In this document: piece by piece, positions 1-37,830 of the stretch
Layout of the letters: the number at the start of each line of letters is the position of its first letter
Numbering within the stretch: position 1 is the first letter of the stretch
Assembly (NCBI GenBank): GCA_029941465.1
Contig: JAPYQN010000013.1
Span: 1 to 37,830 of the forward strand
DNA: 37,830 nucleotides
Origin: Gammaproteobacteria bacterium
Lineage (GTDB): Bacteria > Pseudomonadota > Gammaproteobacteria > Steroidobacterales > UBA11654
Direction: 5' to 3'
The notes under the pieces: model-generated
What the model was told of the DNA's origin: nothing
What the model saw: only the letters and a program-made list of their open reading frames with translations
Databases searched by the model: none
Made by a program: the position numbers and the translations under genes

Positions 1-778
1 AATATCTCCACATCAGTTCATCTGATAAAGACATAATCTTTCCGAACATATCATCCGGTGTATCATTAAGGGCAATGTAATTATTGGCAGATTTTGACAT
101 TTTTTTAATACCGTCTAACCCCTCCAACAATGGGAGTGTTATGACAGTTTGGGGTGTTTGCCCATATATCTGTTGGAGATGTCGGCCCACTAATAGATTA
201 AATTTTTGATCGGTCCCACCTATTTCAACATCAGCCTGTAACGCTACAGAATCATAACCTTGTATTAACGGATAAAGAAATTCATGGATTGAAATTGGAT
301 TCTCTGACTTAAATCTTGATTTAAAATCGTCTCGCTCTAACATTCTTGCAACTGTGTAATTAGAAGCAATTTCAATTAATTGGGCAGTACCAATCTTTTT
401 CATCCATTGTGAATTAAATTCTATTCTTGTTTTATCTTTATCCAGTATTTTAAAAATCTGTTTCTTATAAGTTTTAGCATTGTCCTTGACCTGTTCTTTT
501 GTTAGCACTGGCCTTGTCTCATTCACACCTGATGGATCTCCAATCATGCCTGTGAAATCACCTATTAAAAAAATAACCTCATGGCCGAAGTCTTGAAACT
601 GTCTCATTTTATTAATGATGACAGTATGGCCAAGATGAAGGTCAGGAGCAGTTGGATCAAATCCAACTTTAATTTTTAGCGGTTTCTTTGATTTAATTCT
701 TTGAATAAAATCTTTTTCGACAAGAATTTCTTCAGTGCCTCTTTTTAGTTCTCTAAGTTGTTCATTGATCGATGGCAT
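1..778 (-). CDS. tyrS: Tyrosyl-tRNA synthetase, 3' part cut by window edge
   Basis: Charges tRNA-Tyr with tyrosine in the cytoplasm. I translated the minus strand from an ATG at 778-776; the protein starts [14 protein letters not shown] and stays open to the left edge, giving about 259 residues, so the C-terminal tRNA-binding part is missing. Class I synthetase signatures are visible: [13 protein letters not shown] (HIGH-type motif), the GGTDQKFN tyrosine-pocket segment and KMSKS near the edge. It is divergent from anmK; the two starts are only about 60 bases apart, so their promoters must share the AT-rich gap. Nothing looks broken apart from the edge truncation. Identification is secure. 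Confidence 0.95.
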
Positions 779-839
779 GAATTGTTATTATATAGATGAA
801 TAAATAACCGGTATATAAATGATTCAAGCTGCTGCTTCT

Positions 840-1979
840 ATGAGAAATATTTACATAGGTGTTATGTCTGGAACCAGTGTCGATGCAATTGACATTGTCG
901 CGGTGGAAATTTTTGATGATCGCTTTAATTTCCTTAGTGCTGAAAGTTTCAACTTTGAAGAAAGATTAAGAAAAGAAATTTTAGAGATTTCAAGAAGCAG
1001 CTCTAAACTCAATAATTCTGCAGTGAAATTAATCGATCAGAAACTTGCTGATACCTATGGGAAAGTAATCAATGAGTTCATATCAAAATCGAGAATCAAT
1101 AAAAATGACATTGCAGCGGTCGGTCTGCATGGACAAACAATTCTTCATCAACCAGATGCTGATCAACCTTTTAGCCTGCAAATAGGAGATGGACAGATCG
1201 TCTCTGATATTACTGGACTAAAAGTAATTAATGACTTTAGATCAGCTGATATCAGAGCTGGAGGACAGGGCGCACCACTTGCTCCAATATTTCATTCTTT
1301 TCTATTTGGCAACGAAGAAAAAATAAGATGTGTCGTAAATATTGGAGGTATTGCAAATATTAGTATTTTTAAAGGCAGAGAAGTCATAGAAGGTTATGAC
1401 TTAGGGGCGGGTAACGTCCTAATGGATTCTTGGTCTGTGCATAATGGGATTGGGCAATATGACAAAGACGGTAACTGGGCAAAATCAGGAAAAGAAAACC
1501 TAGAGCTCATTATGATCTTGATGGATCAAGATGAATTTTGGAATAAAAGGCCCCCAAAAAGCACGGGCACAGATTTTTACAATCTTGATTTTATAATTAG
1601 GGCAATAAAGAAGTGTAATCAGGAGCCGAGACCTGAAGATGTGCAGAGAACGCTCCTTGAATACACGGCTTCGAACTTTGCCCATATTGGAGAGGATAAT
1701 AGAGTTATGCCAGTGGATAAAAGAAGGAGGTGGATTGCAATTTCTGGTGGAGGCTCTAAAAATAAATTCCTTGTAGAAAGAATTGAAAATTTAATGTATA
1801 TCCCTAACGGTGAACTTCAATCAACTGAAGTTTGGGGAGTTGGGTCTGAATGGGTTGAAGCTTTAGGATTTGCTTATCTTGCATTCCTTAGAACGAATGA
1901 AATATCTGTTGACTTGTCAAAAGTTACGGGCTCAAAAGGGAGAATCTTGCTAGGAAATATTCATTTACCATCACAGTAG
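840..1979 (+). CDS. anmK: Anhydro-N-acetylmuramic acid kinase
   Basis: Phosphorylates and opens 1,6-anhydro-N-acetylmuramic acid during peptidoglycan recycling in the cytoplasm. The sugar-kinase/actin-fold motifs are clear: GVMSGTSVDAIDIV at the N-terminus, GLHGQTILHQP, the NIGGIANIS phosphate segment, GYDLGAGNVLMD and a C-terminal ISGGGSKN adenosine motif. From the ATG at 840 it has 379 residues, close to the usual 370. An in-frame ATG at 819 would add seven residues (MIQAAAS); neither start has a good Shine-Dalgarno, and 840 fits the family's spacing to the GVMSGTS motif better. It converges on erpA with a 30-base gap and no clear terminator. The murQ partner is not in the window. Confidence 0.93.
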   Translation: MRNIYIGVMSGTSVDAIDIVAVEIFDDRFNFLSAESFNFEERLRKEILEISRSSSKLNNSAVKLIDQKLADTYGKVINEFISKSRINKNDIAAVGLHGQTILHQPDADQPFSLQIGDGQIVSDITGLKVINDFRSADIRAGGQGAPLAPIFHSFLFGNEEKIRCVVNIGGIANISIFKGREVIEGYDLGAGNVLMDSWSVHNGIGQYDKDGNWAKSGKENLELIMILMDQDEFWNKRPPKSTGTDFYNLDFIIRAIKKCNQEPRPEDVQRTLLEYTASNFAHIGEDNRVMPVDKRRRWIAISGGGSKNKFLVERIENLMYIPNGELQSTEVWGVGSEWVEALGFAYLAFLRTNEISVDLSKVTGSKGRILLGNIHLPSQ

Positions 1980-2009
1980 ATGGAATGAGGTTGATTGATT
2001 GCTGACTAA

Positions 2010-2342
2010 TTAAGAGAAAGATGAGCCACAACTGCAAGTTGTATTGGCATTAGGATTTTTTATAACAAATCGTGCCCCTTGGAGATCCTCTTGGAAATCT
2101 ATCTCAGCACCCATTAGATACTGGATACTCATTGAGTCTACTATTAATTTAACTCCATGCTTAACTACTTGTGTGTCTGCTTCATCTCTATCTTTATCAA
2201 ACGAAAAACCATATTGAAAACCAGAACAACCACCGCCAGTAACATAAACCCTAAGGTGCATATCAGGGTTATCTTCATCTTTTAATAACGACCCAACTTT
2301 GAAGGCAGCCGCGTCGGTAAATATTATAGGTTCTTCATGCAT
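2010..2342 (-). CDS. erpA: Iron-sulfur cluster insertion protein ErpA
   Basis: A-type carrier that passes [Fe-S] clusters to apoproteins. The 110 residues match the family length (about 114). The three conserved cysteines are visible: Cys39 in [11 protein letters not shown], and Cys103 and Cys105 in the C-terminal CSCGSSF. It is the last gene of a minus-strand run tyrA-rppH-erpA with 16-base gaps, so co-transcription is likely. IscA is the closest alternative; the separate location away from isc genes and the N-terminal sequence favour ErpA. Confidence 0.9.
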
Positions 2343-2358
2343 GGAAGCAGTATAAAAG

Positions 2359-2847
2359 TTATATTTGTTTTATAAAAGGACTAAATTCATTGATAACTTT
2401 TTCATACACATGACGCTTAAAATTTATCACCTGTTTAATTGTAGTTTCAGGTTGAACCCACTTCCATGAATCGAATTCCTGTTCGGAGCTAGAATTAAGG
2501 TTAATCAAGTCAGGGTTGTTATTAAATTTCAATAAAAACCATTTCTGTCTCTGACCAATGACGGTTATCCCATTGTTTTGCTTTCTAATGTTTCTTTTAG
2601 GCAAACGATATTCGTACCAACAATCTGAGATATATGTCACTTCTATATTTTTTTCTTGTAGCCCTGTTTCTTCATGAAGCTCTCTATACATTGCTTTCTT
2701 TGGGCTCTCTCCTAATTTAATACCACCTTGTGGAAACTGCCAACCTGATTGATATTTCCTCTTGGCAAAAAAAACTTTTCTATCTTTATTGAAAATTACA
2801 ATTCCGACATTAGCACGAAACCCATCATCAAAAATTAAATCCCTCAT
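2359..2847 (-). CDS. rppH: RNA 5'-pyrophosphohydrolase (Nudix)
   Basis: Removes pyrophosphate from the 5' triphosphate end of mRNA, which starts RNase E-dependent decay. The full Nudix box is present: Gly41, Glu47, Arg55-Glu56, Glu59-Glu60 and Gly62-Leu63 in the pattern G-x5-E-x7-RE-x-x-EE-x-G-L. The N-terminal [11 protein letters not shown] and the [10 protein letters not shown] segment are typical of RppH rather than other Nudix enzymes. At 162 residues it is slightly shorter than the E. coli protein (176), the difference lying at the C-terminal end. It sits between tyrA and erpA on the minus strand. Confidence 0.92.
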
Positions 2848-2863
2848 TAATTAATCCCAAAAT

Positions 2864-3955
2864 TTATTCATTCTTATTAAAATAAGATTGACCTTCTTCC
2901 ATCATTGCGACAAAAGTCTCTTCTTGGCCTTGAGTGATTGCTTGTGTTATCTCACTAATTGCAGAGTTAAGCTCTTTAATCGTTTTTAAACTATGCTCAT
3001 TTAAATGCTGTATTTCAAAATAGAGATGTGGGTTTTCATTAGTCACCCTTTTAGCAACATTCAACTGATCTTTAAAAGTGGTGCTTGATAAATTAGGAAG
3101 GACAGCTCTATTATCATCACTTGACGCTAAGACTTTAGCAAAAGCTATATTGATCATATGAGATAAACCTAAGACATAAGCGATTGCATAGTCATGATTT
3201 TCTATAGACATATCAATTAATTGGGCTGTAGTTGACTCAAATAATTTCTTTACTTCTTGATGTGTATTTTTCTGATCAATGTCCATAAAAATAATCTGCT
3301 TACCAGTTAATAAATCACTATCTGGACCAAACATTGGATGAATAGAAGTAACTTGCATGCCTATATTTGCCATGTCTTTTAAGATCCTTTGAATGGGTGA
3401 TTTTATTGAGCCTATATCAAAAATTATTCCTTGTCTTTTAGCAGTAAGCATTGCTTGAAGTATATCTATTGATTGTCTTAAAGGGGCGGCAACAACGGTA
3501 ATGGTGTAATCATCATTTGCTTCCTCCCATGTTGAGTAATGCCGGGATCCAGATTCAGATTCAATTGGATCAGCGATATCAACTGTGAAGCCCTGGAGCA
3601 TCAAAAACTCTACGAACCAGCCACCCATTCTCCCTGATCCTCCAATGACAAGCGCTCTTTTACCACTGCCCTGACCTTCCTCTTTGACGCGAGCAAATTC
3701 TTGAGTTTTAAGAGAACTTTTTATTAGAAGCTGCATTAAATCTACAACTAAATTTGTATCAACATCTAAGCTCTTAGCATGAGACTGAGCTAACTCAATA
3801 ACTTGCTTTTCTCTAATGTAATCACGAGTGGGTTGACCTTTGTCTCTTTTGTAAGCGCCTATTTCTTCTGCCAAGACTTGTCTTTCATGAATTAGATCTA
3901 TGATCTTCAAATCCACCTCACTAAGCTTTGATCTTAATTTCTCTAAATCTTTCAT
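2864..3955 (-). CDS. tyrA: Bifunctional chorismate mutase / prephenate dehydrogenase
   Basis: Makes 4-hydroxyphenylpyruvate, the tyrosine precursor, from chorismate. Residues 1 to about 90 form the AroQ-type chorismate mutase domain (LRSKLSEVDLKIIDLIHER). The prephenate dehydrogenase domain follows, with the NAD-binding GGSGRMGG at 105-112, the SIHPMFGPD substrate loop and GLSHMINIAFA. The fusion and the length (363 residues against 373 in E. coli) are the T-protein form found mainly in gammaproteobacteria, which helps place the organism. It is first of the minus-strand run with rppH and erpA; a roughly 110-base AT-rich gap separates it from divergent pdxH and should hold both promoters. Confidence 0.95.
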   Translation of the reverse strand: MKDLEKLRSKLSEVDLKIIDLIHERQVLAEEIGAYKRDKGQPTRDYIREKQVIELAQSHAKSLDVDTNLVVDLMQLLIKSSLKTQEFARVKEEGQGSGKRALVIGGSGRMGGWFVEFLMLQGFTVDIADPIESESGSRHYSTWEEANDDYTITVVAAPLRQSIDILQAMLTAKRQGIIFDIGSIKSPIQRILKDMANIGMQVTSIHPMFGPDSDLLTGKQIIFMDIDQKNTHQEVKKLFESTTAQLIDMSIENHDYAIAYVLGLSHMINIAFAKVLASSDDNRAVLPNLSSTTFKDQLNVAKRVTNENPHLYFEIQHLNEHSLKTIKELNSAISEITQAITQGQEETFVAMMEEGQSYFNKNE

Positions 3956-4066
3956 TTATTAAAAATAATAATAATTTTCTTTTTTTGTAATTAGCTTTCT
4001 ATTCCTGATAATCTGAATCTATTATTGAATCGAAGTACATATTATAGCAAATCATCAATTTAGTTT

Positions 4067-4735
4067 ATGATCTCAGAATTAAGAAAAAGTAGCATTAGTA
4101 ACCCCATTCTAGTTCTAAAAGAATGGATAGATGAAGCACGGAAATCTGAAATTCAACCTAATCCAAATACTATGTCAATTTCAACAGTTGACTCTATGGG
4201 TTGCCCTAATTCTCGAATGGTCTTATGCAAAGAAATTAATGAGGATCTTGGCTATCTAATTTTTTATACTAATTATAATTCCAAAAAATCTAAGGAAATT
4301 GAATCTCAAAATAATTGCTCTGTATTATTTCACTGGGATCCTCTAGGTTATCAGGTGAGAATTCGAGGAAAACTTATCAAATCTCCCAATCATGAGAGTG
4401 ATAATTATTTTTCTACAAGGAAAGTGGGGAGCCAGCTCTCAGCCTGGGCAAGTAATCAAAGTGATCATATTAAAAATCGTGAGTCACTGGATAATCAATT
4501 TCAAGAGATTATGAAACGATTTGATATTCAAGATGCAGATTTAGGTTCAACAGAAATTAAGCTACCTAGACCTGATTTCTGGGGAGGCTATCGAATCTGG
4601 GTAAAGGAAATTGAATTATGGTTAAATCAGAACGATCGATTTCATGATCGTTTATCTTTTAAAAGAGATCTTATTGAAACCTCTTCTGGTTTTGATTCAA
4701 AAAATGATTGGGTTGTAAAAAGATTACAACCTTAA
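4067..4735 (+). CDS. pdxH: Pyridoxine/pyridoxamine 5'-phosphate oxidase
   Basis: FMN enzyme that oxidises pyridoxine or pyridoxamine phosphate to pyridoxal phosphate. The 222 residues match the family. Visible signatures are NSRMVLCKEI, FYTNYNSKKSKEI (FMN site), FHWDPLGYQVRIRGK and the C-terminal RPDFWGGYRIW followed by DRLSFKRD, the PdxH C-terminal dimer/PLP-site region. Its stop codon is immediately followed by the promoter of the downstream B12 module, so it is likely a single-gene unit. Several PLP enzymes lie in the window (dehydratase-like protein, YggS), but there is no direct link. Confidence 0.93.
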   Translation: MISELRKSSISNPILVLKEWIDEARKSEIQPNPNTMSISTVDSMGCPNSRMVLCKEINEDLGYLIFYTNYNSKKSKEIESQNNCSVLFHWDPLGYQVRIRGKLIKSPNHESDNYFSTRKVGSQLSAWASNQSDHIKNRESLDNQFQEIMKRFDIQDADLGSTEIKLPRPDFWGGYRIWVKEIELWLNQNDRFHDRLSFKRDLIETSSGFDSKNDWVVKRLQP

Positions 4736-4764
4736 TTTACAACATGGCTAATTGATATTAAGAT
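4736..4764 (+). promoter_or_regulatory. Predicted sigma70 promoter of the B12 riboswitch-btuB transcript
   Basis: TTTACA at 4736-4741 and TAAGAT at 4759-4764 are separated by exactly 17 bases. The expected start of transcription, near 4771, falls right at the 5' strand of the riboswitch P1 stem (4772). The promoter begins on the base after the pdxH stop codon. This is a sequence-pattern call, strengthened by the position. Confidence 0.6.
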
Positions 4765-4771
4765 AGCCACA

Positions 4772-4987
4772 TTGAGTTTCAGTTAATTAATGAACTGTAA
4801 GGGAAGTTGGTGAAAACAATCCAACGCTGCCCCCGCAACGGTGATCGAGTTAGCTCCTCTACAGAAGACTTTCAGTTTTCAACCACTATCAATAGATGGG
4901 AAGGTGTATTGGAGAATTAATCTTGTCAGCCCGGAGACCTACTCAAAAAAAATGTACGGTGGGTACGCGCTCTCATAGTAGGTTGAG
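4772..4987 (+). promoter_or_regulatory. Cobalamin (B12) riboswitch
   Basis: Senses cobalamin in the nascent mRNA and turns down the downstream uptake genes. The conserved core GCTGCCCCCGCAACGGTGA is at 4826-4844, preceded by the GGGAA..GGTGAAAA..TCC segment (4801-4822). The B12 box CAGCCCGGAGACCTAC lies at 4927-4942. P1 can form between TTGAGT (4772-4777) and ACTCAA (4941-4946). A kissing interaction is possible between CCCGC (4832-4836, loop L5) and GTGGG (4959-4963), which sits in the loop of a GTA/TAC hairpin (4954-4966). ACCTACT (4937-4943) can alternatively pair with AGTAGGT (4977-4983), which would break P1. There is no U-tract terminator, so control of translation is more likely than attenuation. 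Confidence 0.93.
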
Positions 4988-5024
4988 CCTGTCCATCGCA
5001 TAATAATAAAGAGAAACACTACTA

Positions 5025-6803
5025 ATGAGAAACAGACTATTTCTAACAATTCTTTTTTTATCTTTTATGAATTATGAGGTTATTGCTGAAGATTCAGGAT
5101 TAATTGAAAACCTGATTATTACAGCTGCTAAAAGTCAACAGTTACCCAACGAAATCATTGTGCCTATTATTGTGATTGATCAGTCAGATATTGAGTTATC
5201 AGGTGTTAATAATATTGCTGAGTTGTTGAGTTTTGTTAATGGAATTAATATTTCAATCAATGGTGGTCCTGGTCAATTAACTTCAATTTTTGTTCAAGGA
5301 TCCAATAGCAATCAAGTATTAATACTCGTGGATGGGATAGCAATAAATGATTCTGCGACTGGCATAGCAGCAATACAAAATATTCATCCAGATATGGTTG
5401 AAAGAATTGAGATAGTCAAATCTCCAAGAGCTTCATTATATGGTTCAAATGCAGTCGGAGGTGTGATTAATATTTTCACCAAGCGTGACTCAGATAGGAC
5501 AACTTTAGGTTTTAAATATGGTTCAGATAAAACACAAATAATAAATATTTCCACAGGGAGTAAAACGACACATGGTAAATTAGGTTTGCACTTTAATGAC
5601 TATGATACTGATGGTTTTCCTAGCCAAGAAGCGAGCAACATCAACAGCAAACATAATAATAGATCAATTAATGGATTTTATGATGGCCAATGGGACAAAA
5701 CGATTATTAAAGCCAGTATTTTGGATAGTCGAGGAACCACTGATTACCTAGATTTTTTTGCAAACCCTATAAGCCAAGATTTTAATAACACCACTTTCAG
5801 TTTCAATTTAAATCAGGAAAAAAATGAGGTCTGGAAATCCAATATTAATTTTGGGTTGAGTAAAGATTTTCTGGATCAAAATAATTCAAATGACTTCAAT
5901 CATTCTAAAAACGTCATACTGGAGTGGAAAAATAATTTTAGCTTAAATAAAAACAATGAATTGTTAGCTGGTATAACTCTTGAAAATGAGCAATTTGATG
6001 CCAGCAATTATAGTTTAAATATTCATACTAACTTAAACAATAAAGCTCTCTTCTTAGAGAATATTTTTTCTAATGAAAAAAACCAATTCTTGGTAGCAAT
6101 TCGATTCAATGACAAAGAAGGTATTGATGATAAAATGAGTTGGAACCTTGAATATGGTCATCATATTAGCCCTAATACAAGATTATTATTAAATGCAGGG
6201 AAAGCCTTTAGAAATCCCTCTTCTTTTGATCTTTATGGCTTTGGGGGTAATACCTTACTGCAGCCAGAATACTCAGAGAAAATAAGCTTAGGTTTATCCT
6301 ATCAACCTAACTCCTCAACAAATATTGATCTTCACTATTTTGATAATAGAGTTAAGGATCTTATTGCTTTTAACTATTTAGATTTTAAGCTTTACAATAT
6401 TGAAAGATCAAAAACTTCTGGGATTGATCTCAATCTACAAACAACTATAAACAAATGGATTTTAAACCTTAATGCTACTCTTCAAGATCCAGAAAATTTA
6501 ACAACCTCAACCCAGTTACTAAGGCGACCAAAAAATTCATTCGGAATTGGGGTAAGACGAAGTTTTGAAAAGTTAACTTTTAATTTAAGTCTAGCTAAAA
6601 ACTCCTCCAGAAATGATTTTGGTGGGGTCGTTCTTGATGCTTATACTTTAGCAAACTTATCAATTCGATATCAGCTCAATAATCATTGGACTTTTAACAG
6701 CTCAATAAACAATCTTAATAATGAAGAATATACACTAGCGAATGGCTATGTTGCCCCTGACAGAAAGATTTATTTTGGGTTTATGTATAGCCCTAGAGGT
6801 TAA
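5025..6803 (+). CDS. btuB: TonB-dependent outer-membrane receptor, BtuB-type cobalamin transporter
   Basis: Imports corrinoids across the outer membrane with energy from TonB. A signal peptide is visible (MRNRLFLTILFLSF to about residue 22, ending near IAEDSG). It is followed by a TonB-box-like ENLIITAAK, the plug domain (residues about 40-150, with FVQGSNSNQVLILVDG and SPRASLYGSNAVGGVINI), and a beta-barrel to the C-terminus. The length of 592 is close to E. coli BtuB (614). The cobalamin riboswitch directly upstream and the adenosyltransferase directly downstream make B12 the substrate with good confidence. The C-terminus ends in SPRG rather than a terminal aromatic residue, which is slightly unusual for an outer-membrane barrel. 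Confidence 0.9.
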   Translation: MRNRLFLTILFLSFMNYEVIAEDSGLIENLIITAAKSQQLPNEIIVPIIVIDQSDIELSGVNNIAELLSFVNGINISINGGPGQLTSIFVQGSNSNQVLILVDGIAINDSATGIAAIQNIHPDMVERIEIVKSPRASLYGSNAVGGVINIFTKRDSDRTTLGFKYGSDKTQIINISTGSKTTHGKLGLHFNDYDTDGFPSQEASNINSKHNNRSINGFYDGQWDKTIIKASILDSRGTTDYLDFFANPISQDFNNTTFSFNLNQEKNEVWKSNINFGLSKDFLDQNNSNDFNHSKNVILEWKNNFSLNKNNELLAGITLENEQFDASNYSLNIHTNLNNKALFLENIFSNEKNQFLVAIRFNDKEGIDDKMSWNLEYGHHISPNTRLLLNAGKAFRNPSSFDLYGFGGNTLLQPEYSEKISLGLSYQPNSSTNIDLHYFDNRVKDLIAFNYLDFKLYNIERSKTSGIDLNLQTTINKWILNLNATLQDPENLTTSTQLLRRPKNSFGIGVRRSFEKLTFNLSLAKNSSRNDFGGVVLDAYTLANLSIRYQLNNHWTFNSSINNLNNEEYTLANGYVAPDRKIYFGFMYSPRG

Positions 6804-6844
6804 AGTTTTTGCTTCATCATAGAGATAAACGCTAAGATAAAAGA

Positions 6845-7396
6845 ATGGGTAATCGATTAACAAAGATTTATACAAAAAAGGGTGATGATGGCAGCACTGA
6901 TTTAGGAGGAAATCAACGCGTACCAAAATATGACCAGCAAATAGAAGTCTATGGTTCTCTTGATGAGTTAAGCGCTGCTATTGGGCTTATCATCACACAA
7001 ACAGGCGTTCCTGAAGAGATTGGAAAATTTCTTAGCAACTCTCAACAAGACCTTTTCAATATTGCTGGAGAAATTTCTGCTCCTAAATTCAGCAGCATGG
7101 ATGAAAAGAAAGTAGAGAAAATTGAAACTCTGATAGACAAGATTAACGGTGAATTACCCCCACTAAAAGAATTCGTCGTTCCAGGCACTAATCAACAGTC
7201 AGCTCAGACTCATCTCGCAAGAGCAATTTGCAGAAGAGCGGAAAGGGCCCTTGTTAAACTAGCTTCTGTAAAAGAAGTAAATCCTTTTGCTCTAAAATAT
7301 CTCAATCGACTATCGGATGCTTTCTTTGTTATTGCTAGAAAATTAGCTAGAGAAGACAGTGAAAAAGAAGTGGTTTGGGATCATAAACGTCCCTAA
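6845..7396 (+). CDS. PduO-type cob(I)alamin adenosyltransferase
   Basis: Transfers the adenosyl group of ATP to cob(I)alamin to make adenosylcobalamin. The N-terminal KIYTKKGDDGSTDLGG is the ATP-binding signature of the PduO/MMAB family, and ARAICRRAERALVKL carries the conserved arginine segment of the active site. The 183 residues fit a single-domain PduO enzyme. It lies 41 bases after btuB with no terminator between, so it is probably under the same riboswitch. It converts imported corrinoid to coenzyme form for B12 enzymes encoded elsewhere; MttB-type methyltransferases do not use the adenosyl form. It is unrelated in fold to CobA/BtuR. Confidence 0.92.
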   Translation: MGNRLTKIYTKKGDDGSTDLGGNQRVPKYDQQIEVYGSLDELSAAIGLIITQTGVPEEIGKFLSNSQQDLFNIAGEISAPKFSSMDEKKVEKIETLIDKINGELPPLKEFVVPGTNQQSAQTHLARAICRRAERALVKLASVKEVNPFALKYLNRLSDAFFVIARKLAREDSEKEVVWDHKRP

Positions 7397-7415
7397 TCAT
7401 AATCTATGAAGATAG

Positions 7416-8750
7416 ATGAAAATTATTAAGTGGTTTGAACTTGAACTCAGAAGTCTATATGTAAGGCGAATGCTCAGTTATGAAACACAACAAAGAAACA
7501 GTGTAAAAAGAGAAAAACAACGTCAAAGAGAAAATAGATTACATACTGTCTACTATTTTCATGAAGTAAATGACCCATATAGTCATTTATGTGCCCAGAT
7601 TCTAAAACCTCTAACAGACAATTATGAGATTGATCTCATTCCTTTGATTGTTGGAAAGCCGCCCAAGTCGTCAACGCCAGAAGCTGAGATGCGAATAAAA
7701 CATAGTACTAAAGATGCTGCTATGATCGCCCCTTATTACAATCTTCAATTTCATCCCCTCACAAGTGAAATTGATAATCAAAGCATAGAAGTGGCTCAAT
7801 CTATTTTGGTCAATTGTGATCAATCTAAGTTCATAAAAACTGCAATCCGAGTTGGAGAGGCGCTTTGGTCTAAAAATTCTGATGAGCTCCATTCAATGAA
7901 TGATTCTAAAAATCACATGAAAAATAACCATTTATCCTCAGTTATCAAGAAAAATAATCTGACGAGAAAGAAAATGGGACATTATTTTGGTGGTGTTTTT
8001 GCTTATGAAGGGGAGTGCTACTGGGGCATTGATCGCCTACCTCATCTTGAAAGACGTTTGACTGAAGTGGGAGCTAAAAAAGAAAATAAGGGGTTGGTGG
8101 TAATGCCTAGAAAATCTTCTGTTGCTAATAAAAAGCAATGGCCCCAGCTTTATCTTGATATTTTATGGTCTGCTAGAAGTCCCTACAGCTATCTTGCTAT
8201 GAAGCCATTAGCTCAGCTTAGAGAAAAATATAATGTTGATCTCAGATACCAAATTATCCTGCCAATGGTCATGAGGGGTATGAAAATTAACCCAGAGAAA
8301 GGCTTATATATCATCAAGGATTGTATGCGGATTGCTGATGAAAATAATATACCCTTTGGAAATATAATTGATCCACTGGGTGGAGCTGTAGAAAGATGTT
8401 ATTCAATGTTTGATTACGCTAGAAAAAATAATAAAGAAGAACAGTACCTTCATGCCTTTGCAAAAGCGGTTTGGGCTGAGGGAAAACATGGGTATTTAAC
8501 AAGCACACTTAAAGCAATAATTAATCAAATTGACTTAGATTGGGAAGAAGCAAAGATTGAATTGGACTCTACAAATTGGACAATTGAAACAGAGGAAAAT
8601 AGAGAAACTCTTTTTAAACTTGGTAAATGGGGGCCGCCAACAATGACATTATCAAATTCTGAAGGGGAAAATCTGATTACTGTATGGGGCCAAGATAGAA
8701 TTTGGTTAATTGAAGAAACAATCAAATTAATGCAAGTGAGTAATAATTAA
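7416..8750 (+). CDS. Tandem thioredoxin-fold (DsbA / HCCA isomerase-like) protein
   Basis: No precise function can be given. Two domains of the DsbA-like family that includes 2-hydroxychromene-2-carboxylate isomerase and kappa-class GST are fused in one chain. Domain 1 (about 42-215) starts HTVYYFHEVNDPYSHLC and ends with YWGIDRLPHLERRL. Domain 2 (about 243-440) starts LYLDILWSARSPYSYLA and ends GKWGPPTMTLSN..VWGQDRIWLIE. In both, the DsbA CxxC is replaced by a DPYS or SPYS motif (Ser near 56 and 258), as in glutathione-using isomerases, so disulfide chemistry is unlikely. No signal peptide is seen; the first 40 residues are basic. It is 19 bases after the adenosyltransferase and followed by an SDR. 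Isomerase or glutathione transferase activity is an inference. Confidence 0.75.
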   Translation: MKIIKWFELELRSLYVRRMLSYETQQRNSVKREKQRQRENRLHTVYYFHEVNDPYSHLCAQILKPLTDNYEIDLIPLIVGKPPKSSTPEAEMRIKHSTKDAAMIAPYYNLQFHPLTSEIDNQSIEVAQSILVNCDQSKFIKTAIRVGEALWSKNSDELHSMNDSKNHMKNNHLSSVIKKNNLTRKKMGHYFGGVFAYEGECYWGIDRLPHLERRLTEVGAKKENKGLVVMPRKSSVANKKQWPQLYLDILWSARSPYSYLAMKPLAQLREKYNVDLRYQIILPMVMRGMKINPEKGLYIIKDCMRIADENNIPFGNIIDPLGGAVERCYSMFDYARKNNKEEQYLHAFAKAVWAEGKHGYLTSTLKAIINQIDLDWEEAKIELDSTNWTIETEENRETLFKLGKWGPPTMTLSNSEGENLITVWGQDRIWLIEETIKLMQVSNN

Positions 8751-8787
8751 GATAAATTAAATCTCCTAAATCAAAGGAACTAAGGCT

Positions 8788-9531
8788 ATGAAATCAAATC
8801 AGAAAATATTTATTACTGGAGCCAGCAGTGGCATTGGGGCAGCCATCGCTGCAGAGTATGCTAACCAAGGAGCGATTCTGGGTTTGGTGGCTCGAAGAGA
8901 AGCCAAACTTGAAGCCATTAAAAACAAATGCTTAGAGCTAGGTGCCGAGGATGTTAAAACCTATTCACTTGATGTTACTGATGTAGACCAATCATTGTCT
9001 ACCGCAAAAGATTTTATTGTGTGGAAAAAAGAAGGGATTGATATTGTTGTTGCTAATGCCGGTGTTGCTTTCTCAGATCATCTCTCATCTGGTGATCCAA
9101 CTCAAATAAATCAAACCCTACTTATTAATATACTCGGTGTAACAAACACTGTTATTCCTTTTGTGCCAACAATGAAATCACAAAAAGAGGGTGCCATTGT
9201 TATTATGTCGTCCATAGCCAGCTTTACTGCGCCAGCTTATTTTGGTGGCTATTCTGCTTCAAAAGTTGCGGTCAGAAGGTTAGGAGATGGATGGAGGACA
9301 ACACTTCAAAAACATAATGTACAAGTCACCACAATATGCCCTGGCTATATCAAAAGCGAGATGACTGATATTAATGACTTTAAAATGCCATTCCTGATGG
9401 AAACTGATGTGGCTGCTAAAAAGATGGTACAAGCAATTAAATCTAGAAAAAAAACGTATATCCTTCCTTGGCAATGGCGTCCTGTGATTGCCATCTCAAG
9501 ATTGTTCGGAAAAAAACTAAAAAGTATTTAG
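8788..9531 (+). CDS. Short-chain dehydrogenase/reductase (SDR)
   Basis: Classical SDR of 247 residues that uses NAD(P)(H); the substrate is unknown. The cofactor motif TGASSGIG, the NAG motif (VVANAGV), the catalytic serine in IVIMSSIAS and the YSASK Tyr/Lys pair are all visible. ARR after the second beta strand suggests NADP(H) preference. The C-terminal end (WQWRPVIAISRLFGKK) is hydrophobic and basic, as in SDRs that touch membranes. A typical Shine-Dalgarno-like AAGGAAC precedes the ATG. It is followed after 4 bases by the HAD gene. Confidence 0.88.
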   Translation: MKSNQKIFITGASSGIGAAIAAEYANQGAILGLVARREAKLEAIKNKCLELGAEDVKTYSLDVTDVDQSLSTAKDFIVWKKEGIDIVVANAGVAFSDHLSSGDPTQINQTLLINILGVTNTVIPFVPTMKSQKEGAIVIMSSIASFTAPAYFGGYSASKVAVRRLGDGWRTTLQKHNVQVTTICPGYIKSEMTDINDFKMPFLMETDVAAKKMVQAIKSRKKTYILPWQWRPVIAISRLFGKKLKSI

Positions 9532-9535
9532 TTAA

Positions 9536-10036
9536 GTGAACGATAAGCCCATTGTTTTCCTTGATATGGACGGTGTGCTCGCCGACTTTTTTGGTGCCTT
9601 TTCAAATTATGCAGGAGTAAAACACTGGAAAGAACTGGGGCCTTCAGAATTATCCAATACTCTTGAAGCTGTCATTGGCAGTGATTTCTTTTCAACTATT
9701 CCAAAAACATGGTGTTGTGATGAATTGATTTCAATGGTGGTAGAATTTTCTGGGAGCTACTCTATTCTCTCATCACCTCTGAATGGAGATGAAGAAAATT
9801 GTGCCCATTGGAAGAGGGTTTGGATTGAAAATAATCTCAATCCAAAACCATCAGAGGTGTTCATTGATAGAGATAAAGGAAAATATGCGATGCATCAAAA
9901 TAAAAGTAATATTTTAATAGATGATAGGCCACACAATATTACAGCATGGGAGAACCAAGGAGGAATCGCGATAAGATTCCAAGCTAATCAAGATCAATTA
10001 GGGATCATTGAAGAAGTATTTAAGAGCATTAATTAA
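9536..10036 (+). CDS. HAD-family 5'(3')-nucleotidase-like hydrolase
   Basis: Probable magnesium-dependent phosphatase of the small deoxyribonucleotidase (NT5C) type. HAD motif I is FLDMDGVLADF (both aspartates present), motif II is in SILSSP, and the C-terminal motif is ILIDDRPHNITAWENQGG with the acidic pair. It starts with GTG at 9536, only 4 bases after the SDR stop and without a clear Shine-Dalgarno, so translation is probably coupled to the SDR. At 166 residues it is a little short for the family but complete in motifs. The substrate is not known; 5' nucleotides are a guess from family. Confidence 0.78.
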   Translation: MNDKPIVFLDMDGVLADFFGAFSNYAGVKHWKELGPSELSNTLEAVIGSDFFSTIPKTWCCDELISMVVEFSGSYSILSSPLNGDEENCAHWKRVWIENNLNPKPSEVFIDRDKGKYAMHQNKSNILIDDRPHNITAWENQGGIAIRFQANQDQLGIIEEVFKSIN

Positions 10037-10074
10037 AACTAAGTAATGGCACTAGTTAAATTAAGAGGCTAGCT

Positions 10075-10091
10075 TCCCTCATGCAAAGGGA
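10075..10091. other. Small hairpin in the gap before the MttB-family gene
   Basis: TCCCT (10075-10079) and AGGGA (10087-10091) can pair around a 7-base loop. It lies in the 146-base gap between the HAD gene and the methyltransferase gene, where the base composition changes. No T-run follows, so it is not a convincing terminator. TTGACT at 10107-10112 resembles a -35 box, but no matching -10 is seen at 16-18 bases. Otherwise I see nothing in this gap. Confidence 0.3.
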
Positions 10092-10182
10092 CACAAAAGA
10101 ATTCAATTGACTAGACAAGAATAAATCGTAAAACTGATTAAAGGTTATTAACAATAAGTTGCAATTAGGGAGGAAATTAACC

Positions 10183-11730
10183 ATGTCTCGAAGAAGAGGT
10201 GGTCGTAAAGCCAAAGTTGCAATACGGTCAGCACCATTATCAGAAAAATCAAAGCCTGTTCATCCAGGAGAGTCCGGTGGTCAATATAAACCACTAAACA
10301 ATGAAGGTGTTGCAGATATAGTTGAGAATAGTTTTCGTATTTTAGAAGAAATTGGCTTTAATGAAGCTACTCCTCACTGCATTGAGGCATGCACAGCTTA
10401 TGGGGCAGTGATGAGCGATGATGGTCGACTCCGTATGCCACGAGAAGTGGTAAACAAAGCTATTGAAATGAGCAATAAGGATTTAATCCTATATGCACAA
10501 AATCCTGCCAATGATTTGCATGTCAACGGCAGTCGTGTGTATTTTGCTACTGCCGGTGCCGCGGTAATGATTGCTGATGCAGAAACCAAAACTTATCGTG
10601 ATTCAATGGCTCAAGATTTATACGATATGGCCCGTATCGCTGACACATGTGAACACATACATATATTTCAACGTACTTGCGTACTTAATGATGTCAAAGA
10701 TAATTATGCGATGGATTTGAACACTGCCTATAACTGTGTAATGGGCACCACTAAACATGTTGGTTCTAGCTGGACGGAAGCCCATCATCTTGAAAAAACA
10801 CTCAAACTCCTACATCTAATGGCCGGTGGAGAAGAAGCTTGGCGGATGAGGCCATTTGTCAGTCAATCCAATTGTTTTGTGGTTCCCCCGATGAAGTTTG
10901 CTGAAGAATCCTTGAAATGCCTGCGTATAGCAGTAGAAGGCGGCATGCCAGTGCTTTTACTCTCAGCAGGCCAGTCCGGAGCCACAGCGCCCCCTTGCCT
11001 TGCTGGTACTGTCTCTCAAGCATGGGCGGAATGCCTCGGTGGCTTAGTGTATGTCAATGCCATAAAGCCAGGGGCTCCCGCGATATTGGGTACATGGCCT
11101 TTTGTTTCAGACTTAAGAACAGGCGCCATGAGTGGTGGCTCACCAGAGCAAGGTCTTTTATCTGCTGCCTGTGCACAAATAGGTCAGCACTTCGGTTTAC
11201 CTATGGGTACTGGTGCTGGAATGTCAGACGCTAAGTTGCCTGATTTTCAAGGTGGTGCAGAACATGCTTCAAACGTTGCAGTCAGTGCTTTATCTGGAGC
11301 CAATATTGTGTATGAATCAGCTGGCATGTATTCCAGCCTCTTGGGTGCGTGTCTGGAAAGTTTACTGCTTGATAATGATCTCCTAGGCGCATGCATGCGA
11401 ATGGTAAAAGGCATAGCAGTCAATGAAGAGACACTGGCCTTTGATGAAATCAAAGACGTCTGTCTAAACAATAAGAGTCATTATCTCGGCTCAGATCAAA
11501 CTATCAGTGTCATGCAAACTGAGTACATCTACCCTGAATTTTATAATCGTCTGAGTCCGAATCAATGGAAAGATGCTGGAAAACCTGAAGCCTTGGATGC
11601 AGCCATTCAAAAGAAAAAGCATATTCTATCCTCTCATTTTCCTAAACATATCAGTAATGAAATCGATGATAAAATTCGTGCTGAATTTCCCATTTTCCTT
11701 AGCAAGGAATCTATGGGACGTAACGGTTGA
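10183..11730 (+). CDS. MttB-family (COG5598) methyltransferase, non-pyrrolysine type
   Basis: Member of the trimethylamine methyltransferase MttB superfamily, 515 residues. The ATG at 10183 has a strong GGGAGG Shine-Dalgarno 11 bases upstream; the in-frame TTG at 10159 lies upstream of that site and is not the start. The chain begins with a basic stretch (MSRRRGGRKAK), followed by the family's ILEEIGF segment and long TIM-barrel body. The frame is open throughout without an amber codon, so it is the non-pyrrolysine type. Known non-Pyl relatives demethylate quaternary amines such as glycine betaine to a corrinoid protein. Downstream BKACE, thioesterase and dimethylglycine dehydrogenase-like genes support a betaine-like substrate. 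No corrinoid-binding partner or RamA-type activator is encoded nearby. Substrate is inference. Confidence 0.82.
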   Translation: MSRRRGGRKAKVAIRSAPLSEKSKPVHPGESGGQYKPLNNEGVADIVENSFRILEEIGFNEATPHCIEACTAYGAVMSDDGRLRMPREVVNKAIEMSNKDLILYAQNPANDLHVNGSRVYFATAGAAVMIADAETKTYRDSMAQDLYDMARIADTCEHIHIFQRTCVLNDVKDNYAMDLNTAYNCVMGTTKHVGSSWTEAHHLEKTLKLLHLMAGGEEAWRMRPFVSQSNCFVVPPMKFAEESLKCLRIAVEGGMPVLLLSAGQSGATAPPCLAGTVSQAWAECLGGLVYVNAIKPGAPAILGTWPFVSDLRTGAMSGGSPEQGLLSAACAQIGQHFGLPMGTGAGMSDAKLPDFQGGAEHASNVAVSALSGANIVYESAGMYSSLLGACLESLLLDNDLLGACMRMVKGIAVNEETLAFDEIKDVCLNNKSHYLGSDQTISVMQTEYIYPEFYNRLSPNQWKDAGKPEALDAAIQKKKHILSSHFPKHISNEIDDKIRAEFPIFLSKESMGRNG

Positions 11731-11800
11731 AGATCGAAACAATGAAAAAATATAAGGAAGTCCTATTGCTCACTTTTTATCTGGGCAGAATAGCGAAAAT

Positions 11801-11809
11801 TGATATAAT
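11801..11809 (+). promoter_or_regulatory. Extended -10 promoter element upstream of the BKACE gene
   Basis: TGATATAAT matches the extended -10 consensus TGnTATAAT exactly. It lies in the 142-base gap between the MttB-family gene and the BKACE gene, 64 bases before the BKACE start. The region 17 bases upstream (CTGGGC) is a poor -35, which extended -10 promoters tolerate. It suggests that the BKACE-thioesterase-dehydrogenase run can be transcribed separately from the methyltransferase. Confidence 0.45.
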
Positions 11810-11872
11810 CAATCACAGGGGCTCGAAAGATCATTATGAGCAATAAAACAACATTTCTAAATAATTTGATCA

Positions 11873-12763
11873 ATGAATCGTAATGTTATTGTTAGCTGTG
11901 CGGTAACTGGTTCAGGGGCTTCTGTTGATAAACACCCTGCCATTCCAGTCACGCCAAAAGAAATTGCAGCCGCAGCGATAGAGGCTGCTAAAGCTGGTGC
12001 CGCCATTGCCCATATTCATGTGCGAGAACCCGATAGTGGTAAATCAAGCAGACGTGTAGAGCTGTATCGCGAAGTGGTGAGTCGTATTCGCGAAAGCAAT
12101 GTGGATGTTATCATTAACCTCACCACCGGCATGGGTGGTGATCTTTTTCTAGGTCCTGATGAGGAACCGATGAATTTTAGCGACAACACAGACTGTGTTG
12201 GAATGATGGAGCGAATAAAGCATGTTGAAGAGCTCTTGCCAGAAATTTGCTCTCTTGATTGTGGTTCATTCAATTATGCCGAAGGAGATTATGTCTATAT
12301 ATCAACTCCAAACATGCTGGAACAAGGAGCCAGAAGACTACAGGAAATAGGTGTGAAGCCAGAACTTGAAGTGTTTGAACTTGGACATATATCCTTTACT
12401 AAACATCTTATTGCTCAAGGATTACTGGATGATCCACCACTGTTTCAGGTTTGTCTTGGTATACGCTGGGCTGCTGAAGCAAATACTGCGTCCTTTAAAA
12501 CCATGGTTGATGCACTACCAGAAGGTTGTAATTGGGCAGGGTTTGGGACCAGTGCCATGGAAATGCCCATGGTGGCTCAAGCCGTACTCTTGGGTGGAAA
12601 TATTCGAGTAGGTCTCGAAGATAACCTCTATTTGGAAAAGGGTGTTTTTGCATCGAATGGCCAATTGGTGGAGAGGGCTTGCAATATTATTCAACTCATG
12701 GGATGTTCAATTCAAACACCATCTGAAGCGAGACAAACTCTTGGCCTCAAAAGGCCCGTATAG
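11873..12763 (+). CDS. Beta-keto acid cleavage enzyme (BKACE), probable 3-dehydrocarnitine cleavage
   Basis: BKACE (DUF849) enzymes are zinc-dependent and condense a beta-keto acid with acetyl-CoA to give acetoacetate and a new acyl-CoA. The zinc motif is visible as His47 and His49 in [46 protein letters not shown] and SNGQLVERA are family positions. From memory, the segments around [15 protein letters not shown] and LDCGS resemble the Pseudomonas carnitine-catabolism enzyme that turns 3-dehydrocarnitine into betainyl-CoA. The neighbouring thioesterase and dimethylglycine dehydrogenase-like genes fit this. Length 296 is normal. The start at 11873 lacks a clear Shine-Dalgarno. Cleavage of another keto acid remains possible. 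Confidence 0.85.
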
Positions 12764-12789
12764 ATGACAAAACTTATTGGAGAATTCTT

Positions 12790-13218
12790 ATGGTTTTAGT
12801 ACAAAAAAACGTTGCACACCCATGGATGTGTGACATTTTAGGTCATATGACCACTCGTCATTATGTGGCCATGTTTGATGATGCTGCTTACCACATGTTA
12901 TACACGGTCTTTGGATGGACTGGCTCTAGCGATGCAGAGAATAAAATTGCTTGGGCAGACGTTCAGCATGTGATTGATTACAAGGCAGAAGTATCGGTTG
13001 GCGACATACTTGAAATTGATGCAAAACTAACCAAAATTGGGAACAAATCCATCACAATTCTTTATGAGATGAAAAATCTTGGTAATAATGAAGTTGCTGC
13101 AACACTTAAATGCATTTGCGTGCTCTTTGATTTACACACACGCAAATCTGTTGAGATCTCTACAGAATTAAGAGAGCTGGCATCAAAGTATCTGATAGAA
13201 ACAACAAACGACAAATAA
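12790..13218 (+). CDS. Hotdog-fold acyl-CoA thioesterase, probable betainyl-CoA thioesterase
   Basis: 4-hydroxybenzoyl-CoA thioesterase-like protein, 142 residues. The catalytic segment is near the N-terminus: Asp15 and His19 in CDILGHMTTRHYVAMFDDA. The core continues with WADVQHVIDYKAEVSVGD and ALKCICV-like strands. It starts at 12790 with a GGAG Shine-Dalgarno 7 bases upstream, and is 26 bases after BKACE and 15 before the dehydrogenase, so it is part of one operon. In Pseudomonas carnitine catabolism a small thioesterase hydrolyses betainyl-CoA to glycine betaine after BKACE; the same role is inferred here from position and family. Confidence 0.82.
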   Translation: MVLVQKNVAHPWMCDILGHMTTRHYVAMFDDAAYHMLYTVFGWTGSSDAENKIAWADVQHVIDYKAEVSVGDILEIDAKLTKIGNKSITILYEMKNLGNNEVAATLKCICVLFDLHTRKSVEISTELRELASKYLIETTNDK

Positions 13219-13233
13219 AACACTGAGATTATC

Positions 13234-15657
13234 ATGAATAATCAAGCACGGATTGTAATCGTAGGCGGAGGCATTATGGGTGTGTCACTGCTATACCATT
13301 TAGCAGAAGAAGGTTGCAAAGACATCCTCTTAATTGAAAAGGGTGAATTAACGTCAGGTTCAACTTGGCATGCTGCTGGGCAATGTCCAAGTATGGTTGG
13401 AAACTATAACTTGGCAAAAATTCACAATTACGGAAATTGGTTGTATTCACGACTCGAAGAAATTACTGGTCAATACGTTAGTTGGCACCCCTCAGGTGGT
13501 ATCCGACTTGCTTTAACTCAAGATGATCTTGATTGGTTTCATTACATGAAAGGAATCGCTAACAATGTGGGTTTTCGTATGGAAATCATTGACACTGAAA
13601 AGATCAAGGAGATTAATCCTTTTATCGATACAGAGGGGGTGATTGCTGGTGCATGGACTCTCGATGATGGTCATGCAGATCCAGCAGGTCTCACAAATGC
13701 CATGGCTCGTGGTGCAAAAAATATGGGAGCTAGTATTGAACGACATAATCGTGTTCTTGATATAAAACCAATGGCCTCTGGTGAATGGCAAGTGATTACA
13801 GAAAAGGGAAATGTTATAGCAGAAACAGTGGTCAATGCAGCGGGTTGCTATGCTCGGAGGATAGCACAAATGGTTGACAGAGATTACCCAATTGTGAACA
13901 TTCAACACCACTATATTGTGACCGATGTTATCGAAGAATTTGCCCAACGTGATGAAGAGATTCAGGTTATTAGAGACCCTCGGGCTTCTTCTTATCTGAG
14001 ACAAGAGCAACAATCAGGTTTGATAGGTATCTATGAAAGAAAGGGCATGACTGAAGCCTGGGCACCCGATGGACTGCCACCCTGGGAATCAGACAGTGAG
14101 CTCTTTTCAGAAGATCTAGAACGTTTAATGCCATGGCTTCAATATGCAATGGAACGAATTCCAGTTTTTGAAGGTGTGGGAATCAAACAAGTTGTTTGTG
14201 GTGCTATCCCTCACACTCCCGATGGAGCTCCCCTCCTCGGTCCAGTGGCTGGTCTGAATAACTTTTGGAATTGTTGTGGGGCATCATTCGGTATTGCTCA
14301 GGCTGCTGGTTGTGGAAAATACCTTACCCAATGGATGTTGTATGGAGATTCAGAAATCAATATGACAGGTTTTGATTCAAGACGATACGGTAGTTACGCT
14401 GATAAAGCCTATATGAATGAAACAGGTTTCCAAGATTATAAAATGACATATGTCACACCAATGCCGGGTGAAGAATTACCAGCCGGTAGATCTCGAAGAA
14501 TCAGTCCATTGCATGACAAGCTGAAAAGCAAGGGCTGTGTCTATACAGAAACCTTCGGCTGGGAAAGACCAAAATGGTTCTCATTAGATGGTAGAGAGGA
14601 ACATTATAACCGCCGTCATAATAATGTCTTTGATGTGATTCGTGATGAGTGTTTTGCTGTTCGTGAGCGTGTTGGTATTCTGGATTTAACAGGTTTTGCT
14701 AAATATGACGTTACCGGTACTGATGCTGAAGCTTATTTGAATCGAATCTTTGCCAATAAAATGCCAGTGAAAACAGGCGGCATTGTGCTCGCTCATATTT
14801 TATCCAATGCCGGCAGAATCAATGCAGAAATGACAATCACTCGCATGGGAAATGATCAATTCTATGTGCTCTCAGCAGCAGGAGCAGAAATCCGTGATGT
14901 AGATTATCTTACTCAGGCTAAAACTGCAGAAGAAAATGTCGAAATTGTAAACATTACAGATAAGCGAGGAGTACTAGTACTTGCTGGTCCAAAAGCACGC
15001 GAGGTAATGGTAAAAGTTACGGAAGAAAAGCTCGATAATGCTTCGTTTCCATGGTTGACAGGAAAAGATATAAACATTGCTGGATTGCCAACTCGGGCAT
15101 TGCGAATCAATTATGTGGGTGAGTTGGGCTGGGAATTGCACCCGCCAATTGAGCACTTGGAAGCAATTTACGATGCTCTATGGCAAGCCGGGGAAGAATT
15201 TGGTATTGCTGATTTTGGTCTTTATGCCGTGGATAGCTTAAGAATGGAAAAAGCGTATCGCCATTGGGGAGGTGAACTGACCAATGAGGTAACCATGATT
15301 GATGCTGATATGGAACGTTTTATTAAATTAGACAAAGATAATTTTATTGGTAAGGCAGCAACTCTTCGCCAACAACAAGAGGAGCGTCTTTTTCAACTGG
15401 TGTATTTCGAGATTGAGGCCACTGATTCAGACGTCCATGGTGGCGAACCCATTTTTATCTCAGACAAGTGTGTTGGTATAACCACTTCCGGTGGCTACGG
15501 CCATTTCACGAAAAAAAGTCTCGGTTTTGGTTATGTGGATCCTGTCAATTCCAAGCCTGGAACTGCACTGGATATAGACCTACTTGGCGAGCGCTGCAGG
15601 GCCACTGTGATAAAGGATCCAATATATGATCCAACCAATGAACGATTGAAGGCATAA
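13234..15657 (+). CDS. Dimethylglycine/sarcosine dehydrogenase-like flavoprotein with GcvT domain
   Basis: Oxidative demethylase of 807 residues. The FAD-binding DAO domain (about 1-380) begins with IVIVGGGIMG (7-16). SGSTWHAAGQ contains His46, which aligns with the histidine that carries covalent FAD in dimethylglycine and sarcosine dehydrogenases. From about 420 the GcvT/aminomethyltransferase-like part follows (FAVRERVGILDLTGFAKY, GYVGELGWELH-type segment as INYVGELGWELH, GLYAVDSLRMEK, GGYGHFTKKSLGFGYVD). That domain normally passes the released one-carbon unit to tetrahydrofolate. Operon position after BKACE and thioesterase fits conversion of dimethylglycine to sarcosine. Sarcosine is an alternative substrate. 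Confidence 0.87.
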   Translation: MNNQARIVIVGGGIMGVSLLYHLAEEGCKDILLIEKGELTSGSTWHAAGQCPSMVGNYNLAKIHNYGNWLYSRLEEITGQYVSWHPSGGIRLALTQDDLDWFHYMKGIANNVGFRMEIIDTEKIKEINPFIDTEGVIAGAWTLDDGHADPAGLTNAMARGAKNMGASIERHNRVLDIKPMASGEWQVITEKGNVIAETVVNAAGCYARRIAQMVDRDYPIVNIQHHYIVTDVIEEFAQRDEEIQVIRDPRASSYLRQEQQSGLIGIYERKGMTEAWAPDGLPPWESDSELFSEDLERLMPWLQYAMERIPVFEGVGIKQVVCGAIPHTPDGAPLLGPVAGLNNFWNCCGASFGIAQAAGCGKYLTQWMLYGDSEINMTGFDSRRYGSYADKAYMNETGFQDYKMTYVTPMPGEELPAGRSRRISPLHDKLKSKGCVYTETFGWERPKWFSLDGREEHYNRRHNNVFDVIRDECFAVRERVGILDLTGFAKYDVTGTDAEAYLNRIFANKMPVKTGGIVLAHILSNAGRINAEMTITRMGNDQFYVLSAAGAEIRDVDYLTQAKTAEENVEIVNITDKRGVLVLAGPKAREVMVKVTEEKLDNASFPWLTGKDINIAGLPTRALRINYVGELGWELHPPIEHLEAIYDALWQAGEEFGIADFGLYAVDSLRMEKAYRHWGGELTNEVTMIDADMERFIKLDKDNFIGKAATLRQQQEERLFQLVYFEIEATDSDVHGGEPIFISDKCVGITTSGGYGHFTKKSLGFGYVDPVNSKPGTALDIDLLGERCRATVIKDPIYDPTNERLKA

Positions 15658-15710
15658 ATTAAGCGGTATCAGAAATCAAAAAGTTTAAAATAGAAGTCAC
15701 CGATGGGGTC

Positions 15711-16802
15711 TTGGATGATTTGAAACAACGCCTGTCAATGACCCGTTGGCCAAACAAAGAAACCCCTGAAGATTGGAGCCAAGGGATACCACTGGGATAC
15801 ATGAAAGAGCTTTGCGATTATTGGCAGCACGATTACGATTGGCGTGCTCGCGAGGAGCAGCTGAACCGATTTCCACAATTTGTCACAGAAATTGATGGGG
15901 TGAACATACACTTTATTCACCTGCCATCAGCACACGAGAATGCTCGACCTCTGATCATAACCCATGGTTGGCCTGGATCAATTGTTGAATTTCACAAAGT
16001 TATCGAGCCGTTGACAAATCCAACAGCACATGGAGGAAATGCCGAAGATGCTTTTCACGTAGTGGTGCCATCTTTACCAGGATACGGATTCTCTGGAAAA
16101 CCCAAAATCACTGGTTGGGGAATTGAAAAGATCGCAGATGTTTGGGGTGCATTGATGGCACGTCTTGGATACGACCACTATTTTGCTCAAGGCGGTGATT
16201 GGGGAGCGATGGTGACCACTCACATAGGTTTACAGGATAAAGAACACTGTGACGCAATCCACCTTAATATGCCAATGGTGACACCGGATTCAAAGACGAT
16301 GGCAGAGCTGACACCATCTGAACAAGCATCCCTGATGTCAATGAAGTTTTATCAGGACTGGGATTCAGGTTACTCCAAACAACAAAGCACAAGACCACAA
16401 ACACTGGGATACGGTTTAGTGGATTCACCAATTGGTCAGGCCGCATGGATCATAGAAAAGTTTTATCAATGGACAGATTGCAATGGCCATCCTGAAAATG
16501 CAATCAGCCGTGATGAATTATTGGACAATGTTATGATCTATTGGCTCACCAGGTCGGCAGCTTCATCAGCACGCTTGTACTGGGAAAGCTTTAAGAATCC
16601 CCCGCAGGATGAGGTCGACATACCAACTGGATGCAGTATTTTTCCCAAAGAAATACTTCGTCCTTCAGAGCGTTGGATTCGAAAACGATTCACAAACCTT
16701 TGTTACTACAATGAATTGGACATAGGAGGGCATTTTGCTGCCTTTGAACAACCCGAACTCTACTTGCAAGAAATCCGAACCTACTTTAGATCACTTCGTT
16801 AG
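15711..16802 (+). CDS. Epoxide hydrolase (EHN / alpha-beta hydrolase)
   Basis: Opens epoxides to diols through an enzyme ester. The EHN N-terminal domain (LDDLKQRLSMTRWP onward) is followed by the alpha/beta hydrolase core. Numbered from 15711, the oxyanion motif HGWPGS begins at His85, the nucleophile is Asp163 in GGDWGA, and the base is His341 in GGHFAAFE. The start is odd: the homologous N-terminus (codons for VSEIKKFKIEVTDGV) continues in frame back to a stop at 15660-15662, but the first usual start codon is TTG at 15711, inside the EHN domain. It begins just after the dehydrogenase stop, so it is in the same operon. Its link to the amine pathway is unclear. Confidence 0.82.
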   Translation: MDDLKQRLSMTRWPNKETPEDWSQGIPLGYMKELCDYWQHDYDWRAREEQLNRFPQFVTEIDGVNIHFIHLPSAHENARPLIITHGWPGSIVEFHKVIEPLTNPTAHGGNAEDAFHVVVPSLPGYGFSGKPKITGWGIEKIADVWGALMARLGYDHYFAQGGDWGAMVTTHIGLQDKEHCDAIHLNMPMVTPDSKTMAELTPSEQASLMSMKFYQDWDSGYSKQQSTRPQTLGYGLVDSPIGQAAWIIEKFYQWTDCNGHPENAISRDELLDNVMIYWLTRSAASSARLYWESFKNPPQDEVDIPTGCSIFPKEILRPSERWIRKRFTNLCYYNELDIGGHFAAFEQPELYLQEIRTYFRSLR

Positions 16803-16822
16803 AATCAAGGATTACAGATTGA

Positions 16823-17548
16823 TTATTTATTTTCTTCGGTAGCTTTTTTAATCGAGGCTGCTGTTTGTCCAAACATCATTTTTAGACTTTCTTTCGACTG
16901 ATTGGCTTTGGGATTTCTGAGTTCCTTCCCAAGATCAATGCCCTTTCTTACAGCGGGTCTATTTTTTATTACATCGAACCACCTTCGTAGGTTGTCAAAA
17001 GAATCTAGATTGACATCAAATCGTTTGTACATCAATACCCAAGGGAACGATGCCATGTCAGCAATGGAATAGTCTCCTGCAAGGTATTCACGATTTTTAA
17101 GAACTGTGTCCATGACCCCCAGTAAGCGATCGTATTCATTCTTATAACGTTCTGTTGAATAAGCGTGGTCACCTGGGAAATTAGGCGCGTAGTTGACAAA
17201 GTGACTGACTTGACCAGCCATTGGGCCGAGACCACCCACCTGCCAAAATAACCACTCAAGGACACGAAATTTTTCCTGGGGTGTTTGAGGAAAAAATTTA
17301 CCGGTTTTTTCACTCAGGTACATCAGTATTGCACCTGATTCAAAAACACTGACTTGTCCACCATCTGGGCCTTCATGATCAACAATGACTGGCATGCGAT
17401 TATTAGGGCTAATAGCCAGGAACTCAGGTTTGAACTGATCCCCTTTACCTAAGTTAACTGGAATGACTTTGTAAGGAATTGAAGTCTCTTCTAACATGAT
17501 AGAAATTTTCCAACCGTTTGGAGTGGGCGCGTAATAAAAATCAATCAT
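16823..17548 (-). CDS. Glutathione transferase, Nu-class-like (YfcG/YghU type)
   Basis: Thiol:disulfide-active glutathione transferase of 241 residues. The N-terminal thioredoxin-fold domain begins MIDFYYAPTPNGWKISI, with Thr9 and Asn11 at the positions used by E. coli YfcG to bind glutathione instead of a catalytic Tyr, Ser or Cys. MPVIVDHEG and FESGAILMYLSE are the glutathione-binding elements, and a helical C-terminal domain follows. ATG at 17548 has GGAG 8 bases upstream. It converges on the epoxide hydrolase with a 20-base gap. Nu-class enzymes reduce disulfides of glutathione; involvement with epoxide or aldehyde stress is only suggested by the neighbour. Confidence 0.85.
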   Translation of the reverse strand: MIDFYYAPTPNGWKISIMLEETSIPYKVIPVNLGKGDQFKPEFLAISPNNRMPVIVDHEGPDGGQVSVFESGAILMYLSEKTGKFFPQTPQEKFRVLEWLFWQVGGLGPMAGQVSHFVNYAPNFPGDHAYSTERYKNEYDRLLGVMDTVLKNREYLAGDYSIADMASFPWVLMYKRFDVNLDSFDNLRRWFDVIKNRPAVRKGIDLGKELRNPKANQSKESLKMMFGQTAASIKKATEENK

Positions 17549-17618
17549 AATGTAACTCCATCAAATCTGGTTTCTTTGAAGTGTAGGCAATGCGTCCAAA
17601 AATATTTTTATGTTTCAT
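17541..17618 (-). other. Possible 25-codon upstream ORF overlapping the GST start
   Basis: On the minus strand an ATG at 17618 opens a frame encoding MKHKNIFGRIAYTSKK and nine more residues, ending in TGA at 17541-17543 so that it overlaps the GST start codon region. An AGAG lies about 6 bases upstream. It may be a translated leader or chance; the GST has its own GGAG site. Confidence 0.2.
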
Positions 17619-17694
17619 AGGATTCTCTTTATCCGATGGTTTAGAATTAAACGAGATCTCATTATACACCCACTTCATATGAGACAAAAAATGA

Positions 17695-18435
17695 ATGAAA
17701 CAGAAACGTAAACAGAGATTCTTTCACAAGCCGCTAAGTGAGAAAAAAAATATAGTTAGCCTCAAAGGCGAGAGCGCACATTATCTAACTCGTGTGCTTA
17801 GACTCAAAAGCGGGCAAAACTTAATTTTATTTGATGGGTCTGGAGCTGAGTGGGATGGTCAAATTATTCATGCAACAAAACATAAGGTTGATGTGGAATT
17901 ACTATCTAAGTGTTTACCAAAGACAGAGTCTGCTTTAGAAATAACCTTACTACAATCTATTTCCAGAAGTCAGCGTATGGATTTTGTAATGCAAAAAGCC
18001 ACTGAGTTGGGAGTAAAAAAAATTATACCAGTGATAAGTCAAAACACTGTTGTTAGATTAAATGAATCAAACCTCAAGAATAAAATAGCCCATTGGAAAA
18101 AGATTATTATCAGCGCAGCAGAGCAATCAGGTCGTGTAAAATTACCAACTATTATTAAACCAATACCCTTTAGTGAAGAACTCTTGAATGAATACAAAAG
18201 CCCCGGATCATATTTTTTAGACACCACAGGAGACAGTGGATTTAGCTCAAAAAAGATTTCTAAAACAACTATTGTAGTAGGCCCAGAAGGCGGATTTACC
18301 GTTGATGAAAAACAAATAGCTATTGATACGGGATATAAGGTAGTTAAAACAGGCCCAAGGCTATTAAGAACAGAAACTGCTCCAATAATGGCAATTAGTA
18401 TTCTGCAATACCTCTATGGAGATTTTAGTAATTAG
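17695..18435 (+). CDS. rsmE: 16S rRNA (uracil-1498-N3)-methyltransferase RsmE
   Basis: Methylates U1498 of 16S rRNA with S-adenosylmethionine. The 246 residues show the PUA-like N-terminus (RFFHKPL and AHYLTRVLRLKSG) and the SPOUT trefoil-knot C-terminus with VVGPEGGF and LLRTETAPIMAISILQ. It begins the long plus-strand housekeeping run that continues with gshB after 37 bases, an order conserved in gammaproteobacteria. A nearby ATG at 17691 opens only a 6-codon frame and is not the start. Confidence 0.93.
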   Translation: MKQKRKQRFFHKPLSEKKNIVSLKGESAHYLTRVLRLKSGQNLILFDGSGAEWDGQIIHATKHKVDVELLSKCLPKTESALEITLLQSISRSQRMDFVMQKATELGVKKIIPVISQNTVVRLNESNLKNKIAHWKKIIISAAEQSGRVKLPTIIKPIPFSEELLNEYKSPGSYFLDTTGDSGFSSKKISKTTIVVGPEGGFTVDEKQIAIDTGYKVVKTGPRLLRTETAPIMAISILQYLYGDFSN

Positions 18436-18472
18436 CTTAAAATAAATAGCAAACAAGTACAGGCAACTCAAA

Positions 18473-19414
18473 ATGAAATTAGCTGTAATTATGGATCCTA
18501 TAGAAAAGATCATTCCAGAAAAAGATGGAACGTTGGATCTATTATTGGCTGCTCAAGATAGAAATTATGAGCTTGTATATTTTGAACAACAAAACCTCAG
18601 AATTATTGATGGCAGTCCTTTAGGTAAAGGCAGACCACTAACTGTTAAAGATGATATAGAACAATGGTTCCAATTTTCAAATGACAATGAATATTGTTTA
18701 TCTGATTTCGACGTGATTCTTATGCGAAAAGACCCTCCCTTTAATCTGGAATACATTTATTGCACCTATGTATTGGATTTAGCCCAAAATCAGGGCTCGA
18801 AGGTCATTAACCAACCATCAGCACTGCGTAATTTTAATGAAAAGGTATCAATAACTTTGTTTCCCTCCATGACCCCTCAGACTCTTGTCACTTCTTCAAT
18901 AGATGAGATTAAAGTTTTTTTAGATCATCATGGAAAAATTGTGGTGAAACCTTTGGATGGGATGGGAGGAAGATCAGTTTTTGTGGTGGACGGTAATGAT
19001 CTTAATGCACACTCAATTTTTGAAACCATCACAAATCTTAGTTCAGTCACAGTTATGGCCCAAGCCTATGTCCCTGAAATTCTACAGGGTGATAAAAGAA
19101 TTCATATAGTTTATGGTCAACATTGCAACACCGCCCTAGCGAGAATACCTAGTGATCAAGATAACCGTGGAAACTTAGTCATGGGGGCCACAGGACAAAC
19201 TCAAGAATTGTCATCAAGAGATAAGGAAATCTGTGAAGCGATTGGCCCAACTCTTTTAGACCATGGAATTTACTTTGCAGGCATTGACGTTATTGGCGAT
19301 TATCTAACAGAAATTAACATTACTAGCCCAACTGGCATGCGAGAGATTAAACGCTATGCTGGTGAAGATATCTCAGGTTTCTTTTTTGATTGCCTGGAGT
19401 CGAGGGATCAATGA
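18473..19414 (+). CDS. gshB: Glutathione synthetase
   Basis: ATP-grasp ligase that joins glycine to gamma-glutamylcysteine. The 313 residues match the family (about 315). The N-terminal MKLAVIMDPIEKI, LMRKDPPFN, NEKVSITLFP, VVKPLDGMGGRSVF (ATP-binding loop), GDKRIHIV and the metal-binding INITSPTGMREI are all present. It ends in an ATGA overlap with yqgE. Glutathione made here would serve the GST at 16823-17548 and possibly the tandem isomerase-like protein. Confidence 0.95.
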   Translation: MKLAVIMDPIEKIIPEKDGTLDLLLAAQDRNYELVYFEQQNLRIIDGSPLGKGRPLTVKDDIEQWFQFSNDNEYCLSDFDVILMRKDPPFNLEYIYCTYVLDLAQNQGSKVINQPSALRNFNEKVSITLFPSMTPQTLVTSSIDEIKVFLDHHGKIVVKPLDGMGGRSVFVVDGNDLNAHSIFETITNLSSVTVMAQAYVPEILQGDKRIHIVYGQHCNTALARIPSDQDNRGNLVMGATGQTQELSSRDKEICEAIGPTLLDHGIYFAGIDVIGDYLTEINITSPTGMREIKRYAGEDISGFFFDCLESRDQ

Positions 19415-19977
19415 TCTGGGAAAGCTTATCAGAGAATCTGATTGGACAATTCTTAATTGCTACACCCAGTCTGAATGATCCTCATTTCTCTAAAACAGTC
19501 ACTCTTATATGCGAGCATAATGAGTCCGGATCATTGGGTCTGATTGTGAATCGACCATTAGATAATGATTTGGAAGACTTACTGAAAGAACTTAATATCT
19601 CAACTCTTAAAGACCTAGATTCAACGCCTATACTTCAAGGCGGGCCAGTAGGCACTGAACGCGGTTTCGTAATTCATAATAAAGGGTCATGGAAACATAC
19701 CTCACGCATCAATGATTGGATAAATATCACAACCTCAAAAGACATATTGGAATCAATTTCTAGTGGTAACGGTCCTAATAATTGTCTACTGGTATTGGGA
19801 TACTCTGGTTGGGGACCTGGACAATTAGAATCTGAGATTAGGACAAATTCATGGTTATCCATACCTTTTAATGATGAAATTCTATTTCATACTCCATTTC
19901 AGAACCGGTGGGAAAAATCAATTAGCTCATTAGGAATTGCAGCAGAAAATCTCTCTGAAGAAATAGGTCATGCCTAG
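19411..19977 (+). CDS. yqgE: YqgE/AlgH family protein
   Basis: Protein of unknown biochemical role in the UPF0301/AlgH family, 188 residues. Conserved segments are LIGQFLIATPSLNDPHF, NESGSLGLIVNRPL, LQGGPVGTERGFVIH and LGYSGWGPGQLE. The ATG at 19411 overlaps the gshB stop as ATGA and has GAGGG five bases upstream; it gives the usual N-terminus, so an in-frame TTG at 19390 is not used. Translational coupling with gshB is likely, and the gene is followed by ruvX as in many gammaproteobacteria. Confidence 0.93.
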   Translation: MIWESLSENLIGQFLIATPSLNDPHFSKTVTLICEHNESGSLGLIVNRPLDNDLEDLLKELNISTLKDLDSTPILQGGPVGTERGFVIHNKGSWKHTSRINDWINITTSKDILESISSGNGPNNCLLVLGYSGWGPGQLESEIRTNSWLSIPFNDEILFHTPFQNRWEKSISSLGIAAENLSEEIGHA

Positions 19978-19998
19978 AATTGATACTGACTATATAAA

Positions 19999-20433
19999 AT
20001 GAAGCATGAGGTCTATATTGCCTTTGATTATGGTTTAAAAAAAACAGGAGTGGCTATAGCCCAATCCATTACAAAAACTGCCTCGCCTCTATTGTCCTTA
20101 AAGATGAACAATGGAGAACCTGACTGGGAAGATATTGACTCCATTTTTGAAAATTTTAAACCGAATTGTGCCATTTTTGGTATGCCAAAAAAACAAATTA
20201 ACGAAGCCAATAGTTTGGCTAAAAGAATTAATAACTTCTCTTCAAAAATAGAAAAAAGATATGAAATTTCAATCAGGTTTATAAATGAACACCTAACTTC
20301 TAAAATAGCAAAAGATAAATTGAAAGAACAAAGACAAGAAGGTATCCTTCTGCGTCAAATAAAAAAAGGGCAAATTGATAGCATGGCTGCAACAATAATT
20401 CTTCAGGAATGGATGAATCGTGAGGAGGAATAA
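19999..20433 (+). CDS. ruvX: Putative pre-16S rRNA nuclease YqgF (RuvX)
   Basis: RNase H-fold nuclease that matures the 5' end of 16S rRNA. The 144 residues contain the first acidic residue in AFDYGLKKTGVA (Asp10), the middle FINEHLTS glutamate and the C-terminal GQIDSMAATIIL aspartate. That is the full acidic triad, so it should be active. It is 21 bases after yqgE and directly abuts pyrB; its last codons carry the pyrB Shine-Dalgarno. Confidence 0.92.
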   Translation: MKHEVYIAFDYGLKKTGVAIAQSITKTASPLLSLKMNNGEPDWEDIDSIFENFKPNCAIFGMPKKQINEANSLAKRINNFSSKIEKRYEISIRFINEHLTSKIAKDKLKEQRQEGILLRQIKKGQIDSMAATIILQEWMNREEE

Positions 20434-21357
20434 TTGAAGCATCTTCTCTATCTTAAGGATTTAAATCAAGAGACCATCAATCAGATTCTCGATACCGCAG
20501 ACAACTTTCTAGATCATGATAATCAACCGATTGGATCAGAAAATCTATTAAAAGATAAAACTATAGCAAATCTGTTTTTCGAGCCCAGCACCAGAACCCG
20601 AAGTTCATTTCAAATAGCAGCTAGAAAATTAGGGGCTGATGTTATTAATATTGATGAAGAGCATTCCTCAAGAGCTAAAGGTGAAACTCTTATTGATACA
20701 TTAAAAACACTGGAGGCAATGGGAGTTAATTATTTCATTATCCGTAATAAACATTCAGGGGTCTTCCATGATCTTCTAGAACATATTGAAAATAGATCTC
20801 GATTAATTAATGCTGGGGAATCAAACATTTCACACCCAACTCAAGGGTTGCTAGACCTTGTAACTATTAGGCGTCACAAAAAAGACTTTCATAATGTTAA
20901 AGCAGTCATCTTAGGTGACCTTGCACACTCTAGAGTAGCTCGCTCCTTAACAGAGGGCTTAGAAAAAATGAACACAGGCGAAATTATCCTGGTGTCACCA
21001 AAAGACTATGAACCAGATATGACATTATTCAAAGGGGCTAGGTATACAGATAATATAGAATCAGCTCTTAGAAACGCGGATGTGGTGGTGACCCTCAGAG
21101 TACAGAAAGAGCGCATGGAAAATGAAACACAATTTATTGATCTATCACAATATTACCAAGACTATGGTTTAACTTCAAAACGGCTTGAACTCTGCAAAAA
21201 AGATGCAATTGTCATGCATCCGGGACCAATGAATCGGGGTGTTGAAATCGAAAACATCGTTGCGGATGGACCTCAATCTGTTATTACTGAACAAGTCACT
21301 AATGGAATAGCAACGAGAATGGCGATCTTATCGATCATAGAGAAAAGTGCTGGTTAA
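20434..21357 (+). CDS. pyrB: Aspartate carbamoyltransferase catalytic chain
   Basis: Joins carbamoyl phosphate and aspartate in pyrimidine synthesis. The 307 residues contain the carbamoyl-phosphate motif FFEPSTRTRSSF, the SRAKGET loop, HPTQGLLDL, DLAHSRVARS and HPGPMNRGVEI. It starts with TTG at 20434, the base after the ruvX stop, with a strong AGGAGGA site about 4 bases upstream, which decides this start. No regulatory chain (pyrI) or inactive dihydroorotase follows. A pyrK-like gene follows after 2 bases. Confidence 0.95.
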   Translation: MKHLLYLKDLNQETINQILDTADNFLDHDNQPIGSENLLKDKTIANLFFEPSTRTRSSFQIAARKLGADVINIDEEHSSRAKGETLIDTLKTLEAMGVNYFIIRNKHSGVFHDLLEHIENRSRLINAGESNISHPTQGLLDLVTIRRHKKDFHNVKAVILGDLAHSRVARSLTEGLEKMNTGEIILVSPKDYEPDMTLFKGARYTDNIESALRNADVVVTLRVQKERMENETQFIDLSQYYQDYGLTSKRLELCKKDAIVMHPGPMNRGVEIENIVADGPQSVITEQVTNGIATRMAILSIIEKSAG

Positions 21358-21359
21358 TT

Positions 21360-22235
21360 ATGTTTAATCAAAAGGCAGCTATCTTTGAGGAAAGATCAGA
21401 GGTAATTGATCAGATAGAATATGATTCTGACCAATTTATTATCACCCTGAAAGCACCCAAAGCATCTAAGGCAGCCAAACCAGGTGAATTTGCTTTTGTT
21501 GATTGCGGTGAAAACACTCTACTAAGAAGACCGCTATCTTATCTAAGGACAAATCCTGAGAAAGAAACTGTCGAATTCATGTATAAAATTATCGGCCCTG
21601 GCTTAGAAGCACTGAGTAAAATGTCAACAGGCGATTATGTACAAATGATGGGGCCCATTGGCAATGGATTTAATCATGACCCATTGAAAGAAATTCCAGT
21701 CTTTATTGGTGGTGGTGTGGGGATACCTCCTGTTTTATTTCTAGCTGAATATCTGAAAAAAAGTAACCAAGACATAACTCCTTATGCATTTTTTGGCTCT
21801 GAGATTCCTTTTCCATTTGAAGTGGTCACATCTAATCTAAAAATTAATGGGCTAAATGAAGCTGATAATAAAACCATTAAAGATCTGGAAGATAAAAGTA
21901 TCCCATGTCGATTAGCTAGCCTTAAAGAATTTGCTGGTTGTTATAAGGGGTATGTTACAGAACTTGCTAATAGTTGGCTTTCCAATTTATCTGAATCTGA
22001 AAAAAATAAGATAGTTATATACGCCTGTGGTCCAGAACTGATGCTGGAAGCCGTATCAGCACTTGCTAGAAATCATCAAATAGATTGTCAATTATCGCTT
22101 GAAGAGTTTATGGCGTGTGCCATAGGTGGCTGCGCAGGTTGTACTGTAAAAGTCAGTTCAGGTAAAGATGTTGCCATGAAGAGAGTATGTGTTGATGGGC
22201 CTGTGTTTGATGCTAAAAGCATCTATCCCCAATGA
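21360..22235 (+). CDS. pyrK: Dihydroorotate dehydrogenase electron-transfer subunit-like (PyrK)
   Basis: Ferredoxin-reductase-type protein of 291 residues. It has an FAD domain (LLRRPLSYLR), an NAD-binding domain (VFIGGGVGIPPVLFLAEYL, YACGPELMLEAV) and a C-terminal [2Fe-2S] site with four cysteines spaced C-x4-C-x2-C-x15-C (CAIGGCAGC ... KRVCVDGPVF), the PyrK pattern. In class 1B dihydroorotate dehydrogenase it passes electrons from PyrD to NAD. Its place directly after pyrB supports a pyrimidine role. PyrD itself is not in the window, and most gammaproteobacteria use the quinone-linked class 2 enzyme, so a different partner is possible. It overlaps yggS by ATGA. Confidence 0.85.
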   Translation: MFNQKAAIFEERSEVIDQIEYDSDQFIITLKAPKASKAAKPGEFAFVDCGENTLLRRPLSYLRTNPEKETVEFMYKIIGPGLEALSKMSTGDYVQMMGPIGNGFNHDPLKEIPVFIGGGVGIPPVLFLAEYLKKSNQDITPYAFFGSEIPFPFEVVTSNLKINGLNEADNKTIKDLEDKSIPCRLASLKEFAGCYKGYVTELANSWLSNLSESEKNKIVIYACGPELMLEAVSALARNHQIDCQLSLEEFMACAIGGCAGCTVKVSSGKDVAMKRVCVDGPVFDAKSIYPQ

Positions 22236-22906
22236 GCAATATAGAAGAAAACTATCAACATCTTCTGTCCGTTATTCAAGAGTCACAAGGTGATAATAAA
22301 GATTTAAAAGCAACACCTACAATTATTGCTGTTAGCAAAACACGAACACTATCTGAAATAAAAAATGCCTATGATTGTGGCTTAAGAGACTTTGGAGAAA
22401 ATTACCTTCAAGAAGCCGTCAAAAAAATTAGTTCTTTTCAGCACTCTGTAGACTGGCATTTTATTGGTTCAATACAATCAAATAAAACGAAGCAAATAGC
22501 CCATTATTTTCAGTGGGTTCACACCATAACTCGTTTTAATATTGCTGAAAAGATTAATCGTTATAGGAACGATCCCATAAATGTTTGCATTCAGGTAAAA
22601 CTGCAAGAGAATGATGTCAGAGATAGTGTTTTAATTAATGATCTGCCAAATTTAGCACATCAAATTTCAGAGTTGGACAATATTAAATTAAGAGGCTTAA
22701 TGGGAATAACTACCCCAGATATAGCAACAAATAAACGGCCAAAATACTTTAACAAATTAACCCAAGCGTTTGATGATTTAAATAAACAGGGCTTGGATCT
22801 GGATACCATTTCAATGGGAATGTCTGATGATTATGATTTAGCAATTCAAAATCGCTCAAATATGATTAGAATAGGTACCGCATTATTTGGTGAACGGTCT
22901 ATTTAG
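22232..22906 (+). CDS. yggS: PLP homeostasis protein YggS
   Basis: Pyridoxal phosphate-binding protein of the alanine-racemase fold type that keeps vitamin B6 and amino-acid pools balanced; it has no known catalysis. Lys36 in IIAVSKTRTL binds PLP; GLRDFGENYLQEA, WHFIGSIQSNK, RGLMGITTP and SMGMSDDYDLAI are typical. The ATG at 22232 overlaps the preceding stop. It stands in the common order yggS-proC-yggT. Confidence 0.94.
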   Translation: MSNIEENYQHLLSVIQESQGDNKDLKATPTIIAVSKTRTLSEIKNAYDCGLRDFGENYLQEAVKKISSFQHSVDWHFIGSIQSNKTKQIAHYFQWVHTITRFNIAEKINRYRNDPINVCIQVKLQENDVRDSVLINDLPNLAHQISELDNIKLRGLMGITTPDIATNKRPKYFNKLTQAFDDLNKQGLDLDTISMGMSDDYDLAIQNRSNMIRIGTALFGERSI

Positions 22907-22915
22907 GAAGAAACA

Positions 22916-23734
22916 GTGTCTGAAAATAAGAAAATTGGTTTTATAGGAGGAGGTATGGTTGCTGAAGCAATCATTAGAGGTCTCATACTCCATGGTCATG
23001 ACGCATCTAAACTCTTTGTTTCTGATCCTTCAGACTCTAGGAGAGATATTTTATCTATTTTAAATAAACAATTAAATGTCTTGTCAGATAATCAATCACT
23101 TGCATCAGAAGTTGACATTATGATCATGGCAATAAAACCACAAATTTTTAGCGATGTTGCTTCGAATATTAATCTCGAGCAAGTTGCTAACAATCCAATG
23201 ATTATTTCCGTTGCAGCAGGGATACAAATGAAGACCATGAAGGATCTTTTTGGTCAAGACAAAAAGATATGTAGAGTGATGCCCAATACCCCTTGTCTTG
23301 TAGGTAGAGGGGTATCAACATTGATTCAATCTAATCTAAATGAATCGGATATTGTGATGGCCACCTATATATTTAACTCGGTTGGAAAAACAATCTGGAT
23401 TCAAGAAGAAGAATGGATGCATACGGTAACAGCAGTCTCAGGAAGTGGCCCAGCATATTTCTTTCACATGATGCATATTCTAAAAAATGCTGCATGCAAA
23501 GCAGGTATCCCTGAGGAAATTGCAGAAACCCTATCTATTCAGACAGCTATTGGTTCTAGCCAGCTGGCATTAAATAGTGCTGATGATCTCATCACTCTCA
23601 AAAAGAAAGTAATGTCTCCAGGGGGGACCACTGAAGCAGCCTTTGATTCTTTAGAAAAAAATAAATTAGATGATATTTGGGATGAAGCCATTAATGCTGC
23701 AAGACAAAGATCAGTTGATCTTGGAAAAGACTAA
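22916..23734 (+). CDS. proC: Pyrroline-5-carboxylate reductase
   Basis: Last step of proline synthesis, reducing pyrroline-5-carboxylate with NAD(P)H. The 272 residues contain the dinucleotide motif IGFIGGGMVAEAI, MIMAIKPQ, RVMPNTPCLVGRG and AVSGSGPAYFF, with KVMSPGGTTEAA near the C-terminus. It starts with GTG at 22916, supported by AGGAAG about 6 bases upstream. Confidence 0.95.
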   Translation: MSENKKIGFIGGGMVAEAIIRGLILHGHDASKLFVSDPSDSRRDILSILNKQLNVLSDNQSLASEVDIMIMAIKPQIFSDVASNINLEQVANNPMIISVAAGIQMKTMKDLFGQDKKICRVMPNTPCLVGRGVSTLIQSNLNESDIVMATYIFNSVGKTIWIQEEEWMHTVTAVSGSGPAYFFHMMHILKNAACKAGIPEEIAETLSIQTAIGSSQLALNSADDLITLKKKVMSPGGTTEAAFDSLEKNKLDDIWDEAINAARQRSVDLGKD

Positions 23735-23755
23735 TTGTATTAATCTTTTAGATGC

Positions 23756-24331
23756 ATGAGTAATTTACTTTTATTTTTATTTACCACACTTGTTGATTTC
23801 GTAATTCTATTGTTACTTTTGAGAGTATTTTCTTCCTATTGGATCTCAACCAATAACCAGATTCATCGATCAATAATTCTGATGACTAACTCGATATTGA
23901 ACCCTTTGCGTTCCAACATTAATAACAAAACATTTACCTATGTGATTCTTGGTGTTTGTCTTTTAATTAAATTCTTTACCCTGTGGTTGATGACAAAATT
24001 TGTTTGCCTGATAGCCCCTAACTTTTTTCAACTCATCGGTTTATCGATCAGTAGTTTGCTCAAATTTATTTTGAATATATTCTTTTTTGCAATCATCATT
24101 CATGCTGTTTTCAGTTGGATTCTGAAAAACCAACACAATAGTTTTTCTGACTTTATTAGACAACTTGTCGTTCCTATACTTCACCCGATTCAGAAAAGAT
24201 TGCCCTACCCTGCAGGAATGGATTTTTCTCCATTTATAGCGATTGTTGTTATTCAATCAATCAACTTAATCATGCCCTTTGGCGAATTCACTGATAACAT
24301 CGTGTGTATGAATTTAGGACAAATCCTATAA
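23756..24331 (+). CDS. yggT: YggT family membrane protein
   Basis: Inner-membrane protein of 191 residues with two YGGT repeats. Each has a hydrophobic helix followed by a conserved amphipathic segment: LLLLRVFSSYWIS..ILNPLRSNI in the first half and IHAVFSWILKNQ..VPILHPIQKRLP in the second. Four or more membrane helices are likely. The exact role is unknown; relatives are linked to cell shape, division and osmotic stress. It follows proC after 21 bases, the usual position. Confidence 0.88.
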   Translation: MSNLLLFLFTTLVDFVILLLLLRVFSSYWISTNNQIHRSIILMTNSILNPLRSNINNKTFTYVILGVCLLIKFFTLWLMTKFVCLIAPNFFQLIGLSISSLLKFILNIFFFAIIIHAVFSWILKNQHNSFSDFIRQLVVPILHPIQKRLPYPAGMDFSPFIAIVVIQSINLIMPFGEFTDNIVCMNLGQIL

Positions 24332-24341
24332 AATCAACTTT

Positions 24342-25403
24342 ATGAAAATTAGTCAGGCTAAAGTTGAAAAACATAACATGCAACTCAAGGCACCATGGGC
24401 AATTGCAGGTCATGTCCATGAATCGATTGAAAATATTTTTATTGAAATTACAGATGTTAATGGTCTCACAGGAATCGGTTCTTGTGCACCTGCAAACGAC
24501 TCAAAAGAAAACTACAACCATTATTTTAAAACATTAGATGAATATTCATCATCGCTCATAGGTCAAAATCTAGATCACAATAGTGATACCTATGATAGCT
24601 TGCTTTTAAACCTTCCAGAATACCCAGAACTGAGAGCTGCGGTTGATATTGCATTACATGATTTATATGCAAAAACTAATAAAACCTCACTAGTTCAACT
24701 CCTGGGTCAAGAGCACGACTCTTTTAAGACATCTATAACCATTGGGGTGGAGTCATTAGAGAAAACAATAACAGCTGCTCAATCACACATTGATAATGGA
24801 TTCTCTATATTGAAAATAAAAATTGGTGAATGTGTTGAAGAAGATATAGAAAGGGTGAAAACTTTATTTGAATTAAATCCTGAGAATATTCAAATCAGAG
24901 TTGATGCAAATCGAGGGTACTCCAAGAAAGAATTGATCAAGTTCTATGAAAACACACAAGATCTTGGTCTTGAACTTATTGAACAACCCTTAAAAATTAA
25001 AAATAATAAGGATATGCTCTATTTCCCTGAGGACATAAGAGCAATCTGTGTGGCTGATGAATCTATGAAAACTTATGACGATGCAGTGGCTTTAGTGACA
25101 GATCAACAACCATTTGGGGTTTTTAATATCAAGCTGATGAAATGCGGCGGGATCTATCAAGCACTTAAGATAGCTGCAATAGCAGAGTCTGAAGGGATCG
25201 ATCTAATGTGGGGTTGTTTTGATGAAAGCAAAGTCAGTATTTCTGGAGCATTGCATGCTGCGCTGTCTTGTAAAAACACAAAGTATATTGATTTAGATGG
25301 TTTTTTTGACTTAGGATGGGACTTGGTTACAGACGGGTATATTTGTGAATCTGGAGTTATAGGCCCGAACAGCAAAATAGGCATTGGAGTTGAGTATGGA
25401 TGA
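24342..25403 (+). CDS. dgcA: Enolase-superfamily racemase, probable N-acetyl-D-glutamate racemase DgcA
   Basis: Muconate-lactonising/dipeptide-epimerase-like enzyme of 353 residues. The racemase residues are visible: Lys158-x-Lys160 (LKIKIG), metal ligands Asp188 (RVDANRGY), Glu214 (LIEQPL) and Asp239 (VADES), and the second base Lys264 (FNIKLMKCGG). On sequence alone it could be an L-Ala-D/L-Glu epimerase, which would link to anmK-type recycling. But it overlaps a DUF1611 gene by 8 bases, and this pair is the DgcA-DgcN system described in marine bacteria, where DgcA converts N-acetyl-D-glutamate to the L form. It follows yggT after 10 bases, at the end of the housekeeping run. Confidence 0.82.
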   Translation: MKISQAKVEKHNMQLKAPWAIAGHVHESIENIFIEITDVNGLTGIGSCAPANDSKENYNHYFKTLDEYSSSLIGQNLDHNSDTYDSLLLNLPEYPELRAAVDIALHDLYAKTNKTSLVQLLGQEHDSFKTSITIGVESLEKTITAAQSHIDNGFSILKIKIGECVEEDIERVKTLFELNPENIQIRVDANRGYSKKELIKFYENTQDLGLELIEQPLKIKNNKDMLYFPEDIRAICVADESMKTYDDAVALVTDQQPFGVFNIKLMKCGGIYQALKIAAIAESEGIDLMWGCFDESKVSISGALHAALSCKNTKYIDLDGFFDLGWDLVTDGYICESGVIGPNSKIGIGVEYG

Positions 25404-26442
25404 TTTAAAAGGCACAGCTTTAGTTTATAGCGGCGGCCTGCTGGATGATTTACATGCAAAAACAGCTCATGGTTTACTTCGGGTATCAGAACGTTTTGAC
25501 GTATTGGGTTTAATTGATCAACGGTATTTTAATCAAACCAGTGCCGATATCGTTAGTCATTGTCATAAGAATGTCCCTATTTTTGAAGATCTTAATCAAG
25601 CACTAAAGGCAATGGATAAAAAACCTGATTTTATGGTCATTGGTGTCGCTTTTGGTGGTGGTAAATTACCCAATAATCATCGAAAGATTATTGAAGAATC
25701 GCTTGAAAATAAAATTGATGTTGTTAGTGGTCTCCATGAACTCCTGTCAGAAGATCTTGAATTTAAAACTAAAGCATCTGAAACAGGAACCACCATACAT
25801 GATATTCGTAAACCAAAAACTATTGAAGAACTCTCATTTTGGACAGGAGATATTCTTAAACTGAAAACACCTAGAATTGCTGTCTTAGGAACAGACTGTG
25901 CAACAGGAAAAAGAACTGTGTGTCAGTTTCTATCACAAGATTTGAATGCTGATAATATTAAAACTGAAATTATTTACACTGGTCAAACAGGCTTCTTGCA
26001 AGGATTTAGACATGGTTTTATTCTTGATGCTACTTTGAATGATTTTGTTTCAGGTGAACTGGAAAAGGCCATTTTAGAATGTGCGAAAAACACTAACCCT
26101 GATCTTATGTTGATTGAAGGTCAATCTTCATTGAGGAATCCGTCTGGTCCCTGTGGATCTGAATTACTTCTATCAGCAGATGTAGATGGGGTAGTGCTAG
26201 TGCATCCATTTGATAGAGAATATTTTGATAATTTTGAAGATCTTCAATGTGAGTTACCAACTCTTGAAGACGAGATCAACCTTATCAAAAGTTACGGCAA
26301 AACCATCTTGGGTGTTTGTATCAATTCAAAACAAAATATTGATGCTAATCAAATTAAAGAACAATTTAAGATCCCTGTTGTGAACCCAATGAATGAGAGC
26401 ATCAGCACTATCTCAGAATCTATTAAAGCCAATTTATTCTGA
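25396..26442 (+). CDS. dgcN: DUF1611 protein, probable D-glutamate N-acetyltransferase DgcN
   Basis: In the DgcN-DgcA pathway this enzyme acetylates D-glutamate with acetyl-CoA. The 348 residues show the DUF1611 layout: an N-terminal Rossmann-like domain (about 1-150) and a C-terminal domain with a P-loop-like GTDCATGKRT at about 165-174, then TGQTGFLQGFRHG and IEGQSSLRNPSGPCG. The ATG at 25396 has GGAG six bases upstream inside the dgcA end, so I prefer it to the in-frame TTG at 25384. It overlaps dgcA by 8 bases and the convergent TerB-like gene by 9. Function is inferred from family plus partner. Confidence 0.83.
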   Translation: MDDLKGTALVYSGGLLDDLHAKTAHGLLRVSERFDVLGLIDQRYFNQTSADIVSHCHKNVPIFEDLNQALKAMDKKPDFMVIGVAFGGGKLPNNHRKIIEESLENKIDVVSGLHELLSEDLEFKTKASETGTTIHDIRKPKTIEELSFWTGDILKLKTPRIAVLGTDCATGKRTVCQFLSQDLNADNIKTEIIYTGQTGFLQGFRHGFILDATLNDFVSGELEKAILECAKNTNPDLMLIEGQSSLRNPSGPCGSELLLSADVDGVVLVHPFDREYFDNFEDLQCELPTLEDEINLIKSYGKTILGVCINSKQNIDANQIKEQFKIPVVNPMNESISTISESIKANLF

Positions 26443-26877
26443 AGTAACTTTGTGTCTCATTTTTAAAACAATTGAATTAGACACGTACAATAAGTCTGCG
26501 ATTTTTCTCACCAGATAATCCTCATGTTTATCTAAGTTGTCATCTGACATTGCTAATCGCCATAACATTTCAATAATTTCTTCCTTAGCTTCTGGAGTTA
26601 AGGTTTTATGTAATGCATGAGTATACTCATGGAGTGAAACGGCATCGTCTGCTACAGTCACCGCCTCACGAAAAAGATCATGGGTTTGTTCATTATTGAG
26701 ATCGAAATGGCCTTTGAGTAGCTGTCTAATCAGTTCATTTTCATTTTCAGCTTGATCAAAATCAGCACGTGCCATTTCAATTAATAAGACTGCGGTTGCC
26801 ATTTCAATAGGATTAGGTGAGAGCTCTCCTGATTCTTCAGGTTTTTTAGATTTAAGAAAATTAAAGAAATCCGCCAT
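26434..26877 (-). CDS. TerB-like (COG4103) protein of unknown function
   Basis: Small acidic helical protein of 147 residues. The N-terminus MADFFNFLKSKKP is followed by a TerB-like helical bundle (MATAVLLIEMARADFDQAENE and MLWRLAMSDDNLDKHEDYLVRKIADLLYV), with two similar acidic repeats that in TerB relatives bind metal ions. No tellurite genes are nearby, so the tellurite label should not be taken as function. It overlaps the dgcN end on the opposite strand. Confidence 0.7.
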   Translation of the reverse strand: MADFFNFLKSKKPEESGELSPNPIEMATAVLLIEMARADFDQAENENELIRQLLKGHFDLNNEQTHDLFREAVTVADDAVSLHEYTHALHKTLTPEAKEEIIEMLWRLAMSDDNLDKHEDYLVRKIADLLYVSNSIVLKMRHKVTSE

Positions 26878-26984
26878 AAGTTAATAATTCGAATAGTAAA
26901 AAGAGTTTAATAATAAACCATGTTTGAAAAGTTTTATATATTCAATAAATAACATAGAATGCTCCAATAAAAAAGGGACTGATA

Positions 26985-27974
26985 GTGGGTAATATTGATT
27001 CTTCAAAAGCGCTTAAGCTAGGCATAGCCTTTAGCTTATTATTCTCTGGGTTTATCTGGATAGCAGGACAGTTGTGGTTCCAACAACCAGAATTATTACC
27101 CAAACCCCAAGGCATCCCTTTTTGGTATAAGTGGCAACTCAATGAACCTACTCTTATTTCCAGAGCCAGTGCATGGATCCTCTATCTAGGTCATCAATCT
27201 ACAATATGGTGGTTAATCTATGCTGCTCAAAAAGAGCAGCCAAAATATACCAGCGGCCTTCATTGGTTCAATATTGCAGCACTTGTGGCTAATGCTCTGT
27301 TTATTACCTTGCATCTATTGCAAACAGGAATATGGTATGACGCACTTGCGCAAGATGTTCTTGAAATATCAGCTCAATATTCTGTCATTGTATTATTGGT
27401 TGTGGTGTTAATGATGGAAAACCAAAGACGAGGCATGTTCTTTGGTAAAAAGTTGGCTTTTGTCACCACAGCATCACAAGGACTAAGAACTTATCATGGG
27501 TATTATTTTGCTTGGGCTACAATTTATACCTTCTGGTATCACCCCATGGTAGGAACCCAAGGGCATATTGTAGGATTTTTATATATGTTTCTTATTTTAC
27601 TACAAGGTAGTCTCTTTTTCACACGGGCTCATCTCAATCCAAAATGGACTATCTTTGTCGAAGTGATGGTGGTAATTCATGCACTATTAGTCGCTTTGAT
27701 GAATGGTGATAATTGGCCCATGTTCTTATTCGGCTTTCTAGGGGTCTTCGTTGTTACTCAGATGTATGGTTTGCCTCTGAGCCAAAAAATCAGGTGGATG
27801 ATTTGGTCCATGTTTATTGGCTTGATTATCATCGTTTATAACTTCAAGGGCTGGGACACATCCTATGAAGTCATCTTGGTCGCAGGAACTGAATGGGCTT
27901 TCGCTATTTTACTTTCGGGTTTGATATTATTTCTACAATCTGATTTCATAAAGAAATTAATCAGAATAAACTAA
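26985..27974 (+). CDS. Polytopic membrane protein of unknown function
   Basis: I do not recognise this family. The 329 residues hold about nine hydrophobic segments (for example LGIAFSLLFSGFIWIAGQLW, WFNIAALVANALFITLHLL, YSVIVLLVVVLMM, FLYMFLILLQGSLFF, MFIGLIIIVYNF, WAFAILLSGLILFLQ). Histidines and aromatic residues sit inside or near membrane segments (LYLGHQSTIWWL, TYHGYYFAW, WYHPMVGTQGH), a pattern seen in haem- or metal-linked membrane proteins, but there is no clear motif. It starts with GTG at 26985, with AAGGGA upstream. It is followed after 6 bases by a PEBP-family gene, so the two are probably co-transcribed. Confidence 0.75.
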   Translation: MGNIDSSKALKLGIAFSLLFSGFIWIAGQLWFQQPELLPKPQGIPFWYKWQLNEPTLISRASAWILYLGHQSTIWWLIYAAQKEQPKYTSGLHWFNIAALVANALFITLHLLQTGIWYDALAQDVLEISAQYSVIVLLVVVLMMENQRRGMFFGKKLAFVTTASQGLRTYHGYYFAWATIYTFWYHPMVGTQGHIVGFLYMFLILLQGSLFFTRAHLNPKWTIFVEVMVVIHALLVALMNGDNWPMFLFGFLGVFVVTQMYGLPLSQKIRWMIWSMFIGLIIIVYNFKGWDTSYEVILVAGTEWAFAILLSGLILFLQSDFIKKLIRIN

Positions 27975-27980
27975 TTTAAA

Positions 27981-28607
27981 ATGAAACTGACTTCCAAAAC
28001 TTTTAATCACAACGGCTGGATCCCCGAACGGTGTGCTTTTGGCATTAAAGATGAGGCAACACACATGGCTCTTGGTCAAAATAAAAATCCTCAACTGACT
28101 TGGCTAAACATCCCTAATGAAGCTCAATCACTAGTACTTATATGCATTGATACAGATGTTCCTTCATCACTAGAGAATTTTAATAAAGAGGGCAAAACCG
28201 TTTCCGCTAACTTACCAAGGGTAGATTTTATGCATTGGGTTATGGTGGATATTCCACCCAAAGACGGTGGTGTTAATGAAGCTGAATGCTCTGATGGAAT
28301 TACACCCAAAGGCAAGCAGAATCCTAATGGGCCCGAAGGATCCAGACAGGGTATTAATGATTACACTAATTTTATGGCTGGTGATCCAGAGATGGAAGGC
28401 AATTACTTTGGTTATGAAGGCCCGTGCCCACCCTGGAATGATGAAATTTCTCATCACTATCGTTTTAAACTCTTTGCATGTGACTTTTCTGTGTGTTCTG
28501 TGGAAGCTATATTTAATGGGAATGACGTGCTACAAGCGATTGAAGGACATGTCATTGCAGAAACCGAATTAACCGGGTTGTATAGTCTTAACCCTGACGT
28601 GGGTTAA
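27981..28607 (+). CDS. YbhB/YbcL family (PEBP) protein
   Basis: Phosphatidylethanolamine-binding-protein fold, 208 residues. The ligand-site motifs are present: LVLICIDTDVPS, FMHWVMVDIP, and GYEGPCPPW with the following HHYRFKLFA. Bacterial members have no firmly assigned function. It is longer than typical YbhB (about 160) through insertions around residues 58-75 and 110-140. It lies directly behind the unknown membrane protein and abuts the convergent msrB stop. Confidence 0.85.
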   Translation: MKLTSKTFNHNGWIPERCAFGIKDEATHMALGQNKNPQLTWLNIPNEAQSLVLICIDTDVPSSLENFNKEGKTVSANLPRVDFMHWVMVDIPPKDGGVNEAECSDGITPKGKQNPNGPEGSRQGINDYTNFMAGDPEMEGNYFGYEGPCPPWNDEISHHYRFKLFACDFSVCSVEAIFNGNDVLQAIEGHVIAETELTGLYSLNPDVG

Positions 28608-28991
28608 TTAGTCAGACACTGGGTCAAAATTCAACGATAAAGAATTAATACAGTACCTTAAGCCTGTAGGTTGTGGGCCATCAGAAAAAACATGTCCAAG
28701 ATGAGCATTGCATTTTGTACACACAACTTCTTCCCTAGTCATTCCGTGAGCATCATCTACCTTTACTGTAACTGCGTCTGTGTTTGCGATATCAAAAAAA
28801 CTTGGCCAGCCTGTTCCTGAATCAAATTTTGTATCAGAACTAAACAGAACATTGCCACAGCAAACACAAACGTAAGTTCCTGTATCCTTGTTATACAACA
28901 AGTCACCAGTGAACGGAGTTTCCGTTCCTTGCTCTTGAGTGACATACATTTGGTCGGGTGATAAATGGCCTAGATTTTTTTTATTTTTCAT
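28608..28991 (-). CDS. msrB: Peptide-methionine (R)-S-oxide reductase MsrB
   Basis: Reduces R-methionine sulfoxide in proteins. The 127 residues from the ATG at 28991 contain both zinc CxxC pairs (CVCCGN and [12 protein letters not shown]), DSGTGWPSF and the catalytic cysteine in [10 protein letters not shown]. An upstream in-frame extension to 29045 adds [18 protein letters not shown], which overlaps the divergent acyltransferase start and has no family support, so I reject it. A resolving-cysteine position near the middle is not obvious. Confidence 0.93.
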
Positions 28992-29024
28992 AAGTTGAGT
29001 ATACTTAAACGAAATGAGATTTAT

Positions 29025-29969
29025 ATGAAGAACTCTAACCCACAAAACATTTCTTTACTTGAATACCTTAAGCCTAAAAACTGGATTATTCTAATCATCC
29101 TAGGGTTTGCTAGACTTATTCTTCTGCTCCCCTTCAGGTTGGTTTTATTGATTGGTTATCTCATTGGTCTACTGTTATTTTGGATTCCATCGAAGAGATC
29201 AAATATAGCGAAGAAAAACATAGAACTATGCTTTCCAGAATTATCAGAGAATGAACAAAATACTTTACTTAGACAACACTTTATTTCACTTGGGATAGGC
29301 TTCACTGAAGTGGGTATGGTGCGTTGGAAATCAAACTCTAGTCTAAAGAAAATTATAAAGATAGAGGGTCTAAAGTATCTAAAAGAAGCTTTGAAGAAAG
29401 ATAAGGGCATTGTTCTAATGAGTGCACATTTCACTCTGTTGGAAATCAGTGCATTAATTGGGAGACAAGATTTTGTGGAAGATTTACCGCCCGTGGTAGG
29501 CATGTACCGCCTTGGCAGTAACCCTTTTATTAACCGTTTTTTTCGAAACGCAAGATTAAGATCAGTGGAGAGTCTAGTAACGAAGTTTGAGGTTAAAGAT
29601 ATGATCCGTGCTCTCAAAGAAAAGAAAATTGTTTGGTATGCAGCTGATCAAAGCTTTAGTGGTAAAAATTCTATTGATATTAATTTCTTCGGACAAAACG
29701 CACAGACCAATTCTGCGATCTGTCGGTTTGTTGATATTACAGATTGCTCAGTACTCCCTTACTTTCCAAAAAGGCTGCCCAATGGAGAAGGTTATGAACT
29801 CACAATATACCCTGCAATCAAGACTAGCGAATCTAACAAGCCTAAAGAATATCTTGAGCAACTCTACCAAATATTAGAGGACCATATTATGGACTACCCA
29901 GAACAGTATTATTGGGTTCACCGAAGATTTAAAAATGATGATAAGACTAAAGACCCTTATCAATTTTGA
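29025..29969 (+). CDS. Lipid A biosynthesis acyltransferase (LpxL/HtrB family)
   Basis: Inner-membrane acyltransferase that adds a secondary acyl chain to Kdo2-lipid A. From the ATG at 29025 it has 314 residues (E. coli LpxL 306). An N-terminal membrane helix ([22 protein letters not shown]) is followed by the catalytic HxxxxE motif in [17 protein letters not shown] and [17 protein letters not shown]. The upstream TTG at 28995 is less likely. It converges on the Kdo kinase gene with a 10-base overlap. LpxL and LpxM cannot be told apart here. Confidence 0.88.
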
Positions 29970-30685
29970 CTCATTCTCGAAGAATGGCCGACCATTAATT
30001 CCGCCCAATCTTTTTCAGGAAACGATTGATGATTAACCGAACACCATTTCATGACAGACCTTTTCATTCGATCAAAACTGCTTGTTGAATGATTGTTATC
30101 TGTTTGGGACTGAACTCCTTTGTCAAAATCCAGCAAAAAAACATTCCCTTCATTCTCAATCATTATATTCTCTATATTTAGATCATCATGATAAAAACCA
30201 AGTTGATGAAATTGGCCAATACAATCTCCTATATCTAGCCAATGTTGGGAAGTCAGGCGCTGCTTTGATAAAAGATCTGCCATAGAACTCACATCAATAA
30301 TCTGAGAAGTGATAAGGTCTGCTTGATAGAATAATCCTTGCCTCCTTACTCTAGCAGCAATCGGTCGAGGTACCGGTAAATCAAGTTTATACATAGTTCT
30401 TAAGATCTTATATTCAGCGAAGGATCGGGAACTATCTAGACCTGTCCATAAATACTTATCCAGTAGGACATTAGCTATCAAACCACCCCTATAATAGTGC
30501 TTAAGAACAGCTGATTGACCGTTAATATTGATCAGAAGAATCTCTCCTCTGCCTTTGCTTATAATTTCTGATTGTGGCTGAGTGTGCCAATACTCAGACT
30601 CAAAAAGATTCTCATCTGCTTCATCGATTACAGTATCATCGTATATGATGATGTTCTGATTAATTTTTAATAATTGACTACTCAT
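29960..30685 (-). CDS. kdkA: 3-deoxy-D-manno-octulosonic acid (Kdo) kinase
   Basis: Phosphorylates the Kdo residue of LPS inner core at the cytoplasmic face. It is a RIO/WaaP-type kinase fold of 241 residues, with the nucleotide lysine in SAVLKHYYRGG, the catalytic loop YHDDLNIENIM and the metal motif LLDFDKG. The RGG..LWTGLDSSRSFAEY segment is typical of KdkA. It converges on the acyltransferase and is divergent from the heptosyltransferase with only 4 bases between the start codons. KdkA usually occurs where LPS has a single phosphorylated Kdo. Confidence 0.9.
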   Translation of the reverse strand: MSSQLLKINQNIIIYDDTVIDEADENLFESEYWHTQPQSEIISKGRGEILLININGQSAVLKHYYRGGLIANVLLDKYLWTGLDSSRSFAEYKILRTMYKLDLPVPRPIAARVRRQGLFYQADLITSQIIDVSSMADLLSKQRLTSQHWLDIGDCIGQFHQLGFYHDDLNIENIMIENEGNVFLLDFDKGVQSQTDNNHSTSSFDRMKRSVMKWCSVNHQSFPEKDWAELMVGHSSRMSQN

Positions 30686-30689
30686 TTAC

Positions 30690-31757
30690 ATGAAGACAAA
30701 CAATACACCGTCCATAGATCACATTTGTTTAATAAGGTTATCAGCACTTGGGGACTGCTGTCACGCACTTGCGGTCATCCAAAATATTCAAGAGAGATCA
30801 CCACACTCTAAAATTACCTGGGTCATAGGGAAAACAGAACATCAATTATTCAGAGATCTCGAAGGAGTAGAATTTATTGTTGTCGATAAGAACAATCTGT
30901 TTAGTTCATTTCTAAAGATTGGGAAAGAACTTAGAAAAAAACAATTTGATGTGCTGTTGAATATGCATGCATCTATGTCTGCGAATCTGATCAGCCTGGC
31001 TATAAATGCAAAAAAGAAAGTTGGTTATGACCAAGATCGAGCAAGAGATCTGCAAAATTGGTTTTGCAATGAATCAATATCATCAACAAAAAATCAGCAT
31101 GTGCTTGATGGGATGTTAGAATTTTCAACACACATTAATGTGAACTGTGAACAACCCTATTGGAACCCTTTAACTTTAAAACCTGAAGAAGATTTTGCTA
31201 TCGAGCTGATTGATCCCAATAAATACACTTGTGTGATTAGTCCTTGTAGTAGCCAACCTTATGGCGATAAATATTTTCGTAGTTGGTCAATCAATAATTA
31301 CATAGAACTCATTAGATATTTACTGAATAGAAATGACCTGCAACTAATTTTAACAGGTGGGATGAGCCCAACAGAAAAAAGTTACAGTGAACAACTAGAC
31401 ACATCTTTTAATAAAAGGATTCTTAACCTCATGGGAAAGACTTCAATTAGAGAAATGGCAGCGTTGATAAAGCATTCCGATATTATAATCAGTCCTGATT
31501 CAGGGCCAGCCCATATAGGTACAATTATGGGAACACCAGTGATTGGGTTGTACGCGATGACTAATCCTCTGAGAAGCGGGCCTTATAATTCTACAGAATG
31601 GTTAATTAATAAATACCCAGAAGCCCTGAAAATATATATGGATAAATTACCAGAAGAGGTGAAATGGGGACAAAAAATACAAGAACCTGATGCAATGAAT
31701 TTAATTACATCTGATGATGTGATTAAAAAAATTAAACAACTTATTGAGAAGAAATAA
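30690..31757 (+). CDS. Glycosyltransferase family 9, LPS heptosyltransferase
   Basis: Adds a heptose-type sugar to the LPS inner core from an ADP-sugar. The N-terminal ICLIRLSALGDCCHALAVI and C-terminal LMGKTSIREMAALIKHSDIIISPDSGPAHIG are the GT9 signature regions. The 355 residues are normal. WaaC and WaaF cannot be separated from sequence alone; the neighbouring Kdo kinase makes a heptosyltransferase I role plausible. It starts with ATG at 30690, 4 bases from the divergent kdkA start, without a clear Shine-Dalgarno. The GNAT gene follows after 3 bases. Confidence 0.88.
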   Translation: MKTNNTPSIDHICLIRLSALGDCCHALAVIQNIQERSPHSKITWVIGKTEHQLFRDLEGVEFIVVDKNNLFSSFLKIGKELRKKQFDVLLNMHASMSANLISLAINAKKKVGYDQDRARDLQNWFCNESISSTKNQHVLDGMLEFSTHINVNCEQPYWNPLTLKPEEDFAIELIDPNKYTCVISPCSSQPYGDKYFRSWSINNYIELIRYLLNRNDLQLILTGGMSPTEKSYSEQLDTSFNKRILNLMGKTSIREMAALIKHSDIIISPDSGPAHIGTIMGTPVIGLYAMTNPLRSGPYNSTEWLINKYPEALKIYMDKLPEEVKWGQKIQEPDAMNLITSDDVIKKIKQLIEKK

Positions 31758-31760
31758 ATA

Positions 31761-32291
31761 TTGGAATTGCTAACAAAACGTCTAACCATAAGATCACCAG
31801 TGATCGAAGATGCTGAAGAACTTAGAGGAAAAATTAATGACTTTTCAATCGTACAATGGCTGTCTAATACTCCATACCCATATGACATAGATGATGCAAT
31901 CAGTTTTATCAATAGATCAAACCAGGCTATTAAAGATAGCACAGCATACAATCTAGTCATTGAAATCGATGATGAAATTGCAGGAGGGGTTGGGTTATTT
32001 GATGTTGACGAAGTTGGCTGTGAATTAGGATTTTGGATTGCATCTAAGTTTTGGAAGAGGGGCATTGCCACTGAAGCTTCTAAGACAATGCTTTATTTTG
32101 GATTTAAGCAATTGGAACTAAAAACAATCAAAGCCTCGTTCAAGGAAGGAAATGAAGCATCAAACAAAGTGCTTAAAAAACTAGGTTTTATCAGTATTGA
32201 TCAAAAATTAGAAGATGATGAGATATTGAAACAAAGAGTCATGATGCATTTCTTAGAAATTAAAAGCAGTGATTATTTATTCAATAATTAA
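31761..32291 (+). CDS. GNAT-family N-acetyltransferase (RimJ/RimL-like)
   Basis: Acetyl-CoA-dependent acetyltransferase of 176 residues; the target is unknown. The N-terminus LLTKRLTIRSPVIEDAEEL and the acetyl-CoA segment CELGFWIASKFWKRGIATEA..LGFISI have the ribosomal-protein acetyltransferase-like form. It starts with TTG at 31761, 3 bases after the heptosyltransferase stop, and its end overlaps the convergent ornithine cyclodeaminase-like gene by 4 bases. Confidence 0.83.
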   Translation: MELLTKRLTIRSPVIEDAEELRGKINDFSIVQWLSNTPYPYDIDDAISFINRSNQAIKDSTAYNLVIEIDDEIAGGVGLFDVDEVGCELGFWIASKFWKRGIATEASKTMLYFGFKQLELKTIKASFKEGNEASNKVLKKLGFISIDQKLEDDEILKQRVMMHFLEIKSSDYLFNN

Positions 32292-33247
32292 TTTGAAAGC
32301 TTTGCCCTATAAACAGCTTCTGCAATCACTAAATCCTGAATAGCAACTCCAGTTAAATCAGCCACTGTTATCTGATTAGAACCAGTCCTTCCTAATTTTG
32401 TCCCCGCAAGAACTTCACCCAATTCAATCAGATTTTCTACAGATAAACAGTTCGCTTTAAGTGCTTGGTAAATCTCTCCTCTTAATTTATTTTGCGAAAT
32501 ACTGTCAGCAACAACAATGGATGCTTTGGCTAATAGCTTAGGGTCTAATTCACATTTTTCAGGGGTGTCAGACCCTACAGCTGTAATGTGAGTTCCGGGT
32601 TGAACCCAATCAGACTTGATAATCGGCGTTTTTGCAGAGGTTGTAGTTACGATCAATTGTGATTCTTTCACTAATGCTTCTAGGTCATTATGAATCTTAA
32701 TCGTTATATTTAGATCGGAGAGATCATCCATTAAGACTTCTGCTTTTTTATGATCCCTCGCCCAAATCATTAGGCTGTTTAAAGGCATAAGATCTACAAG
32801 GCACCTGGCTTGATATCTTGCTTGAACACCGCTCCCAATAATTGTTGCAACCTCAAGATCTGAATTAGCAAGAGTTTGGGAAGCAATTGCACCTGCAATA
32901 CCGGTTCTCAAATCAGTTAAATTAGCCTCATCCACCAAAATAGCTTGCGGTAAACCGGTGTTGATATTAAAAAGCAACATCATGCCCTGTCCAGGTTTTA
33001 TACCCTCTTCTTCGTTGTTAGGAAATCCTGAAGCAATCTTGATCACATAATGAGAACCGCCCTTTAAATACCCATATTTTATATGCACTTCACCTGGTGG
33101 GTCTTCAAATAGCAGTTCACCGACTGGTGGTATTTCTGCATTACCTTTCGAATACTCTATAAACGCTTGCTTCATGGAGTCATGAACTTCAACTTGACCT
33201 AATAGTAATGAGATATCATCCCAATTTAACAAGAACGGTGCACTCAT
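32288..33247 (-). CDS. Ornithine cyclodeaminase/mu-crystallin family protein (EutC/BhcD-like)
   Basis: NAD(P)-dependent imine-forming or imine-reducing enzyme of 319 residues. The Rossmann motif IGSGVQARYQA, the substrate arginine/lysine region (HIKYGYLKGG, VIKIASGFP), LVDEANLTDLRTGIAGA and ITAVGSDTPEKCELDP are family features. It overlaps the threonine dehydratase-like gene by 4 bases, which means tight co-expression. The same pairing exists as EutB-EutC in ectoine breakdown and as BhcB-BhcD in the beta-hydroxyaspartate cycle; ornithine, alanine or ketimine chemistry cannot be excluded. The rest of either pathway is not in the window. Confidence 0.82.
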   Translation of the reverse strand: MSAPFLLNWDDISLLLGQVEVHDSMKQAFIEYSKGNAEIPPVGELLFEDPPGEVHIKYGYLKGGSHYVIKIASGFPNNEEEGIKPGQGMMLLFNINTGLPQAILVDEANLTDLRTGIAGAIASQTLANSDLEVATIIGSGVQARYQARCLVDLMPLNSLMIWARDHKKAEVLMDDLSDLNITIKIHNDLEALVKESQLIVTTTSAKTPIIKSDWVQPGTHITAVGSDTPEKCELDPKLLAKASIVVADSISQNKLRGEIYQALKANCLSVENLIELGEVLAGTKLGRTGSNQITVADLTGVAIQDLVIAEAVYRAKLSN

Positions 33248-34203
33248 TTTAGTACCCTTAGCAATATTTCATTACTTACATTAGCCCCACAAATAACAAT
33301 GAGCACTTTTTTATTTTTCCAGTTTTCTTGATCTTTCATAAAACCAGCAATAGCCACAGCTGCGGCACCCTCAATCAACATTTGATGGTTACCTATAAAC
33401 TCTTTCATGGCTTCAGCAATCTGGTCCTCACTAACCAAAAGGGAACGATCAATAATACTTTGGCAATAATCAAATGTTATGGAACCTTCTTCAAGAGCAC
33501 CTGCAGTTCCGTCACTTAGAGTCTCTGAATGCTCAATTTGTTCTATCCGACCAACTCCCAGTGCATGATGCATGGCAGCAGAATTCTCTGGGGAGCAAGC
33601 CACCACCTGTATTGCTGGAATTTTTTGCTTAAGATAACCACCGATACCTGAGATTAGACCTCCTCCTCCAACAGCAATAAAAACAGCGTCTAACCGATCT
33701 ATCTCCTGACACACTTCAGCTGCAGCAGTCCCTTGCCCAATAATCACATCTACATCATTGTACGGTGAGAGATAAGGATAATTATTAGCTTCTGCGAAAT
33801 CTTTAGCAGCCACTTCAGCATCTCCAGAATCATGACCTGATATTTTCACTTCAGCACCATATGATTTAATTTTTTTTAGTTTAGCTGGTGAAACTGTTTC
33901 AGGAAGAAAAATCAACACATCAAGATTAAGTTTTGCCGAAGCATAGGCAACAGCTGAGCCATGATTTCCTGAAGAAGCAGTGATAATTTTTTGTGGCTGT
34001 TGTTCAGAAAAAAGCATCAACTTATTGGTTGCTCCTCTGGCCTTGAAAGAACCGGTTACTTGATAATTTTCAAGCTTTAAATAAACCTCTGCTCCGGATA
34101 ATGTGGATAATATCTGTGAATGTTGAAGTGGTGTTTTCCTTATAAAATTAGAAATACGTAGCAACGCAGCATCAACCATTTCATTAAAATTAGGATCTAT
34201 CAT
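33244..34203 (-). CDS. Threonine/serine dehydratase-like PLP enzyme (EutB/BhcB-like)
   Basis: Fold-type II PLP enzyme of 319 residues that eliminates water (and ammonia) from hydroxy-amino acids. The PLP lysine is in GSFKARGA, with SSGNHGSAVAYA, the phosphate loop VGGGGLISGIGGYL and the C-terminal VICGANVS. It lacks the regulatory ACT domain of biosynthetic IlvA. It overlaps the glycosyltransferase gene upstream and the cyclodeaminase-like gene downstream by 4 bases each. Candidate substrates are threonine or serine, 3-hydroxyaspartate, or an ectoine-pathway hydroxy acid; the partner gene favours the last two. Confidence 0.85.
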   Translation of the reverse strand: MIDPNFNEMVDAALLRISNFIRKTPLQHSQILSTLSGAEVYLKLENYQVTGSFKARGATNKLMLFSEQQPQKIITASSGNHGSAVAYASAKLNLDVLIFLPETVSPAKLKKIKSYGAEVKISGHDSGDAEVAAKDFAEANNYPYLSPYNDVDVIIGQGTAAAEVCQEIDRLDAVFIAVGGGGLISGIGGYLKQKIPAIQVVACSPENSAAMHHALGVGRIEQIEHSETLSDGTAGALEEGSITFDYCQSIIDRSLLVSEDQIAEAMKEFIGNHQMLIEGAAAVAIAGFMKDQENWKNKKVLIVICGANVSNEILLRVLK

Positions 34204-35243
34204 AGGATTTGATTATAAAGCTTAATGTATTGATCAGTCATGGTTTTAACAGAAAAATCTTTTCCTTTTTCTGTATTGCTCTGCTGCATTTGTGATCTCA
34301 TTTTAGTGTCAGAAAATAATGACTTTAGAGCATTGTAGTAATCATCTAAAGAATTTAAGTCCACTAAAATGCCATTGACTTCATTTTTAATTATTTCAGG
34401 TATGCCACCAACATTTGAAGCTATAATGGGTAGACCAAAATCCATTGCATCCAATAAAATTGAACCCAAACCCTCATGTCTGGATGGAAAAATAAAAAGA
34501 TCAAATGCGGCTAAATAATCTCCGACATTTTCTTTTTGTCCAACAAACTCAATATTATTAAGATCTTCAGTAAGCTGCTTGAAATGTCCCATGTCCTTAC
34601 CTGAGCCTACTAATAAAAAACAAATTTCTGGAAAAGTCTCTCGAGTCATCTGTGCCAATTCTATTATCTGTAGTTGACCCTTATGGCTATCATCCAGAGC
34701 CCCAATATGCCCAACAATGAAGTCACCTCTCATTTTGGATCTAATCCTTTGAACTTCAACTTGATCAGTAGTAAATCCGGTTTTAGCGCTAGGTATAACT
34801 ATGGGGTCTAGATCTAAATTAAAACTCTTTTGAATTGATTTAGAAATTGATCGACTCAATGTCACTGTTTGATTCGCATTCCTGTAGATACTTTTGTTGA
34901 TAAAATTAGATCTTGGTGGTCTTTCCACTCTTCGGGTAATGATATGTTTTTTTTCAGTGGCTATTCCAAAAGACCAGATTGCTGCAAATACCCTTGATTC
35001 ATGAAAATGCAATAATGGAGCGTCTTTAAAATATGTTCTGCAGTCAAAACCATTTAATGATGATTCTATGACCTCAAGACCTTCAATTAATTTTGCATTA
35101 GCTGCTAAGGCGGAATTTGCTTTTGCTATTAAACGTTGTTCATGACCTCTAGAAGCCAATTCTTCCATTAAGAGAAAAGTCTGTCTCTCCCCTCCTCTAA
35201 AACCTCCTGCTAAATTGACATGACAAATTGAAGAGTCATTCAT
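34200..35243 (-). CDS. Glycosyltransferase family 4
   Basis: GT-B retaining glycosyltransferase of 347 residues, cytoplasmic face, probably LPS or another surface glycan. GGFRGGERQTFLLMEELASRG is the N-terminal acceptor-side loop, and the nucleotide-sugar site is FIFPSRHEGLGSILLDAM with the conserved E-x7-E spacing. I place the start at the ATG 35243, which overlaps the preceding zinc-ribbon gene by 8 bases; the track-like TTG at 35252 has no support. The sugar is not known. Confidence 0.88.
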   Translation of the reverse strand: MNDSSICHVNLAGGFRGGERQTFLLMEELASRGHEQRLIAKANSALAANAKLIEGLEVIESSLNGFDCRTYFKDAPLLHFHESRVFAAIWSFGIATEKKHIITRRVERPPRSNFINKSIYRNANQTVTLSRSISKSIQKSFNLDLDPIVIPSAKTGFTTDQVEVQRIRSKMRGDFIVGHIGALDDSHKGQLQIIELAQMTRETFPEICFLLVGSGKDMGHFKQLTEDLNNIEFVGQKENVGDYLAAFDLFIFPSRHEGLGSILLDAMDFGLPIIASNVGGIPEIIKNEVNGILVDLNSLDDYYNALKSLFSDTKMRSQMQQSNTEKGKDFSVKTMTDQYIKLYNQIL

Positions 35244-35415
35244 CAAAGTCAACTACTTCATAAATAGTTCCACAATAAGGGCACGCAGTTCTTTTGGTTT
35301 CCACTTCTAAAAACACCCTAGGATGACCGTCCCAATCATCGTACTCAGGTAAGGGGCAAGATAAGGGTAATGTATCTTTTTTGATCTGGATTAATTTTTC
35401 TTCATTTGTTGCCAT
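35236..35415 (-). CDS. Small zinc-ribbon (zf-CHCC / NDUFS6-like) protein
   Basis: A 59-residue protein starting MATNEEKLIQIKKD, easily missed because of its size. It carries the zf-CHCC pattern: Cys20 in SCPLPEYDD, His31 in DGHPRVFLEVE, and Cys45 and Cys48 in ACPYCGTIYEV. The family is the bacterial counterpart of the zinc domain of complex I subunit NDUFS6; its bacterial role is not settled. The reading frame ends at 35236-35238 and overlaps the glycosyltransferase start as ATGAATGA, so translation is probably coupled. It begins only about 20 bases after the groEL terminator. Confidence 0.85.
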   Translation of the reverse strand: MATNEEKLIQIKKDTLPLSCPLPEYDDWDGHPRVFLEVETKRTACPYCGTIYEVVDFDE

Positions 35416-35436
35416 AACTTTAACTATTCTATCAAT

Positions 35437-35464
35437 AAAAAAGCCCTGCAGAGCAGGGCTTTTT
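35437..35464 (-). terminator. Rho-independent terminator after groEL (bidirectional shape)
   Basis: A perfect stem, AAGCCCTGC with GCAGGGCTT around the 3-base loop AGA, is flanked by A and T runs on both sides. On the minus strand it gives GCCCTGC-TCT-GCAGGGC followed by six or more T, 24 bases after the groEL stop. It could also act on plus-strand transcripts. Confidence 0.92.
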
Positions 35465-35487
35465 AATCTTATAAGACGCTCTGATAA

Positions 35488-37155
<1,668 letters not shown>

Positions 37156-37178
37156 TTAATATTTATGATGTGTGTTAA

Positions 37179-37466
37179 TTAATCAAAAACCGCCATTACA
37201 TCATCTTCTTTCATGACCAGGAGCTCTTCGCCATCAATCTTGACCTCAGTTCCACTGTATTTACCAAACAGAACTGTATCTCCTATTTTAAGATCCAATG
37301 GCCTCACTTCACCACTGTCTAGAACTAACCCCTTACCCACAGCAACAACTTCCCCCTTACTGGGTTTTTCAGTGGCGCTATCTGGAATTAAAATTCCGCC
37401 TGCAGAAGTGGTTTCTTCTTCCATACGTTTAACAATCACACGATCTTGAAGTGGACGAATATTCAT
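37179..37466 (-). CDS. groES: Co-chaperonin GroES
   Basis: Ten-kDa lid of the GroEL chamber, 95 residues. [16 protein letters not shown], the mobile loop [12 protein letters not shown] and [20 protein letters not shown] are diagnostic. A near-perfect AAGGAGATC Shine-Dalgarno precedes the ATG. It is first in the groES-groEL operon, whose promoter and CIRCE operator lie just upstream. Confidence 0.98.
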
Positions 37467-37515
37467 CTATGATCTCCTTAATTTGTTATTATCTCTTTAC
37501 TTTCTCATTGAGAAA

Positions 37516-37542
37516 TTAGCAGTCTCAATGGGGGAGTGCTAA
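37516..37542 (-). promoter_or_regulatory. CIRCE operator (HrcA binding site)
   Basis: TTAGCAGTC (37516-37524) and GAGTGCTAA (37534-37542) are separated by 9 bases. This equals the CIRCE consensus TTAGCACTC-N9-GAGTGCTAA with a single mismatch. It abuts the -10 box, so a bound HrcA repressor would block groESL transcription until heat or folding stress inactivates it. Confidence 0.92.
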
Positions 37543-37569
37543 TAATAGGGATGAATTTAAAAAATTCAA
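37542..37569 (-). promoter_or_regulatory. Predicted sigma70 promoter of groES-groEL
   Basis: Read on the minus strand, TTGAAT (37569-37564) and TATTAT (37547-37542) are separated by 16 bases. The start of transcription would be near 37535, inside the CIRCE element, giving a leader of about 70 bases. No sigma32-type -10 (CCCCAT-T-type) box replaces it. Confidence 0.65.
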
Positions 37570-37613
37570 GCTAGATTGAGAACTTTTTTTGTTTTTTTAC
37601 GAAAGATATTCAT

Positions 37614-37830
37614 ATGTTGACAAAATTAAACAGCCTAACAAAGCTATTAAGTGATGTTTTATTAATATGTTTTTCTCTAGCCAGTATTAATATATTTGCC
37701 CAACAAGTCTTAAAACCACAAGATGCTTTTCCAATTGAGGTGGCTTATCAAAACAATGTCATACAAATTTCTCATCAAATTAAAGATGGATACTATTTAT
37801 ATAAAGATAAAATTTCATACTCTAGCCTAG
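37614..37830 (+). CDS. dsbD: Thiol:disulfide interchange protein DsbD, 5' part cut by window edge
   Basis: Membrane protein that carries reducing power from thioredoxin to the periplasm. Only the first 72 residues are in the window. They comprise a signal peptide (MLTKLNSLTKLLSDVLLICF onward, ending near INIFA) and the start of the periplasmic alpha domain, with the diagnostic HQIKDGYYLYKDKISY. The catalytic cysteines lie beyond the edge. It is divergent from groES, the same neighbourhood as in other gammaproteobacteria. Confidence 0.85.
   Translation, partial: MLTKLNSLTKLLSDVLLICFSLASINIFAQQVLKPQDAFPIEVAYQNNVIQISHQIKDGYYLYKDKISYSSL

Follow-up and report, generated by a model that had tools for sequence, protein, structure and literature searches.

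An MttB-family methyltransferase encoded apart from its probable corrinoid partner, and basic tails as candidate docking tags for a shared acidic carrier

Enzymes of the MttB type methylate the Co(I) corrinoid held by a carrier protein, while MtgD shuttles the methyl group between carrier and folate and RamA is responsible for reactivation. The closest described arrangement is the aerobic MtgBCDE system, presented in 2018 and 2025 as glycine betaine demethylase and split methionine synthase (PMC5764234; PMC12478193). The split methionine synthase was approached by genetics in Phaeobacter inhibens (PMC5764234), and genetics in Ruegeria pomeroyi connected MtgBCDE, together with RamA and DUF1638, to glycine betaine demethylation and methionine synthesis (PMC12478193). 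The latter work describes the system as a major ocean route of glycine betaine demethylation doubling as methionine synthase, and reports mtgB of R. pomeroyi as unlinked to mtgC (PMC12478193). For the MttB-MttC complex it is known that MttC is held by the dimerisation loop of the partner MttB and by the cofactor (PMC9842639). Here, a gammaproteobacterial locus is compared with these systems in terms of gene content, genomic context and terminal sequences of the enzymes involved.

The window, i.e. the whole 37.8-kb stretch of DNA analysed, is contig C13 of a 1.39-Mb Woeseia-like gammaproteobacterial MAG (about 92% complete, 37.5% G+C). Its gene mttB1 (10183..11730, forward strand) codes for an MtgB-type quaternary-amine:corrinoid methyltransferase of 515 aa, and the affiliation with the MttB family given in the preliminary description holds: the gene is intact, its product matches PF06253 as a full-length TIM barrel (353 bits at a cut-off of 25, profile positions 1-490 of 500), and the best solved-structure matches found by Foldseek are MttB (7xcl) and MtgB (9yce/2qne). 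Since the ATG at 10183 is preceded by a strong ribosome-binding site (GGGAGGA), it was preferred over the program-called TTG at 10159. The pyrrolysine position of Methanosarcina MttB corresponds to Met347 in MttB1 (ATG at 11221) and no in-frame TAG is present within mttB1, so that the protein is attributed to non-pyrrolysine homologues; assignment to pyrrolysine MttB (TIGR02369 equivalog) was rejected, the score being 323 bits versus a cut-off of 525 and methionine replacing the amber codon. Two mttB genes exceed the threshold of the Rfam family PYLIS_3 (11221-11320 in the window and 14675-14768 in locus L010); the window match begins at the Met347 codon, both matches fall on mttB coding sequence, and the family probably just picks up such sequence, being a source of false annotation. 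Altogether three MttB paralogues are encoded in the genome, with mutual identity of 37-48% and 28-30% identity to MtgB of Desulfitobacterium hafniense (DhMtgB).

Profile searches over all contigs gave no B12-binding or RamA family match in the window contig, in line with the initial remark that corrinoid partner and RamA are missing from the 37.8 kb, and the search of the remaining genome for B12-binding proteins (PF02310/PF02607) and RamA, which had been proposed along with it, located both on contig C15. The sole stand-alone corrinoid protein of the genome, MtgC (PF02607+PF02310), is encoded at C15:1115-1801 and the sole RamA at C15:3593-5593, within the gene order MtgE (PF02574), MtgC, DUF1638, pterin-binding MtgD (NF005719, 356 bits), RamA and GbcA-like Rieske oxygenase. 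According to Pfam and NCBIfam matches on this contig the aerobic set of MtgC, MtgD, MtgE, RamA and DUF1638 is entirely present, and of the two explanations originally offered, the one placing the partner elsewhere proved right. Classical MetH is absent from this about 92% complete genome, the single PF02607 match being MtgC, which fits a usual, although not universal, trait of MtgBCDE carriers. The other two MttB paralogues lie at the end of contig C14, after a BCCT transporter and MetF. Because both blocks are contiguous in a Woeseia sp. MAG with 90% identical MtgC (locus L013, BCCT-MetF-MttB2-MttB3-MtgE-MtgC-DUF1638-MtgD-RamA-Rieske), this comparison suggests that C14 and C15 adjoin in the source genome.

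Some gene products met in these and related loci deserve separate mention. The GbcA-like Rieske oxygenase encoded after ramA (L009, 5635-6882) scores 320 bits at a cut-off of 670, and its position implies that the genome may hold both oxygen-dependent and corrinoid-dependent demethylation routes. A DmdA-like (DMSP demethylase) protein (L010, 8733-9860, reverse strand; 406.6 bits versus a cut-off of 410) adjoins BCCT and the mttB pair. In a genome likewise encoding split MtgCDE (locus L244) a short MetE-like protein (G000:C2:24241-25212; PF01717, open frame of 367 aa) is a possible second methionine synthase.

The distribution of MttB and MtgC across genomes is nearly coincident. MttB is found in 12 of 229 sampled genomes of the class, and a stand-alone MtgC (60-100% identity) in exactly these 12; in the phylum sample MtgC accompanies MttB in 37 of 38 further genomes (63-68% identity). 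RamA is present in all 32 of the MttB-containing genomes checked for it. Taken together, 49 of 50 sampled Pseudomonadota genomes with an MttB gene contain MtgC, the exception (G308) having an MttB fragment of 72 residues. Orthologues of MttB1 are also physically associated with the carrier gene: one (70% identical, L077) ends 2 bp upstream of mtgC and another (67% identical, L031) is encoded in the same locus with it. Several MttB paralogues per single MtgC are common, amounting to three in the source genome and to six matches in several others, and in the clade of MttB1 an MttB gene without adjoining corrinoid gene is normal. It was supposed beforehand that this subgroup might work differently, using free cobalamin or a folate-linked partner, and, in the extended form considered here, without any corrinoid protein, e.g. 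by passing the methyl group straight to the adjoining GcvT-dehydrogenase. Such a mode of action would agree with the lack of a corrinoid gene in the window and with the proximity of the B12 uptake module and GcvT domain, but one MtgC and one RamA encoded elsewhere, near-perfect co-occurrence, the coupling of the L077 orthologue to mtgC and an equivalent of the MttB dimerisation loop present in MttB1 (modelled with low confidence in the monomer) make it scarcely credible. Free-cobalamin or corrinoid-independent action of MttB1 was rejected on genome content and co-occurrence, and the operonic or clustered position of its orthologues with mtgC does not favor it either. An MttC-like protein encoded elsewhere and co-expressed with mttB1 had been named as the observation that would decide against this supposition; in respect of gene content it was found as MtgC on C15. 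As a whole, the data are best explained, with high probability in our estimation, by MttB1 being an MtgB-type enzyme served by shared MtgC from another contig. Together with its partners it is a further member of the published MtgBCDE system, and the puzzle of this “orphan MttB” is closed at the genome level.

Both landmarks mentioned in the preliminary description, the GcvT-containing dehydrogenase and the B12 uptake module about 3 kb away, were confirmed by family matches and coordinates, all of them on the forward strand. Upstream of mttB1, a cobalamin riboswitch (4757..4960; Rfam RF00174, 79.4 bits, E=7e-18) precedes btuB for a BtuB-type TonB-dependent B12 receptor (5025..6803; PF00593/PF07715; TIGR01779 at 313 bits, below the 599.7-bit cut-off) and the gene of a PduO-type cob(I)alamin adenosyltransferase (6845..7396; TIGR00636 at 176 bits, over cut-off). 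This module stops 2.8 kb before mttB1 and is probably under B12 control, the riboswitch being directly upstream of the receptor gene. Downstream, mttB1 is followed by a BKACE (beta-keto acid cleavage enzyme; 11873..12763; PF05853, 320 bits), which by context is a candidate for CdhC-like 3-dehydrocarnitine cleavage, by a hot-dog thioesterase (12790..13218; PF13279), which gives a weak match to the fusion model of carnitine 3-dehydrogenase within its thioesterase portion and is a candidate CdhB-like betainyl-CoA thioesterase, and by a fusion of FAD oxidoreductase (DAO) and GcvT of the dimethylglycine/sarcosine dehydrogenase type (13234..15657; PF01266+PF16350+PF01571+PF08669).

In terms of Cdh chemistry the pair of BKACE and thioesterase would give glycine betaine from dehydrocarnitine. 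Judging from sequence and context, glycine betaine is the most likely substrate of MttB1, and this adjoining pair plausibly liberates it from a carnitine derivative. BKACE and thioesterase are present, and no CdhA carnitine 3-dehydrogenase passes the cut-off in the about 92% complete genome, which leaves a gap in the carnitine route as observed. It is possible, although on balance less probable, that the partner assignment is right while the substrate is another quaternary amine (carnitine, dehydrocarnitine, proline betaine, choline or other). Judging from titles of works cited in PMC12478193, the MttB superfamily includes demethylases of carnitine, proline betaine and gamma-butyrobetaine, and identity does not single out a betaine enzyme in the source genome since the three paralogues, as dissimilar to each other as stated above, are about equidistant from DhMtgB; a substrate other than glycine betaine is, however, at odds both with the expected product of the BKACE-thioesterase pair and with the adjoining GcvT-dehydrogenase, which fits dimethylglycine as a product.

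The strongly basic N-terminal tail noticed at the outset is retained with the ATG start and its ribosome-binding site. It comprises MSRRRGGRKAKVAIR, the first 15 residues of MttB1 (10183..10227, forward strand), and is proposed as an MtgC docking tag on the basis of predicted disorder and homologue survey, residues 1-35 being disordered in the AF2 model (pLDDT < 50). All three MttB proteins of the source genome possess basic N-termini, while MtgE, MtgD and RamA bear basic C-termini (AKRERKRKRR, REPREKRSRRKRRS and KTTRKRRRKRTSDL, respectively). A survey of 80 loci around MtgC homologues, encompassing Alpha-, Beta- and Gammaproteobacteria, Chloroflexi, Actinobacteria and Myxococcota, revealed recurrence of the tails with constant charge and composition and variable sequence: R-rich tails are carried by nearly all MttB, MtgD, MtgE and RamA proteins of the system, from Proteobacteria to Chloroflexi and Actinobacteria. 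For quantitative estimation the loci were dereplicated to 33 representatives (MtgC below 85% mutual identity) and C-terminal net charge was calculated over 15 residues. Its value was at least +3 in 46 of 48 C-termini of MtgD, RamA and MtgE; the same threshold was reached by only 1 of 43 non-client neighbors, i.e. operon neighbors that exchange no methyl group with the corrinoid (DUF1638, MetF, DMGDH, Rieske, BCCT; Fisher p=2e-22), and by 17% of other ORFs. The GcvT-dehydrogenase of the window (13234..15657), also among the controls, has no basic C-tail. R/K-rich disordered tails at one terminus mark the enzymes predicted to interact with MtgC and are as a rule absent in non-clients. The RamA tail was present in all 32 sequences from independently sampled genomes, and 106 of 112 distinct MttB sequences have a basic tail at one end, N-terminal in 102. 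Four divergent MttB proteins begin at the fold (MRPQLNVL...) and carry a GRRGRAGRRRR-like tail at the C-terminus instead. Six of the 112 have a tail at neither end, two of which (L040, L047) have basic sequence upstream of the called start; in two Chloroflexi MtgD tails the basic stretch is slightly internal. With the start caller used for MttB, few basic N-termini were counted in DUF1638, MtgC, MtgD and DMGDH, while those of MetF are moderately basic at the +4 threshold (fraction of 0.54) and never at +5.

Two observations made in the survey concern proteins at the margin of this pattern. The divergent MttB subfamily (about 27% identical; L014, 16823-18322, and L017, L032, L086) starts with MRP(Q/K/T)L and has the C-terminal basic tail. 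DUF1638 (L009, 1804-2394, and homologues) adjoins mtgC in most loci and has a basic C-tail in 0 of 68 cases, therefore it may not bind MtgC in the manner of methyltransferases and RamA. Further tail-bearing clients beyond MttB, MtgD, MtgE and RamA were sought in 20-kb loci and none is claimed, because the remaining basic-tailed ORFs look mostly like spurious frames.

Since many sampled genomes are G+C-rich and arginine codons are common there, the tails might be considered as a by-product of base composition, i.e. Arg-rich junk at gene ends, or as functionless inheritance. We find this very improbable: tail charge correlates negatively with G+C (-0.44), the source genome with only 37.5% G+C has tails among the strongest, with Arg preference of 0.65 versus 0.37 in protein bodies (p=5e-4), the tails occur in four non-homologous families, and one MttB subfamily carries them at the C-terminus instead. 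A G+C artefact as their origin was rejected on the sign of this correlation and on the Arg-rich tails of the AT-rich source genome.

A counterpart of opposite charge is found in the carrier. MtgC of the source genome starts with MPEEFDDIILSELDDQELT, and MtgC homologues have an N-terminal extension whose 14 residues preceding the cap helix carry a mean net charge of -6.2, with no homologue above -4 (n=54). The AF2 model shows this extension as a short stretch running into the cap bundle, and very low confidence is confined to residues 1-5. The strong basic tail is not shared by MtgC, the mean charge of its last 15 residues being about +2. A corrinoid protein with UroD-type partner (L133, genome G014), 44% identical, represents a separate system with neither acidic extension nor basic tails; this pair of corrinoid protein and UroD-type methyltransferase is encoded at 333-2205 of its locus, beside a CoA-transferase-like gene and in a genome without MttB. 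Anaerobic homologues lack the tails as well; RACo, for instance, ends nine residues past the homologous core.

Disordered tails rich in arginine and glycine often bind polyanions. The main alternative to docking is thus that the tails bind RNA, DNA, polyphosphate or membrane, or form a condensate, the enzymes being co-localized without direct binding to MtgC; conservation of charge and composition rather than sequence is compatible with it. We nevertheless regard it as less likely, given that MtgC has the acidic extension in place of a strong tail, that DUF1638, MetF and DMGDH of the same operons lack tails, and that the separate corrinoid system of the same class is devoid of both features. 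We infer docking tags from the acidic extension of MtgC, from tailless DUF1638 and MetF and from the absence of both traits in the separate system, and lean slightly towards a charge-based docking code, in which Arg-rich tails on non-homologous clients (MtgB paralogues, MtgD, MtgE and RamA) would engage the acidic N-terminal extension of MtgC. No mention of tails, docking or electrostatics in the MtgBCDE system was found in open-licence literature, and as far as the latter shows the charged-tail pattern is undescribed.

The sequence of events proposed for this system would then be as follows. MttB1 would take a methyl group off the quaternary amine and load it onto the Co(I) corrinoid bound by the single shared carrier MtgC; MtgD would pass it to tetrahydrofolate or, in reverse, on to MtgE for methionine synthesis; RamA would re-reduce the corrinoid of MtgC, and the adjoining GcvT-dehydrogenase probably performs the next (dimethylglycine/sarcosine) step. 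Interchangeable tails would recruit every client to acidic MtgC, being a stand-in for the covalent fusion of MetH, and such docking could allow a split methyltransferase with several clients to function in air even when protein concentration is low. If true, the combination of basic tag and acidic carrier extension explains how one carrier may be common to several unfused enzymes, and the tail becomes a sequence rule to spot MtgC clients among many MttB paralogues.

The source genome shares with R. pomeroyi and P. inhibens the same set of MtgB, stand-alone MtgC, pterin-binding MtgD, homocysteine-binding MtgE, RamA, DUF1638 and a MetF paralogue, and with R. pomeroyi also the separation of an mtgB-type gene from mtgC; it differs from both in being small and AT-rich, in having three MtgB paralogues and in the BKACE-thioesterase pair beside one of them, and neither the tails nor the acidic MtgC extension is brought up in the papers on these two bacteria (PMC12478193; PMC5764234). 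MtgB, MtgA and MtgC of D. hafniense (PDB 9yce, 2qne, 4o0q, 4jgi) have the same chemistry and folds, but DhMtgB, which is 28% identical to MttB1 and adopts the same fold, has five residues ahead of the homologous core and no tail, MtgA/AcsE-type proteins end soon after the core, likewise without a comparable tail, and in the Moorella corrinoid protein 1y80 about four residues precede the cap helix, with no comparable extension. Both MttB1 and MtgC find their closest fold counterpart in Methanosarcina MttB-MttC (PDB 7xcn); the equivalent of its dimerisation loop is present in MttB1, where pyrrolysine is replaced by Met347, and while MttC has one dedicated methyltransferase, MtgC is predicted to serve several. 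In relation to MetH, MtgE, MtgD and MtgC are counterparts of the homocysteine, folate and cobalamin modules, respectively, with the difference that the modules are separate proteins and that RamA replaces the SAM-dependent reactivation domain; by analogy, the tails may stand in for the covalent linkage of MetH.
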